Position numbers and translations under genes: made by a program | The notes under the pieces: generated by a model | What the model was told of the DNA's origin: nothing | The model's input: the letters and a program-made list of their open reading frames with translations, nothing else | The model's database searches: none | Assembly: GCA_945949045.1 (NCBI GenBank) | Contig: CAMFDG010000008.1 | Coordinates: 1-62,718 of the forward strand | Direction: 5' to 3' | From: an uncultured Lachnospiraceae bacterium | GTDB lineage: Bacteria > Bacillota > Clostridia > Lachnospirales > Lachnospiraceae | Length of the DNA stretch: 62,718 bases | Part shown: positions 1 through 62,718 of the stretch, piece by piece | Layout: every line of letters begins with the position of its first letter | Position numbering within the stretch: position 1 is the stretch's first letter

Positions 1-867
1 GATACCTTCCATTTTATCAGGCACAAAATTCTGGGACTGTGTCCGAACTTTTTTGTGGGATGGGGCATTGGCTTTATTGTCTGTCATCTTCCCTGGAAAT
101 CCTTTGGCAAGGCCGCATCGGATGCCGCAAAAGGCATTTGGGAGCTGATGTTTTTAAACCAGTCCGGACTGATGGGCTATCGGGTCAACCATGTAACCTG
201 GTATCTGTCCGCCATGATTCTTGCCATGATTCTCATCTATCCACTTTTACGGCGTTACCGGAAAACTTTTTATTACCTGATATGCCCGGCCCTTTTTATT
301 TTTCTGATGGGCTTCACCTATCAGAATTTCAAGAGCCTTTTTAATCCCTCCTACTGGAACGGATGGATTACCAAGGGACTTCTCCGGGGCATTATGGACA
401 CCCTCGGCGGCTGTCTTTGCTATCAGTTTGCCGAATATCTCCAAAAGAGAACCTTTACGCCCTTTGGCAGACTCTGTCTGAGTCTGGCAGAGTGGGGCAT
501 CTATGCCGGTATTGCCGTCAGATATTTCAGCCACGACGGCAGCAAATATGATTGGACGGCCGTATTCTTCTTTCTTATTGCCATCAGCATCACGGTTTCC
601 CAGTGCAGCTATGATACCGCCATCTTCCGCTGCCGGTTGTTCCCCTGGCTGGGAGAATACAGCTTTTCTCTGTTTCTCGGACACGGCTATTGGAGCCACG
701 TTCTGCCGGATTACATGCCCGCATCCTTCAGCTACCCTTTACGGATCTGCATCTATGTGGCCATTTCTCTTCTGACAGGATTGTTTATTATGTATTTTTC
801 AAAGGCTTTAAAGCTTCTCTGGCAAAAAAAGGGAACGTCCATCCGTCATCTGTTTATCGCATCATAA
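1..867 (+). CDS. Acyltransferase-3-like integral membrane protein, C-terminal part (5' end outside window)
   Basis: The reading frame is open from base 1, so the gene starts upstream of the window; the GTG at 55 is an internal Val codon. About 288 residues are visible, with roughly eight hydrophobic segments separated by short polar loops. The motif 'LGEYSFSLFLGHGYW' near the end resembles the last conserved helix of acyltransferase 3 (OafA/WecH-type) proteins, which O-acylate cell-surface sugars. It converges on the polymer locus, which fits surface-polymer modification. The N-terminal catalytic His region of that family is not in view, so the assignment rests on topology and context. Confidence 0.55.
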   Translation, partial: DTFHFIRHKILGLCPNFFVGWGIGFIVCHLPWKSFGKAASDAAKGIWELMFLNQSGLMGYRVNHVTWYLSAMILAMILIYPLLRRYRKTFYYLICPALFIFLMGFTYQNFKSLFNPSYWNGWITKGLLRGIMDTLGGCLCYQFAEYLQKRTFTPFGRLCLSLAEWGIYAGIAVRYFSHDGSKYDWTAVFFFLIAISITVSQCSYDTAIFRCRLFPWLGEYSFSLFLGHGYWSHVLPDYMPASFSYPLRICIYVAISLLTGLFIMYFSKALKLLWQKKGTSIRHLFIAS

Positions 868-873
868 CGTAAA

Positions 874-908
874 TAGCGGTTTATGGTCCGCCAGACCGTA
901 AACCGCTA
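874..908. terminator. Bidirectional hairpin between convergent genes
   Basis: The arms TAGCGGTTTATGGT and ACCGTAAACCGCTA pair with one G-T mismatch around a short loop. The hairpin starts 7 bases after the plus-strand stop codon, and its right arm contains the TAG stop of the minus-strand glycosyltransferase. U-runs are weak on both sides, so it may work as a shared 3'-end hairpin rather than a classical terminator. Confidence 0.55.
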
Positions 909-1679
909 TAAATATTTCAGGATTCCATGAACCATATAAGAACACATCAGTAAGAGAGAACGGATTCTCCCGATCCCCATGTACCGGTAAACGCCATACT
1001 GCATTTGTGCCGATTTCATTTTATTTCTGGACTTACCGCCCGGACTCATACGGCTTTTCAGCAGAGGCTCATTGATACCGGCTGCATTTCCATACTTTTT
1101 CAGGACTTTAAGCCACAAGATATAATCCTCATGCAGTTCATCATGACACATATAAAACTCTCTGGCCACCTCCGTTTTTAAAACCACGGAGGAGCAGGGA
1201 ATGCTGTTGGTTCTAAGAAGCTTTTGGTAACTGACTTCCTGTTCAATTCCAATCACCTTCCCGAGAGAGGTTCCATCCGGCCGCATCAACTCACGGCCGG
1301 TGGCACAAAGCACGGTGCCGGTTTCCCGGATACACTGCATTTGTTTTTCCAGCTTTTGCGTTTCCCACCAGTCGTCCGCGTCCAAAAAAGCGACATACGC
1401 TCCCTGCGCATTTCGAATCCCCAGATTTCTGGATTGTGCAACTCCCGCATTGGAAGCGTTCTGTAGAAATCGGATCTGTCGGTTCAATGGCTTCTTCTCA
1501 GAAAAGCCTTCGATGTAACCTCTTACCGTTTCCACGGTCTGATCCGTAGAGCAGTCGTCCACCACGATCAGTTCGATTCCTTCGGCAAGGGTCTGACGGA
1601 CAACCGAGTCCATGGCCTGAACAATATAGTCCTTCGCATTGTATGCCGGCATAATTACGGTAATCAGCGGCTTTTTCAT
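906..1679 (-). CDS. Family 2 glycosyltransferase
   Basis: This 257-residue GT-A protein has the N-terminal GT2 signature 'ITVIMPAYNAKDYI', the 'VVDDCSTDQT' nucleotide-binding segment and a metal-binding DxD-type motif 'FLDADDWW' (Asp100, Asp102, Asp103). It should transfer a sugar from a nucleotide donor to the growing surface polymer on the cytoplasmic face; the C-terminal hydrophobic stretch may hold it to the membrane. Its ATG overlaps the stop of the upstream hydrolase gene (ATGA, 1676-1679), and a GGAGG lies within that gene's 3' end, so the two are probably translationally coupled. It is the last gene of the locus on this strand. The donor and acceptor cannot be told from sequence. Confidence 0.9.
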   Translation of the reverse strand: MKKPLITVIMPAYNAKDYIVQAMDSVVRQTLAEGIELIVVDDCSTDQTVETVRGYIEGFSEKKPLNRQIRFLQNASNAGVAQSRNLGIRNAQGAYVAFLDADDWWETQKLEKQMQCIRETGTVLCATGRELMRPDGTSLGKVIGIEQEVSYQKLLRTNSIPCSSVVLKTEVAREFYMCHDELHEDYILWLKVLKKYGNAAGINEPLLKSRMSPGGKSRNKMKSAQMQYGVYRYMGIGRIRSLLLMCSYMVHGILKYL

Positions 1680-3763
1680 TTCTTATCCTCCGCCGGTGCT
1701 TTTTTCTTAACGACCTTCATTTTTCCGTCCGCCGCAAATTCATAGGTCACCTTTCCGATTTTTTCCGTTGTATTCCGGTACATGATGCCATCCTCGTCAA
1801 AATAATAGGCTGCTCCGTTTATTCTGACCTTCTTTGCCCGGACCATGGTTCCGTATTTTCCAAAATAATAAATATTCTTACGGTAGGAAACTTTCTTGCA
1901 AACAGCCATCACACCATTTTTGTCAAAGTAGTAGGTCTTTCCACCCCGGTCATACATCTGACCCCGGACCATAAAGCCCTCCTCATCAAAATAATAGGTG
2001 TTTCCATTCATCTTGATCTCGGTATCCGAAACCTGTGTACCGTATTTGCCGAAATACCGGTACTCTCCATCCTCTTCGATCAGCTTTCGCTGCGCCATCT
2101 GCCCGTTTTCATCAAAATAGTAGCGTTCGCCATCATACTCCAGGAAATCATCCGTGAGCATGTCGCCTTCTTCATCGAAGTAGTATTTCTTTCCGCCAAC
2201 ACTCACAATTTTGTCATATACCTGTGTTCCCCGCACGCCAAAATAATAGGAATGTCCCCCAATGGAAACGATCTGCTTTTTGGCCATTTTACCGTCCCCG
2301 GCAAAATAGTAATTGGATCCGTTATACTCCATATAGCGTTTGGTGACAAAAGTGCCATCCGTTTCCTGTCCGTAGCTTTCGCCACCGATATCTACGATTG
2401 AAAATTCTTCGTTTCCTTCCAGCAGCAAGCCATTTTCGTTGAAATAATACAGCTTCCCGTCAATCTCCTGAAAGCCCATCGCCATATAGGCCAGATTTCC
2501 GGAATCGGACCATGAGAAATACCGCTTTTTCCCATTCTTATATACCTTCCACGGCTGATAATTTCCCTGCTCATCAAAGTCACTGTAAAGCATGCAGCCG
2601 CCATCATTGAACATGTAGGAATGCTGTCCGATGGTCTGGATTCCAATCATTGGCAGACTGTCCTCGTCCAGATAATAGAAATCTTTTTTCCGGTTTGTAC
2701 CATCCGCGCCATAGACGCCGACCCATCCCTTCAGAAGTTTTCCATCCTCCATGGTATCACCCTTGAAAAGGGAAATGCGGCCATTCTCTACATGATAAAT
2801 AATCGTCTTCTTCTCATTGGCGATAAAGTACGGCATACTGGTGGCACTGGTAACCTGGCGCACATTTTCGAAGCGCCACTGATTGGTGTCCGAACTGATA
2901 TAGGTGCTTCCCGCATTTTGTGCAAAGGAATAGGTGGGATCCACCGCTGTGACAAAGGGCTTCGTGTTCCCCGTTGCCGTAGCGTGATGAGAAATCTTAT
3001 AGATATCTGCCTGCAGTTCATCGGCATAATTCATTGCCATATAGGTAGCCTCATCCTTTAACATGTCACCGGTGGTCAGATAACGTATTCCCCCGCAGGA
3101 AAATCTTGTGATCAGACTACAGTTATTCTCGTAATAGGTATTTACCACTACCGCTCCATGCTCTGTTCCCAGATCATCATCGGTAACCTTTCCAATATAA
3201 TCCCAGGGATGAATCGACCTTACAAAATCCAGTGAGGGTCCCAAAACCTCTGCCTCGACAGATCCCACAGAAAACATGCTTCCCTGCTGCAGATATACCA
3301 TTTGGTCGCTTCCCCCCATATAGGTGTCCATGTATTCCTCCAGCAGCGCATACTTTTTCTGATAGCCCTCAGATTCCGGCGCCAGAGACGGATCCGGAAG
3401 ATACAAGGTATCGATGGTAAATCCCTGCTGAGACAGGTATTTAAGGCCGGCCAGCCAGTCTCCCTCCTTGCCGCCTACGTGATCAATGTGCAGATGGCTG
3501 AGATACAGATCCAGGTTGGTGACTCCCAGACGTTGAAGCTGTTTGCAGATGGCCGGCATATGAGAGTACATGCCCAGATCCATCAGAAGATACTCATCCT
3601 CTGATTCCAGAAGCACAGAATCTCCCTTTTCCTTGGAATTCACGTACATTCCATAGATTGTCATCTCCTCCGACGAAGCTGCATGCACCGGCACATTTCC
3701 GATTCCGAAAAACAACACCAGTGTCAATATTCCTAAAATTACTTTCTTCCAACTTCTCTGCAT
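1676..3763 (-). CDS. Secreted MBL-fold hydrolase with cell-wall-binding repeats, Pce/CbpE-like
   Basis: This protein has 695 residues. Residues 1-28 form a signal peptide (basic start, hydrophobic core, VHA cleavage site). Residues about 33-340 are a metallo-beta-lactamase fold with the HxHxDH zinc motif (His90, His92, Asp94, His95, 'LSHLHIDHVGG') and a later 'ISHHATATGN' segment. From about residue 370 to the end there are some 14 aromatic repeats of about 20 residues (core YYFDEDG), as in choline/glucan-binding proteins. This layout is that of the teichoic-acid phosphorylcholine esterase Pce/CbpE of Streptococcus pneumoniae. ComEC-like MBL proteins are the other match for the catalytic domain. 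The gene sits 2 bp after the epimerase gene in a teichoic-acid-like locus, so a role in trimming or remodelling that polymer at the surface is inferred. Confidence 0.75.
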   Translation of the reverse strand: MQRSWKKVILGILTLVLFFGIGNVPVHAASSEEMTIYGMYVNSKEKGDSVLLESEDEYLLMDLGMYSHMPAICKQLQRLGVTNLDLYLSHLHIDHVGGKEGDWLAGLKYLSQQGFTIDTLYLPDPSLAPESEGYQKKYALLEEYMDTYMGGSDQMVYLQQGSMFSVGSVEAEVLGPSLDFVRSIHPWDYIGKVTDDDLGTEHGAVVVNTYYENNCSLITRFSCGGIRYLTTGDMLKDEATYMAMNYADELQADIYKISHHATATGNTKPFVTAVDPTYSFAQNAGSTYISSDTNQWRFENVRQVTSATSMPYFIANEKKTIIYHVENGRISLFKGDTMEDGKLLKGWVGVYGADGTNRKKDFYYLDEDSLPMIGIQTIGQHSYMFNDGGCMLYSDFDEQGNYQPWKVYKNGKKRYFSWSDSGNLAYMAMGFQEIDGKLYYFNENGLLLEGNEEFSIVDIGGESYGQETDGTFVTKRYMEYNGSNYYFAGDGKMAKKQIVSIGGHSYYFGVRGTQVYDKIVSVGGKKYYFDEEGDMLTDDFLEYDGERYYFDENGQMAQRKLIEEDGEYRYFGKYGTQVSDTEIKMNGNTYYFDEEGFMVRGQMYDRGGKTYYFDKNGVMAVCKKVSYRKNIYYFGKYGTMVRAKKVRINGAAYYFDEDGIMYRNTTEKIGKVTYEFAADGKMKVVKKKAPAEDKK

Positions 3764-3765
3764 GG

Positions 3766-4845
3766 TTACTCTTCTCTTTCCTCCATCGTACCAACGGCTC
3801 TTTTGATTCCTTCCGCAATATCTATTTCTGCTTTCCAGCCCAGAGCCTCAAGCCTGCTGCTGTCCAGAATCTCCGGCGTCTTTTGTGAAAAATCCAAAAC
3901 CGGTTCCTTCTCATCCCAGGCATTGGCAAATTCCAGTGAAATATTTCTCTCCGGAAATACTCTTACTGCTGTTTTGGCAAAATCACGAATGGTAATATCC
4001 GAATGCTTTGCGGCAATATTGTAAGGGGTTCCCGCCTCTCCCTGCAGCAGGATCGTCAGCAGTGCGCTGGCCGTATCCGTCACATAGCAGAAAGAACGAT
4101 AGGCCGCTCCGTTACTCTTCAGCAGAATATTCTGCCCGCGAATAATATTGGCCAGAAACTGTGCCCACACTCTGTCATCCTCCATGGTGCTGGCTCCATA
4201 GATGTAGCTTGGACGCGCCAGCTTCACCGGGACTCCATACTGCTTCACATAACAGCTGCACAGGGTCTCCATAGCCCGTTTGCCCATGGCATAACAGTTT
4301 TTATAGGCATCAATATCCAGATATCCGATATCTTCCTCATCAATATGATCCTTGCCGGAAGTAAGCTCCCCATAGATTTTCAGGCTGGAGATCATCAATA
4401 CGCCTTCGGCCTTCTCCTTTTTTGCATAGCGGAGAATATTGGATGTCCCAAGGGTATTGGCCTCCATGGTTCCCACCGGATCATTTTCAAAAAAGTACGG
4501 AGTTGCCTGACTTGCAGCGTGAATGATATAGTCCGCATGCTCCACATCCTCCATGCTGCTGCAGACATCCTTCGTAACCAGTGTCAGATCCTCCCGCTCC
4601 GCAATGCTCCCATACTTCTTCAAAGCCTTCTGGCGGTTTCGCACCAATCCAAGTACATGAATGTTAAGATTTTTTCTATCATTATTCAAAAGCAGAGCCA
4701 GTGTCAGGTAATAGGCAATAAAACCGTTCGCACCGGTAATCATGACGGTTTTCCCACGGAATTTTTCCCAGTCCACCGGTGTATCTGCAATTTTCTCTAC
4801 ATCCTGATACAAATGCTCTCCTACGCTTTCTCTGATCAGATTCAT
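3766..4845 (-). CDS. NAD-dependent epimerase/dehydratase (extended SDR)
   Basis: The 359-residue extended short-chain dehydrogenase/reductase has a Rossmann motif 'MITGANGFIAYYL' (residues 35-47), the 'HAASQATPY' segment, a catalytic Ser near 153-154 and a YxxxK pair (Tyr185, Lys189). The last Gly of the usual GxxGxxG is Ala here, as in some dehydratases. It resembles UDP-glucuronate decarboxylase or dTDP-glucose dehydratase relatives and should make a modified nucleotide sugar or CDP-linked precursor in the cytoplasm. GGGAGG lies 9 bases before the ATG. It is separated from the cytidylyltransferase gene by a large palindrome at 4885-5238. The substrate is not predictable. Confidence 0.85.
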   Translation of the reverse strand: MNLIRESVGEHLYQDVEKIADTPVDWEKFRGKTVMITGANGFIAYYLTLALLLNNDRKNLNIHVLGLVRNRQKALKKYGSIAEREDLTLVTKDVCSSMEDVEHADYIIHAASQATPYFFENDPVGTMEANTLGTSNILRYAKKEKAEGVLMISSLKIYGELTSGKDHIDEEDIGYLDIDAYKNCYAMGKRAMETLCSCYVKQYGVPVKLARPSYIYGASTMEDDRVWAQFLANIIRGQNILLKSNGAAYRSFCYVTDTASALLTILLQGEAGTPYNIAAKHSDITIRDFAKTAVRVFPERNISLEFANAWDEKEPVLDFSQKTPEILDSSRLEALGWKAEIDIAEGIKRAVGTMEEREE

Positions 4846-4884
4846 ACTTACGTTCCTCCCTCTCTCTTGATAATGGAAACTTTC

Positions 4885-5238
4885 CGCACTGATTTACGTG
4901 CGGTTCCGTCTCCCGCAAGGGCATTCGTCTACGGCTGACACTCGATTTATTCCAAACCGTGTGCGAGTTAATGCCTCCATACACTTGTTGAACATCGGCC
5001 CATGCAAAATTTGCCTTCGGCAAATGGGCCGACGCTACATGACAGGTTTTCCATGAAAACCTGTCACATTTAAAGTGGGCACGGGAAATACACGTTCAAG
5101 CGTAGCGCGTTTGTATTTCCCGTGCCTGATAAACTCTGTGGATGGAGGCATTTACTCGCACTAGGTGCAGGAATCACGAGAGCGTCAGCCGTAGACGAAT
5201 GCCCCTACGGGAGACGGGACCGCGCGTAAATCAGTGCG
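4885..5238. repeat. Large nested palindromic element with about 100-bp arms and three internal hairpins
   Basis: The 436-bp gap between two polymer genes holds no credible gene. Its outer arms, 4885-4984 and 5138-5238, are imperfect inverted repeats; the outer part (CGCACTGATTTACG at 4885 against CGTAAATCAGTGCG at 5225) pairs almost fully, and the inner part pairs around GTATGGAGGCATTAACTCGC. The centre has three hairpins: 4995-5032 (closed by GCCCAT/ATGGGC, inner TTTGCC-TTC-GGCAAA), 5041-5065 (GACAGGTTTT/AAAACCTGTC) and 5078-5126 (GGCACGGGAAATACA/TGTATTTCCCGTGCC). No clear target-site duplication is visible. It could be a MITE-like element or a structured RNA. Its core recurs at 58952-59033. 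Confidence 0.8.
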
Positions 5239-5281
5239 AAAATTTTTTATAAGATAAGACAGCCAGAAGCAGCCCTATCCC

Positions 5282-6016
5282 TTATAAACCGTATTTTAAT
5301 ACTTCCTTTGCAAACTGCTTATAATGTTCATAATAATGTATTGCCCGAAGGGACTCCAGATCCTCCGGAGTCGTTACCTTGATATTCTCCCGGATTCCCT
5401 GGAAAATATGAATATTCTCCCCCAGTTCAATTAACAGCTCTCCGGAAGAAACCGGATCCAGATGCTTTTTCTCTGCCTCACCGTGGGCCCACATGATCTT
5501 GCGCATCGTATAGCCCTGAGGAGCCTGGGTGATAAACATCTTTTTTCTCTCATAATTCTTGCTGCAGTTTTCCCCGTCATCACTATATAATACAGAGTCA
5601 ATGCTTGGCGTTACCGGAACTGCTGTCTCATACTTTCCTGCATCCTCGATGCATGTTGTAATCAGCTGTTCGGAAAGCATCGGACGCACGCCATCACAGA
5701 TCAACACGATATCCTCCGGCTGTGCCACCTTCTGCACCTCCAGCAGACCATTGTGAATCGACTGGTATCCGCTTGCACCTCCCGGAACCGTTGCAATCAC
5801 CTTTTTGATGCCGAATTTCTCAATATCTTTATTCAATTCATCCAGCCAGTTCTCCACGCAGACCACAACGATATTGTCTACCATGGGATGATTGGAAAAA
5901 TGCTCCATTGTCCGGACAATGATCGGCTTTCCTTCAATCTCCAAAAACTGCTTCGGAATATCAAGAGACTTCATTCTCTGTCCGATTCCACCTGCAAAAA
6001 TTAATGCTGAAACCAT
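5282..6016 (-). CDS. IspD/TarI-family cytidylyltransferase
   Basis: The protein is about 244 residues and begins 'MVSALIFAGGIGQRM', the CTP-binding loop of the IspD/TarI family, followed by PKQF with its conserved Lys. Further family motifs are 'VLICDGVRPML' and 'PVTPSIDSV'. These enzymes couple CTP to a polyol phosphate (ribitol-5-phosphate in TarI, methylerythritol-4-phosphate in IspD). The surrounding glycerophosphotransferase genes favour a wall-polymer CDP-polyol over isoprenoid synthesis. The start is set at 6016 because GGAGG lies 7 bases upstream; an ATG at 6043 in the same frame has no such site. No TarJ-type reductase gene is next to it, so the substrate remains open. Confidence 0.85.
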   Translation of the reverse strand: MVSALIFAGGIGQRMKSLDIPKQFLEIEGKPIIVRTMEHFSNHPMVDNIVVVCVENWLDELNKDIEKFGIKKVIATVPGGASGYQSIHNGLLEVQKVAQPEDIVLICDGVRPMLSEQLITTCIEDAGKYETAVPVTPSIDSVLYSDDGENCSKNYERKKMFITQAPQGYTMRKIMWAHGEAEKKHLDPVSSGELLIELGENIHIFQGIRENIKVTTPEDLESLRAIHYYEHYKQFAKEVLKYGL

Positions 6017-6052
6017 TTTTCTTCCTCCATTTCTTTGAACCATTGAACCAAT

Positions 6053-7162
6053 CTACAAATGTAAATACTCCGTCAGCCGCTCCAGCGCATGTCCGTCGCA
6101 GCTGCACATATACCGTTCCCGAAACTTTTCCAGCTTCTCGTAATCAAAGTGCTCTACAGAGCCCTTTACCGCAGAACACAAATCCTTTTCCTCCGTCACA
6201 ATCACCCCGGGCATCTGCCGGTAATCAATATAAAACTGATCCTTCTCCTCATAGTAGGATAAATCCGGAACATACAGGACAATGGGGCGTCCCAGCAGCA
6301 GGTAATCATAAATGACCGAAGAGTAATCGGAGATCAGCACATCTGCTGCGGGAAGGAGCTGTTCCGTGGGAATCGGACAATCCTCTATTCCCAAATGCTT
6401 TCTAAGGTGTGGATGCAGCTTCACCAAAAGCATCCATTCCTCACCCAGCTCCTGTCTCAGGCGCTCCAAAAAGCTCATGTCAATAATTTCCGGCACAGAC
6501 GCATTTCCCCGAAAGGTCGGAGCCCACAGTACAATTTTCTTTCCCCTGGCCTCGGGATACATCCCATAGAAACGTTCCCTGCAGCCGTCGATATAATCCC
6601 TGTCGTAGAACCGGTCTGTCCGGCTGAGTCCCAGGGGCTTCACAATGTCCGGATCCGCCCGCATCCCGCTGACATAGGCACGGTTACACTCCGGTGCACT
6701 TGTCAGGATCAGAGAGTAATTCTTAAAAACATTCCCCTTATAATAGGCCGGGATATCCCGCTTTGTATCATAGGCATATTTTTTCAGCATACCGCCGGCA
6801 TGCCACATCTGGACCACCACCGTCTCCTGCCGTTTGCTGCAGGAAGCAGCCGGCAGGAAATTATCACAAAGAAACACATAGTGTGCTCTCGCATACTGAA
6901 GCATAAAGCGGAGCATAAACCTAAGTCCCCCCAGATAACCGCCGCTGTCACAGTCTCTGGTCATTTTTAATACCCGGTAGTCCCTGCCCTCGAACCAGTG
7001 ATACAGATCCTCCATACTATAGGGAACCTCATCCCGGTGGGAATCCGCAAAAATCACAAGCTTCACATCCACCGGTCTGTGCCTGCCGATCCAGTAAAAG
7101 AACGGGAACACCACATTCTGCATCAGCATTTTGACTGCCTGCTTGACTTTAAAATTCATCAT
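6053..7162 (-). CDS. CDP-glycerol glycerophosphotransferase family protein (TagB/TagF-like)
   Basis: The 369-residue protein has the Glyphos_transf (GT-B) hallmarks: an N-terminal hydrophobic, basic segment for membrane association, 'VVQMWHAGGML', 'VLWAPTFRGN', 'LLVKLHPHL' and the C-terminal donor-binding motif 'ISDYSSVIYDYLLLGRPIV'. Family members transfer glycerol phosphate or ribitol phosphate from CDP-polyols onto lipid-linked teichoic acid precursors at the inner membrane face. It begins 1 bp after the stop of the second family member (7164-8483), so both are in one operon and may act in sequence as primer and polymerase. Whether glycerol or another polyol is used cannot be read here. 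Confidence 0.88.
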   Translation of the reverse strand: MMNFKVKQAVKMLMQNVVFPFFYWIGRHRPVDVKLVIFADSHRDEVPYSMEDLYHWFEGRDYRVLKMTRDCDSGGYLGGLRFMLRFMLQYARAHYVFLCDNFLPAASCSKRQETVVVQMWHAGGMLKKYAYDTKRDIPAYYKGNVFKNYSLILTSAPECNRAYVSGMRADPDIVKPLGLSRTDRFYDRDYIDGCRERFYGMYPEARGKKIVLWAPTFRGNASVPEIIDMSFLERLRQELGEEWMLLVKLHPHLRKHLGIEDCPIPTEQLLPAADVLISDYSSVIYDYLLLGRPIVLYVPDLSYYEEKDQFYIDYRQMPGVIVTEEKDLCSAVKGSVEHFDYEKLEKFRERYMCSCDGHALERLTEYLHL

Positions 7163-7163
7163 T

Positions 7164-8483
7164 TTACTTTTTCATTAACTCATCAATCTTGGCCGCAATA
7201 CGTTCGCTGGCATGTCCATCCTCCATGCAGCCTCTTGCCGCAAGGAAGGTATCCTTATCCTTTGCATACTTATCCGCATCAAAGGAACGGATTTTTGCTG
7301 CAAGCTCTCTGCTGTCCCTGGCAATCGGGAATGGTGTGGAATCGATTGGATAGTAAAATCCTCGGGAGTTTTTGTAATCCTCAAGGCCCAGCTCAATGAT
7401 AAAGCCCGGCTTTCCCGATAAAACAAAATCAAAGATCCAGCTGGAATAATCGGTCAGACCCACATCGGTACAGAGGAGCAGCTCCTGCATATCCTCGTAA
7501 AAGGTGGCATCCGATACATAGGACGGAAGAAGATTGAGCCAGGACTTACTCTCCTTCTTCAGACGGTTATGCAGACGGATCACGATCTGCCATCTGCCGC
7601 CAAACCGTTCCTCCAAAGCCTCCTTGATCTCAAAATAATCAAGAGGCTGATAGGATTCATCCACATCATCCCTGTGAGTTGGCGCAAATAAAAACAGGTG
7701 GGTATCCTCCGGAATGTCAAGGAAACGATATACTTTTCTGCGGATTTTTGCAATCTTTTCCTGATCTTTCAGGAAGAAAATATCATTTCTCGCATGGCCC
7801 ACCATAACGGCCGGTACATCCTTCCAATATGCAGTCCGAAACACCTCTGACTCAAAATCACTGTTAGACAAAAGCAGATCCACCGTATTCTGGCATTTCT
7901 TTGCCAGCTGCTTCCACCGAAAGCCCATGACCACGTCTCCATCCAGCCGCTTGATACCAAGGGATCCATGCCAGGTCTGGAGCAGATACTGATCCTTCTT
8001 CTTGTAGGCGAACAGTCTCTCCACAATATTGGTATTTTCGATAATCACCTTGGAAGCCGCCAGCTGTTTGTAAAACTCATAGGTATTATGCTTTACAAAT
8101 CGAAGTTCCAGCGGATAATCACTGGTAGGGTAGTTCGTCTTCACATCCCATATCAACTTATAATCTGTGTTCTCCCGAATCAGTTCTTCCGCAATGTATT
8201 TCGGATTACAGGTATAATCCCCCTGGAAGGTAAGAAACATAATCTGGTTTTCCACAGGGGTCTTTTTCGCCAGATGGCGTCTTGCCAATACTGCCAGGCC
8301 TTTGTCCGGATACAAAAAGATCATCTTAAAAATCCGGAATACCAGTGAAACCACTTTTCCGCACACCGTATATACCGCATAGAGGACTGAGGTAACCGCC
8401 TTCTGGAGCATCGTAAAGATCCACTGAAAAAACTTCCCCTCTACCATCTTTTTCTCGATAAAGTTCAACGCTTTTTTAATCAT
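7164..8483 (-). CDS. CDP-glycerol glycerophosphotransferase family protein (second copy)
   Basis: This 439-residue paralogue of the downstream gene has about 70 extra N-terminal residues with a hydrophobic stretch ('VTSVLYAVYTVCGKVVSLVF') that should anchor it to the membrane. Family motifs are 'LLQTWHGSLGIKRL', 'FLFAPTHRDD', 'IVIRLHNRL' and 'TDYSSWIFDFVLSGKPG'. It should add phosphopolyol units to the polymer or its linkage unit. The 'LEDYKNSRGFYYPID' segment near the C-terminus is typical of the TagB/TarF group. The SD (GGAG) is about 12 bases from the ATG. The gene lies between the pyruvyl-transferase-like gene and the second glycerophosphotransferase. Confidence 0.88.
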   Translation of the reverse strand: MIKKALNFIEKKMVEGKFFQWIFTMLQKAVTSVLYAVYTVCGKVVSLVFRIFKMIFLYPDKGLAVLARRHLAKKTPVENQIMFLTFQGDYTCNPKYIAEELIRENTDYKLIWDVKTNYPTSDYPLELRFVKHNTYEFYKQLAASKVIIENTNIVERLFAYKKKDQYLLQTWHGSLGIKRLDGDVVMGFRWKQLAKKCQNTVDLLLSNSDFESEVFRTAYWKDVPAVMVGHARNDIFFLKDQEKIAKIRRKVYRFLDIPEDTHLFLFAPTHRDDVDESYQPLDYFEIKEALEERFGGRWQIVIRLHNRLKKESKSWLNLLPSYVSDATFYEDMQELLLCTDVGLTDYSSWIFDFVLSGKPGFIIELGLEDYKNSRGFYYPIDSTPFPIARDSRELAAKIRSFDADKYAKDKDTFLAARGCMEDGHASERIAAKIDELMKK

Positions 8484-8503
8484 CGTATGCTATTCTCCTA
8501 ATT

Positions 8504-9691
8504 CTATTCGCCCAAAGACTCCATGAATCCGTCCAGATACTGTTTCGTAAGCTGGCGGAGGTTCTCACGGATCTTCCCGTCATATCCGGAGTTCATCTCC
8601 CGTTCCATCGCATTTAGGATATTGTCTATATTTAACTGGTCCTCCTCAAAAAATGACTGCTTCTTGCCGATTACGTCCGCAAAAATCCGAAGCTTCTCGC
8701 TCCAGATCAGACCGATCACCGGCACATCCAGCGCATAAGAGGTAATACAGGCATGAAGTCTTGCACCGAAGACCAGCTGAAAGGAACGGATCTGTTTCAA
8801 AAATTCCACGGAATTTCTCGCATTTGGCATCATTTTGTTCCGGTCCCTGCAGCCTAAGGCATTCAGAAGCATCGTACCAAATTTCTGATCCGCAGCCATA
8901 CCGTTGGAAAACAGTACCCAATCCCAGCCTCTGTCTTCAATTCCCTGAATCAGTTTCTTGTAAAAGTTCAACAGCTCGAACTCGGTGAGGGTATTGCCGT
9001 AAGCCTGATACACTCTGCCGCGGATCACATTGACTCCGATCACAGGTGTTGGGTGATCATTTTTCTGCAGATTGTAGCATTCCGGAACCCAGAGTGCCGG
9101 ATCCCCCACACGGGCAATCTTGATATTGGGATTTGTGATATAACAGTTTTTCAAGGTATCGATATCGTCTCTTGTGGTAATCACCTTAAAGCAATCCTGG
9201 TTGATCGCCTGCTTTAATCTCTGGCAGCGGATATCCTTCTCACTGTAGCCCTCGATGCCGACACCATTCATCATCACCGGAATATGATTCTTCCGGGCAA
9301 TCTTCATAATCTGTTCCACATAATAATTTAATCCCTGTGTGCGGAACTTCAGGAACCCACCTCCGGCAAAAACAATGGCATCCACATTGCTCAGCTGCTT
9401 TTTAAATTTATGGTTGATCTTCAGCCACCACATAAAATATTCATAGTAATAGCGGAATTTGCTGGAATTTTCATATTTAAAAATATATCCAGAGATCTTG
9501 ATCAGGACCTTTGAGATCCAGAATGGGATCAACTCCAGCCCGGAATAAGACTTTACACGCGGGTTGACATCGACCTCAACGATCTCTGTCTCCGGATTTT
9601 TTTGCTTAATCAGATACTGTGTTGCCTCACACAGAATATTGTCTCCTGCATTCTTAATCGCATATAAGCCTACAACTGCAACCTTCTTCAT
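8504..9691 (-). CDS. Polysaccharide pyruvyl transferase family protein
   Basis: The 395-residue protein begins 'VAVVGLYAIKNAGDNILCEA', the N-terminal motif of the PS_pyruv_trans family (CsaB, WcaK, AmsJ). It also has 'VFAGGGFLKF', 'GVGIEGYSEKD', a 'VGDPALWV' segment and a C-terminal 'FGARLHACITSYALDVPVIG' block with the conserved Arg-His. CsaB-type members move pyruvate from phosphoenolpyruvate to a sugar hydroxyl, giving ketal groups that bind SLH-domain proteins or add negative charge. Some family members in polysaccharide loci may have other transferase roles. Here it lies between the exporter ATPase and the glycerophosphotransferases, consistent with decoration of the same polymer before export. 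Confidence 0.85.
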   Translation of the reverse strand: MKKVAVVGLYAIKNAGDNILCEATQYLIKQKNPETEIVEVDVNPRVKSYSGLELIPFWISKVLIKISGYIFKYENSSKFRYYYEYFMWWLKINHKFKKQLSNVDAIVFAGGGFLKFRTQGLNYYVEQIMKIARKNHIPVMMNGVGIEGYSEKDIRCQRLKQAINQDCFKVITTRDDIDTLKNCYITNPNIKIARVGDPALWVPECYNLQKNDHPTPVIGVNVIRGRVYQAYGNTLTEFELLNFYKKLIQGIEDRGWDWVLFSNGMAADQKFGTMLLNALGCRDRNKMMPNARNSVEFLKQIRSFQLVFGARLHACITSYALDVPVIGLIWSEKLRIFADVIGKKQSFFEEDQLNIDNILNAMEREMNSGYDGKIRENLRQLTKQYLDGFMESLGE

Positions 9692-9715
9692 GTTTAAGTT
9701 CCTTTCACAATCCTA

Positions 9716-10459
9716 TTACTCTTCAGCGTCCATATACGCCTCATACTCGTCCAGCACTTCATCGGTCTTTCCGATTTTAATCATATTCCCATCGTCGATC
9801 CAAAGCACCCGCTGGCACAAATCCCGCAGTGCCTGAATACTATGGGACACAATGACCACCGTCCGCTTGTCATCGGAAATCAGTTCCTTCATTTTCCTGT
9901 AACTCTTCTTTTTAAAACGGCGGTCCCCGACGCTTAAAACCTCATCGATCAATATGATGTCAGTCTCGAGAATTGCCGTAATGGAAAATGCAAGCTTCGA
10001 ATACATTCCGCTGGAATAGGTAGAAACAGGCATATCAATAAATTTCCCCAAATCCGCAAATTTTATGATGCGGTTCATCTTCGCACGAATTTCTTCCTCC
10101 GAAAACCCTAGCAGCATTCCCGACAGAATGATGTTTTCCCGGCCGGACAACTGTTTCTGGAAGCCCACACCAATGGAAAGCAGGGAAACAGAATGCCCAA
10201 AGGTATCAATGGTCCCCTCATCCGGAGAAAAAATATTGGCCAGAGCCCGAAGGAGCGTGGATTTTCCACTACCGTTTTTGCCTATGATACCAAGAATCTC
10301 CCCCTCTTTTACCTCGAAAGAAATATCTCTTAAAGCCTCAAAGGTCTCCCGCTTGTTCTTGTGCAGGCGAAAAAAATTCTGCTTAATGGAAAAAGCCTTC
10401 AGACTTTTATATCGAATTGTCAAATGATCAACTTTGATTGCAATGTCCTTTTCATCCAT
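9716..10459 (-). CDS. Polysaccharide/teichoic acid ABC exporter ATP-binding subunit (TagH-like)
   Basis: This 247-residue ATPase has Walker A 'GIIGKNGSGKSTLLRAL', a Q-loop segment with 'FQKQLSGREN', the divergent signature 'YSSGMYSKLAF' typical of TagH/KpsT/Wzt proteins, Walker B 'DIILIDEVLSVGD' and a switch His ('VIVSHSIQ'). With the adjacent permease it would flip the undecaprenyl-linked polymer across the membrane. It lacks the C-terminal extension of Bacillus TagH and the carbohydrate-binding domain of Wzt, so chain-length sensing is unlikely. It starts 2 bp after the permease stop. Confidence 0.93.
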   Translation of the reverse strand: MDEKDIAIKVDHLTIRYKSLKAFSIKQNFFRLHKNKRETFEALRDISFEVKEGEILGIIGKNGSGKSTLLRALANIFSPDEGTIDTFGHSVSLLSIGVGFQKQLSGRENIILSGMLLGFSEEEIRAKMNRIIKFADLGKFIDMPVSTYSSGMYSKLAFSITAILETDIILIDEVLSVGDRRFKKKSYRKMKELISDDKRTVVIVSHSIQALRDLCQRVLWIDDGNMIKIGKTDEVLDEYEAYMDAEE

Positions 10460-10461
10460 GG

Positions 10462-11256
10462 CTAACTCACCTTAACATAGCTATTTTCATTTTTGTAAAT
10501 CAAACGAATTCCTGCAAAACTCAGCAATACTCCGATTACAAGCCAGATCAAGAGTACCTTCAGCTCCGGCATCTGTCCGTAAATGAGGCATTTCCGGCAT
10601 CCGTCAATAATAAAGGCCATAGGATTAAATTTTTCCAGAATCATTGCCAGTTCCGGATGTCCTTTGCCGATACGGTGCTCAATGGAAAACATAATACCTG
10701 TCATATAAAAAATCAGTCGTAAGGCAATGGTCACAACATTCGCCAGATCCTGCACATACACACCAAAATGACATAAAATACACATAAATCCAAAGGTAAC
10801 CAGCCATAAGCAGATCATCAGTGGAATAAAAAACAATACGTTCCATGTAAGATGTACATGATAAAAGATCATCAGTACAATGACAATGGCAAAGGATACC
10901 ACCATTTTAAAACCGTTGACAAACATTTTGGATTCCAAAAGAACAAATTTGGGTAGATAAACCTTAGACACCACACCCTTATTCTTCTTAATAATGGTGA
11001 CACTGTTTTTCAGATTCTGGTTAAAAAATGTCCAGACGGCCAGTCCGATATAAATAAAGGCTGTAAAATATTCTTCTCTCGCCTGAAACACAAATCCAAA
11101 AATAAACGCATAGATAAACATCAAACAGACAGGCTCCAAAATCCACCATACCCAGTTAAGATAAGAGCCTGCCACCTCTGCTTTCAGTTCCGCCTTCGCG
11201 GAATACTTCGCATAATTAAAATACTTCTTAATATCGCCTATAAATCGCTTTATCAC
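10462..11256 (-). CDS. ABC-2 type polysaccharide exporter permease (TagG-like)
   Basis: The 264-residue protein has six predicted membrane spans and the ABC-2 polysaccharide exporter layout: an amphipathic N-terminus before the first span, 'GLAVWTFFNQNLKNSVTII' in the coupling region and a C-terminal 'FNPMAFIIDGCRKCLI' block. It pairs with the ATPase gene directly downstream. The start is a GTG at 11256, 7 bases after AGAGGAA. A strong promoter (11294-11322) sits just upstream, so exporter genes and everything down to 906 may be one transcription unit, separate from the sugar transferase gene behind it. Confidence 0.92.
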   Translation of the reverse strand: MIKRFIGDIKKYFNYAKYSAKAELKAEVAGSYLNWVWWILEPVCLMFIYAFIFGFVFQAREEYFTAFIYIGLAVWTFFNQNLKNSVTIIKKNKGVVSKVYLPKFVLLESKMFVNGFKMVVSFAIVIVLMIFYHVHLTWNVLFFIPLMICLWLVTFGFMCILCHFGVYVQDLANVVTIALRLIFYMTGIMFSIEHRIGKGHPELAMILEKFNPMAFIIDGCRKCLIYGQMPELKVLLIWLVIGVLLSFAGIRLIYKNENSYVKVS

Positions 11257-11293
11257 TGTTTATTCCTCTTTACATCCATTCACAATGAGGCCT

Positions 11294-11322
11294 ATTATAG
11301 CATATTCATACATACATTTCAA
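11294..11322 (-). promoter_or_regulatory. SigA-type promoter of the exporter/polymer operon
   Basis: On the minus strand TTGAAA (11317-11322) and TATAAT (11294-11299) are separated by exactly 17 bp. The start point would fall near 11287, giving a leader of about 30 bases before the permease GTG. Confidence 0.75.
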
Positions 11323-11335
11323 TTCAACATTGCAA

Positions 11336-12694
11336 CTATTCTCTTTTGCTGGCTGTTGTCTGATCGGAATCAATGCCTTCCGTATTCTCCCGGACAAACA
11401 GAATCTTAAAGGTAAGGAACAGGATCTTAATATCCATCCACACCGAATAGTTCTCTATATAAGTCAGATCCAGCTTCAGCTTATCATATGGTGTGGTATT
11501 ATACTTTCCATACACCTGTGCATAACCGGTCAGACCCGCTTTCACCTTAAGGCGCAGCACAAACTCCGGAATTTCCTCCGTATACTGATCTGCAATGACC
11601 TGTCGCTCCGGGCGCGGTCCCACCACGGACATCTCGCCCTTTAAAATATTAAACAGCTGTGGCAGCTCATCAAAATGAATCGCACGAATCAGACGTCCCA
11701 CCGGTGTCACCCGGGCATCCCCTTTGGCAGCAAGCCTTGCTCCATGATCCTCCGAATGTACCGTCATACTCCGGAATTTATAGATCATAAAGGGTTGTCC
11801 ATCCTTCGTCAGCCGTTCCTGCTTATATAAGACGGGGCCCCTGTCATACAGCTTGATGGCCAGGGCGATCAGAAGCATGAATGGAGACGCAATGACAATG
11901 CCCACCAGGGAAATAACGATATCCATAGCCCTCTTGATAAAAAGATCCACAATACTAAGTCCCTGATTCCGGGAAAGATATAATGGCGTATCAAACAGAT
12001 GAATGTCATCTGCACCACGAAACAGGATATCTGAGATCTTCGGTGTTACATAGGTACGAACAGATTCCTGATAACAGTATTTCATAATCTGATTTCTGGC
12101 CTCCGCCGGAAGATCACACAGCACCACTGCATTATACTGCCGGATCATCGGATACAGCTTCTCGTATCCGATCCGATAGCTTACCGATGCACAGATGTTG
12201 TATTTATCTTTTCTTGTATTGATCTTGCCGATCAGATCGTCAGGGGAATAATTCCCATAAATTACCAGCACCTGTCTCGGTGGATACAGATGCTGGTAAG
12301 CTTTTCGTACAAGAATGACCCACGGAACAATCAGGATGATTTCCGTGAGAGTCATCAGAAGCAGTGGCCGTGGAGAAAGATAGTCATTCGCAACCAGACA
12401 GATTTCAAAATAAGAAACCACCATGGCCAGAATCACAGCAAGCACCTGAGAAAGAATGATATCCGACAAGCGCATATAACCGATCCTGTATCCTCCAAAC
12501 ACTTTTGTGAAAAAGAATACAAACAGTACATACATACCAATCACTGCCCAGTTTCCTCGACGCCACAGTGCATTAGCCTTATCAATCATCGGCACATACA
12601 TCACATACCAGGTCCATCCGAATAATACGGCCTCCATAGCCAATGTCATCACATTTGCAATAAAATTCAGTAAATGCTTGTATTTTTCCTTCAT
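11336..12694 (-). CDS. Undecaprenyl-phosphate sugar phosphotransferase (WcaJ/polyprenyl glycosylphosphotransferase type)
   Basis: The 452-residue protein has four or five N-terminal membrane spans, a central CoA-binding-like domain (about 145-240), and a C-terminal bacterial sugar transferase domain. The latter begins with a hydrophobic re-entrant helix ('VISLVGIVIASPFMLLIALA') and carries 'GPVLYKQERLTKDGQPF', 'YKFRSM', 'HFDELPQLFNILKGEMS' and 'VVGPRPE'. It transfers a sugar 1-phosphate onto undecaprenyl phosphate and so starts the repeat unit. Sitting upstream of the exporter operon, it supports a lipid-linked polymer pathway. The sugar could be glucose, galactose or an amino sugar. It is read from its own start, with a weak AGAGG 12 bases before the ATG. 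Confidence 0.92.
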   Translation of the reverse strand: MKEKYKHLLNFIANVMTLAMEAVLFGWTWYVMYVPMIDKANALWRRGNWAVIGMYVLFVFFFTKVFGGYRIGYMRLSDIILSQVLAVILAMVVSYFEICLVANDYLSPRPLLLMTLTEIILIVPWVILVRKAYQHLYPPRQVLVIYGNYSPDDLIGKINTRKDKYNICASVSYRIGYEKLYPMIRQYNAVVLCDLPAEARNQIMKYCYQESVRTYVTPKISDILFRGADDIHLFDTPLYLSRNQGLSIVDLFIKRAMDIVISLVGIVIASPFMLLIALAIKLYDRGPVLYKQERLTKDGQPFMIYKFRSMTVHSEDHGARLAAKGDARVTPVGRLIRAIHFDELPQLFNILKGEMSVVGPRPERQVIADQYTEEIPEFVLRLKVKAGLTGYAQVYGKYNTTPYDKLKLDLTYIENYSVWMDIKILFLTFKILFVRENTEGIDSDQTTASKRE

Positions 12695-12727
12695 ATTACT
12701 ATTTTTCCTCTTAAGCGTTCCTTTATT

Positions 12728-12991
12728 CTATTCGCCAAGACCGCTTTCTACATATGCGACAAGCGTGCGAAGCGCCTCCTCCTCATCTTCCCCCTCACAG
12801 ATCAATGTAATTTCATCCCCTGACTTAATGCAGGCTCCCAGAACACTCAGCACACTTTTTGCATTGGCCGTATTGCCACTGTAATCAAATGTGACCTTGC
12901 TCTTAAATTTCATTGCCTCTTTGCACAAATTCCCGGCGGGTCTCAGATGAAGTCCCGTCGGATTCATAATTTTCACTGCTTGCGATACCAA
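12728..12991 (-). CDS. ptsH: HPr-family phosphocarrier protein
   Basis: The 87-residue protein matches HPr over its full length: His15 in 'NPTGLHLRPAG' is the PEP-dependent phosphorylation site and Ser46 in 'ANAKSVLSVLGA' is the HPr kinase site. It therefore serves both sugar PTS transport and, with HprK (50868-51812 here), carbon catabolite control; a Crh-like protein would lack His15. The start is a TTG at 12991 placed 7 bases after GGAGGGGG; no ATG fits. It lies 12 bp after glmM and probably shares its transcript. Confidence 0.93.
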   Translation of the reverse strand: MVSQAVKIMNPTGLHLRPAGNLCKEAMKFKSKVTFDYSGNTANAKSVLSVLGACIKSGDEITLICEGEDEEEALRTLVAYVESGLGE

Positions 12992-13003
12992 AGTACCCCC
13001 TCC

Positions 13004-14353
13004 TTATAACATAACTTTCGTGATGAGTTCTGCCAGCTTCCTGGCCTCCTCATCAATTTCCTTTTGATCTTTTCCCTCAATCATCACACGGACCAGCGGC
13101 TCCGTACCGGACGGACGAATCAAGACTCTTCCCTCCCCCGCGAATTTCTTCTCAAGTGTCTCAATCGCCTCCGCGATCTCCGTGTACTCCATATAGCTTT
13201 CCTTCTTATGGTTTGGAACCTTTGCATTCACCAGCGCCTGTGGCAGAACCTCCATGACATTGGTGAGCTCCGAAAGCTTCTTTCCCGTCCGGACCATGAC
13301 CTGCAGCAGATGAAGTGCTGTCAGAAGGCCGTCTCCCGTCGTGTTGTCATCCAGAAAAATCACGTGTCCGGACTGCTCACCTCCCAGATTATAGCCATTC
13401 TCCAACATATTTTCAAGTACATATCGGTCCCCGACTTTGGTTTTTTCCACATGAATGCCCTGTTTTTCTCCCATCAGGGTAAATCCCAGGTTGGTCATTA
13501 CTGTGACAACGATAGTATCCTTTGCAAGCTTTCCCTGCTCTTTTAAGAAATTTCCGCAGACAGCCATCACCTCATCGCCGTCCACCAGCTTGCCGTTTTC
13601 ATCTACTGCAAGCATACGGTCTGCATCTCCGTCAAAGGCAATTCCGATGTCTGCCTTCTCCGACACAACCCTGGCCCGAAGCTCATCCATATGCGTTGAG
13701 CCGCAGTTGGCATTGATATTCGTTCCATCCGGATTGGTATGGATCGCAACCAGATTCGCACCAAGATCAGAAAGAGTCTTCACTGAGGTATAGGAGCTTG
13801 CTCCCTCCGCACAGTCCACCACGATCTTTAACTTTGACAGATCTACCGGAACCGTCTCCTTCTCAAACTTGATATACTCATCCACAATATCAAACCGGTA
13901 TTCCACCTTTCCGATTCCCGGCCCGATGGGGAATACCACATCCTCCATATCACTGCGGATCAGCGCCTCAATTTCATCCTCCAGTGCATCCGACAGCTTA
14001 TAGCCCTCTCCGTTAAAAAACTTGATTCCGTTAAATTCCATGGGATTATGGGATGCGGAAATCACCACGCCCGCATCTACCTTATGCTTTCTGGTGAGAT
14101 ATGCAATGGCAGGTGTCGGCGCCACACCGATAAAAATCGCATTGGCTCCCACAGAACAAATTCCCGCCATCAGCGCATTGGCAAGCATTCCTCCGGAAAT
14201 ACGCGTATCACAGCCCACAATAATCGTCGGCTGATGGGATTTTTCTTTCGTCAGCACATAGGCTCCGGCCTGCCCCAGCTTCATAGCCAGATCAATCGTC
14301 AGCTCCGTTCCGGCAACACCTCTTACCCCGTCTGTTCCAAACATTCTAGCCAT
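13004..14353 (-). CDS. glmM: Phosphoglucosamine mutase
   Basis: The 449-residue enzyme begins '[19 protein letters not shown]', the GlmM signature. The phosphoserine loop is '[13 protein letters not shown]' (Ser101), the Mg loop is 'FDGDADRML', and the sugar and phosphate-binding loops are 'GGEQSGHVI' and '[12 protein letters not shown]'. It turns glucosamine-6-phosphate into glucosamine-1-phosphate for UDP-GlcNAc and hence peptidoglycan and wall polymers. Its place directly after cdaR and cdaA is the conserved Firmicutes arrangement in which GlmM binds and modulates the diadenylate cyclase. Confidence 0.97.
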
Positions 14354-14366
14354 CTTTCATTACTCC

Positions 14367-15704
14367 TTATTCATTTTGATTGTCCTGCTCTCCGATCTGT
14401 TCCTCACTGTCCGGCTCCTGGGAATTATCGGGCTGATCTTCCTGGGTCTCCCGCGGGGAAATCGAAACCGCAATGGTGATCGGCTGGTAAGCATAATACT
14501 CCTCATCCAGCTTCAGATTCAAGGTCACACGATGTGTGCCCTCCGCAAGCCCTTCCACATTAATCTCCGCAGGAATTGCCGATGCATTCAGACGATCCAG
14601 ATCCTTCTTAAGTCCGTTGATCGTAACCGGAATTTCCGCATCTTCAAAGCTCAATTCATATTCGTCCTCCAGTCCCTGCACTGCAATGCGGCTGGAGTTG
14701 ATCTGATAGGTCTTCGGCTCGTAGGCCTCTATGCGCACCGTCACGGTAACGGTAGCATCCGCAGGATTAACCAGCTCGGTTCCTTCCGGAAGATATTCCG
14801 TAATGTCAATGGACGTAGAAAGATCCTCTCTTGCGCCGGATACATTCAACACTTCTGCCGGTATATCAATGGACAATAGCGGGTTGAGCACGTTGGTTGC
14901 ACCCTTTAGTTTAACGGTCTCCGGAGAACTGCTGATCTCCACCACCCGGTAATCACCATAGGGCCTACCGGTAGTGGTAAAGGAGAGTGGAAGTTCCTTG
15001 ACACTCAGAATCTTCGCAGAAATCGTAACGGTATCATTGCTCAGGGTCAGCCGGGTGGTATCCACCTCGTTTCCATCCGCATCATACAGTACCGGAATGA
15101 CATTATCCGATAAATTGACGGACATCCCCTCCACATCGATTGTCGCCACAACACTTGCGATCTTCTTAACGATGGAAGCCGGTCCCGATACATTGAGGAC
15201 GTTGGGATTGGTCACCGTAACCTCCCCCAGCGCATACCCGTCTGCCACATGGCCGCTGGTTGCCGCCGCCACCATAAACCGGTGACTCATCAGATCCTCC
15301 AGAGAGACCTCCAGATATTTATTTTTGCCATTGTATTTGAGTGCCGAATTCTGCCTTTTGCTGGTTATCTCAATCGGCACGTTCGCCTTGACTCCATCTT
15401 TATTCAGGATCATACGATTCATATCCGCAACAGCGGTAAAATCAGTATCCTCCAGTTTATCCAGCACGCTGCGTTTGCCTGTTACCGAAAAAGAAACCGT
15501 ATTGGTTCCGTTCAATACCTCATAACACTTATTCATCTCAGTAACTGCCGAGGTATTTTCCACCGTCACATTGGTGGTGAAAGTCTTCGTCTTCATCGGG
15601 TCATCAATATTATATACAACCAGCCACAAAACGGAAGCAAAAAAAACAGCCAGCAGCTTAAATCCCAGATTATTCGTCAAGGTTTTGAGAATCTTTTTTG
15701 CCAT
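14367..15704 (-). CDS. cdaR: YbbR-domain regulator of the diadenylate cyclase
   Basis: The protein of about 445 residues has one N-terminal membrane span ('LGFKLLAVFFASVLWLVVYN') followed by four YbbR repeats (for example the segment ending 'NVSGPASIVKKI') and an acidic, Gln/Asp/Glu-rich tail. CdaR proteins sit outside the membrane and modulate CdaA. The start is placed at 15704, where AGAAGGAGG precedes ATGGCAAAA by a good distance; this overlaps the cdaA 3' end by 35 bases, pointing to translational coupling. A start at 15731 would lack an SD. Confidence 0.92.
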   Translation of the reverse strand: MAKKILKTLTNNLGFKLLAVFFASVLWLVVYNIDDPMKTKTFTTNVTVENTSAVTEMNKCYEVLNGTNTVSFSVTGKRSVLDKLEDTDFTAVADMNRMILNKDGVKANVPIEITSKRQNSALKYNGKNKYLEVSLEDLMSHRFMVAAATSGHVADGYALGEVTVTNPNVLNVSGPASIVKKIASVVATIDVEGMSVNLSDNVIPVLYDADGNEVDTTRLTLSNDTVTISAKILSVKELPLSFTTTGRPYGDYRVVEISSSPETVKLKGATNVLNPLLSIDIPAEVLNVSGAREDLSTSIDITEYLPEGTELVNPADATVTVTVRIEAYEPKTYQINSSRIAVQGLEDEYELSFEDAEIPVTINGLKKDLDRLNASAIPAEINVEGLAEGTHRVTLNLKLDEEYYAYQPITIAVSISPRETQEDQPDNSQEPDSEEQIGEQDNQNE

Positions 15705-16578
15705 CCTTAAACCTCCTTCTGATCTGTTCAAGCTTTGTCATCTCCCGGTTCCGGTTCTGCACCAGAGTCAGCTTCTCCCTCAGGAAATCTGCATCAACTC
15801 CGTGATAAATCCGGCCATTCATGGCGACTGACACCTTGCCGGTCTCCTCGGACACAACAATCGTCAGGGAATCACTCACTTCACTGATTCCTACTGCAGC
15901 CCGGTGTCTCGTCCCCAGATCCTTACTTAAAGACAGACTGTCCGATAACGGAAGATAACAGGTCGCGGAAACCACCCGGTCTCCCCGGATAATGACAGCG
16001 CCATCATGAAGCGGCGTATTTTTTTCAAAAATATTGATCAAAAGCTGACTGGTCACAATTGCATCCACATCAATTCCCGTCCTGATGTATTCATTCAACA
16101 TGATCTCGTTTTCCACTACGATCAATGCGCCTGTATTCACCTTTCCCATGGCAAAGGATGCCTTTACCAGTTCCTCAATGGTTTTATCGGAATACTTATT
16201 GTCTTCCGATTTCCCGATATTGAAGAGTCTGCCAAAAACATTCTTTCCTCCGAGATTTTCCAGAGCGTTGCGAAGTTCCGGCTGAAAAATGATCACCAGC
16301 GCGATCAAACCCACATTCAGCGTGTTTTCTGCAAGCCACAGGATCGTGTTCATTTGAAATACTGCAGCGATCAGGACAAAAAGCAAAAGCACAATGATGC
16401 CTTTGAACAGGTTCCATGCTCTTGTGCTTTTGATCCAGAGCAGCACATGATAAAACAGAAAAGAAATAATCAAAATCTCAATGATGTCGACAACAGACAC
16501 GGAAATATCAGGCATGCCGAGAAACGTAGCTGCCTGATCATATAATTCACTTAATTTTCCCAGCAGATTCTGCATCAT
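15670..16578 (-). CDS. cdaA: Diadenylate cyclase CdaA
   Basis: The 302-residue protein has three N-terminal membrane helices (about 30-110) and a DAC (DisA_N) catalytic domain. The catalytic motifs DGA ('PLHDGAVIIRGD') and RHR ('GTRHRAAVGISE') are intact. It condenses two ATP into cyclic di-AMP, which controls potassium and osmolyte balance. The cdaA-cdaR-glmM order and overlap match the conserved essential operon. The N-terminus shows two adjacent ATGs after GGAAGG; either may be used. About 25 residues before the first helix are slightly longer than in Bacillus CdaA. Confidence 0.96.
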   Translation of the reverse strand: MMQNLLGKLSELYDQAATFLGMPDISVSVVDIIEILIISFLFYHVLLWIKSTRAWNLFKGIIVLLLFVLIAAVFQMNTILWLAENTLNVGLIALVIIFQPELRNALENLGGKNVFGRLFNIGKSEDNKYSDKTIEELVKASFAMGKVNTGALIVVENEIMLNEYIRTGIDVDAIVTSQLLINIFEKNTPLHDGAVIIRGDRVVSATCYLPLSDSLSLSKDLGTRHRAAVGISEVSDSLTIVVSEETGKVSVAMNGRIYHGVDADFLREKLTLVQNRNREMTKLEQIRRRFKDGKKDSQNLDE

Positions 16579-16632
16579 CTTTCCTTCCTGTCCTTTATTT
16601 TAATGATGTAAGTGCCATAAATCCCCTGCCAC

Positions 16633-17676
16633 TCACTTTAATAATCCTTCATCAATATCCAGTTCCTTCGCCATGACCTTACGGCTTCGCTCTTCTTCCT
16701 CCGCCGTCGGGACCGGTCTGCTGTGATCGATTCTCTTGCCCATACTGGCCGTATTGCCGAAATGCTTTACGGTCACCTCCCGGACAGCTACCATTTTCTT
16801 GGGAACAGCCTTGACATAATAATAGTAATCATCATCTTCAAACTGAACCCGTTCCGTTCTGTCGTAATCAAGATCCATAAACAGGAACTGAATCACAAAA
16901 GCAATGATCATGGAGAGGACTCCCCCAATCAAAAGCCAAAGGGTCTTCCCCGTAATTCCCAATACCATATAGCCCACGAACAGACCTGCGATCTCGACCA
17001 GGGTTCCCGATATGATAGCGAGCGTCCACGCGTGATCCACTTCCATCCTTCTTACCAGATATACCACAAGGGATGTGACAACAAACACCGCAATCACAAG
17101 ATACATCTCACGGTTGAAGAAAAGCTGCCCGACGGAGATATTCAGCCTGGATGACGAAGTCACATCCTCCGATGTACTCATCAGTGCTGCCGCATTCTGC
17201 TGGATGCCTCCCAAGAAATAATAGAGAACCGTACCGCACACCACGGCGATAACGGAATATATACTTCTCAAAAGACTGCATCCCACCGGAATAATATACG
17301 GAATATGAAGCCGGAAACATACCGGTGTAAGCACTGCCGCAAACCCATCCTTCGGAGAAAAGCGGAAATACAGGAAGAAAACAGCCGCAAACAGGAGCAG
17401 TGTTGTAAGAGCTGTTTCCAGAGAAACAGCATACATATCCGCCAGAACCACCAGTGCAGACAGCCAGATCATCGCGTTTACCGGAAGCAGTGCGCACAAC
17501 AGAGACAAAATCAATGCGACCGGCAGATTGCTGACCAGCTCCATAAACCCAATATTCTTGTTGATTACAGAAAACAGGGCAAACGCCACTGCAAATTTCA
17601 CAATCGGAAACAGATACGTCTCGTACCTGCTGTAAAATCGGATCATCCGATCCCGAAGTTCCAATATTTTCGTCAT
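16633..17676 (-). CDS. Conserved multi-pass membrane protein of unknown function
   Basis: I do not recognise a named family. The 347-residue product has about eight to nine hydrophobic segments between residues 20 and 260, then a cytoplasmic tail of about 85 residues with an acidic run followed by YYYY ('EDDDYYYYVKAVPKKMV') and a charged C-terminus. The ATG at 17676 follows GGGGAGGAAC by a few bases; a TTG at 17691 in frame lies inside the SD and is unlikely. It lies 54 bp before cdaA and after another small membrane protein, so it may be part of the c-di-AMP operon and could work in envelope homeostasis. That is inference from position only. Confidence 0.75.
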   Translation of the reverse strand: MTKILELRDRMIRFYSRYETYLFPIVKFAVAFALFSVINKNIGFMELVSNLPVALILSLLCALLPVNAMIWLSALVVLADMYAVSLETALTTLLLFAAVFFLYFRFSPKDGFAAVLTPVCFRLHIPYIIPVGCSLLRSIYSVIAVVCGTVLYYFLGGIQQNAAALMSTSEDVTSSSRLNISVGQLFFNREMYLVIAVFVVTSLVVYLVRRMEVDHAWTLAIISGTLVEIAGLFVGYMVLGITGKTLWLLIGGVLSMIIAFVIQFLFMDLDYDRTERVQFEDDDYYYYVKAVPKKMVAVREVTVKHFGNTASMGKRIDHSRPVPTAEEEERSRKVMAKELDIDEGLLK

Positions 17677-17701
17677 AAAGTTCCTCCCCAAGGACGCCGA
17701 A

Positions 17702-18106
17702 TTACCTGTTCATCTGCTCTTCCCGATAATACATTCTGCGAACCTTCTTAATATGCTCCGCATACCTGCGCAGCTTTTTCCGCCCGTACACATAACGGAC
17801 ACAGTATATAATGGCAGTCAGTACCATGTATACCGCCATAAACACGACATACAGGAGCAGCACCCAGCCGATCAGTTCCTTAAGTTTGGGACTGTTCAGC
17901 ATTTCGGTGAGCATCTCCATATCGCGAATTCCCCACAACAGTAGAAGAAGCAGATATGCAATAGTACCGGAAAAAAAGCTTTTCACAAGCTCCTTGCCCA
18001 CATAGTCCCACATATAGTATTCCCCCATCTGGCGGCATTCCTTGGCACTATGCTCATCAAATACCGCCATATGGCAGAGTTCCTTCACACGTTCTTCATT
18101 AATCAT
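17702..18106 (-). CDS. Small membrane protein of unknown function
   Basis: The product is about 134 residues: an acidic/charged N-terminus of about 45 residues, two hydrophobic helices ('SGTIAYLLLLLLWGI' and 'WVLLLYVVFMAVYMVL'), then a strongly basic C-terminal tail ('GRKKLRRYAEHIKKVRRM'), which predicts both ends in the cytoplasm. The ATG at 18106 follows GGGAG; a GTG at 18121 is possible but has no SD. It is tightly placed between the YvyF-like gene and the larger membrane protein. No family recognised. Confidence 0.72.
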   Translation of the reverse strand: MINEERVKELCHMAVFDEHSAKECRQMGEYYMWDYVGKELVKSFFSGTIAYLLLLLLWGIRDMEMLTEMLNSPKLKELIGWVLLLYVVFMAVYMVLTAIIYCVRYVYGRKKLRRYAEHIKKVRRMYYREEQMNR

Positions 18107-18127
18107 ACAATCTCCCGCCACTGGATT

Positions 18128-18535
18128 TTAGTTTTTCAAAAAGCGCATACGGTCTCTCTCATGACCTCTGTCAGGGGAAGCCGGTTTCTTCTTCGGACGG
18201 TCAATTGCCCCCATCAGCTCGCTTGCCATGCTTGCCCTGCAGGCATCACAAAAACGCCCTGTACAGATTGGTTTCCCGCAGTTTTCACACACAATACCAC
18301 TTTCCGTGGCATTGGACAATACGAGACGTTCCTCCCTGATCCACTGTTTGATCTGTTTTACCGTCACCTCATTGTCTGTGGCAGTCTGCTCCACGGAAGC
18401 ATTGGGATTTTGCGACAGGTATTCCTTCACCTGCTGAAATTTATCCTCCAGTGCCTTCCTGCATTCCGGGCATATTTTCTCACGTCCCAAAACATTAAAC
18501 AGCTTGCCACAGGATCTGCAGTTAATTACATTCAT
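18128..18535 (-). CDS. YvyF/TIGR03826-like zinc-ribbon protein
   Basis: This 135-residue protein starts with a CxxC...CxxC zinc ribbon ('NCRSCGKLFNVLG', 'CPECRKA'), then a helix-turn-helix-like segment ('NASVEQTATDNEVTVKQIKQW'), then a second ribbon ('CENCGKPI', 'CDACRASM') and a basic tail. This is the layout of the flagellar-operon-associated protein YvyF, which in Bacillus follows comFC, as it does here. The start is the ATG at 18535, preceded by GGGGG; upstream in-frame residues overlap comFC. No flagellar structural gene is visible, so a motility role is unproven in this organism. Confidence 0.8.
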   Translation of the reverse strand: MNVINCRSCGKLFNVLGREKICPECRKALEDKFQQVKEYLSQNPNASVEQTATDNEVTVKQIKQWIREERLVLSNATESGIVCENCGKPICTGRFCDACRASMASELMGAIDRPKKKPASPDRGHERDRMRFLKN

Positions 18536-18554
18536 AAAATTGCCCCCTTTAATC

Positions 18555-19364
18555 CTAAACCTGCATGGACCCCGTTCCAATGCAGGCCGTCAGCACATAA
18601 ACGCTTGTCACCCCGGCCTGCCGTAATGTCTTCGCCGCTGACTCTACGGTAGCTCCGGTTGTATAGATATCGTCTACCAATAGTATACATCTATATTTTA
18701 CTACAAAATCGGCTGACTGAAAAGCGCTTTTCAAGTTATTTTTACGTTCTTTCTCTCCCAGTTCCTTTTGCGGTCTCGTATCACGAACGCGAATCAGGGC
18801 CTCCGGCTCGTAAGCAAGTCCCAGAATTTCAGCGATCTGCTCTGCCAGAAGCCCTGCCTGATTATAGCCACGCTTCTTTTGTTTCTTCCAGTAGACCGGA
18901 ATCGGGACAACCGCTTCAACCCCCGCACGCCTGATCCAGTCTCCATAACGGACTGCTGCCTCTCTCGCAAAAAAGCCGGCATATTCTCGGCGGTTGGAAT
19001 ATTTCAGACGGTACATCGTCTTTTGAACCGATCCCCGGTACACATATAAGGCTCTTCCCTGTACAAACCAGGATGCCGGACTGTTTTTTCTCCAATAGGG
19101 ACTTTCTAATCTTTTCAGATGTCTTCCACAGTCAAAACAGTATTCCGTCTCCGGCCCGTCCACCGGCCGTCCACAGTGATAGCAAACGGGCTGAGCCACC
19201 GGAAAAAGCATTGTTTTGCACTTCCCGTGAATCAGGCTGCCGTTCCTTAATTCCTTCACTCCAAGGATCCTGTCACAGACAGGACACCTTGGCGGAAATA
19301 AAAGTCTGCATACCTCTCTGAAAAATATAGTATTCCCCCTTCTAGCCCAAGCGGATCCGGCCAA
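18555..19364 (-). CDS. comFC: ComF-family phosphoribosyltransferase-like protein (ComFC)
   Basis: The protein of about 269 residues has an N-terminal zinc finger with cysteine pairs ('CPVCDRIL', 'CYHCGRP', 'CFDCGRH') and a C-terminal PRTase domain: 'VPIPVYWKKQKKRGYNQAG', 'TRPQKELGEKER' and the PRPP loop 'ILLVDDIYTTGATVESA'. ComFC/GntX proteins act in DNA uptake during competence. The 5' end overlaps hom. No ATG is available; a TTG at 19364 opens the frame, while an AGAAGGGGG further in points to an ATA about seven codons before 'FREVCRLL', so the true start is uncertain. Confidence 0.88.
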   Translation of the reverse strand: MAGSAWARRGNTIFFREVCRLLFPPRCPVCDRILGVKELRNGSLIHGKCKTMLFPVAQPVCYHCGRPVDGPETEYCFDCGRHLKRLESPYWRKNSPASWFVQGRALYVYRGSVQKTMYRLKYSNRREYAGFFAREAAVRYGDWIRRAGVEAVVPIPVYWKKQKKRGYNQAGLLAEQIAEILGLAYEPEALIRVRDTRPQKELGEKERKNNLKSAFQSADFVVKYRCILLVDDIYTTGATVESAAKTLRQAGVTSVYVLTACIGTGSMQV

Positions 19365-20535
19365 TAACAGTAATCTTTTCTTCCCGATCCATGAATTCGC
19401 CTTCCGTCATCTCTTCTGTGGTAAATCCGATTTCCCCCTGGATACCGGCATCCACATAATTCACACTGCCAAAAGCATTCTCGATCGTGTTCTTATCTGA
19501 TGAGGTTCGCACGAAGAACCGGTTCACACTGTCCTTATAATCCACCAGATCAATTTTTTCCGGTTTCCAGTCGATGTAGATGTTGGTATTCTTATGCTTT
19601 GTCATATCCACAATATCTGCCACCACTGCACTGGCCGTCGGAAGCTTTCCCGCTCCGCTGCCATAAAACATCGCATCTCCCAGAACATTCCCGTGAACAA
19701 AAATACCATTAAAGACACCGTTCACGCCGCACAACGGATGCTCACAATCCAGCAGGAACGGAGCCACCATGCAGGAATAGCTTCCCCCCACCTTGCGACT
19801 GGAGGCAAGAAGCTTAATGGAACGGTTCATCACTTTCGCATATTTGAAATCGGTTGCTGTAATCTTCGTAATTCCTTCACAGTGAATATCCTCAAAATCC
19901 ACCTGTCTGCCACAGACAAGAGAGGTCAGAATCGCAATCTTGCGGCAGGGATCATGCCCCTCAATGTCCGCCGTCGGATCTTTCTCCGCATAGCCCTTTG
20001 CCTGGGCATCCTTTAACACCTCATCAAAATCCGCGCCCTCATCCGCCATCTTGGTCAGCATATAATTGGTCGTTCCATTTAATATGCCGGTAATCTCTTC
20101 GATTTCATCTGCGGTCAGGCACTTATTCAGTGGGCGGATAATCGGAATTCCGCCTCCCACACTGGCTTCGAACTGGAAATTTACATTGTGGTCTCTCGCA
20201 ATCCGAATCAGCTCTGCCCCCTTTGCCGCCACCAGATTCTTATTGGAGGTAGCCACATGCTTTCCGGCCTCAAGCATCGCCTTTACAAAAGTATATGCCG
20301 GCTCTACTCCTCCCATAGTCTCAACAACGATCCCGATCTCCCGGTCGTCCACGATGGTCTGATAATCATGTATGATGGCATCCTCCATCGGATCTCCCGG
20401 AAATTCCCTCAGGTCAAGAATATACTTGACTTCAACCGGTTCTCCGGCACGCTGTGCAATCTTTTCCTTATTGATTCTCAACACTTCCACGACACCGGAT
20501 CCAATGGTGCCGTATCCCATAACTGCAATTTTCAT
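19342..20535 (-). CDS. hom: Homoserine dehydrogenase
   Basis: The 397-residue enzyme has the N-terminal NAD(P)-binding loop 'VMGYGTIGSGVVEVL', the 'TSNKNLVAAKG' segment, 'GGGIPIIRPL' and the catalytic region 'GILNGTTNYMLTKM' with 'KDAQAKGYAEKDPTADIEG'. It reduces aspartate semialdehyde to homoserine for threonine and methionine. It is about 35 residues shorter than Bacillus Hom and ends without a recognisable ACT domain, so threonine feedback must act elsewhere or be absent. The gene directly upstream encodes a free-standing ACT protein, 4 bp away. Confidence 0.96.
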   Translation of the reverse strand: MKIAVMGYGTIGSGVVEVLRINKEKIAQRAGEPVEVKYILDLREFPGDPMEDAIIHDYQTIVDDREIGIVVETMGGVEPAYTFVKAMLEAGKHVATSNKNLVAAKGAELIRIARDHNVNFQFEASVGGGIPIIRPLNKCLTADEIEEITGILNGTTNYMLTKMADEGADFDEVLKDAQAKGYAEKDPTADIEGHDPCRKIAILTSLVCGRQVDFEDIHCEGITKITATDFKYAKVMNRSIKLLASSRKVGGSYSCMVAPFLLDCEHPLCGVNGVFNGIFVHGNVLGDAMFYGSGAGKLPTASAVVADIVDMTKHKNTNIYIDWKPEKIDLVDYKDSVNRFFVRTSSDKNTIENAFGSVNYVDAGIQGEIGFTTEEMTEGEFMDREEKITVIGRIRLG

Positions 20536-20539
20536 CTTT

Positions 20540-20983
20540 TCACTCCCTGGCTAAAATTTTTGCGTAATGAATCCCCTGCACGGATTCAATACAATTCTTC
20601 ATATCTTCCACGTTGCCGGTTGCAGGAAACACGTCAATACTAAGTGACAAAGAGGCAATCCCCTTAATCGGAATGCTCTGATGTATCGTCAGTATATTGG
20701 CATGAAAATCCGCAATTGTTTTCAGCACGACCGATAAAAGCCCCGGCTCATCATCCAGCTGAATCACCATGGTAATGGTCTTGCCCTTCTCATTCTCATG
20801 ATATGGAAAGATATCGTCTTTGTATTTGTAGAATGAGCTTCTGCTAATGCCTACCGCATCAGCGGCCTCCTGTACCGATTCCACTTTTTCCGAATCCAGA
20901 AGACGCTTGGCTTCCACAACCTTAAGCAGTACCTCCGGCACCGCTTTTTCCCGTAAAACGAAAAAAGATGTCTTCTCTTCCAC
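20540..20983 (-). CDS. ACT-domain protein, UPF0735/PheB-like
   Basis: The 147-residue protein has an N-terminal segment with a helix-turn-helix-like stretch ('SVQEAADAVGISRSSFYKYK') and a C-terminal ACT domain ('TMVIQLDDEPGLLSVVLKTI'). It matches the PheB/YszB (UPF0735) family, often placed next to hom or pheA and assumed to sense an amino acid. The start is a GTG at 20983, 8 bases after AAGGAGGG. Linked to hom, it may supply the regulatory ACT function missing there; this is inference. Confidence 0.88.
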   Translation of the reverse strand: MEEKTSFFVLREKAVPEVLLKVVEAKRLLDSEKVESVQEAADAVGISRSSFYKYKDDIFPYHENEKGKTITMVIQLDDEPGLLSVVLKTIADFHANILTIHQSIPIKGIASLSLSIDVFPATGNVEDMKNCIESVQGIHYAKILARE

Positions 20984-21050
20984 CCTTTTCCCTCCTTCTA
21001 TGTTGTCTGCCTACGACCGACACCTGTGCTCACTCGAAAGATTCTAACAC

Positions 21051-21081
21051 AAAAAGGCAGGGAGCGCAACCCCGCCTTTTT
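21051..21081 (-). terminator. Intrinsic terminator of the SPFH gene
   Basis: AAAAAGGCAGGG and CCCCGCCTTTTT pair around a short loop 23 bases past the stop of the 21104-22309 gene. On the minus strand the stem ends in a TTTTT run. The opposite strand also ends in T's, so it may stop readthrough both ways. Confidence 0.8.
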
Positions 21082-21103
21082 GAATCATTTCCCGCTATTT
21101 TCC

Positions 21104-22309
21104 TTATGGGCGCGGCTTTCCACAGTTACTGCAGAATTTACCGGAATTCACCTGACCGCATTCACAAGTCCACTCTGCGGACGGCGCCGGCTTGCCACAG
21201 TTGCTGCAGAATTTGCCGTTGTTCGTCTGTCCGCATGCACAGGTCCATGCACCGGCAGCTGCCGCCTGATTTACAGAGGGCTGCGGTGCTGCCTGTGGCT
21301 GTCCGGCACTGCCCTGCTGCATCTGCATCTGGGCCAGATTTGTGGCCGAAGCTGCCCCCATCATATTTCCGGCTGCATTCATCCCCATGCCCATGCCCAT
21401 AAAACCGGCCATGGCACCATTGGCATTAGAGCCTGCCGCTTCCATGCCGCGGGCAACGGCTCCCTGCACATAGCCTTCCCGAACGGTAGGATCGGAGAGC
21501 ATTGCACCCTGATTCCTCATGTTGATGAGCTTCTGTGATTCCTCATCATAGGAAACGCTGGCAAGTCCTACTGCCTGAATCTCCATTCCACGGGCCTGAT
21601 TCCATTCCTCGTCCAGCACCTTGGACATATACTGTCCAAGCTCTCTTGCCTTGCTGGTCACAAAAGAGATACGTGTCCCATCTGCCGACATCTGGTTGAT
21701 GGCAGACTGAAGTGCCTCTAAAAATTCAGACAGATACTGATCATTGATATCTGTAATCTCAACATGGTCGCTGTTTTTCGGAATCACCTCCGCATAAAAC
21801 TGGAGCGGATTCACGACCTTGATGGAATAGGTTCCATGGGCCCTGAGAAACAGTTCTGCGTTATAAAAGGAATCAAAATAGTTGATCGGCTGTCTGGTTC
21901 CAAACTTAATTCCCTTAATTTCCTGAAGATTAATAAAGAAAACCTTCTGTGCGGTCGGAGTCTCTCCGCCAAAACGGATTCGGTTAAAGGACTCCTTTAA
22001 GCTCTCGCCAAACTGGCCGTTAAACATGGATGGGAGAGACGAATTGTCTACCTTATAGTATCCCGGCTCCGCCGTGTAATCTACTACCTTGCCTCCGTCC
22101 ACAAGCATCATGAACTGATTATCGTATACATGGATCACGGATCCGTTGGTCACAGTATTGTCCGACCCCTTACGGTTCTGCCCCTTACGAATCATAACGC
22201 CTCTGGAAAAGACGGTCTGGTCGCCCATATTATCTGCTTCGTATACCTCCAGCCACTGATCCGCAAAGGCTCCTCCAATTGCCTGTGTCACTGCTTTGAT
22301 AATTCCCAT
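21104..22309 (-). CDS. SPFH/Band-7 domain protein with tandem C-terminal zinc ribbons (YdjI-like)
   Basis: The 401-residue protein has an SPFH (virion-core-protein-like) domain over about residues 20-265, a flexible Met/Gly/Ala/Gln-rich linker ('GFMGMGMGMNAAGNMM'), and two near-identical zinc ribbons at the end ('CACGQTNNGKFCSNCGKP' and 'CECGQVNSGKFCSNCGKP'). This is the build of Bacillus YdjI, a PspA/YdjH-associated membrane-stress protein. It probably forms a scaffold on the membrane. It lies just downstream of a Tim44-like membrane protein that also ends in a zinc ribbon, suggesting a partnership. A possible TATAAT sits upstream inside the neighbour's 3' end. Confidence 0.85.
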   Translation of the reverse strand: MGIIKAVTQAIGGAFADQWLEVYEADNMGDQTVFSRGVMIRKGQNRKGSDNTVTNGSVIHVYDNQFMMLVDGGKVVDYTAEPGYYKVDNSSLPSMFNGQFGESLKESFNRIRFGGETPTAQKVFFINLQEIKGIKFGTRQPINYFDSFYNAELFLRAHGTYSIKVVNPLQFYAEVIPKNSDHVEITDINDQYLSEFLEALQSAINQMSADGTRISFVTSKARELGQYMSKVLDEEWNQARGMEIQAVGLASVSYDEESQKLINMRNQGAMLSDPTVREGYVQGAVARGMEAAGSNANGAMAGFMGMGMGMNAAGNMMGAASATNLAQMQMQQGSAGQPQAAPQPSVNQAAAAGAWTCACGQTNNGKFCSNCGKPAPSAEWTCECGQVNSGKFCSNCGKPRP

Positions 22310-22346
22310 AAGCTCCTCCTTTATTGTTTGTTATGTATCTGTTATC

Positions 22347-23102
22347 TTATCTGATATGATTATAATCGACTTCATAAAACTTGTGAAGAGACCAAACCTT
22401 AATATTTACCGGTGTAACTGCCGATCCACAGTATTCACAGACCATGGCCCCCAGGCTTCTTATCGGCGCCCCGCAGTTGGGACAGGTAGTACCGACTGCA
22501 TTCTCCACTCCCGCCACAGCGCTGTCCTGAATATATAAAAGCTCCAGATTATATTTTGTCTGTGTCTTTCTTATGGCTTTTCCGTCTTGGGGCCTTTCCT
22601 TTTCTATTCTGTCATGGTAATATTCCACCGCGCTCTGAATCGTAATGATACAGGTTCCCTTTTCTTTCCTGTAGTCTGCAATCTCTGTCTGGTGGATCCT
22701 GATCTCCCGAAAGGTCTCCCTGACGCCTGCCGCCCGGTTGTCTGCAATGTGATTTTCAATCTGACGCCGGATCTCGGAGGAAGCATCTGATAGTGTATCC
22801 GGTTTCTCATCGGAAATAGCCAACAGCGCAAGAGTCAGCATATTCTCTGCACGGTGTTTAAACTCTTCCCATGAAAAATCCGGAAAATCTCTTTGGATCT
22901 GCGGCTCAAAAAGTCTGGTCATCCCGGAGACCGATTTCGGTGTCTCCGCTGCCAGATCTGCCTGACGGCTGATTCCCTCTGCAAGACTGTCCGTACCAAA
23001 TACCTGTCTGGAAAATCCCCGAAGCCGGCTTTTCACCACACATCCCCCCACAACAAGCGCTATCACAAGCGCTGCAAAAAACCCAATCACAGCGAAATTC
23101 AT
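22347..23102 (-). CDS. Membrane-anchored Tim44-like domain protein with zinc ribbon
   Basis: The product is about 251 residues: one N-terminal membrane span ('GFFAALVIALVVGGCVV'), a region resembling the Tim44-like fold ('FPDFSWEEFKHRAENMLTLA', then alpha/beta segments with 'TCIITIQSAVEYY') and a C-terminal ribbon ('CPNCGAPIRSLGAM', 'CEYCGSAV'). The ATG overlaps the prfB stop (ATGA, 23099-23102) and the SD lies inside prfB, so it is translationally coupled to it. An in-frame start at 23147 would intrude into prfB. Its job is unknown; the shared zinc ribbons with the next gene suggest a membrane-associated complex. Confidence 0.75.
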   Translation of the reverse strand: MNFAVIGFFAALVIALVVGGCVVKSRLRGFSRQVFGTDSLAEGISRQADLAAETPKSVSGMTRLFEPQIQRDFPDFSWEEFKHRAENMLTLALLAISDEKPDTLSDASSEIRRQIENHIADNRAAGVRETFREIRIHQTEIADYRKEKGTCIITIQSAVEYYHDRIEKERPQDGKAIRKTQTKYNLELLYIQDSAVAGVENAVGTTCPNCGAPIRSLGAMVCEYCGSAVTPVNIKVWSLHKFYEVDYNHIR

Positions 23103-24236
23103 TCGTCGGTCTCCTCCATATTTTTCGGACAGCCAAGGCTGAGCCATTTCAGGTAGCCATTGATAAAGGGATCCAATGCCCCGTCCATGACCGCATCCAC
23201 ATTTCCGCTCTCAACCCCGGTTCTATGATCCTTGACCATCGTATAGGGCTGCATCACGTATGAGCGGATCTGGCTGCCCCATCCAATTTCCTTTACCTCG
23301 CCGCGGATCCCCGCAGCCTTGGCCGCATTTTCCTCCTGCTTCAGCAGGTAAAGCTTTGCCTTTAACATCTGCATCGCTTTATCTTTATTCATGTGCTGGG
23401 AGCGCTCATTCTGACACTGCACCACAATTCCCGTGGGATAGTGGGTGATGCGGATTGCCGAGGAGGTTTTATTGATGTGCTGTCCCCCCGCACCGCTGGA
23501 CCGGTAGGTATCGATCCGGATATCCTCATCCTTTACCTCAATATCCAGGTCCTCCTCAATATCCGGCATGACATCACAGGATACAAAGGAAGTCTGCCGT
23601 TTTCCCGCTGCATTGAAGGGAGAAATCCGCACAAGCCGGTGCACGCCCTTTTCCGATTTCAGATAACCGTAGGCATTTTCTCCGTTTACCTGAAAAGTGA
23701 TAGACTTGATTCCCGCCTCATCCCCATCCAGAGAATCCAGCACCTCAAGGGAAAAGCCTTTCTTATCCGCCCACTTGGAGTACATGCGAAACAGCATGGC
23801 TGCCCAGTCACAGGACTCCGTGCCGCCCGCACCTGCATGCAATGACAAAATTGCATTATTTCCGTCATACTCTCCGGAGAGCAGTGTCTTCATCCGAATC
23901 CCGTCATAGGTCTCTTCAAATTCCGCCAGCATCTCATCGATCTCCGAGACAAGAGAAGGATCGTTCTCCTCATATCCCATCTCGATCATCGTCTCAATAT
24001 CTTCGTACTGTTGCTCCAGCGCCCGATAGGTCGCCACATCATCTTTCAGACTTTTGAGCTCCTTCATCTTGTTCTGAGAGCCCTGGGGATCGTTCCAGAA
24101 GTCCGGCTCCTCCATCTTGCGCTCCAGCTCTTCGATCCTCTGCTTTTTCCCCGCTAAGTCAAAGTGAATCCCTCACTTCCTGCAGCGGAGACTGATAGCC
24201 AAGCAGCCGGCTCTTAAAATTATCTAATTCTACCAC
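23099..24236 (-). CDS. prfB: Peptide chain release factor 2, with programmed +1 frameshift
   Basis: Translation starts at a GTG (24236) after AGAGGTG, runs 25 codons to CTT then TGA, and must shift +1 at CTTTGAC (24158-24164) to continue as 'DLAGKKQRIEELERKM' and on to the stop at 23099, giving about 370 residues. The main part has the RF2 hallmarks: a GGQ loop ('SSGAGGQHINKTSSAIRITH') and the UGA/UAA-recognising SPF-type tripeptide ('RISPFNAAGKRQTS'). It releases nascent chains at UGA and UAA codons. The frame break is the normal autoregulatory device, not a mutation. It starts 4 bases after the vanZ stop. Confidence 0.96.
24158..24164 (-). promoter_or_regulatory. prfB programmed +1 frameshift site
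   Basis: The minus strand reads CTT TGA C with the in-frame TGA at 24159-24161. An SD-like purine run (GTGAGGG) lies a few bases upstream, as in other prfB genes. When RF2 is scarce, ribosomes pause at TGA and slip to the GAC frame, producing full-length RF2. Confidence 0.95.
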
Positions 24237-24240
24237 AGAA

Positions 24241-24732
24241 TCACCTCTTTCTTTTTTTATTCTCGTTATGAAACAGGATCAGGCCTGCCACCAGCAGGGC
24301 GACTGCCGCGCCGGCCGAATCAATCAAAACATCTGTAAACTTTCCCTCACGCCCCTGAACAAACAACTGGTGAAACTCATCCAGACAGGCACAGCCGAAT
24401 ACCGAAAGCAGGGCGCAGACGGAAAGAAACCGTATTTTTCCGGGACCAGCCTCCCTTTTGCTATAGGCAAAATAGGTTGCCAGAAACAAAAGCGCAAGTA
24501 CTGCATATTCACTCATATGTGCCGCCTTGCGCACCGGATACTCGATCAAAAGTGCTGTCTTTTCCATTTCCTCCGGCGTCTTTTGGATATGCATCAGACG
24601 ATCATAGCACTTGACCAACTGATAGCTGACACTTCCACTGACCTCATAGGAACGCACATCCGGCTGTGCGGAAAAGACAAAGATCACGAAAAGCCATATC
24701 AAAACAAAAATAATTTTTAATCTTCGTTTCAT
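24241..24732 (-). CDS. VanZ-family membrane protein
   Basis: The 163-residue protein has four to five hydrophobic segments and the VanZ signature: 'RKAAHMSEYAVLALLFL' and 'CLDEFHQLFVQGREGKFTDVLIDSAG', which carries the conserved His and Asp residues. VanZ relatives give low-level teicoplanin resistance in some hosts, but most chromosomal copies have unknown roles in the envelope. It ends 4 bases before prfB and starts 12 bp after the S41 protease gene. Confidence 0.88.
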   Translation of the reverse strand: MKRRLKIIFVLIWLFVIFVFSAQPDVRSYEVSGSVSYQLVKCYDRLMHIQKTPEEMEKTALLIEYPVRKAAHMSEYAVLALLFLATYFAYSKREAGPGKIRFLSVCALLSVFGCACLDEFHQLFVQGREGKFTDVLIDSAGAAVALLVAGLILFHNENKKRKR

Positions 24733-24744
24733 TGTTCCTTCCTA

Positions 24745-26007
24745 TTACCTGATCTCCTCCTCCAGGACAGAAACTGCCTTCTGGAGCTGGTTATCGTATT
24801 TCATGGAATAGGGTTCATCCTCCGGACCGGAATACTGATATTCCAACTCGATATCCGGTTCGATTCCGATTTTATGAATATAGTTTCCCTTCGGGGTATA
24901 GTATTTTGCGGTGGTCAGCTTGACTGCACTGCCATCCTCCAGTGGAAATACCGTCTGTACGATTCCCTTGCCAAAGGTTTTTGTACCGATCAGGGTTCCG
25001 TAATCATAATCCTTGATTGCTCCCGCAAATATTTCAGAGGCGCTGGCACTGTTTGCATCCACCAAAACTGCCAGCGGAAGTTCCATGCAGTCCGCATCGG
25101 AGGTATAGGTCTCCCGTCTTCCATACTTATCCTCCGTATAGACAACGGTTCCCTCGGGAAGGATCTCATCCAGAATCGACACAACGGATTGAATCACCCC
25201 TCCCGGATTATTCCGCACATCCACGATCAGCGCCTTCATCCCTTTTTCCTGCAGGTCCTCCAGCGCCTGATGAAACTGTTCTGCTGTATTCGACTGAAAT
25301 TCACTGATCTGAATATAACCGATATTTTCCGCTAACATCTCGGAGTCCACACTGGGAAGAGTTACATTCCTGCGCTCCACATCCATCTCCAGGGTCTCTT
25401 CCGAAGACTTACGAAAAATCGTCAGATGGACCTTTGTCCCTTCTTTTCCACGGATTTTTTTCACCAGTTCCGACAGTTCCATCTCCGTGGCCTGATACTG
25501 ATTTACCTGAACAATCTGATCCCCTTCCAGGATTCCCGCTTCCTGGGCCGGGGTTTTGTCATAGACCTTGGAAACCGTTACCTCCATGGTCTGGGAGTTC
25601 TGAAGCAGCCCCGCTCCAATACCATAATAGTTTCCCTGGGTCGAGATTTGAAGATCCTTGTATTTATCCGCCGTATAATAGGTAGAATACGGATCCCCCA
25701 GGCCATCGAGAGTCCCCTTATAAATCGCCTCTCTGATATCCTCTTTGTCATACTCATCATTATAGTACAGATCCACGTAAGCCATGAGATTCTGGATCTT
25801 ATCAGCGACCTCTTTATTGAGAATCTCATCTCCGGAAGCCTTGCTGACCTTATCCGGTCCCACAATCAGATAGTTTCCTGTCTTTGCAATATACAGTTTT
25901 CCTCCCACCACAAAAAGGATGGCAAAAATCAATACCCCGGACAGAATTCCAGCCAGAAAGCCCGGGGCAAACCCCGAGCGGTATTTCTTTTCCTCCAACT
26001 GATCCAT
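24745..26007 (-). CDS. S41-family C-terminal processing protease (CtpA/CtpB type)
   Basis: The 420-residue protein has one N-terminal membrane anchor (about 15-40, 'GFLAGILSGVLIFAILFVVGG'), a PDZ domain ('EAGILEGDQIVQVNQYQATE') and the S41 protease domain with the nucleophile Ser in 'ANSASASEIFAGAIKDY' and the Lys in 'GTKTFGKGIVQTVFPL'. Such proteases cleave extracytoplasmic substrates after PDZ-mediated recognition. Placement next to ftsEX is frequent in Clostridia and fits a cell-wall-hydrolase or division-linked function. GGAGG lies 4 bases before the ATG. Confidence 0.94.
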   Translation of the reverse strand: MDQLEEKKYRSGFAPGFLAGILSGVLIFAILFVVGGKLYIAKTGNYLIVGPDKVSKASGDEILNKEVADKIQNLMAYVDLYYNDEYDKEDIREAIYKGTLDGLGDPYSTYYTADKYKDLQISTQGNYYGIGAGLLQNSQTMEVTVSKVYDKTPAQEAGILEGDQIVQVNQYQATEMELSELVKKIRGKEGTKVHLTIFRKSSEETLEMDVERRNVTLPSVDSEMLAENIGYIQISEFQSNTAEQFHQALEDLQEKGMKALIVDVRNNPGGVIQSVVSILDEILPEGTVVYTEDKYGRRETYTSDADCMELPLAVLVDANSASASEIFAGAIKDYDYGTLIGTKTFGKGIVQTVFPLEDGSAVKLTTAKYYTPKGNYIHKIGIEPDIELEYQYSGPEDEPYSMKYDNQLQKAVSVLEEEIR

Positions 26008-26028
26008 TTTCCCTCCAAAAATCTGGTA

Positions 26029-26934
26029 CTAAACACGCAGGTGCTTTCTGATGGTGATGATACTTCCCAGAAGACCGATCCCGGCTCCAAGAGCCACGCT
26101 GATGGGAATCAGGGTTTCAAACACCGAGTGTACCGGCATAAACGAAATCATCGAACCGATAAAATTAAACTTATCTGCAATATATACAATAATCTTCTGG
26201 TACATAAAATATAACACCACAAGCGGAATTGCCGCACCAATCAGCCCGATAATGACGCCCTCCACCACAAAGGGTGCCCGTACAAGATAATCGGTGGCAC
26301 CAATCAGCTTCATGATGGCTATTTCCTCTCGCCGCACGGAAATACCAACGGTAATGGTGTTGCTGATCAAAAACACAGCAACACAGAGAAGAATCAGAAT
26401 CATCCCTGCCGATACATAACCGATCAGGTGGTTAAAGTCGGTCAGCGTATTGGCAACCTGAGTCGAATCTTTCACCTCACGCACACCTGCGATCGCTTTG
26501 ATTTCTCTGACCAGCTGTTCCTGCTTCGACACATCCTTCAGATATACCTGATAGTGTGCGGAATTGGCAAGAGGGTTCTCGGTAAAGCCCTGTGCCAGCT
26601 CCTCACGTCCCTCGAAATAAATCTTCTTATAATCCTTCCACGCCTGCTCGGCGGAGATAAACTCAATTTTGCTGACCTCCTCCCGGGCCTGCAGCTTCTT
26701 TCCAATCTCCGTCATTTCCGCATCGGAAATGCCCTTATCAAAGAAGACGGTGACAGACACCCCCTCCTCGATGGATCGGACCGTAGAATTAAAGCTCACG
26801 ATCACAATGTAAAACAATCCAAACAAAAAAATACAGGCCGCCATTGTGGCAATGGAAGCCAATGAAAACATTTTATTGCGGAATATATTCTTAATTCCCT
26901 GCTTGATGGAATAAAAAAAGGTATTAATCCTCAT
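26029..26934 (-). CDS. ftsX: Cell division protein FtsX
   Basis: The protein of about 301 residues begins 'MRINTFFYSIKQGIKNIFRN', the standard FtsX N-terminus, followed by a membrane span, an extracellular domain (about 55-170) and three further spans with the 'VRREEIAIMKLIGATDYLVR' coupling segment. FtsX and the FtsE ATPase form a membrane complex that activates peptidoglycan hydrolases. The start at 26934 overlaps the ftsE end by 11 bases; ATG codons at 26940 and 26961 are possible but fit family length less well. Confidence 0.94.
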   Translation of the reverse strand: MRINTFFYSIKQGIKNIFRNKMFSLASIATMAACIFLFGLFYIVIVSFNSTVRSIEEGVSVTVFFDKGISDAEMTEIGKKLQAREEVSKIEFISAEQAWKDYKKIYFEGREELAQGFTENPLANSAHYQVYLKDVSKQEQLVREIKAIAGVREVKDSTQVANTLTDFNHLIGYVSAGMILILLCVAVFLISNTITVGISVRREEIAIMKLIGATDYLVRAPFVVEGVIIGLIGAAIPLVVLYFMYQKIIVYIADKFNFIGSMISFMPVHSVFETLIPISVALGAGIGLLGSIITIRKHLRV

Positions 26935-27610
26935 CGTCATAGTCACCCTGCTTACTATCACTGACGATAGTGCCTTTCTTGATGGTAATCACACGCTTCT
27001 TCATTACCTTGACAATCTCAAGATTATGTGTGACAACCACCACCGTTGTTCCCCTGCTGTTGATCTCCTCCAAAAGCTTCATGATTTCCCAGGCATTATT
27101 GTTATCCAGATTTCCAGTGGGCTCATCTGCCAGAAGAATATCCGGATCATTGACCAGTGCTCTTGCAATGGCCACTCTCTGCTGTTCTCCTCCGGAAAGC
27201 TGCTTCGGATAGGAACGATACTTGGCTGCCAGACCTACCATGGAAAGCATAAGGGGCACCTGTTTCTTTATTCTGCTGTTAGGCTCCCCCACAACCTTCT
27301 GGGCAAAGGCCACATTGTCAAAGACATTACGGTCCTTAAGAAGCCGGAAATCCTGAAAAACGACTCCGATTTTGCGCCGAAATTTCGGAAGCTGCTTGTG
27401 TTTGATCTTGCCCAGCACCTTGCCGTTGATCATGACCCTCCCCTCCGACGGCTCCAGTTCCTTCAAAAGCAGACGAATCAATGTGGATTTGCCGGATCCA
27501 CTGTCTCCGACGATAAATACAAACTCTCCGTCTGCAATTTCCAAATTCACATCATTTAATGCAGGCGTACCTGCAGAATATGACTTACTGACATGTTCCA
27601 GTTTAATCAT
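26924..27610 (-). CDS. ftsE: Cell division ATP-binding protein FtsE
   Basis: The 228-residue ABC ATPase has Walker A 'FIVGDSGSGKSTLIRLL', Q-loop 'VFQDFRLL', signature 'LSGGEQQRVAIARALVNDP', Walker B 'ILLADEPTGNLD' and a switch His ('VVVTHNLEIV'). Together with FtsX it couples ATP hydrolysis to cell-wall remodelling at division. The C-terminus is acidic ('GDYDDED'). An AAGGAG lies 6 bases before the ATG. Confidence 0.95.
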   Translation of the reverse strand: MIKLEHVSKSYSAGTPALNDVNLEIADGEFVFIVGDSGSGKSTLIRLLLKELEPSEGRVMINGKVLGKIKHKQLPKFRRKIGVVFQDFRLLKDRNVFDNVAFAQKVVGEPNSRIKKQVPLMLSMVGLAAKYRSYPKQLSGGEQQRVAIARALVNDPDILLADEPTGNLDNNNAWEIMKLLEEINSRGTTVVVVTHNLEIVKVMKKRVITIKKGTIVSDSKQGDYDDED

Positions 27611-27630
27611 GGTTACTCCTTCAAATAGTT

Positions 27631-28719
27631 CTAATAGTCAAGGGATTCCATATACTTCATATACTTGACTACCATGAGAGCAATCTTAAAGGTGATGGCA
27701 TCCTCAAAGACGCGGAGATCAAGCCCCGTGCTCTTCTGCAGCTTATCCAGGCGATACACCAACGTATTCCTGTGAATATACAGCTGTCTTGAGGTCTCCG
27801 AAACATTAAGATTATTCTCAAAAAACTTATTAATTGTTGATAATAATTCCTCGTCGAAATCATCCGGAGACTTGTCCCCGAAGATTTCCCGGATGAACAT
27901 TTTGCACAGAGGAATCGGAAGCTGATAGATCAGACGTCCAATTCCCAGCTGGGAATAGGCGATCACATCCTGATCCTCGAAAAAGATTTTTCCTACATCA
28001 AGGGCCATCCGGGCCTCTTTGTAAGAGCGTGACACCTCCTTAAGCTCCCCGACAATGGTGCCGTATGCAATATGAATACTGCAGCTATTGTCTGACCGGA
28101 ACAGATTAATGATCACATCCGCCGTCCGGTTCAGGTCCTCGTAGGTCTCATTCTCCCCCAGTTCCTTTACCACGATAATGTCCTTCTCATCAACCGCGGT
28201 GACAAAATCCTTGGATTTTCCTCCAAACAGCCCCCGAATCTTCTCCAATTCGTTGCCATCCTTCTCCCTGTTGGTCTCCACAAGAAATACGACTCTTCGC
28301 ACCTCTGTCTCAATGTGCAGCTTCTTGGCTCTATTGTATATATCTACCAAAAGCAGGTTATCAAGAATCAGGTTCTTGATAAAATTGTCCTTATCGAACC
28401 TCTCTTTATATGCAACCAGCAGATTCTGAATCTGAAAAACCGCAATCTTGCCGATCATATACACATCCTCTGTATCCCCATAAGCCAGAAGAATATACTC
28501 AAGCTGGTGTTCGTCAAACACTTTAAAAAACTGGCAGCCGGCAACCACCTGACTATCCGCAGGCGAGCCGACAAATTCCTGTGCCGGTGTGATGAACTTA
28601 TCTGCTTCCGGAAAGGTCGCAGCAAGAATTTTTCCCTCTACATCAATTACACATAGATCCGTGCGTGTGATGCCTTTTAACCCATCAATCGTGTTCTGAA
28701 GTATCTGATTGGAAATCAT
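27631..28719 (-). CDS. PucR/CdaR-type helix-turn-helix regulator
   Basis: The 362-residue protein has an N-terminal sensory region (about 1-100), a central GGDEF-like CdaR domain (about 130-270) and a C-terminal HTH_30 ('NLNVSETSRQLYIHRNTLVYRLDKLQ'-type motif, positions about 305-335). Proteins of this sugar-diacid/PucR class activate nearby metabolic genes upon ligand binding. Here it sits alone upstream of ftsE, with a strong SD (AGAAGGAG). The ligand and targets are not predictable; coupling to ftsEX is not a known pairing. Confidence 0.87.
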   Translation of the reverse strand: MISNQILQNTIDGLKGITRTDLCVIDVEGKILAATFPEADKFITPAQEFVGSPADSQVVAGCQFFKVFDEHQLEYILLAYGDTEDVYMIGKIAVFQIQNLLVAYKERFDKDNFIKNLILDNLLLVDIYNRAKKLHIETEVRRVVFLVETNREKDGNELEKIRGLFGGKSKDFVTAVDEKDIIVVKELGENETYEDLNRTADVIINLFRSDNSCSIHIAYGTIVGELKEVSRSYKEARMALDVGKIFFEDQDVIAYSQLGIGRLIYQLPIPLCKMFIREIFGDKSPDDFDEELLSTINKFFENNLNVSETSRQLYIHRNTLVYRLDKLQKSTGLDLRVFEDAITFKIALMVVKYMKYMESLDY

Positions 28720-28793
28720 AGCCCATTCTCCTTCTCCCCAAATTTGATATTTGCATAAATATCACTTTTTATTTTAAGGCATTTCGTCAAAAA

Positions 28794-28838
28794 AAGAAAG
28801 AGGAAATGTGCATTTTTTATACATTTCCTCTCTTTTCT
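28794..28838 (-). terminator. Hairpin terminator downstream of the WecG/TagA gene
   Basis: AGAGGAAATGT and ACATTTCCTCT form a strong stem around an AT-rich loop, followed on the minus strand by AAAG and a U-containing tail. It lies about 45 bases past the 28880-29557 stop. The opposite strand also has a T-rich tail. Confidence 0.65.
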
Positions 28839-28879
28839 TTTTCTGAACTTAGTGAATTTTCATTGTTCATATTGAACAA

Positions 28880-29557
28880 TCAGCTATTCTTTTCCTGTCC
28901 GTAACTGTTTAATCTCTTTTCCAGCCTTCTGGTACGAATCAGACTTCGAATTCCTCCCGCAAAACGTTTCTCCGGTTTCTGATGTTTTCTGTCACCCACA
29001 CCATACCAAAGACCAGCGGACAGCTTATCTCTGTTTTCCACCAGAAAATGCTCCTGTGCCGGGCTGGGAAGGACACTCAAAATCACATCCGGCGAGTTGG
29101 AGTTGATTTCGTTGACAACCGCGTCCACTGCACCCTGACAGGTCTCCAGCGCCTCCACCCCATGAATCTCACATTTGGGATATTTCTCCCGAAGCTCCTC
29201 CTCAGCCTTCCTGGTATACTCCTCGGTATCCCCAATCAGAAATACCGTCTTATGATTTCGTTCGATACGCTTCATCATTTCATAGAAAAAATCATGGTGC
29301 TCGATCTCATGCTTACGCTGATACGTACCTGCGCCCACAGCATCCAATATTCCCGCCTCTGCAATGACTGTGTGCTCTGCGGTGGACAGGGCCTGCCGCA
29401 CTGCGTCATCCGTCTCCATCAGCATCAGCATATCCATATTCACTTCTTCAATTGTATGGAATCCGTGGTCAGACATCTGTTTTTCGATCTGCATGATCGT
29501 CTCACGGACCGTGTAATTATCCAACTCGATTCCCGCAATATCAATCTTTTTAATCAT
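28880..29557 (-). CDS. WecG/TagA/CpsF-family glycosyltransferase
   Basis: The 225-residue protein has the family pattern: 'VNMDMLMLMETDDAVRQAL', an acidic motif around 'AEAGILDAVGAG', and the late 'VLPSPAQEHFLVENRDKL' and 'GVGDRKHQKPEKRF' blocks. TagA-type members add N-acetylmannosamine to lipid-linked GlcNAc, forming the teichoic acid linkage unit; WecG types do likewise for enterobacterial antigen. With the teichoic-like locus 16 kb away it may supply the linkage sugar. The canonical Thr and Asp of TagA are partly changed, so activity is a prediction. No SD precedes the ATG; see the leaderless promoter. Confidence 0.87.
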   Translation of the reverse strand: MIKKIDIAGIELDNYTVRETIMQIEKQMSDHGFHTIEEVNMDMLMLMETDDAVRQALSTAEHTVIAEAGILDAVGAGTYQRKHEIEHHDFFYEMMKRIERNHKTVFLIGDTEEYTRKAEEELREKYPKCEIHGVEALETCQGAVDAVVNEINSNSPDVILSVLPSPAQEHFLVENRDKLSAGLWYGVGDRKHQKPEKRFAGGIRSLIRTRRLEKRLNSYGQEKNS

Positions 29558-29566
29558 AATAGGGTT

Positions 29567-29595
29567 AGTATATCAAAAAAGTAAAGATTTGGCAA
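29567..29595 (-). promoter_or_regulatory. Promoter of the WecG/TagA gene, giving a near-leaderless mRNA
   Basis: TTGCCA (29590-29595) and TATACT (29567-29572) are spaced 17 bp. The ATG at 29557 is only 9 bases after the -10 box, so the start point should fall within about 0-4 bases of it. No SD exists in this interval. Confidence 0.6.
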
Positions 29596-29944
29596 ATATT
29601 CTTTTGTTCGACAATTTTCTCTTTTTTCTTTCTTTTTTTTACATTTGAATTGTCAATCATTTTTTTTGCATATCGACGTCAATCGACAAACTTTATGATT
29701 TCTCAACAAAACAGCCGTTCGTTTTTCGCCAAAATCCGCGATCTATTTCGAATCCGTCCATGTGGATAACGTGCATAACTTCGTGTATAACTTGAATTTT
29801 GGGCATTTTCCCTTTTCATATTGTGGATAACTTTTTTCACCCTGCAATTCAAATTTCACTAAATTTGTACACTTTGTATATTTGCCCATTTTTTTGTTCC
29901 GCCAAAATGAAAGAAAGAAATTCGTGACTTCATTTGACGAACAA
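29596..29944. other. AT-rich non-coding region with four DnaA-box-like sites
   Basis: The 387-bp gap holds no gene. Two perfect DnaA boxes (TGTGGATAA, complement of TTATCCACA) lie at 29761-29769 and 29822-29830, with two 7-of-9 matches at 29770-29778 (CGTGCATAA) and 29782-29790 (CGTGTATAA), all in one orientation. Runs of T at about 29612-29640 make the area easy to melt. No dnaA, dnaN or change of gene direction is nearby, so this looks like a DnaA titration or regulatory site rather than the origin. A short palindrome (CAAATTTCACTAAATTTG, about 29848-29865) lies beside it. Confidence 0.55.
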
Positions 29945-31753
29945 TTATTTCATAGTAATCTTTGCTATTTCGGAGCATTTCCCAAAATAATTCGTTCCGT
30001 TATAGGTACGATACGCTCTTACCTTAAAAGTATAGACAGAACCTTTTTTCAACTTACTGTTTGTGTAGGTAACTGTGGTCTTTCCCTTGACCGTAATGAC
30101 CTTTTCATATTTACCGCTTTTCGTATTGAGCCGGTATACCTGATAGCCATCCGCTCCCTCTACCGGATTCCACTTCAGTGTAACAGATGGCATTTTCGAA
30201 GAAAGCTTCAGATTCTGCACCTTTGCCGGTTTTGTCACCGCCTTTAGCACACTGCAGCATGCTCCAAAATAAGATGTGCCATTCACCTTCCGATAGGCTC
30301 TAAGTTTGTACTGATATTCTGTCCCGGTAGACAGACCGCTGTCTACATATGTAAATTGGGAATTCCCCTTTACAAGTGCAATTCTCTCATAAGCCTTTTT
30401 GTCTGTGTCGTAGCGATAGATGCAATAGCCATCCGCCCCCGTTACTTTTTTCCAGGACAGTTCAATAGAGGTGGAGGATCGGGTATTTGCCGATACCCCG
30501 GTAAGTTTCGCCGGAAGCGTCGTCGCCTCCAACACATCGGAATAGGTTCCGTAATAATTCGCTCCCCCTATGGTCCAATACCCCCGAACCCTGTACTGAT
30601 AGGTTTTGCCTGCTTCTAACCCCGTGTCTGTATAGTTTTTCTTCGTAGTAGCACCCAGATAAACATATTTATTCTGATTCTCATCAAAACGATATACCCG
30701 ATACTTGGGCGCATCCCCCGCCCCTTTCCAGCTGAGCCTGATGGAATCCGTCGTCTGCGCAGAGGCTGCCAGCCCCGTTGTCTTTACCTTCGTGTCCTTA
30801 TACCAGAAATTCGCATCCAGATTACCTGAATAACCATCCACCTTTGCAACCGAAGAATACTGCCAAAAATCATAGTCATAGGATACATCCGCGTAGGGAA
30901 CCCCGCTTTTGGAATTACTGGTGGTCGTATTATTATAACGGGCGATCCAGATTCCGCAGTTTTTCAGTGCACCGGTATCAATATAGCTTTTGATCCAGGA
31001 ATAGGCCGCATAAACATAGGCATCGTATCCCGCAGCATGAATCGTATCTGCAAAGGCCTGACAGACTGCAGTCTCCTTAGCCTTTGAAAGTTTTCCCTCC
31101 GTCAGCCGGTTGTAGGAGCCCTTCTCCCGATCTATGACAATGGGCATGTCCACCTCCCAGTCATACAGATCAATCAGGTCGAGGAGATACTGTGCCTCCT
31201 CCACCGCCTCCTTCTCCGTCAGAGCCTGGGAAAAAACGTACAGCCCCACATCGATATCATTTTTCAGCGCCCCCTGAATGTGGGAATCCGCACAGGTATC
31301 CTCATAAATTGTCCCTGCTGCGCTGTCTCTTGAAGCCGCTCTGACAAAAGCAAAATCGATGCCGGCAGCATGAATCTTTTGCCAATCCAATCCCGTTGTC
31401 TTCTTGTCTCCCTTGCTCTGCCACCAGGACACATCGATGCCCTGAAACATCGTCTTATCCTTTAAAGCTGCCTTATGATAATAGGAAGCTGTGGTATAAT
31501 TTCCCTGCGTCACAAAAGATGCGTTGATAAAATCATCTGTATAGGAAGCCTGCGTATCTGCACCGTATAAGGTCGGCATAAGAAAGGGATTGCTCCTCTG
31601 TATACCGTTATACACTGTTTCATCCTGCATCCCCGATCCCATTACACCGTCCTTCACCGTCTGGGCTGCCACGGGATGTCCGGACCAGGTCAAGGCGCAC
31701 AGTACAGCCGCAAAAATAACGCCAGCCGCCGCTTTTCTTTTCGTAAATTTCAA
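29945..31753 (-). CDS. Secreted GH25 lysozyme with three fibronectin type III domains
   Basis: The 602-residue protein has a signal peptide (1-30, 'VAAQT' at the end), a linker, and a GH25 domain starting at 'MFQGIDVSWWQSKGD'. Catalytic acidic residues appear in 'MPIVIDREKG', and other family features are 'LYVFSQAL' and 'FWQYSSVAKVDGYSG'. Three FnIII-like repeats follow (about 325-412, 413-505, 507-602), each ending in a 'YRVRGYWT'-type strand. It should cut the MurNAc-GlcNAc bond of peptidoglycan outside the cell. The start is a TTG after GGAGGAAAAAAT. It is one of several wall hydrolases in this stretch. Confidence 0.88.
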   Translation of the reverse strand: MKFTKRKAAAGVIFAAVLCALTWSGHPVAAQTVKDGVMGSGMQDETVYNGIQRSNPFLMPTLYGADTQASYTDDFINASFVTQGNYTTASYYHKAALKDKTMFQGIDVSWWQSKGDKKTTGLDWQKIHAAGIDFAFVRAASRDSAAGTIYEDTCADSHIQGALKNDIDVGLYVFSQALTEKEAVEEAQYLLDLIDLYDWEVDMPIVIDREKGSYNRLTEGKLSKAKETAVCQAFADTIHAAGYDAYVYAAYSWIKSYIDTGALKNCGIWIARYNNTTTSNSKSGVPYADVSYDYDFWQYSSVAKVDGYSGNLDANFWYKDTKVKTTGLAASAQTTDSIRLSWKGAGDAPKYRVYRFDENQNKYVYLGATTKKNYTDTGLEAGKTYQYRVRGYWTIGGANYYGTYSDVLEATTLPAKLTGVSANTRSSTSIELSWKKVTGADGYCIYRYDTDKKAYERIALVKGNSQFTYVDSGLSTGTEYQYKLRAYRKVNGTSYFGACCSVLKAVTKPAKVQNLKLSSKMPSVTLKWNPVEGADGYQVYRLNTKSGKYEKVITVKGKTTVTYTNSKLKKGSVYTFKVRAYRTYNGTNYFGKCSEIAKITMK

Positions 31754-31797
31754 ATTTTTTCCTCCTAATGTAACCTTTTTTCAAGCCATTCTGTTTC

Positions 31798-31826
31798 ATA
31801 CTACGGGTTTATCGCACATTTGTCAA
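31798..31826 (-). promoter_or_regulatory. Promoter of the GH25 lysozyme gene
   Basis: TTGACA (31821-31826) and TAGTAT (31798-31803) are 17 bp apart on the minus strand, about 45 bases before the TTG start. Confidence 0.65.
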
Positions 31827-31876
31827 TTTGTAAATCCTGTAAATTTCCATGTCCCATGCGTTTTCTCCACGCAAAA

Positions 31877-31906
31877 ACAGACCATACATTTTACTGTATG
31901 GTCTGT
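31877..31906 (-). terminator. Terminator of the NlpC/P60 gene
   Basis: ACAGACCATACA and TGTATGGTCTGT form a perfect 12-bp stem with a 6-base loop, followed on the minus strand by TTTTTG. It lies 25 bases after the stop codon at 31932. Confidence 0.85.
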
Positions 31907-31931
31907 TCATCCTTTTGTGAATGGCTATATT

Positions 31932-33158
31932 TTAGAAGATTCTTCTGACTGCCAAAATTGTTCTGTAATTTGCCGGAGAAGTAATCTTAATTCCTGTGCT
32001 CGGGTTACTTGCATGGACAATGGAATTATTGCCAATGTAAATTCCCACATGTCCGCTGTAGCAAACGATGTCTCCAGGCTGCATCTCCGATGTGCTGACA
32101 CCATAACCGCAGCTTCTCATTGCGCTGGAGCTGTGCGGAAGGCTGATGCCGAATTTTGCGTAAACCGACATTACAAACCCTGAGCAGTCTGCTCCGTTGG
32201 TCAGGCTCGTTCCGCCATATACATACGGATTGCCGACAAACTGGCAGGCATAGCTGGCAACTGCTGCTCCGTTGGATCCGCTCGGAGCCTCATAAGAAGT
32301 CTCCTTGGAAGAACCTGACGAGGAGCTGCTGGCTGATGAACTGCTGCCCGATGAACTTCCGGAAGACTGTGTGCTGCTAGTCTGCTGAGCCTTCATAGCA
32401 GCCTCTTCAGCCGCCTTACGTTCTTCTTCTTCTCTCTTGAGCCGGGCTGCCTCCTCCTCTGCGGATTCTGCATAGGTATACTCTGTAGACAGGGTCACAT
32501 AATCCAGAGAAACATATCCCTCTCCTTCATCTACAGATACACCAACCCATCCATCCTTGGACTCATCAGTAACCGTAAGGTCATCGCCTCCCGGAACCAA
32601 TGTAATAACCTCTGCCTTCCTGGATGCCTTTGTACGAACCTTTAAGGTCTCAGTCTCGACAAGTGCCACCCGGCGTCCCGCCTTCTTTGCAAACTTCTCA
32701 TCTCCGACCTTGACATAATCGCTCTTAACATATCCGGTTACAGATCCGGACTTGATCTTGTACCAGTCACCCTTCTTACCGATAACGGTACCTACGTTGT
32801 TCGTATACAGCTTACCTAATGACTTGCTGTCTGTGGATGGCTTCTTACGAATATGAACATAATCAGTCACTGTGGCAACAGCGATATCCTCATACTCTGA
32901 CTTCACAACGGGAGCCTCGTTCTCCGATACCTTCGGCTGTGCACTCGCTACAGTAGCCTCATCATCTACCGCTGCCGCACACTGGCTTAACGCGAGAGAA
33001 AAACCGGCCGTCGGAAGAGAGGATGTCGTTGCAAGATCTGCAGTATAGCCGGAAACTCCGGCCACCGGAGCAGCCTCTGCTCCAAATGCGAAACTTCCTA
33101 CTGTCAGAACACCAGCCAGTCCACACGCGGTTAATTTAAGTAACGACTTTTGTATCAT
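31932..33158 (-). CDS. SH3-domain NlpC/P60 peptidoglycan endopeptidase
   Basis: The 408-residue secreted protein has a signal peptide ('LLKLTACGLAGVLTVG', ending near AEAAP), two SH3b domains (about 90-150 and 160-230), a charged coiled coil ('EEEAARLKREEEERKAAEEA'), a Ser-rich linker, and a C-terminal NlpC/P60 domain. Catalytic Cys is in 'GADCSGFVMSVYAKFG' and catalytic His in 'CYSGHVGIYIG'. It should cleave the gamma-D-Glu to diamino acid bond of stem peptides, with the SH3b domains binding the wall. It has its own consensus promoter and terminator, so it is a single-gene unit, probably highly expressed. Confidence 0.95.
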   Translation of the reverse strand: MIQKSLLKLTACGLAGVLTVGSFAFGAEAAPVAGVSGYTADLATTSSLPTAGFSLALSQCAAAVDDEATVASAQPKVSENEAPVVKSEYEDIAVATVTDYVHIRKKPSTDSKSLGKLYTNNVGTVIGKKGDWYKIKSGSVTGYVKSDYVKVGDEKFAKKAGRRVALVETETLKVRTKASRKAEVITLVPGGDDLTVTDESKDGWVGVSVDEGEGYVSLDYVTLSTEYTYAESAEEEAARLKREEEERKAAEEAAMKAQQTSSTQSSGSSSGSSSSASSSSSGSSKETSYEAPSGSNGAAVASYACQFVGNPYVYGGTSLTNGADCSGFVMSVYAKFGISLPHSSSAMRSCGYGVSTSEMQPGDIVCYSGHVGIYIGNNSIVHASNPSTGIKITSPANYRTILAVRRIF

Positions 33159-33232
33159 TTCTGTCCTCCAATGAATTGAATTTCAGTTTTCGCTATTTGT
33201 TATTACAAACTTGTTACATTTATTACGATGCT

Positions 33233-33261
33233 ATTATAGCAAAGCTACGTATATGTGTCAA
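33233..33261 (-). promoter_or_regulatory. Consensus promoter of the NlpC/P60 gene
   Basis: TTGACA (33256-33261) and TATAAT (33233-33238) are spaced exactly 17 bp, both perfect matches, giving a 5' leader of about 65-70 bases before the ATG at 33158. Confidence 0.88.
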
Positions 33262-33366
33262 CCCTGTGTTACTGTTGGCAAAACTTTCCTTTTTCGTATC
33301 TATTCAGAACCCTATGCAAATCAGAGAAACAGATTTGTCATGCTTTTTGATTGTTAAAGGAGGCTT

Positions 33367-33526
33367 TGGGCGTGGGAACTAATAATTTGATTTTTACATC
33401 CCGCAAAACGCCTAAAATGTGGGCGTGGAGAGTAAGCAGTTGGAATATACACCCAATTGTTATTTTTTAGTGTGTTTTAATCATGGAAATTGGGATGTAG
33501 GAAACAAATTTTTTCTCATATGTCCA
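33367..33526. repeat. Cluster of three about 36-bp REP-like hairpin repeats
   Basis: Copies lie at 33367-33402, 33420-33455 and 33491-33526, each starting TGGG and ending near CCCA, with partly complementary ends. Spacing between starts is 53 and 71. The first copy shares the 14-mer GGAACTAATAATTT with the reverse complement of a copy at 59362-59396, and the third resembles the copy at 59230-59264. Together they form a dispersed repeat family with the cluster at 59230-59467. They fill the gap upstream of a small plus-strand gene. Confidence 0.72.
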
Positions 33527-33537
33527 ATTTAGGAATC

Positions 33538-33566
33538 TTGCTTTTTCTCCTAATCTGTGGCATAAT
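33538..33566 (+). promoter_or_regulatory. Promoter of the YjfB-like gene
   Basis: TTGCTT (33538-33543) and CATAAT (33561-33566) are 17 bp apart on the plus strand, with a leader of about 110 bases before the ATG at 33683. The -35 element lies right behind the last REP-like repeat. Confidence 0.5.
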
Positions 33567-33682
33567 AGAGATAGCATGAAAGAGAAAGATTTATTTTGAT
33601 AAGGGGATTTCATAATTGAATCAGTCCATTTGCTGCGGCAATTCCACATGGGCTGTTGTTCAAGAACAGGAGGTGGCATAAT

Positions 33683-33877
33683 ATGAACATTGGAGCTATT
33701 GGTCCTGCGCTCAGTGCGGTCAGCGCTTCCGAGCCGAATTCCGTGGCCGGAGCTGTCAGCCTCAAGATGCTTGACAAGACATTAGACACCGGCGAAGCCA
33801 TGAACGCCGGACTCGCAAAGATGATGGAGAATTCCGTCAACCCGAATATCGGAAGCAATTTCGATATGTCCGTATAG
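33683..33877 (+). CDS. YjfB-like putative motility protein
   Basis: This 64-residue protein reads 'MNIGAIGPALSAVSASEPNS' at its start and has the alternating small-residue pattern with a late 'MNAGLAKMMENSV' segment of the YjfB_motility family (Bacillus YjfB). It lacks a signal peptide and Cys. The ATG is preceded by AGGAGGTGG. It stands alone on the plus strand among minus-strand genes, with its own promoter and terminator. The family's function is not established; no flagellar genes are in this window. Confidence 0.8.
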   Translation: MNIGAIGPALSAVSASEPNSVAGAVSLKMLDKTLDTGEAMNAGLAKMMENSVNPNIGSNFDMSV

Positions 33878-33882
33878 CAGTC

Positions 33883-33922
33883 AAAAACCCGCTGCCGAAG
33901 TAATTCGCGCAGCGGGTTTTTT
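33883..33922. terminator. Intrinsic terminator between convergent genes
   Basis: AAAAACCCGCTGC and GCAGCGGGTTTTTT form a strong GC stem with T-runs on the plus strand and, less clearly, on the minus strand. It ends the YjfB-like gene and can also serve the RidA gene at 33939-34313. Confidence 0.9.
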
Positions 33923-33938
33923 CCATTATTTTAGTTAT

Positions 33939-34313
33939 TTATTTTTCTGCAATCGCCTCAATCTCCAGCATAACATCCTTCGGAAGTCTTGCCACTTCAA
34001 CGCAGCTTCTTGCCGGATACGGATTCGGGAAAAACTCTGCATACACTTCATTGATGGCACCAAAATCATTCATTTCTTTAATGAAAACCGTTGTTTTAAT
34101 TACCTTATCCATGCCTGTTCCTGCTGCCGCCAGCAGATTTGACAAATTTGTAAAAGCCTGTCTCGCCTGAGCCACCGACCCCTCCGGAATCTCTCCGGTT
34201 GCCGGAACCACCGGAATAATACCGGAAGTATAGACAAGGTTTTCTGTCTCAATTGCCTGAGAATATGGTCCGATTGCGGCCGGAGCCTGATCTGTGCTGA
34301 TTACTTTCTTCAT
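33939..34313 (-). CDS. RidA/YjgF-family enamine deaminase
   Basis: The 124-residue protein has the full RidA profile: 'APAAIGPYSQAIETENLVYTSG', the catalytic-site Arg in 'YPARSCVEVARLPKDVMLEIEA' and 'NLLAAAGTGMDKVIKTTVFI'. RidA hydrolyses reactive 2-aminoacrylate and other enamines made by PLP enzymes, protecting metabolism. It is cytoplasmic and trimeric in the family. The gene has a clear promoter and GGAGG site and stands alone. Confidence 0.95.
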   Translation of the reverse strand: MKKVISTDQAPAAIGPYSQAIETENLVYTSGIIPVVPATGEIPEGSVAQARQAFTNLSNLLAAAGTGMDKVIKTTVFIKEMNDFGAINEVYAEFFPNPYPARSCVEVARLPKDVMLEIEAIAEK

Positions 34314-34331
34314 TATATATATCCTCCTTGT

Positions 34332-34359
34332 ATAATATCTATTTTATATCTGTTTTCAA
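34332..34359 (-). promoter_or_regulatory. Promoter of the RidA gene
   Basis: TTGAAA (34354-34359) and TATTAT (34332-34337), spaced 16 bp, lie just before the AGGAGG of the RidA gene. The -35 box abuts the stop codon of the CvfB-like gene, so readthrough from it is also possible. Confidence 0.55.
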
Positions 34360-35199
34360 TTATAAACAATTCTTCCGTATTTTTCCATCCTGCAGTGTAA
34401 TTTTTCTTTCCTTATACAAATGTCCTACCGCCCGCTTGAAGGCAGCCTTACTGAGCCCTGTTTCCCGCTTGATTACCTCCGGACTTGCCTTTTCCGTAAA
34501 AGGCAGCACACCGGAATAGGAATCTAACAGTTCTAACAGCTTCACGGAATCCGCATCCATCTGGATATAGGCCAGATCCCGCAGAGTCAGATCCAGTTTT
34601 CCGTCGGGCTTCACAGCGGCAACCTTTGCCTCGATCACGTCCCCGATTTTCAAAAAGCTGTGGTCCTCCGAATTTGCAATCCTTGCGGAGTAACGGTCAT
34701 CCACGGAAACAAAGGCTCCGAAATTATCGGAAAATTCGTATACGCGCCCCTGTACCACATCCCCCTTCCGGTATGGCGATTCCCTGGAAAGCAGATCATA
34801 GAGCCCCCGCATACTGGCGCAGAGACGGCTGCTCTTATCAATATAAAGGGTGACAAGGATCTCATCTCCTGCCTCCGGACGACCGATCATCTCACGATAG
34901 GGAAGAAGCAGATCCTTTTCCAATCCCCAATCCAGAAAAGCTCCGATTTTGCTGACCTCCCGCACGATAAGAGGCGCATATGCTCCCAAGGTCAGTTTCG
35001 GTTCATTGGTTGTGGCGATCAGCCGGTCCTTGGAATCCTTATATAAAAACACACGGATCTTATCTCCCGGGGCTGCTTCCTGTGGCACCTGTTTTGCCGG
35101 AAGCAGCACGACATTCTCGCTGGTCATGCTGTCCGCCAGATACACACCAAAATCCACTTTTTTTCGGTAGTACAATTCCTGATATTCTCCAAGTTTCAT
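34360..35199 (-). CDS. CvfB-like S1-domain RNA-binding protein
   Basis: The 279-residue protein starts 'MKLGEYQELYYRKKVDFGVY' and has repeated S1-type OB folds (for example 'VSKIGAFLDWGLEKDLLLP' and 'VSVDDRYSARIANSEDHSFL') and a C-terminal winged-helix-like domain ('ETGLSKAAFKRAVGHLYKER'). This is the CvfB/YitL family, which binds RNA and influences virulence gene expression in Staphylococcus. The ATG overlaps the thioesterase stop (ATGA), indicating coupling. Confidence 0.9.
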   Translation of the reverse strand: MKLGEYQELYYRKKVDFGVYLADSMTSENVVLLPAKQVPQEAAPGDKIRVFLYKDSKDRLIATTNEPKLTLGAYAPLIVREVSKIGAFLDWGLEKDLLLPYREMIGRPEAGDEILVTLYIDKSSRLCASMRGLYDLLSRESPYRKGDVVQGRVYEFSDNFGAFVSVDDRYSARIANSEDHSFLKIGDVIEAKVAAVKPDGKLDLTLRDLAYIQMDADSVKLLELLDSYSGVLPFTEKASPEVIKRETGLSKAAFKRAVGHLYKERKITLQDGKIRKNCL

Positions 35200-35951
35200 G
35201 CTTTATCTCCTCCAATATACATCGGTTCAGGCGGCAGACCACTCTCCTTTTTCAAGAACAGAACCACCGCATCCGGTTTCCCGTCGTTCCCGCAAAGCAC
35301 AACCGTCACTCTATCATCCTCTATGCTTACCTCCGGTGTCAGTACGTCATTCTGCAGAGCAGCACGACGATACTCCACCCGAACTTCGTGGGCAGGAAAC
35401 CCCTCCGGCAGATATGTTAATGCCACCTGCACATAACGGCTGTTGTTCATATGCTGGTTAGTATCAATAAAGTAAGCAGGGACTACAAACGGATCCCTCT
35501 TTACACCATCCTTTGGAATTTCAATTTTTCTGGCGCTGCATTCCATAGGAAGCTTCGGTTCCATACCATAAGTATCTGTCATCTCCTGGGGAACCTTTAC
35601 CGGTCTGCCCGTCTTTGTATCAACAAGCACCCAGATTGAATTGGCATAGGCCAGCATCTCGTCCCTTTCATCCCTAAGCACAAAATTCCGATATCCGTAA
35701 AAGCCCTTCATGGCGTATGGCCAGGTCTGAACCTTAATTTTCTCGGCAAGCCCCGGCATGCGTTCCACGCAGAGCTGCCAGGAGGACAGCACCCAGGCCA
35801 GATGCTTTCTTCCCAGGTATTCCACGCCGAGTTTCACGCTTTCCGAATGAAAGACACTGCAGTCCTGAAAATAATCCATCAGCGCCAGCCAGGTCATTTG
35901 CCCCTTTGAGTCAACTTCACTATATCTTACTGTACTGTCAAATTCGTACAT
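35196..35951 (-). CDS. Acyl-ACP thioesterase (FatA/hotdog type)
   Basis: The 251-residue double-hotdog protein has the N-terminal half around 'YFQDCSVFHSESVKLG' and the C-terminal catalytic motif 'PAYFIDTNQHMNNSRYVQVA' with Asn/His in DxNxHVNN-like form. It releases fatty acids from acyl carrier protein, as in plants and Clostridia. It shares the transcript with the CvfB-like gene. A promoter at 36041-36069 gives a leader of about 80 bases. Confidence 0.92.
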   Translation of the reverse strand: MYEFDSTVRYSEVDSKGQMTWLALMDYFQDCSVFHSESVKLGVEYLGRKHLAWVLSSWQLCVERMPGLAEKIKVQTWPYAMKGFYGYRNFVLRDERDEMLAYANSIWVLVDTKTGRPVKVPQEMTDTYGMEPKLPMECSARKIEIPKDGVKRDPFVVPAYFIDTNQHMNNSRYVQVALTYLPEGFPAHEVRVEYRRAALQNDVLTPEVSIEDDRVTVVLCGNDGKPDAVVLFLKKESGLPPEPMYIGGDKA

Positions 35952-36040
35952 TTGCTTTTCCTTCCTTTGTCATGTCCGCTATGCTGGTACAATATCCGAG
36001 CGATACCTTTTTATTCTTATATTTTATTTGTCCCAATCAT

Positions 36041-36069
36041 ATTATACCTGTGAATTTCTTTTTACACAA
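36041..36069 (-). promoter_or_regulatory. Promoter of the thioesterase/CvfB-like operon
   Basis: TTGTGT (36064-36069) and TATAAT (36041-36046) are 17 bp apart on the minus strand. The rest of the gap 35952-36177 is AT-rich with no gene or clear terminator. Confidence 0.6.
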
Positions 36070-36177
36070 CTGTGGCTTATTGTACAGCGGCAGACGCATC
36101 ACGCCAAAATTCTTTCCACTCATTCTTACGTTTTTTCAAGCACTATATTTACCCCCTCATGAATATTGCGGTAAAAA

Positions 36178-36594
36178 CTAATCGCATAGAGAATTTAGAA
36201 ATTCACCGGGAGAACAAACAAATACTGTGGATTTCAAATAGTCTTTTTTGTTTCTTGTTACAATACAGTCAATATCAGATCGGACAGCCGTTTCAACCAT
36301 AACAGCATCCTCGTAGTCAGACAATCCGGAAGATAATGCTTTACGACAGTCAATGCCGGCACTGTCCAATACTTCGAAAAGAGTGAATAATTTGGAAAGA
36401 ATCTTACGAGTTTCTTTATCACTATGTGTAAGCCGGTGAATCAGATAATAAATATCAGTGGAAGATTTTGCAGTGATACATCCGCTGAAACGTTTATTTG
36501 CAACGGCGAGAAATATCTTCTGCGCGTCTTCAGCAAATGGTTCGCGGTTTTGTAAGGCATCAATAATCACACAGGTGTCAATTAAGGCTCTCAT
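36178..36594 (-). CDS. VapC-like PIN-domain toxin
   Basis: The 138-residue PIN protein has the acidic active site residues Asp6 ('MRALIDTCVIIDAL'), Asp47 ('AKSSTDIYYL'), Asp96 ('SDYEDAVMVE') and the late 'CIVTRNKKDY' motif. It is a metal-dependent RNase that the upstream antitoxin should neutralise. Its ATG overlaps the antitoxin stop by ATGA (36591-36594), ensuring coupled synthesis. It is the only toxin-antitoxin pair in the window and may mark a recently acquired spot. Confidence 0.9.
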   Translation of the reverse strand: MRALIDTCVIIDALQNREPFAEDAQKIFLAVANKRFSGCITAKSSTDIYYLIHRLTHSDKETRKILSKLFTLFEVLDSAGIDCRKALSSGLSDYEDAVMVETAVRSDIDCIVTRNKKDYLKSTVFVCSPGEFLNSLCD

Positions 36595-36806
36595 ATATGA
36601 TTTAACCTCTCTTCCTTTGCTTCGGCCAAAGTCATTGTATCCGGAATACTTCCAAACAGCGATTTTGCAATATCAACGCGGTCCTGATAGGGGTTGGTCA
36701 GTTTGGCAACAACCTTTCCATATTGTGTGATATAGATATCTTCTTCTGCTGCAAGCGATAGATATTTGCTAAAATTTGTTTTAAATTCTGTTGCAGTAAT
36801 TGACAT
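36591..36806 (-). CDS. Phd/YefM-family antitoxin
   Basis: The 71-residue protein begins 'MSITATEFKTNFSKYLSLAA', the Phd/YefM DNA-binding N-terminus, followed by 'EDIYITQYGKVVAKLTNP' and a C-terminal toxin-binding region ('IPDTMTLAEAKEERLN'). It neutralises the PIN toxin and should repress their promoter at 36831-36859. The start at 36806 follows AAAGGAGG; an upstream in-frame ATG at 36941 lies within the tRNA-Gln gene and can be excluded. Confidence 0.88.
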   Translation of the reverse strand: MSITATEFKTNFSKYLSLAAEEDIYITQYGKVVAKLTNPYQDRVDIAKSLFGSIPDTMTLAEAKEERLNHI

Positions 36807-36830
36807 AAACCATCCTCCTTTCGTATTATT

Positions 36831-36859
36831 ATTATATCTTAATCGAGCGAATATATCAA
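36831..36859 (-). promoter_or_regulatory. Toxin-antitoxin promoter with direct repeats
   Basis: TTGATA (36854-36859) and TATAAT (36831-36836) are 17 bp apart. Repeated CGTTCGATT and CGCTCGATT lie on either side of the -35 box and could be antitoxin operators. Confidence 0.7.
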
Positions 36860-36897
36860 CAAAATCGAACGATTTTCTCTGTGTAATTGCGACAAAA

Positions 36898-36923
36898 GCC
36901 CCGGCAGATTTCTCTGCCGAGGC
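36898..36923 (-). terminator. Terminator of tRNA-Gln
   Basis: GCCCCGGCAGA and TCTGCCGAGGC pair with one mismatch around TTTC. On the minus strand the stem is followed by CTTTTG, about 10 bases after the tRNA 3' end. Confidence 0.75.
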
Positions 36924-36932
36924 TATGCTTAG

Positions 36933-37004
36933 CTGGCCCACCAGGATTCGAACCTGGAAATGACGGAGTCAGAGTCCGTTGCCTTACCATTTGGCGATGG
37001 GCCA
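36933..37004 (-). tRNA. tRNA-Gln(CTG)
   Basis: The minus strand folds into a 72-nt cloverleaf. The acceptor arms are TGGCCCA and TGGGCCA, the anticodon loop CTCTGAC carries anticodon CTG, and the T arm is CCAGGTTCGAATCCTGG. The discriminator is G and CCA is not encoded. It reads the glutamine codon CAG. A strong promoter lies just upstream and a terminator just downstream, so it is an isolated tRNA gene. Confidence 0.95.
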
Positions 37005-37024
37005 ATGTTGTCTCAACAAATGGT

Positions 37025-37053
37025 ATTATACATGGGCACAGCGCCCATGTCAA
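37025..37053 (-). promoter_or_regulatory. Perfect consensus promoter of tRNA-Gln with palindromic spacer
   Basis: TTGACA (37048-37053) and TATAAT (37025-37030) are 17 bp apart. The spacer is itself an inverted repeat: CATGGGC-GCTGT-GCCCATG (37031-37049), touching both boxes. The leader before the mature tRNA is about 15 bases. Confidence 0.85.
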
Positions 37054-37099
37054 CCCAAAATTCAAAAAAATTATAATTATTCCAAAAATTACAATACAT

Positions 37100-37762
37100 T
37101 CACTCGAAAATCTTCACATCTTTATCAAGCTCTGCGTAGACAACCTCTTCTCCCCACTCCATCTTTGCACTGCCACTGGTTTTCTCCGTAATTTCTTTCT
37201 CCACCTTCTGCAGCATGGGAAGCGGAATCATCACCGAAAGAACCACATCTGCTCCATACTCTGTATGGAGGACGGAGATGCCAAGCTGTGCAAACAGATA
37301 CTGAAGTTTACCAAGACCATTGTAATCGGTCTGTATGAACAGCTTCCTGCCCGGCTTCTTCTCTATTATCACGGATGCCATAAGCCCTGCCTGGGTCGCG
37401 GCCTGATAGGCCCGCACCAGGCCGCCGGTGCCAAGTAAAACGCCGCCGAAATATCTGGTGACAACCACTGCCACATTGGTAATGCCTTCCCGAAGTAAAA
37501 CATCTAACATCGGACGCCCCGCAGTCTGGGCCGGCTCTCCGTCATCCGAGCACCTGGTGAGTTCCTGTCTCTGTCCGATCACAAAAGCGGAACAATTGTG
37601 TCTGGCATCCCAGTATTTCTTCTTCATTTCAGCTATAAATGCCGAAGCCTCCTCCTCCGATTCCACAGGTCTTACCGTGGCAATAAAACGGGATTTCTTC
37701 TCAACGATCTCTCCTTCACCGCCGGTGTAGACCACACGGTATCCCTTCTCATCCATACTCAT
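37100..37762 (-). CDS. YigZ/IMPACT-family protein
   Basis: This 220-residue protein has an N-terminal UPF0029/IMPACT domain with 'VEKKSRFIATVRPVESEEEA', 'RHNCSAFVIG', 'DDGEPAQTAGRPML' and 'VVVTRYFGGVLLGTGGLVRAY', then a C-terminal DUF1949 domain. YigZ relatives are linked to translation control but the bacterial reaction is unknown. GGAG lies 7 bases before the ATG at 37762; extension to 37870 would overlap the PBP gene. Gap 36942-37099 otherwise holds the tRNA and promoter. Confidence 0.9.
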   Translation of the reverse strand: MSMDEKGYRVVYTGGEGEIVEKKSRFIATVRPVESEEEASAFIAEMKKKYWDARHNCSAFVIGQRQELTRCSDDGEPAQTAGRPMLDVLLREGITNVAVVVTRYFGGVLLGTGGLVRAYQAATQAGLMASVIIEKKPGRKLFIQTDYNGLGKLQYLFAQLGISVLHTEYGADVVLSVMIPLPMLQKVEKEITEKTSGSAKMEWGEEVVYAELDKDVKIFE

Positions 37763-37847
37763 CTGTATTCTCCGTGTTTTTATATTTCTTCGGTACCTAT
37801 CCCAGCCCCTTATCTTATTCGTAAGGGACTTGAATCGTGTTTCCGGA

Positions 37848-40541
37848 TCACTGAGGTATCGGAATCTCACCGGGATCTTCTACACCCGGTTCCTCCTCTT
37901 GTGGTGTTTCCTCCGGTTCTTCTATCGGGTCTTCCCCTTCGCCCGGTTCTTCCCCTTCCTCCGGATCCCCGCCTTCCTCCGGATCCTCCGGAACATAGTT
38001 TTCATCGTGGATCGTACAGGTTTTCTCCCTCTGTTCCTTCGATGCGCAGTAGGCATAGTCTGCTGACCCATGCTCCGCACCAACGATAAATACACGCTTT
38101 TCCACCTGATCCTTCGGACAATATTCTCCAGCCAGAGCTCCGGACTCCTTACAGATGGTCAGAACAATGTGATGGTCACAGGTCTCATCCGGCACCGTAT
38201 CCGCTGCAAAATACTCCTTGTAATTCTGCGATCCCCTCGGGTCATGATCACAAACACCCTCCAGCGGAAGGAGACCTGATTTCCTGCACACCGTTTTCTG
38301 GGTAATCCCCTCTGGTTTCGTAAAATCTTTCGGGTTTAGATCCGCATGGAGCCGGCTCATAACCGACCTCCAGAGATTTTTCGGATATGCGGTCGTGCCT
38401 GATGCCTGTTTCGAGTTGTCATCATACCCTCCCCAGGCCACGCAGGTATAATAGGGGGTAAATCCCGCAAACAACGCATCCCGGTTCGCCGTTGTGGTAC
38501 CGGATTTTCCGGCCTGTGCCATCTTCGTGCCGAAGTAAGCGCGGGTTCCGGTTCCACTTGTCATAACATCCTTCATGGCATCCGTGATCAGCCATGCCGT
38601 TTCCTTCTTCAATACCTCATGACGTTCCTTCGTCTCTGTGTTGTCCAGAATCACATTACCGTCGTGATCCAGCACCTGCGTATAAAAGCTGGGTTCAATA
38701 TACTCGCCTTCGTTGGCAATGGCAGCATAGGCTGCCGTCAGTTCCAGATTCGTCACACCGTTGGTAAGGCCCCCCAGGGAAAGTCCCAGATTTCTGTCAT
38801 TGTCATCCAGCGTGGTAAAGCCGAAATCCTCGGCATACTCATAACCCAGATTAACCCCGATATCCTGCAGTGTTTTCACCGTCACTATGTTGATGGAATT
38901 CGTAATTGCCGTGCGGATATTGGTGTAACCCCGATACTTAAAATCATAGTTATTATACGTCTTTTTGCCCACTGTAAAAGGAGCATCATCCTGAACGGCT
39001 GCTAAAGTCTTCCCTCCGGCATCCAGCGCCGGTGCATAACAGGCAATAATCTTAAAGGTTGATCCCGGCTGTCTGCAGGTCTTGGTGGCCCGGTTCCAGG
39101 TACGGTTTCCTGCTTTTTTTCCTCTTCCTCCCACAATGGCACGGACCTCTCCTGTGGATTGGTCTATGATCGTCATAGCAATCTGCGGCTGTGCCGTGTA
39201 GAAAATATACTCCGAATCCTTGATGAACTTGTCTCCCTTTTCCCGGACATCTTTCTCGTATTGGCGAATAGCAGCCTTGCACTCCTTCTTCGTATTAAAA
39301 TTGATGGAGTAGTCCGGATTGTTATTCTTTTCTTTATAGTAAGAAAGCATCGTCTGATTCGTATAGGTCTTGATAGAACCATCCTTCTTCTTAATCTGGA
39401 AAGATAAAAAGAACGAATATTTTGTGCCGGTTACATAATTGGCCGGATTGGCTGCCTCCTCGTCACAGATCTTCTGCACATCCAGATCCTGGGTAGAGCG
39501 GATCGTAAGGCCTCCCTGATAAATTGCTTTGTAGGCATCACTCTCAGAATACCCCTTCTCATTCATCAGATCGTCCACAACATCATCGATCACCGCATCG
39601 ACAAAATAGGTATTCATGGAAGCTGACACAATATCATTGTGCTCGGAAATGCGGTCGTACACATCATCCGCAAGCGCCTCCTCATACTGCTCGTCCGTAA
39701 TATATCCCTGCTCCTTCATCTCATTTAGCACCAGCTTACGCCGGTCGGCATTGGCCTGAGGATGCAGGATGGGATTGTAACCGGAAGGATTCTTGGTAAT
39801 TCCCGCGATCACGGCGCACTCAGAAAGCGTAAGTTCCGACACGTCCTTGCCAAAATAGCGCTGGGATGCTGCCTCAACCCCCAGAGTATTGCTTCCAAGA
39901 TTGATGGAATTCAGATAATTCTCCAGAATCCAATCCTTGTCATTCACCTTCTTCTCCAGTTCAACAGCGATATACATTTCCTGAATCTTACGCTGTACCT
40001 GCCGTTCCATCCGTTCCAGCTTGGAAATCTTTCCTTCATGTTCATTTGCCCACTGCTCAGAAAGCACGTTGTTTTTCACCAGCTGCTGCGTAATTGTACT
40101 GGCTCCCTGACTGAAATCCATTGCCTTGATATCCGCCACAAAAGCTCTGGCAATTCCCTTCATATCTATGCCGTTGTGCTCGTAAAAGCGGGAATCCTCG
40201 ATGGCAACCACTGCGTGCTGGAGATTCTCCGGTATTTCATCCAATGTCACATACTGCCGGTTGGAGCCCGCAGCCACAAGCTTTGCAATCTCACTTCCAT
40301 CACTGGCGAGAACCGTGGTGGAATATCCGGTGGGGATCACATCCATCTCAGAGACATCCGGTGCAGAGGACAATATCCCTTTCACCGCACCAACCACTGT
40401 ACTTACCCCTGCACAACCGGTCACCAGAATCGTGACCAGAAGCAGTTTCAACAGAATTACCCCAAATTTTCTACGTATCTTCACCGGTTTCGCATCAATA
40501 CGACGCGCCCGCTTTTTTAAAGCCGATCTCCCGTAGTTCAT
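37848..40541 (-). CDS. Class A penicillin-binding protein (PBP1A type)
   Basis: The product is about 897 residues. After one membrane span (about 25-50) comes the GT51 transglycosylase domain with the catalytic Glu in 'VAIEDSRFYEHNGID' and 'GASTITQQLVKN', then the transpeptidase domain with SxxK ('PGSTFKIIACY'), SxN ('TNSINIVTVK') and KSG ('QAGKSGTTTANRD'). The last 45 residues are an acidic Glu/Pro/Gly tail. It polymerises and cross-links peptidoglycan outside the membrane. The ATG at 40541 follows CAGGGGG; a start at 40610 has no SD. Confidence 0.95.
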   Translation of the reverse strand: MNYGRSALKKRARRIDAKPVKIRRKFGVILLKLLLVTILVTGCAGVSTVVGAVKGILSSAPDVSEMDVIPTGYSTTVLASDGSEIAKLVAAGSNRQYVTLDEIPENLQHAVVAIEDSRFYEHNGIDMKGIARAFVADIKAMDFSQGASTITQQLVKNNVLSEQWANEHEGKISKLERMERQVQRKIQEMYIAVELEKKVNDKDWILENYLNSINLGSNTLGVEAASQRYFGKDVSELTLSECAVIAGITKNPSGYNPILHPQANADRRKLVLNEMKEQGYITDEQYEEALADDVYDRISEHNDIVSASMNTYFVDAVIDDVVDDLMNEKGYSESDAYKAIYQGGLTIRSTQDLDVQKICDEEAANPANYVTGTKYSFFLSFQIKKKDGSIKTYTNQTMLSYYKEKNNNPDYSINFNTKKECKAAIRQYEKDVREKGDKFIKDSEYIFYTAQPQIAMTIIDQSTGEVRAIVGGRGKKAGNRTWNRATKTCRQPGSTFKIIACYAPALDAGGKTLAAVQDDAPFTVGKKTYNNYDFKYRGYTNIRTAITNSINIVTVKTLQDIGVNLGYEYAEDFGFTTLDDNDRNLGLSLGGLTNGVTNLELTAAYAAIANEGEYIEPSFYTQVLDHDGNVILDNTETKERHEVLKKETAWLITDAMKDVMTSGTGTRAYFGTKMAQAGKSGTTTANRDALFAGFTPYYTCVAWGGYDDNSKQASGTTAYPKNLWRSVMSRLHADLNPKDFTKPEGITQKTVCRKSGLLPLEGVCDHDPRGSQNYKEYFAADTVPDETCDHHIVLTICKESGALAGEYCPKDQVEKRVFIVGAEHGSADYAYCASKEQREKTCTIHDENYVPEDPEEGGDPEEGEEPGEGEDPIEEPEETPQEEEPGVEDPGEIPIPQ

Positions 40542-40577
40542 AAAAACCCCCTGTTCCAAACAGTTATAGTCTATCTT

Positions 40578-40586
40578 ATTATACCA
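40578..40586 (-). promoter_or_regulatory. Extended -10 promoter of the PBP gene
   Basis: TGGTATAAT reads on the minus strand with TATAAT at 40578-40583. A weak TTTCTA lies 17 bp upstream. The start point would be about 30 bases before the ATG at 40541. Confidence 0.55.
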
Positions 40587-40657
40587 AAAAATGTCGAGAA
40601 TAGAAACCATTTTTTATCGACAAAAAAACGGCTGAAAAACGGCAAACCACAGCAAAA

Positions 40658-40743
40658 GTCCCTGACTTTCGTCAGGGACCTGCTGTTGATGTATACTAAA
40701 ACTAAGGGGATTAGATTCACTAATCTAACCAGTTAGATTAGTG
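40658..40743 (-). terminator. Terminator region of the amt-glnB gene
   Basis: Two hairpins follow the stop at 40748. The outer palindrome CACTAATCTAACCAGTTAG... spans 40718-40743 and has no U-run. The second, GTCCCTGAC-TTTC-GTCAGGGAC at 40658-40679, is followed on the minus strand by TTTTG and is the likely terminator. Confidence 0.75.
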
Positions 40744-40747
40744 CATA

Positions 40748-42508
40748 TTATTCAACATCCTGTAATGCTGCAACATCCTCTTCACCGGTACGGATCTTAA
40801 CAACCTTTGCCACATCGTAAACGAAGATCTTACCATCTCCGATATGACCGGTGTAAAGAGCCTTCTTGGCAGCCTCAACAACCTTGTCTACAGGAATCTT
40901 GCTTACAACGACCTCAACCTTGATCTTCGGAAGTAAGGTAGCATCCACTTCAGCACCACGATACTTCTCGCCGGAACCCTTCTGGATACCACAACCCATA
41001 ACCTGTGTACAGGTCATACCGGTTACACCGAGGTCGTTCATAGCTTTCTTTAAATGATCGTATCTTGACAGCTTTGCAACGATAACAACCTTGTAAATTC
41101 CGGTAGCATCATGAGGAACAGCAGAGACAACCTTGACTGCTGCATCTTTCTTCACCTGAGAAGCATCCGCATATTCCGGTGTACCAAGATCGGTGTTCTC
41201 GTTGACATCCATTGTCATTGTATTGGAAACATCCATGATTGCAAAGCCTGAGTATGCAGATGCAAGACCATGCTCTTTTGCATCCAGACCAACGATTTCC
41301 TCTTCCTCAGAAACACGAAGACCAATCGTGCTCTTAATTACAAAGAAGGTAATTGTAATCATAATTGCTGCCCACGCGCCAACGGAAAGAACACCTAATG
41401 CCTGAATGCCAAGCAGCTTAAATCCGCCGCCGTAGAAAAGTCCTTCGCTGATACCGGCCATCTCAAATCCAGGAGCTGTATCTGTAGCAAATAAACCAAC
41501 TGCAAGAGTTCCCCAGATACCATTCATCATATGTACGGCAACAGCACCAACCGGGTCATCAACATGAAGCTTATAATCAAGAAGCCAAACACCAAAGACT
41601 ACAAGTAAACCAGCAACAGTACCAATCACAGCTGCACCTAAGCAATCGGTTACATCACAAGGCGCTGTAATAGCAACGAGACCTGCAAGTGATGCATTCA
41701 GACACATAGATACATCCGGCTTACCATATTTTAACCATGTAAAGACCATACATACAACAGTTGCAACTGCAGGAGCTACGGTTGTGGTAAGGAAAACACT
41801 GGCAAGCTGTGCACCATCGGTACATGCAGCACCGTTGAATCCATACCAGCCGAACCAGAGGATAAAGCATCCTAAGCAGCCAAGTGGAAGATTATGTCCC
41901 GGAAAAGCATTTACCTTCGTGATTTTACCGCTCTTGTCCCTGGTAAACTTACCAATACGCGGTCCAAGAATAGCGGCACCAATCAATGCGGAGATACCAC
42001 CAACCATGTGGATTGCACAGGAACCGGCGAAATCGTGGAAGCCCATCTGTGATAACCAGCCGCCGCCCCAGATCCAGTGTGCCTCGATCGGATAGATCAA
42101 TGCGGAAATAACAGCGGAATAAATACAGTAGGATAAGAACTTTGTTCTCTCAGCCATAGCACCGGATACGATGGTTGCTGTGGTTGCACAGAATACTAAG
42201 TTGAATACAAAATTTGAAAAATCAAAATTTGAATAGCTGGTAAAGATATCAAATCCAGGTTTTCCAATAAAGCCCATGAGATCTTCACCCAGCAGTAATG
42301 AGAAACCGATTAAGATGAATGTTACTGTACCGATACAGAAGTCCATCAGGTTCTTCATCAAAATGTTACCGGCATTCTTTGCTCTGGTAAAGCCTGTCTC
42401 TACCATAGCAAAACCTGCCTGCATCCAGAATACAAGTGCGGCACCGATCAAAAACCAGATACCGTATATGTTTTCGTTGATAAAATCCATTATTTGTTGT
42501 TGATCCAT
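40748..42508 (-). CDS. Ammonium channel fused to a P-II signalling domain (Amt-GlnB)
   Basis: The 586-residue protein has an 11-span Amt/Rh channel in residues 1 to about 425 ('WFLIGAALVFWMQAGFAMVE', 'GFHDFAGSCAIHMVGG', 'HMMNGIWGTLAVGLFA'), a linker of about 45 residues, and a complete P-II domain (about 472-586) ending in the signature 'GDGKIFVYDVAKVVKIRTGE'. The T-loop reads 'GSGEKYRGAEVDATLL': the position of the uridylylated Tyr51 of GlnB is Val, so covalent control by GlnD is unlikely. The P-II part may plug the channel in cis in response to ATP and 2-oxoglutarate. The start at 42508 follows GGAGG. It lies just after glnN. Confidence 0.93.
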   Translation of the reverse strand: MDQQQIMDFINENIYGIWFLIGAALVFWMQAGFAMVETGFTRAKNAGNILMKNLMDFCIGTVTFILIGFSLLLGEDLMGFIGKPGFDIFTSYSNFDFSNFVFNLVFCATTATIVSGAMAERTKFLSYCIYSAVISALIYPIEAHWIWGGGWLSQMGFHDFAGSCAIHMVGGISALIGAAILGPRIGKFTRDKSGKITKVNAFPGHNLPLGCLGCFILWFGWYGFNGAACTDGAQLASVFLTTTVAPAVATVVCMVFTWLKYGKPDVSMCLNASLAGLVAITAPCDVTDCLGAAVIGTVAGLLVVFGVWLLDYKLHVDDPVGAVAVHMMNGIWGTLAVGLFATDTAPGFEMAGISEGLFYGGGFKLLGIQALGVLSVGAWAAIMITITFFVIKSTIGLRVSEEEEIVGLDAKEHGLASAYSGFAIMDVSNTMTMDVNENTDLGTPEYADASQVKKDAAVKVVSAVPHDATGIYKVVIVAKLSRYDHLKKAMNDLGVTGMTCTQVMGCGIQKGSGEKYRGAEVDATLLPKIKVEVVVSKIPVDKVVEAAKKALYTGHIGDGKIFVYDVAKVVKIRTGEEDVAALQDVE

Positions 42509-42529
42509 AACATTTCCTCCTTTTTCAAT

Positions 42530-42587
42530 AAAAAAAGCGACACTTCTCCCGGTATCCACAGCTTCGTGGCTCAAGAAAAATGTCGCT
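42530..42587 (-). terminator. Intrinsic terminator between glnN and amt-glnB
   Basis: AGCGACA and TGTCGCT (42536-42542 and 42581-42587) close a long stem, continued by UUUUUCU against AGAAG, with an inner hairpin CCAC-GAAGCT-GTGG. On the minus strand TTTTTTT follows. It can end glnN, or act as a conditional stop before amt-glnB, whose SD begins 10 bases further on. Confidence 0.75.
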
Positions 42588-42623
42588 ATTTCGTTCATAT
42601 GTTACTTAAATGAATCCTAAGGA

Positions 42624-44741
42624 TTAAACCTCAAAAATCAGATCGCCATAAGAAGGCATTGGCCATACATCCTTGTCAACGATCATCTCAAGCTCATCAA
42701 CAGGTGCACGGAGCGCATCCATTGCTGCCTTAACCGTATCTCTGTAGAATACAGCCTGATCTCTTCCCTCTTCCATGCTGCCGCCTTCTGCAGTGACCTC
42801 CTCAAGCTTGGTTAAAGCTCCCTGAGCCTCAGCAAGAAGAGCTGAGCACTTGGTCAGAAGCTCTGTCTGAACGCTGACATCAGCAGAAGCACATGCGCTC
42901 TTAACGGTATTTAATGACTCGCCAAGAGAGGTTACATACTTGATGACAGCCGGGATGATCTGCTTGCCGGCAATATCGATCATGGTCTTTGCCTCGATGT
43001 TGATGGTCTTAGCATAGGTCTCATACTCGATCTCAACGCGGGACTCCAGCTCAGCCTTTGTAAATACACCGAACTTTTCGAATGCTGCTACAGACTCCGG
43101 AGCAACATATGCAGGGATGGCATCAACCATGGACTTAATGTTCGGAAGGCCTCTCTTCTCTGCCTCTGCAACCCACTCATCGGAATATCCGTTGCCGTTA
43201 AATACGACCTTCTGATGAGCCACCGCATACTCCTTGATCAGATCATGAACTGCAAGTTCAAAGTCATCCGCTTTCTCCAGCACATCACACGCATCGGAAA
43301 ATGCCTCTGCAACAATTGTATTAAGTACAATATTCGGCTGTGCAACAGAATCCTGAGATCCAACCATACGGAACTCGAATTTATTTCCGGTAAAAGCAAA
43401 TGGTGAAGTACGGTTACGATCCGTAGCATCCTTCATAAAGTCCGGAATTGTCTTAACACCGGTTTCCAGCTTTTCGCCCTCTAAGCTGTGGGTTGCTGTT
43501 CCGGTACTTACCAGCTGATTTAATACATCGCCGAGCTGATCTCCCAGATATACGGAAAGGATTGCCGGTGGTGCCTCATTTGCACCAAGTCTGTGATCAT
43601 TTCCCACATCTGCTGCAGATGCGCGAAGCAATGCTGCATGCTCATCAATTGCCTTTAAGATACAGGTCAGAACCAGTAAGAACTGTACGTTCTCATGTGG
43701 TGTAGCACCCGGATCCAGAAGATTAATTCCGTCATCTGTTGTGATGGACCAGTTGTTGTGCTTACCGGAACCATTGACACCTGCGAAGGGCTTCTCATGA
43801 AGCAGACACTGCAGTCCGTGACGTCCTGCAACCTTCTTTAAGGTCTCCATGGTCAGCTGGTTATGGTCAACAGCCACATTACACTCTGCATAGATCGGAG
43901 CCAGCTCGTGCTGTGCCGGAGCTACCTCATTGTGCTGTGTCTTTGCTGCAACACCAAGCTTCCATAACTCCTTATTTACATCCTTCATGTACGCTGCAAT
44001 TCTCTCACGGATTGCACCAAAGTAATGATCGTCCATCTCCTGTCCCTTCGGAGGCATTGCACCGAAAAGGGTACGTCCGGTAAAGATCAGATCCTTACGC
44101 TTTAAGTATTTCTCACGGTCAACAATGAAGTACTCCTGCTCCGGTCCAACAGAAGGTGTAACCTTCTTTGATGTCGTATTACCAAACAGTCTCAGCAAAC
44201 GAAGTGCCTGATCGTTGATGGCTTCCATAGAACGAAGAAGCGGTGTCTTCTGATCCAGGGCCTCTCCTGTGTAGGAACAGAACGCGGTCGGAATGCAAAG
44301 TGTTGCGCCTGCAGCATCCTGACGTACAAAAGCAGGTGAGGTACAATCCCATGCTGTATAACCTCTTGCCTCGAAGGTGGCACGAAGACCGCCTGACGGG
44401 AAGGAAGAAGCATCCGGCTCACCCTTGATCAGCTCCTTACCGGAAAAGCTCATCAGCACCTTGCCATTTGGCATTGGAGCGGTAATAAAGGAATCATGCT
44501 TCTCAGCGGTAACGCCGGTCAGCGGCTGGAACCAATGGGTATAATGGGTAGCGCCCTTCTCGATAGCCCATTCCTTCATCTCATGTGCAATTACATCTGC
44601 AGTCTCAAGATCAAGTTCTTTTCCCTCTTCCATGACTTCATGGAGTTTCTTGTAGACCTTTTTCGGAAGGCGTTCCTGCATTACTGCATCGTTGAATACG
44701 TTCTCACCGAAAATGTCTGCAACGTTAAAATAATCACTCAT
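42624..44741 (-). CDS. glnN: Glutamine synthetase type III
   Basis: The product is about 705 residues, the length of GSIII (GlnN) and far above GSI. Motifs include '[13 protein letters not shown]', '[18 protein letters not shown]', '[20 protein letters not shown]' with catalytic Glu and His, '[16 protein letters not shown]' and '[20 protein letters not shown]'. It makes glutamine from glutamate, ammonia and ATP and forms large two-ring dodecamers. The ATG at 44741 precedes '[15 protein letters not shown]'; a TTG at 44765 is less likely. It has its own promoter and a hairpin in its leader, and it neighbours an ammonium channel, forming an assimilation block. Confidence 0.95.
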
Positions 44742-44816
44742 CTTCACAACATCCTTTCTTTTCAAACAATCAAATCCCCTTGATTGTAATCTTATTTTTT
44801 ACATGAGGCCTGAATG

Positions 44817-44851
44817 AAAAAAGGGGCATTCCAAGCCTAGTTGGAACGCCC
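44817..44851 (-). terminator. Leader terminator between fba and glnN
   Basis: GGGCATTCCAA (44824-44834) and TTGGAACGCCC (44841-44851) form the stem with a six-base loop. On the minus strand GCCCCTTTTTT follows. It lies downstream of fba and also about 25 bases past the predicted glnN start point, so it could be the fba terminator or an attenuator in the glnN leader. Confidence 0.8.
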
Positions 44852-44881
44852 TCGTTCATGTCTCACATATTGTCTGAAACT

Positions 44882-44910
44882 AAGATACAACTTTTCAAAT
44901 CAAATTGCAA
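44882..44910 (-). promoter_or_regulatory. Promoter of glnN
   Basis: TTGCAA (44905-44910) and TATCTT (44882-44887) are 17 bp apart on the minus strand, between the fba stop and the leader hairpin. The predicted start near 44875 puts the terminator hairpin inside the leader. Confidence 0.55.
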
Positions 44911-44935
44911 GCATTTTTTTAAAAAATTTGAAATT

Positions 44936-45802
44936 TTACTCAGCTTTACCTACAGAACCAAATAACTCCATCTTCTCCTTAACGGTTGCCTTGATAGCCT
45001 CAGCGCCCGGTGCAAGCAGCTTTCTCGGATCGAAGCCCTTGCCTTCAAGATCCTTTCCAGCCTCAATATACTTACGTGTAGCATCTGCAAAGGAAAGCTG
45101 ACACTCCGTGTTCACGTTGATCTTGGCAACGCCTAAGGAAATTGCCTTCTTGATCATATCTGCCGGGATACCTGTACCACCGTGAAGAACTAATGGCATA
45201 ACACCGGTCTTAGCCTGAACAGCATCCAGTGTCTCGAAGCTCAGTCCAGCCCAATTCTCCGGGTATTTTCCATGAATATTACCGATACCTGCTGCAAGCA
45301 TATCTACACCAAGGTCTGCAATAGCCTTGCACTCGTCCGGATCTGCGCACTCGCCCATTCCTACAACACCATCTTCTTCTCCGCCGATGGAACCTACCTC
45401 AGCCTCGATGGACATCCCCATTGCATGAGCAACGTTTACAAGCTCTGTTGTCTTTGCAACGTTCTCTTCGATCGGGTAATGAGAACCATCAAACATGATG
45501 GATGTAAATCCGGCCTTAATACACTTATAGCATCCTTCATAGGTACCGTGATCCAGATGAAGTGCTACCGGAACCGTAATTCCAAGCTCAGCATCCATCG
45601 CCTTCACCATGGCTGCAACGGTGCCAAAGCCTGTCATATACTTACCAGCGCCCTCGGATACACCAAGGATTACCGGGCTCTTCAGCTCCTCTGCGGTATG
45701 AAGGATCGACTTTGTCCACTCTAAGTTATTGATGTTGAACTGACCAACTGCATAGTGGCCTGCTTTTGCTTTCTTAAGCATTTCTGTTGCAGATACTAAC
45801 AT
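44936..45802 (-). CDS. fba: Class II fructose-bisphosphate aldolase
   Basis: The 288-residue enzyme has the FbaA/GatY TIM-barrel pattern: zinc ligands in 'ALHLDHGTYEGCYKC', 'GNIHGKYPENW' and 'PLVLHGGTGIPADMI', and the phosphate-binding 'KINVNTECQLSFADATRKY'. It splits fructose-1,6-bisphosphate to glyceraldehyde-3-phosphate and dihydroxyacetone phosphate in glycolysis and runs backwards in gluconeogenesis. The related tagatose-bisphosphate aldolases share these motifs, so substrate choice is a family-level call. An AGGAGG lies 5 bases before the ATG. Confidence 0.93.
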   Translation of the reverse strand: MLVSATEMLKKAKAGHYAVGQFNINNLEWTKSILHTAEELKSPVILGVSEGAGKYMTGFGTVAAMVKAMDAELGITVPVALHLDHGTYEGCYKCIKAGFTSIMFDGSHYPIEENVAKTTELVNVAHAMGMSIEAEVGSIGGEEDGVVGMGECADPDECKAIADLGVDMLAAGIGNIHGKYPENWAGLSFETLDAVQAKTGVMPLVLHGGTGIPADMIKKAISLGVAKINVNTECQLSFADATRKYIEAGKDLEGKGFDPRKLLAPGAEAIKATVKEKMELFGSVGKAE

Positions 45803-45871
45803 TTCATTTTCCTCCTAATCATAAGTTATTTAGATTATATTACATTTTTTTCAAAAAATAAAGTTAAAACT

Positions 45872-46756
45872 TTAACAAAAAATTGCAGCCTTGCGTTTCA
45901 GATTTCGGATAATTACCTCTTCATGTTCCCCGCCGAATTCTCCGTCCAGAGTCCAGGCCACCTTGCTTTTGGAGGTAATCCTCACCTCATCGGTTTTGAA
46001 AGAGTAAATCAGATCCGTATCGTCGATCATATTGGTCAGACATGCCAGAATCTCATTCAGTTCAATGGGATTCTTTGGTTTTTTGATCAGGGAGACCTCG
46101 AAAACGCCGTCATCCAGTTTCACGTCGTTTCCCGTCATTCCCTTAAAACCGCCCACAGACAGTGAATTTGTGATCATGCCATAAATAAATTCATCCTGAA
46201 ATACCTCCCCGTCATGCTCCACCTGCACATTATAGGATGTAAAATCATGAAGCTGCTTTACCCCCTCCATAATGTAGGCAAGATGGCCAAAGATATTCTT
46301 CAGCTGCTGGGAGGTCTTGTAGGATACCTCTGTAAACATGCCAAAGGCCGCCACATAAACAAAGGTATCGGAATTAAAAGCTCCTACATCACAACGAAAA
46401 AGGTGATCCCCAACTGCTGCCTCCGCAGATTTTAACATATCCTTCGAGATTCCCAGAGAATTGGCAAAATCGTTGGTACTTCCCGCAGGGATATAACCGA
46501 TGGGAATCTGAAGGTCCGTCTCCATGAGCCCCGTCATCACCTCATCCAGTGTTCCGTCACCTCCGCTGCAGACAATGCGATCAAAGCCTGCACCATCCTC
46601 CACGACCTTTCTTGTGGCATCCGCCCTGTCCTGGGTGGTATAGATTGTCACCTCGAAGTGCGCTTTCACCATGATGTCCACAATATCCACCAGATGATTT
46701 TTGATCTGGCCCTTCCCGGAATGGGGGTTTATGATAAACAATAATTTCTGACTCAT
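45872..46756 (-). CDS. Diacylglycerol/lipid kinase (YegS/DgkB family)
   Basis: The 294-residue protein has the diacylglycerol kinase catalytic domain: 'FIINPHSGKGQ' at the start, the ATP-binding 'VCSGGDGTLDEVMTGL' and 'IGYIPAGSTNDFANSLG'. A later 'DDGVFEVSLI' segment matches the metal-binding site. It phosphorylates diacylglycerol or a related lipid at the membrane, recycling head-group donors from lipoteichoic acid synthesis. A weak AT-rich hairpin follows its stop near 45858. It reads just after whiA. Confidence 0.9.
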   Translation of the reverse strand: MSQKLLFIINPHSGKGQIKNHLVDIVDIMVKAHFEVTIYTTQDRADATRKVVEDGAGFDRIVCSGGDGTLDEVMTGLMETDLQIPIGYIPAGSTNDFANSLGISKDMLKSAEAAVGDHLFRCDVGAFNSDTFVYVAAFGMFTEVSYKTSQQLKNIFGHLAYIMEGVKQLHDFTSYNVQVEHDGEVFQDEFIYGMITNSLSVGGFKGMTGNDVKLDDGVFEVSLIKKPKNPIELNEILACLTNMIDDTDLIYSFKTDEVRITSKSKVAWTLDGEFGGEHEEVIIRNLKRKAAIFC

Positions 46757-46780
46757 ACTGCAATCCTCACAACTTATTTT

Positions 46781-47635
46781 TTACAGTTCCTCCGCAATGG
46801 CGGAGAGTTTGCGAAGTCTGTGATTCACGCCGGATTTTCCCACCGGTGGATCCGCATAGGCTCCAAGTTCCTTCAGGCTGGCATCCGGGTGCTCCAGGCG
46901 AAGCTGTGCCATCTCCGAAAGGGGTGCAGGAAGTTCATCAAATCCGATGGTATCACGGATTCTTTTAATGTCCTCCAGCTGCCGCACTGCAGCGCTGACA
47001 GTCTTGTTGATATTGGCGGTCTCACAGTTCACCTTGCGGTTGACAAAGTTACGCATCTCCTTTAAGATCCGCACATTCTCCAGATTCATAAGGGAGACAT
47101 AGGCCTCCATGACATTGAGCATGTCCACAATCTGGGAGCCCTCCTTCAGGTAGACCACATAGCGGTCCTTGCGCTCTACAATTTTGGCTTCAGCTTCAAA
47201 GGAAGCCATCAACTCCTGCAGCTGCATAGCCTGTTCCATAGAACGGCAGACAATCTCAAAGTGGTAAGATCTGTTGGGATTGCTGATGGAACCGGCCGCC
47301 ATAAAGGCCCCCCGGATAAAAGCCCTCTTACAGCAGGTCCGCTGCACCAGAAGGCCGTTGGCTCTTCTCTCATTTAAAGGAATACCGCAAAAGCCCTCTT
47401 CCTCCCAATGAAGCGCAGAAAGGAGCTTTCTTTCTCCGGTTCCGAAAGCCTTCTTCAGCAGAATCCCGTATTTTTCCAGAAGCAGGGAATTCTCCGTCTC
47501 CAGCGAAACCTCTCCGGTGGCCTCATCCACATGGCCTTCCAGCTCCAGCATTCCCGCCAGCTCCGCCAGCTGGCAGTGCCTGCTTCGTCCATACTGTCCG
47601 GCCAGTTCTGCCTTTACTTCACTTGAAAATGACAT
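46781..47635 (-). CDS. whiA: WhiA family DNA-binding protein
   Basis: The 284-residue protein has the WhiA layout: N-terminal 'MSFSSEVKAELAG', a LAGLIDADG-like domain (about 80-190) with 'CCKRAFIRGAFMAAGS', and a C-terminal helix-turn-helix ('HPDASLKELGAYADPPVGKS', 'GVNHRLRKL'). It is somewhat shorter than Bacillus WhiA. It controls cell division and chromosome segregation. It starts 1 bp before the rapZ stop region (SD GAGAGGAAAG). Order hprK-murB-rapZ-whiA is typical for Clostridia. Confidence 0.93.
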   Translation of the reverse strand: MSFSSEVKAELAGQYGRSRHCQLAELAGMLELEGHVDEATGEVSLETENSLLLEKYGILLKKAFGTGERKLLSALHWEEEGFCGIPLNERRANGLLVQRTCCKRAFIRGAFMAAGSISNPNRSYHFEIVCRSMEQAMQLQELMASFEAEAKIVERKDRYVVYLKEGSQIVDMLNVMEAYVSLMNLENVRILKEMRNFVNRKVNCETANINKTVSAAVRQLEDIKRIRDTIGFDELPAPLSEMAQLRLEHPDASLKELGAYADPPVGKSGVNHRLRKLSAIAEEL

Positions 47636-47636
47636 G

Positions 47637-48518
47637 CTACTTTCCTCTCAACGCGTCCTTGCCGATATCACGGTGCTCGATCTTAAGTCCATAGCTTCGA
47701 TTTGTACAGGCGCCGAGTCTCTTGTACAGTTCGTTGGCCAGTGTCACGGAACGGTGTTTTCCCCCGGTACAGCCAATGGAAATAACCAGCTGGTTCTTTC
47801 CCTCGGAAATATAATTCGGAATCAGGAAGTTCACCAGTTGTTCAAACTGGTCCAAAAACTGCTTTGCCTCCGGAAACTGCATGACGTACTGCTGAATTTC
47901 CACATCATTTCCGGTTTTCGGACGAAGGCCCTCCACATAATAGGGATTGGGAAGAAAACGAACATCCATCACAATATCGGAGTCTTCCGGGATTCCATAT
48001 TTAAAGCCGAAGGAAAGAATCGTGACAAACATGCTGTTAAAGCTGCCATCCTGCACAAAAATCTTCTCCAGTTCCGCCTTCAGCTCTCTGGTCAGCAGGC
48101 GGCTGGTATCAATGATGTAATCCGCCTTCGTTTTCAGATACTCCATCTTTTTTCGTTCCAGATCAATTCCCTTGTCTACCCGTTCTCCCGGTGCCAGCGG
48201 GTGGTTGCGTCTCGTCTCCTTATATCGCTTAACAAGCACACCATCCTCTGCATCCAGAAACAGGATCTCATATTTCACATCCTTCTGCCGCAAAATCTCC
48301 AGCATGTCGTCTACGGTATCCAGGCGTTCTCCGCTCCTGGCATCGATCCCGATGGCAATATCTTTATTCTGGGAATTAAAATTTGTCGTAAAATCCACCA
48401 GCTTATCCAGCAGAGGGATGGGGAGATTATCGATACAGAAAAATCCCATGTCCTCCATCATTTTCATTGCCGTGCTCTTGCCGGCTCCCGACATGCCCGT
48501 CACAATTACAAAACGCAT
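47637..48518 (-). CDS. rapZ: Nucleotide-binding protein RapZ
   Basis: The 293-residue protein has Walker A 'MSGAGKSTAMKMMEDMGFF', 'DARSGERLD', 'LFLDAEDGVLVKRYKETRRNHP' and the C-terminal 'CTGGKHRSVTLANEL'. In Enterobacteria RapZ binds GlmZ/GlmY small RNAs; in Firmicutes (YvcJ) it binds nucleotides and affects competence or cell-wall precursors. It lies between murB and whiA with a strong SD (AGGAGG). Confidence 0.95.
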   Translation of the reverse strand: MRFVIVTGMSGAGKSTAMKMMEDMGFFCIDNLPIPLLDKLVDFTTNFNSQNKDIAIGIDARSGERLDTVDDMLEILRQKDVKYEILFLDAEDGVLVKRYKETRRNHPLAPGERVDKGIDLERKKMEYLKTKADYIIDTSRLLTRELKAELEKIFVQDGSFNSMFVTILSFGFKYGIPEDSDIVMDVRFLPNPYYVEGLRPKTGNDVEIQQYVMQFPEAKQFLDQFEQLVNFLIPNYISEGKNQLVISIGCTGGKHRSVTLANELYKRLGACTNRSYGLKIEHRDIGKDALRGK

Positions 48519-48529
48519 CCTGCTGCCTC

Positions 48530-49432
48530 CTATTCCCCGATCATCTTCACTTCCGGCTCCAAAGTGACGCCGTACTTCTCATAAACCTTTCTCTGAACTT
48601 CCTCCATCAGCCTTTTCACATCCGCTGCCGTGGCATCTCCCCGGTTGATCACAAAACCGCAGTGCTTCTCCGACACCTGGGCTCCTCCCACTGTGTATCC
48701 CCGAAGTCCCGCATCCATGATCAGTTTCCCGGCAAAATACCCTTCCGGACGTTTAAAGGTGCTGCCTGCGCTGGGATATTCCAGAGGCTGCTTCTCTCTC
48801 CTTTTGGCTGCCAGTTCCGCCATAAGGGCGCGAATCTGTTCCTGCGGCTTTTCAAAAAGAGCGATTTCTGCCTCCACAACCACGTATCCGTTTTCCGGAA
48901 TACAGCTATGCCGGTAGCCAAGGGCAAGTTCTTCCACCGACAATGTCTTCATCTGCCCCTCCGGCGTCATGACCTTCACCTGTCTTAAGATATCCTTCAT
49001 TTCTCCGCCGTAGGCACCTGCGTTCATAGTCACGGCACCTCCGATGCTTCCGGGAATCCCCGCTGCAAACTCCATGCCGCCAAGGCCGGCAGCCGCAGCC
49101 GCATTGGCAGTTTTGGAAAGCAGTGCTCCCGCGCCGGCGGTGATCGTATTCCCCTGAACAGAAATGTCCGCCATGCCGGATCCAATTTCCACCACAAGCC
49201 CCCGGATTCCCTGATCTGACACCAGCAGATTGCTGCCGTTTCCGACCACAGTCACCGGAATATGTTCCTCTCGGGCCATGGCAAGGAGCGGTGCCAGCTC
49301 TGTTTTACGGGGAGAAACAAAAATATCCGCCTCTCCTCCGATCCGAAATGTGGTGTGCTCCCTCATCCGCTCATGAGTCCGGATATCCAACTCCGGGAAG
49401 GCCGTTTTCAGTTTCTCTATCAACTGTGTCAT
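48530..49432 (-). CDS. murB: UDP-N-acetylenolpyruvoylglucosamine reductase
   Basis: The 300-residue enzyme has the FAD-binding segment 'GNGSNLLVSDQGIRGLV', 'FAAGIPGSIGGAVTMNAGAY' and the catalytic 'YPSAGSTFKRPEG', 'NRGDATAADVKRLMEEV'. It reduces UDP-GlcNAc-enolpyruvate to UDP-MurNAc with NADPH, the second committed step of peptidoglycan synthesis. The ATG follows AGGAGG and overlaps by one base with the aminopeptidase stop, so it is co-transcribed. Confidence 0.96.
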   Translation of the reverse strand: MTQLIEKLKTAFPELDIRTHERMREHTTFRIGGEADIFVSPRKTELAPLLAMAREEHIPVTVVGNGSNLLVSDQGIRGLVVEIGSGMADISVQGNTITAGAGALLSKTANAAAAAGLGGMEFAAGIPGSIGGAVTMNAGAYGGEMKDILRQVKVMTPEGQMKTLSVEELALGYRHSCIPENGYVVVEAEIALFEKPQEQIRALMAELAAKRREKQPLEYPSAGSTFKRPEGYFAGKLIMDAGLRGYTVGGAQVSEKHCGFVINRGDATAADVKRLMEEVQRKVYEKYGVTLEPEVKMIGE

Positions 49433-50835
49433 TATGCCTCCTTTAAGAATGCAATATAGCCTCTTAAGGCCTCATACAGATCCACCTTGCTGATGATTTC
49501 CCAGGGGGCATGCATGTTGAGCACGGCAACCCCGCTGTCGATGACACTCATATTATAATTGGCAAGGATGTAGGCAATGGTTCCGCCACCACCCTGATCC
49601 ACCTTCCCCAGCTCTGCTGTCTGGAAGGAAACCTCATTGTCATCCATGATTTTCCTGAGCTTTGCCACATATTCCGCATTGGCATCATTGGAGCCGGACT
49701 TGCCTCTTGAGCCGGTATATTTATTGAATACAATACCCTTTCCGAAATAAGCACAATTTCTTTTCTCCATCACAGAAGGATAATTCGGGTCAAAGGCCGC
49801 CGAGACATCGGAGGAAAGCACTTTGGAATTCTTCATCGCCCGGCGCAGTGCAAGCTCCGAATATGCCCCGGTCAGATTCAATACCTCCGCCACCGTATTT
49901 TCAAAGAAGCGGGACTGCATGCCGGTGGCTCCGACACTTCCGATCTCCTCCTTATCCACCAGCAGACAGACGCTGGTATACTCCGGTGCCTCCACCTGCA
50001 GAATTGCCTCAAAGGACGGATACGCACAGACTCTGTCATCGTGACCGTAGCCCATGATCATACTCCGGTCAAAGCCGTAATCCCTGGCCTCTCCCGCCGG
50101 CACCACTTCGATCTCTGCAGAGAGGAAATCCTCCTCCTCAATGCCATACTCCTTCGAAAGTATATCCAGAATATTTGCTTTTACACGCTCTTTTTTCTTT
50201 TCCCCTGTCTTTTCACCGCACTCCTCTGCCGGAATGCTCCCGATCAAAAGGTCCAGATTTTCCCCCTCAATGACCTTGGCAGCCTTTTTCTCCATCTGCT
50301 CTCCGGACAGATGAATCAAAAGATCACTCACGCCAAATACCGGATCCCCGGGCTTGTCGCCGATATTGACAGAAACCGTAGTCCCATCCTTCTTACAGAT
50401 CACACCGTGCAGTGCCAGAGGCAGGGTCACCCACTGGTATTTCTTCACACCGCCATAGTAGTGGGTATCCAGCATGGCCAGATCCGTATTTTCATACAGC
50501 GGAACCTGTTTTAAATCCATGCGCGGGGAGTCAATATGTGCTCCCAGAATATTCATGCCTTCCTCAAGAGGCTTCTGTCCAATCACAAAAAGAGCAAGCC
50601 CCTTTCCCATATTGCATGCAACAATTTTATCTCCCGGCTTCACCTGCTGTTTTGCCGCGATCAGTCCCTCCAGATCCACAAAGTCCTTTTCTCTGGCTCT
50701 GTCATAAAAAGCCCTGGCACATTCTCTCTCCGTCTTGCAGGCGGAAAGGAATTTTCGGTATTCCTCCGCGAAAGCAAATACCTGATTTCTTTTTTCTCCT
50801 GCGGGATATTTTTCCCACGCACTCTTTCTATCCAT
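49432..50835 (-). CDS. M18-family aminopeptidase
   Basis: The 467-residue protein fits aspartyl aminopeptidases of family M18: 'NILGAHIDSPRMDLKQVPLY' (metal-binding His and Asp), 'VDKEEIGSVGATGMQSRFFE' (catalytic Glu pair), 'SDVSAAFDPNYPSVMEK' and the C-terminal 'MHAPWEIISKVDLYEALRGY' with the last His ligand. It cleaves N-terminal acidic or hydrophobic residues in the cytoplasm. It reads directly into murB, a linkage of no evident meaning. Confidence 0.93.
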   Translation of the reverse strand: MDRKSAWEKYPAGEKRNQVFAFAEEYRKFLSACKTERECARAFYDRAREKDFVDLEGLIAAKQQVKPGDKIVACNMGKGLALFVIGQKPLEEGMNILGAHIDSPRMDLKQVPLYENTDLAMLDTHYYGGVKKYQWVTLPLALHGVICKKDGTTVSVNIGDKPGDPVFGVSDLLIHLSGEQMEKKAAKVIEGENLDLLIGSIPAEECGEKTGEKKKERVKANILDILSKEYGIEEEDFLSAEIEVVPAGEARDYGFDRSMIMGYGHDDRVCAYPSFEAILQVEAPEYTSVCLLVDKEEIGSVGATGMQSRFFENTVAEVLNLTGAYSELALRRAMKNSKVLSSDVSAAFDPNYPSVMEKRNCAYFGKGIVFNKYTGSRGKSGSNDANAEYVAKLRKIMDDNEVSFQTAELGKVDQGGGGTIAYILANYNMSVIDSGVAVLNMHAPWEIISKVDLYEALRGYIAFLKEA

Positions 50836-50867
50836 GTCTCAAAACCTCTTTCCTGCTTACTTCGTAA

Positions 50868-51812
50868 CTATTCATCATCATCCATATTTCTTGTCATATT
50901 GGCCTGCACTCTGCGGTACAGCTCCTGTGCGGCATTGTAGCCCATCTTCTTCTGGCGGTGGTTGACTGCTGCCGTCTCGCAGATGACTGCAAGATTCCGT
51001 CCCGGCCGGATCGGCAGGGAATGGCAGACCACCTTGTTTCCCAGATATTCGATATATTCCTCTTCCAGACCAAGTCTGTCATAATCCGCATCCTTCTGCC
51101 AGTCCTCCAGCTTGATGACCAGATCGATCTGCTGCTTTTCCTTCACACACTCCACACCGTAAAGCGTCTTGACATCGATGATGCCGATGCCGCGTAGCTC
51201 AATAAAATGTCTGGTCACATCCGGCGATGTACCAATTAAGGTGTGCTCATTGATCTTCCGGATCTCCACCACATCATCCGTTACCAGACGGTGTCCTCTG
51301 CGAATCAATTCCAGAGCGGCCTCACTCTTACCGATTCCGCTGTCCCCTGTGATCATCAGTCCTTCCCCGTATACATCCACCAGCACTCCGTGAATGGTGA
51401 TACATGGTGCCAGCTGTTCACCCAGAGTATAGATGAGCTCTGCCATAAATTCCGAGGTCTGCCGGCCCGTTCCCAGCACCGGAACGCCATTGGCCATAGC
51501 CTCTTCCAAAAAAACCGGATCCGGTTCCAGATCCCTGCAGAAAATCACACAGGGCATATCAAATTTCAGAAACGCGCCATAGCGGATCTTCTTCTCCTCC
51601 TCGCTCATCTGACGGATATACGCATACTCCACATTTCCAATAATCTGTACACGTTTTTCCTCAAAATGCTCAAAATACCCGGCCAGCTGCAGCGCCGGTC
51701 GGTTAACATCACTGGTCATAATCTTGCACTTTTTCAAATGAATATCACTGGTAAAGTTTTTAAGATCAAGTAATTCTGCAATTTTTGCAACACTCACACT
51801 GCTTTTAATCAT
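50868..51812 (-). CDS. hprK: HPr kinase/phosphorylase
   Basis: The 314-residue protein has an N-terminal MurF-like domain and a C-terminal P-loop kinase: Walker A 'GDSGIGKSEAALELIRRGHR', 'LVTDDVVEIRKI' and the signature 'LIGTSPDVTRHFIELRGIGI'. It phosphorylates Ser46 of HPr with ATP or pyrophosphate and reverses it with phosphate, setting catabolite repression. Its partner HPr (12728-12991) retains Ser46. It stands at the head of the murB-rapZ-whiA group. Confidence 0.96.
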   Translation of the reverse strand: MIKSSVSVAKIAELLDLKNFTSDIHLKKCKIMTSDVNRPALQLAGYFEHFEEKRVQIIGNVEYAYIRQMSEEEKKIRYGAFLKFDMPCVIFCRDLEPDPVFLEEAMANGVPVLGTGRQTSEFMAELIYTLGEQLAPCITIHGVLVDVYGEGLMITGDSGIGKSEAALELIRRGHRLVTDDVVEIRKINEHTLIGTSPDVTRHFIELRGIGIIDVKTLYGVECVKEKQQIDLVIKLEDWQKDADYDRLGLEEEYIEYLGNKVVCHSLPIRPGRNLAVICETAAVNHRQKKMGYNAAQELYRRVQANMTRNMDDDE

Positions 51813-51880
51813 ACTGTTCCCCCTCTATTCATAACGATTCATTGAAATAATTGTACCATGCTTTTTCCTTTGCCGCAATA

Positions 51881-53755
51881 TTATGCCGGATCCCCGGAAG
51901 AATGGAAAAAATCATATACCTTCTGTGCCGCAGCCAGATTCATGCTCTCTGTATCCGCCAGTTCCTCCACCGAAGCCTTACGGATACTGTCCAGCGACTG
52001 AAATTTTCTCATCAGCGCCTTCCGCCTTGCCGGTCCGATTCCCTCGATGTCATCCAGCACAGAATGAACCTGCGACTTAGAGCGAAGGGAACGGTGATAT
52101 TCGATGGCAAAACGGTGAGCCTCATCCTGGATGCGGGTGATCAGCATAAAGCCTTCCCCGTGTCGGTCAATGGGGATCTCCCTATTATGAAAGTATATCC
52201 CTCTTGTGCGGTGATTATCATCCTTTACCATACCGCACACCGGAATATCAAGCCCCAATTCCTCCAAAACCCTAAGACAGATATTCACCTGCCCGCGGCC
52301 ACCGTCCATCAGGATCAGATCCGGAAACCGGGTAAAACTCCCCACCTCATCCGGCATCTGTTTGTCCTTAAGTTTCTCCATCTCCTGCATGCCATGGGTA
52401 AAGCGTCTGGTCAGCACCTCATGCATGGAGGCGTAATCATCCGGCCCCTGAACGGTGCGGAGTTTAAACTTGCGATAATCGCTCCGCTTTGGTTTTCCAT
52501 GCTCGTACACCACCATGGAGCCCACGGACTCGAAGCCACTGATATTTGAAATGTCATAGGCCTCCATCCGGTTAATCTCCGAAAGTCCCAGAAGTCCTGC
52601 AATCTCCTTCACAGCGCCGATGGTGCGTCCCTCCTCGCGCTTTATTTTCTCCTTATCCTGGCTCAAAACCAGCTGGGCGTTTTTCGCTGCCAGCTCCACC
52701 AGTTTTTCCTTCATGCCCTTCTGTGGAATACGAATGGATGCCTTCCGTCCGCGCTTTTGGGAAAGCCACTCCTCCAGAAGCGGAATGTCCGCAACCTCTT
52801 CCTGCAGCATGATCTCCCGGGGGATAAAAGGCGTTCCGGAATAGAACTGCTTCACAAAATTCACCAGAATATCACCGGAGCTTTCCTCTGTTCCCACCCG
52901 CACATGAAAATGGTCTCTGCCGATAATTTTTCCACCGCGGATAAAAAAGACCTGTACCACAGCATCCGTATCATCACTGGCCATGGCGATGATATCCTTA
53001 TCCTCGCCGTCCGTATTGGTCATCTTCTGCTTCTGGGCAATCTGCTTCACACTTTCGAGAAGATCCCGGTATTCCATGGCTTTCTCGAATTCCAGAGCGT
53101 CCGAGGCCTCCTGCATATGATTTTGCAGTTCTTTCATCACGGGCCCGTAGCTGCCGTTCAGGAAATCCAAAGCCCCGGCCACCTGCCCTGCATATTCCTC
53201 TTTGCTGATATATCCCTGACAGGGGGCCGAACACTGATGGATATGATAATTCAGGCAGGCTCTCTCTGCCCCGATTTCCTTCGGCAGCTTCCGGCTGCAG
53301 GTACGGAGTTTATAAATTTTGTTGATCAGTTCTATGGTATCCTTGACGGCTCCCGCGCTGGTGTAGGGGCCGAAATAACGTGATTTGTCTTTTTTGAGCT
53401 GTCTGGAAAAAAGCACACGGGGGTATGCTTCCCCCATGGTCACCCGGATGTAGGGATAAGTTTTATCATCCCTCAGCATGGTATTATATTTCGGCCGGTG
53501 CTCCTTGATCAGGTTGCACTCCAGAACCAAAGCCTCCAGTTCTGAATCCGTGACAATATACTCAAATCTTGCAATGTGCCCCACCATCTGTCTCTTTTTG
53601 ATTCCCTCGTCATGGCTGGGCTGAAAATATTGGCGCACACGTTTTCTTAAGCTGACTGCTTTTCCGATATATATGATTGCATCCGACGCATCGTGCATAA
53701 GATAAACTCCCGGCTGATCCGGGAGTTTACGAAGTTCCTCTTGAATATCGAACAT
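51881..53755 (-). CDS. uvrC: Excinuclease ABC subunit C
   Basis: The 624-residue nuclease has the GIY-YIG domain at the N-terminus ('[20 protein letters not shown]'), a UVR motif near residue 210 ('[20 protein letters not shown]'), the RNase-H-like C-terminal nuclease with '[20 protein letters not shown]' and a final HhH repeat ('[16 protein letters not shown]'). It makes both incisions around UV-type lesions with UvrA and UvrB. No other uvr gene is in view. It is between hprK and ftsH. Confidence 0.97.
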
Positions 53756-53775
53756 ATTTTACCTCTTGGTGTGGG

Positions 53776-55812
53776 CTACAGGATTCCATCCTCTGCTGAG
53801 CCCTCCGGATTCGATCCCGATTGAACGGCTGTATCTTCCGGTTTCTTATCATCCTCCTGGGGAAGTCCCTTCATCTCCCGGAAGATCTTCATAAATTCCT
53901 TACCGGTAATGGTCTCCTTCTCATACAGGTATTCACTGATATGATCCAGAATGTCACGGTTTTCTGTCAGCAGCTGCATCGCCTTATCGTAGCTGGAATT
54001 GATGATATCCAGAACCTCTTCATCAATCTGTCCGGCAGTATCTTCGCCACAGATCAGTCCGGCTCTGCCGTCCAGATACTGATTCTCCACAGTGGCAAGG
54101 CACATCATGCCAAACTTGTCAGACATACCGTACATGGTAACCATGGCACGGGCAATCTTGGTAGCCTGCTCTATATCATTGGCTGCACCGCTGGTGGCAG
54201 AATGAAATACCAGAACCTCCGCCGCGCGGCCTGCCATATAGGTCGTGATCTTAGCCAGCAGTTCATCCTTGGTCTCCAGGTATTTCTCCTCCTCCGGAGT
54301 CTGCAGGGTATAGCCAAGTGCTCCCATGGTCCGGGGCACAATGGTAATCTTCTGTACCGGCTCCGTATTTTTCTGGAGAGCCGATACCAGCGCGTGTCCC
54401 ACTTCGTGGTAGGAGACAATCTTACGCTCCTTATCACTCATGACGCGATCCTTTTTCTCCTTACCGCCCACAGCCACCAGCTCAAAGGCCTCAAACAGAT
54501 CCGACTGGTTGACAAATTTCCGTCCGTTTTTCACGGCATTGATCGCCGCTTCATTGATCATATTGGCAAGATCCGATCCCACCAGACCGGCAGTTGCCAA
54601 TGCCAGTGCATCCAGATCCACTGTCTCATCCATGTGGACATCCTTGGAATGGACCTTGAGCGTCTCCAGACGCCCTTTCAGATCCGGCTTATCCACGATG
54701 ATCCTGCGGTCAAAACGGCCCGGACGAAGCAGCGCCTTGTCTAATACCTCCGGCCGGTTCGTTGCTGCCAGAATTAAAATTCCTTTCGATGGATCAAAGC
54801 CGTCCATCTCCGCCAGCAGCTGGTTCAAGGTCTGCTCGCGTTCATCATTTCCTCCGCCATAACGGCTGTCACGGCTCTTACCAATGGCATCGATCTCATC
54901 AATAAAGATAATACACGGAGCCATCTTCTGGGCTTCCTTAAATAAATCTCTCACACGGGAAGCACCGACACCCACAAACATCTCCACGAAATCAGATCCT
55001 GCCAGGGAGAAAAACGGGACGTTAGCCTCCCCCGCCACAGCCTTGGCAAGAAGAGTCTTACCGGTTCCGGGAGGTCCCACAAGAAGGGCTCCCTTGGGCA
55101 GCTTCGCTCCGATATCCCGGTACTTCTTGGGATTGTGCAGGAAATCCACAACCTCCTGCAGGGATTCCTTGGCCTCATCCTGACCGGCCACATCCTTAAA
55201 GGTCACGCCAGTGGTTTTCTCCACATACACCTTGGCAGTGGTCTTTCCCACCCCCATAGCTCCGCCGCTCATCTTCTTCATCAGGAAGCCAAACAGGATC
55301 CATAACAGAATCAGCGGAATGACAAAACTTAAGATATTGATGATCCAGGTAGAGGTATTATCCGGTACCTTGGCAGAAATCTCAATGCTCTTTCCATCCG
55401 TGGTCTTTGCTTCCTTTAAAGCCGGAATCAGGTCAGGGTCATTCACAAGACCTGTATAGTAGGTAATCTCATAGGAAGCCTTATCCTTTACCAGAGTGTA
55501 ATCCAGCTCGTAGGAATCAAATTCCACACTCTTTACGTTCTGTTTGTCCAACTGCTCTAAAAATTCCGAGTATGTAGTTTCCTTCGTACTCATCTGGGAA
55601 AATTTGTTAGAGAAAAAGGACAGAAAGAACAGCGCAACCAGAGTAACCATAATAAAGCTCAGGATCATCTGCCCGTTGCGATTGTTCTTCTTGTTGTTAT
55701 TATTGTCTCCGTTGTTGCCGCCTTCGGGACCGTTATAATTGCCGTTATTATTTCCATTAAAATTGCCGTTATAATTACCATTGTTGTAATCATTCGGTGT
55801 ATGATTGTCCAT
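53776..55812 (-). CDS. ftsH: ATP-dependent zinc metalloprotease FtsH with Asn-rich N-terminus
   Basis: The product is about 678 residues. It starts with an Asn/Gly-rich low-complexity segment of some 45 residues ('[15 protein letters not shown]'), then two membrane spans around an extracellular domain. The AAA domain has Walker A '[17 protein letters not shown]' and SRH '[20 protein letters not shown]'; the protease has HEXXH '[11 protein letters not shown]' with a later Asp. It degrades misfolded or regulatory membrane proteins. The ATG at 55812 follows GGAGG by 4 bases; a start at 55842 has no SD. A clear promoter lies upstream. Confidence 0.96.
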
Positions 55813-55869
55813 AGTACCTCCACGCGTGCAGACAGGCTGCACCTATCTTTTTCTTGTGATACGTTTACT

Positions 55870-55898
55870 ATTATATGTAAAAGAATAGGTAAAATCAA
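55870..55898 (-). promoter_or_regulatory. Promoter of ftsH
   Basis: TTGATT (55893-55898) and TATAAT (55870-55875), spaced 17 bp, on the minus strand, about 55-60 bases before the ATG. The divergent pyrG promoter lies just beyond it (TTGACA at 55963-55968, with TTATAT 18 bp downstream). Confidence 0.75.
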
Positions 55899-56033
55899 CA
55901 TTTTGTTGGTGAAGTTTTCTTGTTCTTTCTAAAGTTTTTCTAAAAAAGTGTGGAATATTTTTTTGACAGGCGGTATACTATATGGGTTATATCATTTGTA
56001 AAATATATGCATATTACTTTGAGGAGGAAAATT

Positions 56034-57638
56034 ATGCCAGTAAAATACGTCTTTGTCACCGGCGGAGTTGTATCCGGTCTCGGAAAAGGAATCACGGCCG
56101 CATCCCTCGGGCGTCTGCTGAAGGCCCGGGGCTACAAGGTGACCATGCAGAAATTCGACCCATACATCAACATTGACCCGGGAACCATGAACCCGATCCA
56201 GCACGGAGAGGTGTTCGTCACCGATGACGGAGCAGAAACCGATCTGGATTTAGGTCACTACGAGCGATTCATTGATGAGAGCCTGACCAAGAATTCCAAT
56301 GTCACCACCGGTAAAGTCTACTGGTCCGTGCTTCAGAAGGAGCGCCGCGGAGATTACGGCGGAGGAACCGTTCAGGTCATTCCCCACATCACCAATGAGA
56401 TCAAGAGCCGTTTTTACCGCAACTTTACCTCGGATGATATGCATATCGCAATCATAGAAGTCGGCGGAACCGTCGGCGATATCGAAAGTCAGCCCTTCTT
56501 AGAGGCCATCCGCCAGTTCCAGCACGAAGTGGGCCATGAAAATGCCATTCTCTGCCACGTAACCCTGATCCCATATATCCGGGCTTCGGGAGAACTTAAG
56601 ACAAAGCCTACCCAGGCCAGTGTCAAAGAGCTTCAGGGAATGGGTATCCAGCCGGATATCATTGTCTGCCGCTCCGAACAGCCCTTAGATCAGGGCATCA
56701 AGGACAAGATTGCACTGTTTTGTAATGTTCCAAGCTCCCATGTACTGCAGAATCTGGATGTGGAATATCTCTATGAAGCACCTCTTGCCATGGAGAAAGA
56801 AAACCTGGCCAAGGTTGCCTGCGAGTGCTTACATCTGGATTGTCCCGAGCCGGATCTGGAAGATTGGAAGCAGATGGTCAACGATCTTCGCCATCCGGAC
56901 AAGGAGGTCAAGATTGCATTAGTCGGAAAGTACACCTCATTACACGATGCTTATATCTCCGTTGTGGAAGCCTTAAAGCACGGCGGTATCCCTCTTCACA
57001 CCACCATTGACATCAAGTGGGTGGATTCCGAGGAATTAAATGTCGACAATGTGGATGAAGTATTAGGCGATGTGAATGGTATCTTAGTTCCCGGCGGCTT
57101 CGGCATCCGCGGTGTCGAAGGCAAGATTCTCGCTGCCCGCTATGCAAGAGAGAACCATATCCCGTATCTTGGTTTATGCCTTGGCATGCAGGTTGCCATC
57201 ATCGAATTCGCAAGACATGTCTGCGGCTTCAACGATGCCCACAGTATCGAGTTAGATCCCAACACCACCCATCCGGTCATTGCCCTGATGCCGGATCAAA
57301 ACGGTGTGGAAGATATCGGCGGCACCTTACGTCTCGGCGCTTATCCGTGCATTCTGGACAAAACCTCCAGGGCCTATGAGGTTTACGGCAAAGAGGAAAT
57401 CTCCGAGCGCCATCGTCACCGCTACGAGGTCAACAACGATTACCGCGCAGCCCTGACTGAGCACGGAATGAAGCTTTGCGGTACTTCCCCGGATGGAAGA
57501 ATCGTTGAGATGATCGAAATTCCGGATCACCCGTGGTTCATTGCAACCCAGGCTCACCCGGAGCTTAAATCCAGACCGAACCGGCCGCATCCTTTATTCC
57601 GCGGATTCATTGAGGCGGCTACAAACTGCAAACGATAA
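56034..57638 (+). CDS. pyrG: CTP synthase
   Basis: The product is about 534 residues, the usual PyrG length. The synthase domain has '[20 protein letters not shown]' and '[16 protein letters not shown]'. The glutaminase domain has the nucleophile Cys in '[17 protein letters not shown]' and His/Glu in '[11 protein letters not shown]' and '[12 protein letters not shown]'. It aminates UTP to CTP with glutamine. The ATG at 56034 follows GAGGAGGAAA; an ATG at 55950 in frame lacks an SD. A terminator follows the stop codon. Confidence 0.97.
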
Positions 57639-57649
57639 ATCGATCATTC

Positions 57650-57679
57650 AAAAGCAGGTTCATTCGAACCTGCTTTTTA
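57650..57679 (+). terminator. Intrinsic terminator of pyrG
   Basis: AAAGCAGGTTC and GAACCTGCTTTTT form a perfect stem with an ATTC loop and a T-run, starting 12 bases after the pyrG stop. Confidence 0.9.
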
Positions 57680-57708
57680 TATATGGTACTATAACTTCAA
57701 CTCCCTGG

Positions 57709-57736
57709 TTGAACATTCGGTTACTTATGCTATAAT
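57709..57736 (+). promoter_or_regulatory. Promoter of the WYL regulator, predicted leaderless
   Basis: TTGAAC (57709-57714) and TATAAT (57731-57736) are 16 bp apart. The ATG at 57743 is only 6 bases past the -10 box, so transcription should begin at or near the A of the ATG. No SD is present in this stretch. Confidence 0.65.
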
Positions 57737-57742
57737 AACCTT

Positions 57743-58729
57743 ATGCCAAAATCAACGAATCAAAAGCAAAAAATTTTATATATTCTGGATTATCTGCGGC
57801 ACCATACCGATGAATTCCACAGTGTAACAACCACACAGATCATCTCGCATCTTTCCGCAAACGGAATCAAGGCGGAGCGCAAAAGCATTTACAGCGATAT
57901 CGAGACTCTTTGTGACTATGGTTTTGATATCGTTCACGGTAATGGTCCCGGCAATGGTTACCGGCTGTTGAGCCGCGAATTTGAACTGCCTGAGGTAAAG
58001 CTTCTGGTAGATCTGGTCCAGTCCTCCAAATTCATCACTACGAAGAAATCCAGAGAGCTGATCGGCAAGCTGGAGCGCTTTGTCAGTGACCACAACGCCC
58101 ATGCGTTACAGCGCCAGGTGGTTGTCACGGATCGGAACAAGACCGCCAATGAGAAGATCTACTACAACGTGGATGTCATCTATTCTGCTATCGCAGACAA
58201 TGTCCGGATCCGTTTTCACTACTTTGACTGGGATGTAAAAAAACAAATGCAGTTGCGAAAGGATGGGGCCTTTTATCATGTCAGCCCATGGCTTTTGACC
58301 TGGGATGACGAAAATTACTATCTGGTTGCCTTCGACAGCCAGGCAGGTCTGATGAAACATTACCGGGTAGACAAGATGCTTGACATTGAATTGACCGAAG
58401 AGGAACGTGACGGCCGAGATGCCTACGATCAGATTGATGTGGCTGCCTATTCCAGAAAAACCTTCGGAATGTTTGCCGGCGAAGAGAAAACCATCCAGCT
58501 TCTGTGTGACAATTCCATGACCGGTGTCATCATCGACCGGTTTGGAAAGGATGTCGCACTCCGCCCCTATGACGAAGATCATGTACTGGCCCGGGCCGAT
58601 ATTGCCGTCAGTCCGCAGTTCTTCGGCTGGCTTACGGGATTATCCGGCAAGGTTCGCATTTTTTCGCCTGCTTCCGTGGCAGACGCCTACCGGGATTACC
58701 TCCAAAATTTGCTGAATTCACTTCAATAA
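57743..58729 (+). CDS. WYL-domain transcriptional regulator
   Basis: The 328-residue protein has an N-terminal winged helix (about 1-65, 'ILYILDYLRHHTDEF', 'IKAERKSIYSDIETLCDYGF') and a WYL domain (about 140-230) with 'VSPWLLTWDDENYYLVAFDS' and a C-terminal WCX-like extension. WYL regulators bind DNA and respond to nucleic acids or nucleotides, often in DNA repair or phage defence. It is monocistronic behind its own promoter; the next gene begins 37 bp downstream. The start is fixed by frame and family length despite the absent SD. Confidence 0.9.
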   Translation: MPKSTNQKQKILYILDYLRHHTDEFHSVTTTQIISHLSANGIKAERKSIYSDIETLCDYGFDIVHGNGPGNGYRLLSREFELPEVKLLVDLVQSSKFITTKKSRELIGKLERFVSDHNAHALQRQVVVTDRNKTANEKIYYNVDVIYSAIADNVRIRFHYFDWDVKKQMQLRKDGAFYHVSPWLLTWDDENYYLVAFDSQAGLMKHYRVDKMLDIELTEEERDGRDAYDQIDVAAYSRKTFGMFAGEEKTIQLLCDNSMTGVIIDRFGKDVALRPYDEDHVLARADIAVSPQFFGWLTGLSGKVRIFSPASVADAYRDYLQNLLNSLQ

Positions 58730-58766
58730 GGGATGAGACCGCTATTCTTAGAAAGGAGACCTTCTT

Positions 58767-58943
58767 ATGAATTTACCAAAAGATCCAGTCATGCTGCTCA
58801 GTGTCGTCAACACACAGCTTCGGGACAACTACCCAAGCCTTGCGGAACTGGCAGGTGCTTACATGACCACAGAGGACAGTATCAAAGAAGCACTTGCCTC
58901 TGTAGACTATCACTATGACGGGAACCTGAACCAATTCATTTAA
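58767..58943 (+). CDS. DUF4250 small protein
   Basis: The 58-residue product starts 'MNLPKDPVMLLSVVNTQLRD', which is the DUF4250 hallmark, followed by 'SLAELAGAYMTTEDSIKEAL' and a short Tyr-rich C-terminus ('DYHYDGNLNQF'). It has no Cys or membrane span. AAGGAGACC lies 8 bases before the ATG. The family is confined mostly to Clostridia and its function is unknown. It is next to another tiny gene, with a repeat element between them. Confidence 0.82.
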   Translation: MNLPKDPVMLLSVVNTQLRDNYPSLAELAGAYMTTEDSIKEALASVDYHYDGNLNQFI

Positions 58944-58951
58944 TATTCCAC

Positions 58952-59033
58952 AAATGCGGCAGGTTTTCTCAGAAAATCTGCCATACAGCGCCGGACCATT
59001 TGCCGCAGGCAAATTCCGCATGTGCCGATGCTC
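58952..59033 (+). repeat. Second copy of the palindromic element core
   Basis: The 82-nt stretch aligns without gaps to the reverse complement of 4990-5071, with 66 of 82 bases identical. It keeps the first hairpin (GGCAGGTTTTC and GAAAATCTGCC) and the TTTGCC...GGCAAA inner hairpin. One A-T pair of the first stem is replaced by G-C, a compensatory change. The outer arms of the 4885-5238 element are absent here. It ends 18 bases before the DUF6472 start codon. Confidence 0.85.
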
Positions 59034-59051
59034 CAAAAAGAAAGGAATTCT

Positions 59052-59228
59052 ATGAAAACCAGCTGTGATTTTTGTGCATACAACGAATATGACGAGGAGG
59101 ACGAGGCCTACTACTGCTCCGTCAATATGGATGAGGATGATATGGCTCGCTTTATGCAGAGCAGTTATAGGGAATGTCCCTTCTTCCGATCCGGAGATGA
59201 GTATAAGGTGGTACGTCACCAGATGTAA
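59052..59228 (+). CDS. DUF6472 small Cys-containing protein
   Basis: The 58-residue product reads 'MKTSCDFCAYNEYDEEDEAY' at its start and has Cys5, Cys8, Cys22 and a later Cys ('ECPFFRSGDEYKVV'), giving a four-Cys pattern that could bind zinc or an iron-sulfur cluster. It matches DUF6472. The ATG follows AAAGGAATTC; an upstream ATG at 59022 lacks an SD. It is encoded just after the repeat copy and just before the REP-like cluster. Function unknown. Confidence 0.82.
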   Translation: MKTSCDFCAYNEYDEEDEAYYCSVNMDEDDMARFMQSSYRECPFFRSGDEYKVVRHQM

Positions 59229-59229
59229 T

Positions 59230-59467
59230 TGGGCGGTGAGAATAAATTTTTTTCTATACGCCCACCAGAAATGGAATCTCCATGAAAATCAAGGGATATA
59301 TGGGCGGCAGAGACAAGTTATTTGCTATGCGCCCAGATTTGGAATCTATCATGTCAAAAAATGGGCGTATAGGAAATTATTAGTTCCTACCGCCCATTTT
59401 TTTCTCTCCAAATGTAATAAACCAAAATGTACGGGGCGCATACAAAATAACCATTCTGTATCGCCCA
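59230..59467. repeat. Cluster of four 35-bp REP-like palindromic repeats, two in each orientation
   Basis: Copies lie at 59230-59264, 59301-59335, 59362-59396 and 59433-59467. All are exactly 35 bp and begin with (T/G)GGGCG and end with CGCCCA, so each can fold back. The third is 28 of 35 identical to the first when reversed, and the fourth resembles the reversed second. Start spacing is 71, 61 and 71. Interval sequences share TGGAATCT and CATG motifs. The cluster fills the gap between the DUF6472 gene and putP. Confidence 0.8.
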
Positions 59468-59528
59468 GATAGCCATTCAAAAAGGAGATAACGATTCGAA
59501 AGAAGTCTGAATAGACCTAAAAAGTTAA

Positions 59529-61070
59529 TTATTCGATTTCCTCCGACCCTTTCGCCAGTTCAAATTCATCAATAATCTCCTGTCCCGGCGCCTTGGTAAG
59601 AAGACTTACCACAACGATGACCACAAGGCCTACGAGGAAGGCCGGGAGCAGCTCATAGATTGCAAATACACCGCCCATCGGAGCAATCAGATATTTCCAT
59701 ACAAATACGCTCACGCCTCCTGCAATCATGCCGGACAATGCTCCCTGCCAGGTAGCTCTCTTCCAGAAGAGCGCACAGATGACTACCGGACCAAAGGCTG
59801 CACCAAAGCCCGCCCATGCAAAGGATACGATTTCAAATACCGAACTGTTCGGATCTCTCGCAATAAAAATGGCAATGACTGCAATCACAATAACCGTCAG
59901 TCTGGCAACCAGCATGCTGGTCTTCTTAGATACGTTCATATGGAGAGCTTCCTGCATGATATTCTGAGATACACTGGAGGATGCTGCCAGAAGCTGTGAA
60001 TCTGCAGTGGACATGGTACTTGCAAGAATGCCGGCAAGAATCAGGCCTGCCATCAATGCCGGAAAATATCCGTAGGTAGAGAGAAGGTGTGCAACCTTCA
60101 CAATAATCGTTTCACTGTCAGAACCGGTAAGCTGCGCAATCATTCCGTTTGCAGTGAGTCCTCTGCCGACAATACCAATAAGAACAGCAACTGCCATGGC
60201 GATCACAACCCAGACAGAGGCAACCCGGCGGGAAAGCTTTAACTTCTTTTCATCCTCAATCGCCATAAACCGAAGCAGAATATGCGGCATACCAAAATAA
60301 CCCAGCCCCCAGGCCAGCGTGGAGATGATCTGAAGGAAGGTATAGGGCTTTGCACTTGCCGTATCCTGTACAAAGGTATGGGTTGCGGAAAGATATCCCG
60401 GCAAAGCCCTGGCATTCTCAAGGACAGCACCGACACCACCGGCGGAAATCGTTGAAAATACCAGTACAAACAGCAGCGCAATTGTCATAATAATACTCTG
60501 AATAAAGTCTGTTGTGGATGCCGCAAGAAATCCTCCGGCCGCGGTATAGGCCACAATGACAATTGCAGAAATGATCATTGCTGTCATATAGTTGGCATTA
60601 AACAATGATCCAAAGAGCTTTCCGCAGGCAGCAAAACCGGAAGCCGTATACGGAATAAAAAAGATAATAATAATGACTGCCGCAATCGCACAGATAATAT
60701 TCTTATCATCGTGAAATCTTTTTGAGAAAAACTGTGGTAACGTAAAGGACTTCGTGACATGGGTATAACGGCGAAGCCTCCGTGCCGTAAACAGCCAGTT
60801 CAAATAGGTTCCCACTCCAAGACCGATCACCGTCCAGCCTACATCTGCCACACCCGTCAGATAGGCAAGTCCCGGCAGTCCCATCAGCAGGTAGCTGGAC
60901 ATATCCGAGGCCTCTGCACTCATGGCCGTCACAAGGGGGCCCAGCTTACGCCCGCCCAGATAGAAATCCGATACCGATTCATTCTTTCTGGCGAAGTGGA
61001 AGCCTACTGCCAGCACTAACAGCAGATAGACTACAATCGTAATCATAATACAAATCGTTGATGCACTCAT
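59529..61070 (-). CDS. putP: Sodium/proline symporter family protein (PutP-type)
   Basis: The 513-residue protein has about 13 membrane spans of the sodium:solute symporter family (LeuT fold). Landmarks are 'FYLGGRKLGPLVTAMSAEAS', 'GLPGLAYLTGVADVGWTVIG', 'YTAAGGFLAASTTDFIQ' and 'TMSTADSQLLAASSSVSQNI'. It closely follows PutP and should carry proline (or a related solute) with sodium. Its minus-strand direction opposes the two tiny genes. A GGAG is near the ATG. No strong terminator is seen between its stop and the repeats. Confidence 0.93.
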   Translation of the reverse strand: MSASTICIMITIVVYLLLVLAVGFHFARKNESVSDFYLGGRKLGPLVTAMSAEASDMSSYLLMGLPGLAYLTGVADVGWTVIGLGVGTYLNWLFTARRLRRYTHVTKSFTLPQFFSKRFHDDKNIICAIAAVIIIIFFIPYTASGFAACGKLFGSLFNANYMTAMIISAIVIVAYTAAGGFLAASTTDFIQSIIMTIALLFVLVFSTISAGGVGAVLENARALPGYLSATHTFVQDTASAKPYTFLQIISTLAWGLGYFGMPHILLRFMAIEDEKKLKLSRRVASVWVVIAMAVAVLIGIVGRGLTANGMIAQLTGSDSETIIVKVAHLLSTYGYFPALMAGLILAGILASTMSTADSQLLAASSSVSQNIMQEALHMNVSKKTSMLVARLTVIVIAVIAIFIARDPNSSVFEIVSFAWAGFGAAFGPVVICALFWKRATWQGALSGMIAGGVSVFVWKYLIAPMGGVFAIYELLPAFLVGLVVIVVVSLLTKAPGQEIIDEFELAKGSEEIE

Positions 61071-61163
61071 AAATAACTCCTTTTCACTGGTAAATTATAA
61101 AACATACGTCACATTATAACATAAAACTATACTCCAAGGGAATAAGTAAAATGAACTAAAAAG

Positions 61164-61185
61164 AGCTGTGCAAAATAACACAGCC
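61164..61185 (-). terminator. Intrinsic terminator of the cytidylate-kinase-like gene
   Basis: GAGCTGTG and CACAGCCC pair around CAAAATAA. On the minus strand TTTTT follows. It lies about 20 bases past the stop at 61205. Confidence 0.85.
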
Positions 61186-61204
61186 CTTTCTGTGAACCTC
61201 CCGA

Positions 61205-62173
61205 TTAAGACTTTTCTTCTTTTTTATGGTGATCCGGCTTAGCATGACGGTTGATCAAACGCTCGATCAGTTCCACCGACTCGTCAATACCATAGCAGGC
61301 ACTGTTGATACAGAGATCGTAATTTATGGCATCTCCCCATCGTCTTCCGGTGTAAGCATGGTAATATTCCTGATGCTTATGATCCATCCTTCGAACCATG
61401 TTTAATGCCTGCTTTAAATCCATATTTTTCAGTTCCATCATACGACGCACCCGAACTCCCATGGGGGCCGTGATATAAATACTGATATGCGGGATATGAC
61501 GTCCGGTTAAAACCACATCTGCACATCGTCCCATCACGATCATATCCTCTTTTTTAGCAAGTTCACAGATCAGATCGCTCTGCCGGAAAAACAGCGCATC
61601 CTTTTTCGGGAGCCCGTGATATCTGCTGAAATCACTCACTTTCTCCTTGTCTGTACCCGATTCATTGGTATCCTTTCTGGTAAGGATCTGATTCAGCACA
61701 TCCTCATCGTAATAATTGATCCTTAATGCTTCCGAAAGGGCAAATCCAATATCTGTTCCTGCGCTTCCATGAGAACGGCTGATACAGATGACCAGGTGAT
61801 CCTTCTCCTGGAATTTTCGGTTCAGCAGAGAGGAATTTAATTCTGCCAGGTCCTTATCGACAATATCAACAGACCCGAAACTTCTCGGAAGTGCTGCAAT
61901 CTGCTCAAGAATCTCATTATATTCGATCATCAGATCATGGCGAACCTTCTTGTCACGGATACTCCGCGCCATATTGCCGATCAGCGCCATCTGGCTTCGA
62001 AGGAGATGGCCCTGCGGGTTAGACATGATCAGAATAACCAGATCCTCTATATTATGCTCCTGACTGCCGGAAAGCGTTCGTCCAAGGACGGACCCCGAAG
62101 CCTTATACACCCTGGCATCCAGATCATAGATTCGGTTGGCAAGCTTTTCACACATTTCACGTTCGTTTTCCAT
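61205..62173 (-). CDS. Cytidylate kinase-like protein with N-terminal helical extension
   Basis: The 322-residue protein has about 125 N-terminal residues of predicted helix with no recognised domain, then a cytidylate-kinase-like fold: a degenerate P-loop 'ICISRSHGSAGTDIGFALSE', 'INYYDEDVLNQILTRKD', 'MIVMGRCADVVL' and 'YITAPMGVRVRRMM'. The Lys of the normal P-loop (GxxGxGK) is not obvious, so catalytic activity is uncertain. Family members of this type are common in Lachnospiraceae and lack an assigned role. GGAGG lies 8 bases before the ATG. Gene order places it between the PutP gene and a transporter. Confidence 0.78.
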   Translation of the reverse strand: MENEREMCEKLANRIYDLDARVYKASGSVLGRTLSGSQEHNIEDLVILIMSNPQGHLLRSQMALIGNMARSIRDKKVRHDLMIEYNEILEQIAALPRSFGSVDIVDKDLAELNSSLLNRKFQEKDHLVICISRSHGSAGTDIGFALSEALRINYYDEDVLNQILTRKDTNESGTDKEKVSDFSRYHGLPKKDALFFRQSDLICELAKKEDMIVMGRCADVVLTGRHIPHISIYITAPMGVRVRRMMELKNMDLKQALNMVRRMDHKHQEYYHAYTGRRWGDAINYDLCINSACYGIDESVELIERLINRHAKPDHHKKEEKS

Positions 62174-62190
62174 CGCTTTTCCCTCCTATC

Positions 62191-62718
62191 TCATCTCAAA
62201 AAGAACACCAGTGTATCAATTATAAACAGCGGAATCAAATACTTCAGTGCACACAGGATGTAGCCAAAGAAGGATGGCATTTTGACACCATTTTCATCGG
62301 AAATCGACTTCACCATAAAGTTCGGCGCATTTCCGATATAGCTGTTGGCTCCCATAAATACAGCACCACAGGAGATTGCCATAAGCATCTTGGTCGCAAT
62401 TTCTCCAACCGTAGTGGCAATTCCCGTTGCAGAGCCAAGGGTTCCGGCTGTAGTGAGAAATACCATGTAGGTAGGCGTATTATCCAGAAAACTTGACAGG
62501 GCGCCGGTGGTCCAGAACATCTGCCAAGGATGGGTCAGCCCGAGCTTTGCACCATTTGCCTTCAAAATCATCAAGGCCGGCTGCATCGTAATAAAAATGC
62601 CGATAAACAGCACCGCCACCTCCTGAATGGCCCCCCATGTAAAATGGTTCTTGGTACGTGTTTCCTGCTTTGTTGTCTTAAAGGAAAGAAACGCAGCGAG
62701 AAGAATAATAACAACCTC
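62191..62718 (-). CDS. CitMHS_2/NhaD-like sodium:proton antiporter or anion transporter, C-terminal part
   Basis: The frame is open to the window's right edge, so only the last 175 residues are seen. They include several spans and the family block 'GALSSFLDNTPTYMVFLTTA' with the conserved Asn-Thr-Pro, 'GAVFMGANSYIGNAPNFMVK' and 'GVKMPSFFGYILCALKYLIP'. This is typical of the ion transporter superfamily (putative citrate or sodium:proton antiporter types). The substrate cannot be settled. A GTG at 62619 is internal. Confidence 0.75.
   Translation of the reverse strand, partial: EVVIILLAAFLSFKTTKQETRTKNHFTWGAIQEVAVLFIGIFITMQPALMILKANGAKLGLTHPWQMFWTTGALSSFLDNTPTYMVFLTTAGTLGSATGIATTVGEIATKMLMAISCGAVFMGANSYIGNAPNFMVKSISDENGVKMPSFFGYILCALKYLIPLFIIDTLVFFLR

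Follow-up and report, generated by a model that had tools for sequence, protein, structure and literature searches.

A dispersed two-hairpin repeat of Lachnospiraceae, often located directly before Shine-Dalgarno sequences

Known short repeats and the element at 58952

REPs are short, palindromic intergenic repeats that occur in many copies, show compensatory changes, carry a GTAG-like motif by the hairpin and sometimes lie within larger palindromes (PMC3733652, PMC2817692; see also PMC3116915). In the accessible parts of these sources they are 20-40 bp long and found mainly 3′ of coding regions, their dimers join in opposite orientation (head to head or tail to tail), and RAYTs accompany the GTAG type (PMC2817692, PMC3733652). 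Firmicutes are nowhere mentioned in the accessible part of the REP account in PMC3733652. The pneumococcal BOX, RUP and SPRITE elements are described, in the accessible part of their source, as short, non-coding, folded and dispersed repeats that can be co-transcribed; BOX has a modular build, and each of the three is over-represented where genes converge, a pattern that the authors read as tolerance (PMC3049150). The MITEs Correia, Chunjie and ERIC are small, non-coding and intergenic and can occur within operons. For Correia elements a position just upstream of genes is described as predominant, and the accessible part of the source mentions promoters and inversion for them and no fixed sense orientation by a Shine-Dalgarno sequence (SD) (PMC10969869). 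A literature search, with most subscription papers outside its reach, returned no title describing the repeat reported here.

We analysed a stretch of 62,718 nucleotides (hereafter the window) from an uncultured Lachnospiraceae bacterium, whose genome (G000) is a 2.16 Mb draft that is 80% complete. An earlier note on this DNA had claimed a gapless likeness of 82 nt between two distant sites. The claim stands: positions 58952-59033 align ungapped to the reverse complement of 4990-5071 with 66/82 identical, the runner-up ungapped places in the window reach 39 (same strand) and 38 (reverse strand) identities, and the best score from 100 shuffled queries was 42. The features at the two sites are as follows.

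58767..58943, plus strand: DUF4250 gene, 58 aa (PF14056, E 4e-24)
58952..59035, plus strand: copy of the two-hairpin repeat (match to covariance model R1, 83.0 bits, E 4.8e-16; one of the 22 rows of R1)
58956..58984, plus strand: hairpin 1 of this copy (consensus structure of 22 own-genome copies mapped on the sequence; one C.A mismatch)
58987..59032, plus strand: hairpin 2 of this copy, inner stem ATTTGCC/GGCAAAT (consensus structure of 22 own-genome copies)
59041..59046, plus strand: Shine-Dalgarno-like AAAGGA of the DUF6472 gene (read from the sequence; SD score 4/6)
59052..59228, plus strand: DUF6472 gene, 58 aa (PF20076, E 5.8e-27)
4988..5071, minus strand: the window's other copy of the repeat (matches R1 with 107.6 bits, E 8.6e-22; likewise among its 22 rows)
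4885..5245, minus strand: larger nested palindrome in which this other copy lies, belonging to a different repeat family (matched elsewhere in the genome both with the core and without it; folds at -236 kcal/mol)

The first copy lies 8 nt past the DUF4250 stop and 16 nt ahead of the DUF6472 ATG, and no promoter-like or terminator-like site was found at 58952-59035. The second is in sense to its minus-strand neighbours, which code for an IspD-type protein (5282-6043) and an epimerase (3766-4845). Hairpin 1 keeps its pairing between the sites as had been claimed, with one A-T pair becoming G-C and one G-C pair becoming G-T; a T-A pair near its foot is a C.A mismatch in the 58952 copy, on which the earlier note was silent.

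Two further observations concern this neighbourhood. Just 3′ of the DUF6472 gene (59227-59477) are two overlapping inverted repeats with GGGCGG..CGCCC hairpins, and a hairpin resembling these was seen by eye in the flanks of the composite repeat described below. Moreover, in two other genomes of the genus (loci L175 and L178) the DUF4250-DUF6472 gap holds a long and different hairpin sequence, perhaps a further repeat of species-specific kind that occupies this niche.

Copies, hosts and fold of the repeat

The repeat unit is about 84 nt long and comprises two hairpins joined by ATGYAGC, with GTTC as its end. A search of the window's genome with the longer element returned 75 matching stretches, many of which are the core alone. 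R1, a covariance model built from 22 own-genome copies and giving rough E-values, yielded 77 matches in this genome at E<=1, antisense echoes of palindromes among them, and 48 at E<=1e-3, two of which are antisense echoes of listed copies. Matches to R1 occur in at least 14 of 60 genomes of the genus, at least 6 of 299 in the family sample and at least 1 of 391 in the class sample, the last being the window's genome itself. These counts are lower bounds because few candidates were scored per genome (at most 75, 15 and 11, respectively), so that diverged forms may be missed, and R1 is biased towards copies with the fold intact. Four other genomes of the genus hold at least 35, 23, 14 and 14 matches. 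Named genomes, scanned with one pattern, yielded 21 stretches (11 titled Agathobacter, 8 Lachnospiraceae and 2 Clostridiales), while phages and plasmids searched by blastn and viral contigs searched with one exact pattern held no match.

Several copies form head-to-tail tandems that repeat every 83-87 nt or so, and others are single. At one locus common to G056 and G005, whose flanks are 96-97% identical, the former has four tandem copies and the latter two, the first of each being incomplete. Within the window the sole Rfam family at the gathering threshold was tRNA, and looser scans, run on both sites and on six loci, yielded matches below gathering only. Some of these lie over the repeat or over the palindrome that hosts it (in the window GA-cis, E 0.52, and SNORA36, E 0.0045; at L016 mir-5880, E 0.005) and are taken as chance likeness to hairpins.

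The earlier note had treated the arms around the 4990-5071 site as the outer part of the element. They are indeed absent at 58952; however, they are no outer part of it and form a separate repeat family that hosts the core. Among seven aligned copies of the large palindrome (an eighth, diverged row was excluded) the core is present in three, within the loop CACTNNAGTG, and missing in four, which rules out arms and core as a single element. The 361-nt palindrome is itself repeated in the genome, its inner parts near-identical between copies and its outer arms varying in sequence with complementarity kept. A larger composite repeat, with a left part (TATCTATTCA..CCCCATGCAAAT) and a right part (AGCTTTGGGCATATATATG), also hosts the core, at six places in this genome, two of which are cut by contig ends, and at one in G056 (loci L023, 1498-1581; L022; L004, 1072-1155; L037; L040; L041; L120).

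The fold is conserved across these copies. In a MAFFT alignment of the 22 own-genome copies (A1), made independently of the model, 14 of the 29 pairs show a compensated double change. Two further alignments were fitted to R1, so their figures lean towards the model: in A2 (95 distinct rows, R1 matches that share one base with a tandem neighbour being excluded) 25 of 29 pairs are changed on both sides and 97.0% of cells pair, against a shuffled mean of 87.1% and at most 49.2% in slid controls, whilst in A3 (five other genera, 28 rows) double changes affect 22 of 29 pairs and 98.6% of cells pair, against 77.3% shuffled and at most 41.4% slid. The two-hairpin core is therefore a conserved fold without the arms, as the earlier note had proposed, and the further copies and covariation for which it had suggested looking were both found. 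Moreover, each hairpin has a conserved G.U pair at its foot (82/93 and 83/92 rows with letters in A2; 27/28 and 28/28 rows in A3), and in 91 of 97 copies folding is more stable for the sense than for the antisense strand. Together with the placement before SDs described below, these two features favour the sense strand and point to a fold that would act through it, as RNA or as single-stranded DNA.

In being palindromic, dispersed, intergenic and present in high copy number, with compensatory changes and a GTAG-like motif, and in lying sometimes within larger palindromes, the repeat is like the REP, BIME and REPIN elements of the GTAG and CGTC super-families, as far as these are described in the accessible parts of the sources. 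However, it is about 84 nt long with two different hairpins instead of 20-40 bp, and the tandems that we read are head-to-tail, in contrast to the opposite-orientation dimers of REPs. The REP tag (GTAG/GTGG or CGTC) is unpaired at one end; in the repeat, GYAG (GTAG or GCAG) lies between the hairpins and is partly paired, and CGTC follows in many copies, with CCCC or CCTC in its place in others. The repeat shares with MITEs, as described in the accessible part of PMC10969869, a small, non-coding and intergenic nature and the ability to lie in operons, but has no terminal inverted repeats, since the ends of the A1 consensus (AAATGTG and GATGTTCAA) are not inverted copies of each other.

Placement before Shine-Dalgarno sequences and empty sites

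We scored placement with a test that works without a gene caller and asks for an ATG opening an ORF of >=80 aa, with >=4/6 matches to AGGAGG, 3-45 nt away. In the genus set, in which the loci from outside the window's genome are the best-scoring ones, 58 of 90 arrays have a sense SD and ATG 10-44 nt downstream (mode 16; 30 of them at 16-18 nt), whereas in the reverse direction a single array of the 90 passes and random positions in the same loci pass in 9.4% of cases (n=3600). About a third of the arrays (32/90) fail the test. The stop of an upstream sense ORF lies nearby in 25/90 arrays, against 7.1% at random. In other genera 8 of 22 arrays pass in sense and none in reverse, with 10.0% for random positions. 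When single matches were put to a similar test, 61 of 97 passed, and in 45 of these 61 the SD starts -2 to +6 nt from the end of the element. Within the window's own genome, with the ORF cut-off set to 50 aa, 22 of 36 arrays pass in sense and 0 in reverse. Its 14 misses comprise three arrays in the large palindrome, six in the composite repeat, three that fit no class and two (L002 and L016) in which a further whole or partial copy is followed by an SD and ATG, as judged by eye.

The genes behind the copies are diverse. Twenty of the 61 downstream proteins were scanned; 18 of these have a Pfam family, and their functions form no coherent set. Genes found behind copies include those for ribosomal proteins L20 and L3, a PlsX-type protein, pyruvate kinase, Ldh, cobalamin and ATP synthase, among others. 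The earlier note had drawn attention to the tiny DUF6472 gene and had suggested a role for the fold from the likeness of two sites. Neither point is borne out as a local function: the core is a member of a dispersed repeat, and a DUF6472-specific regulator is rejected on the 30 loci read. The DUF6472 gene is present in 40 of 60 genomes of the genus, and among 30 such loci that were fetched, two of which hold only 38 nt of upstream sequence, the model finds the repeat in G000 alone.

A mobile repeat with no target preference, whose copies survive before SDs where selection finds them harmless or useful, would fit the copies that sit inside other repeats and away from SDs (9 of the 36 own-genome arrays) as well as the three that fit no class. 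However, each hairpin is near-palindromic, so antisense copies should be tolerated about equally, and reverse copies number 1 in 90. Moreover, the pneumococcal repeats that are read as tolerated are enriched between convergent genes instead, according to the accessible part of PMC3049150. We therefore consider such filtering by selection an unlikely account of the placement.

Comparison of orthologous loci shows where the repeat sits relative to the SD. At rplT it is present in two of eight genomes read (the window's genome and G037) and absent in six; five of the empty sites read ..GTT straight into AAGGAGG and the sixth, in G051, has a different short gap (G055 was located at this locus by a single flank). 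At plsX one of four genomes (G000) is filled, and G037, G005 and G010 read GATGCATAAGGAGG or one base off. The empty sites place the repeat immediately 5′ of AAGGAGG, and the two gene loci with clean junctions, rplT and plsX, show no consistent target site duplication. When the 600 nt downstream were compared among the fetched loci of G000, G056, G032, G005, G037 and other genera, which are the best-scoring ones, few gene loci were in common, namely rplT, pflA, one transporter locus and, weakly, a ptsI-like one, in addition to a composite repeat.

Presence and absence at orthologous sites, as expected of a MITE, indicate that copies come and go, although no fresh insertion was observed and absence in relatives could be due to loss. 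With its tens of dispersed copies and its empty sites, the repeat behaves like a non-autonomous mobile repeat.

The same data bear on whether the repeat is a cis-acting regulatory RNA of leaders or intercistronic regions, selected at each gene, binding a ligand or protein and controlling translation or mRNA stability, with its spread being incidental. Such an RNA would be expected to have a conserved fold with covariation, which the repeat has, and the conserved G.U pairs on the sense strand and the position before the SD speak for it, as do the orthologous copies at rplT (G000 and G037) and pflA (G037 and G056), which differ in sequence and still fold. However, no regulon is shared among the downstream genes, the repeat is absent in 46 of 60 congeners and from orthologous sites, and at rplT in G000 two pairs of hairpin 1 are broken. 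A regulatory RNA of this kind thus seems to us improbable.

Possible routes of mobility and effects on the message

Two types of transposase were considered as mobilisers. In the genus a Y1_Tnp domain was found in 3/14 carriers of the repeat compared to 17/46 non-carriers, and in neither the window's genome nor G056, which are drafts. In other genera it was found in one of five carriers, and the four without it include drafts that are 94, 98 and 100% complete. An IS110 transposase over the cut-off was found in 3/14 carriers and 19/46 non-carriers of the genus. Neither enzyme tracks the repeat, and neither is supported as its mobiliser on these drafts; both are weakened as candidates and keep some room because drafts can miss IS elements.

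These counts weigh on the idea that the repeat is a REP-type element moved by a Y1 transposase (RAYT or IS200/IS605-like), for which its hairpins, the GYAG before hairpin 2, the covariation and the intergenic dispersal could be cited. Since Y1_Tnp was missing, on drafts, in 11 of 14 carriers of the genus and in four of five carriers of other genera, we regard this origin as highly improbable. The repeat also lies mostly before SDs, and REPs are described mainly behind genes in the accessible sources.

Many genomes of the genus also have IS110 (PF01548) matches under the cut-off, located in reading frames about 1430 aa long (e.g. G000:C14:20987-21199), which are perhaps RuvC domains of Cas9. 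IS91-type ends, attC sites and retrons were considered as well; as regards IS91-type ends, GTTC is not at the two empty sites.

We think it probable that the element is a short, non-coding, non-autonomous mobile repeat of two hairpins, which would be moved in trans and would insert by preference 5′ of AAGGAGG. The enzyme responsible would probably recognise its hairpins, either in the form of single-stranded DNA or in that of a structured transcript. A gene that received a copy there would keep its SD and spacing and gain two hairpins in its leader or intercistronic RNA. These hairpins may keep upstream RNA away from the SD, or may alter the processing and stability of the downstream message, and either effect would favour the retention of copies. 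More tentatively, the repeat might be a mobile leader element that targets ribosome-binding sites and inserts directly 5′ of the SD in sense, without the Y1 and IS110 enzymes that were tested but by some other route, and would so equip genes with a portable leader of two hairpins; we put this forward as a possibility with less confidence than mobility with a preferred spot.

The repeat resembles BOX, RUP and SPRITE in having a Firmicutes host and in being short, non-coding, folded, dispersed and capable of co-transcription, whereas sense-only placement adjacent to an SD is not described for those three in the accessible part of PMC3049150. Position before genes is not new in itself, because Correia elements are also said to map there (PMC10969869, in its accessible part); the novelty of the repeat lies in how tightly it is spaced to the SD and in its fixed orientation.

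A repeat located mainly before SDs, and in one orientation, would offer a natural example of a mobile element that either selects the translation start region or is retained there. As far as the accessible sources describe them, REPs lie mostly behind genes, pneumococcal repeats between convergent genes and Correia elements before genes, and a repeat that sits in one orientation in front of the SD stands out among these. It makes testable which enzyme moves the repeat and whether housekeeping genes of gut Lachnospiraceae are expressed differently because of it.
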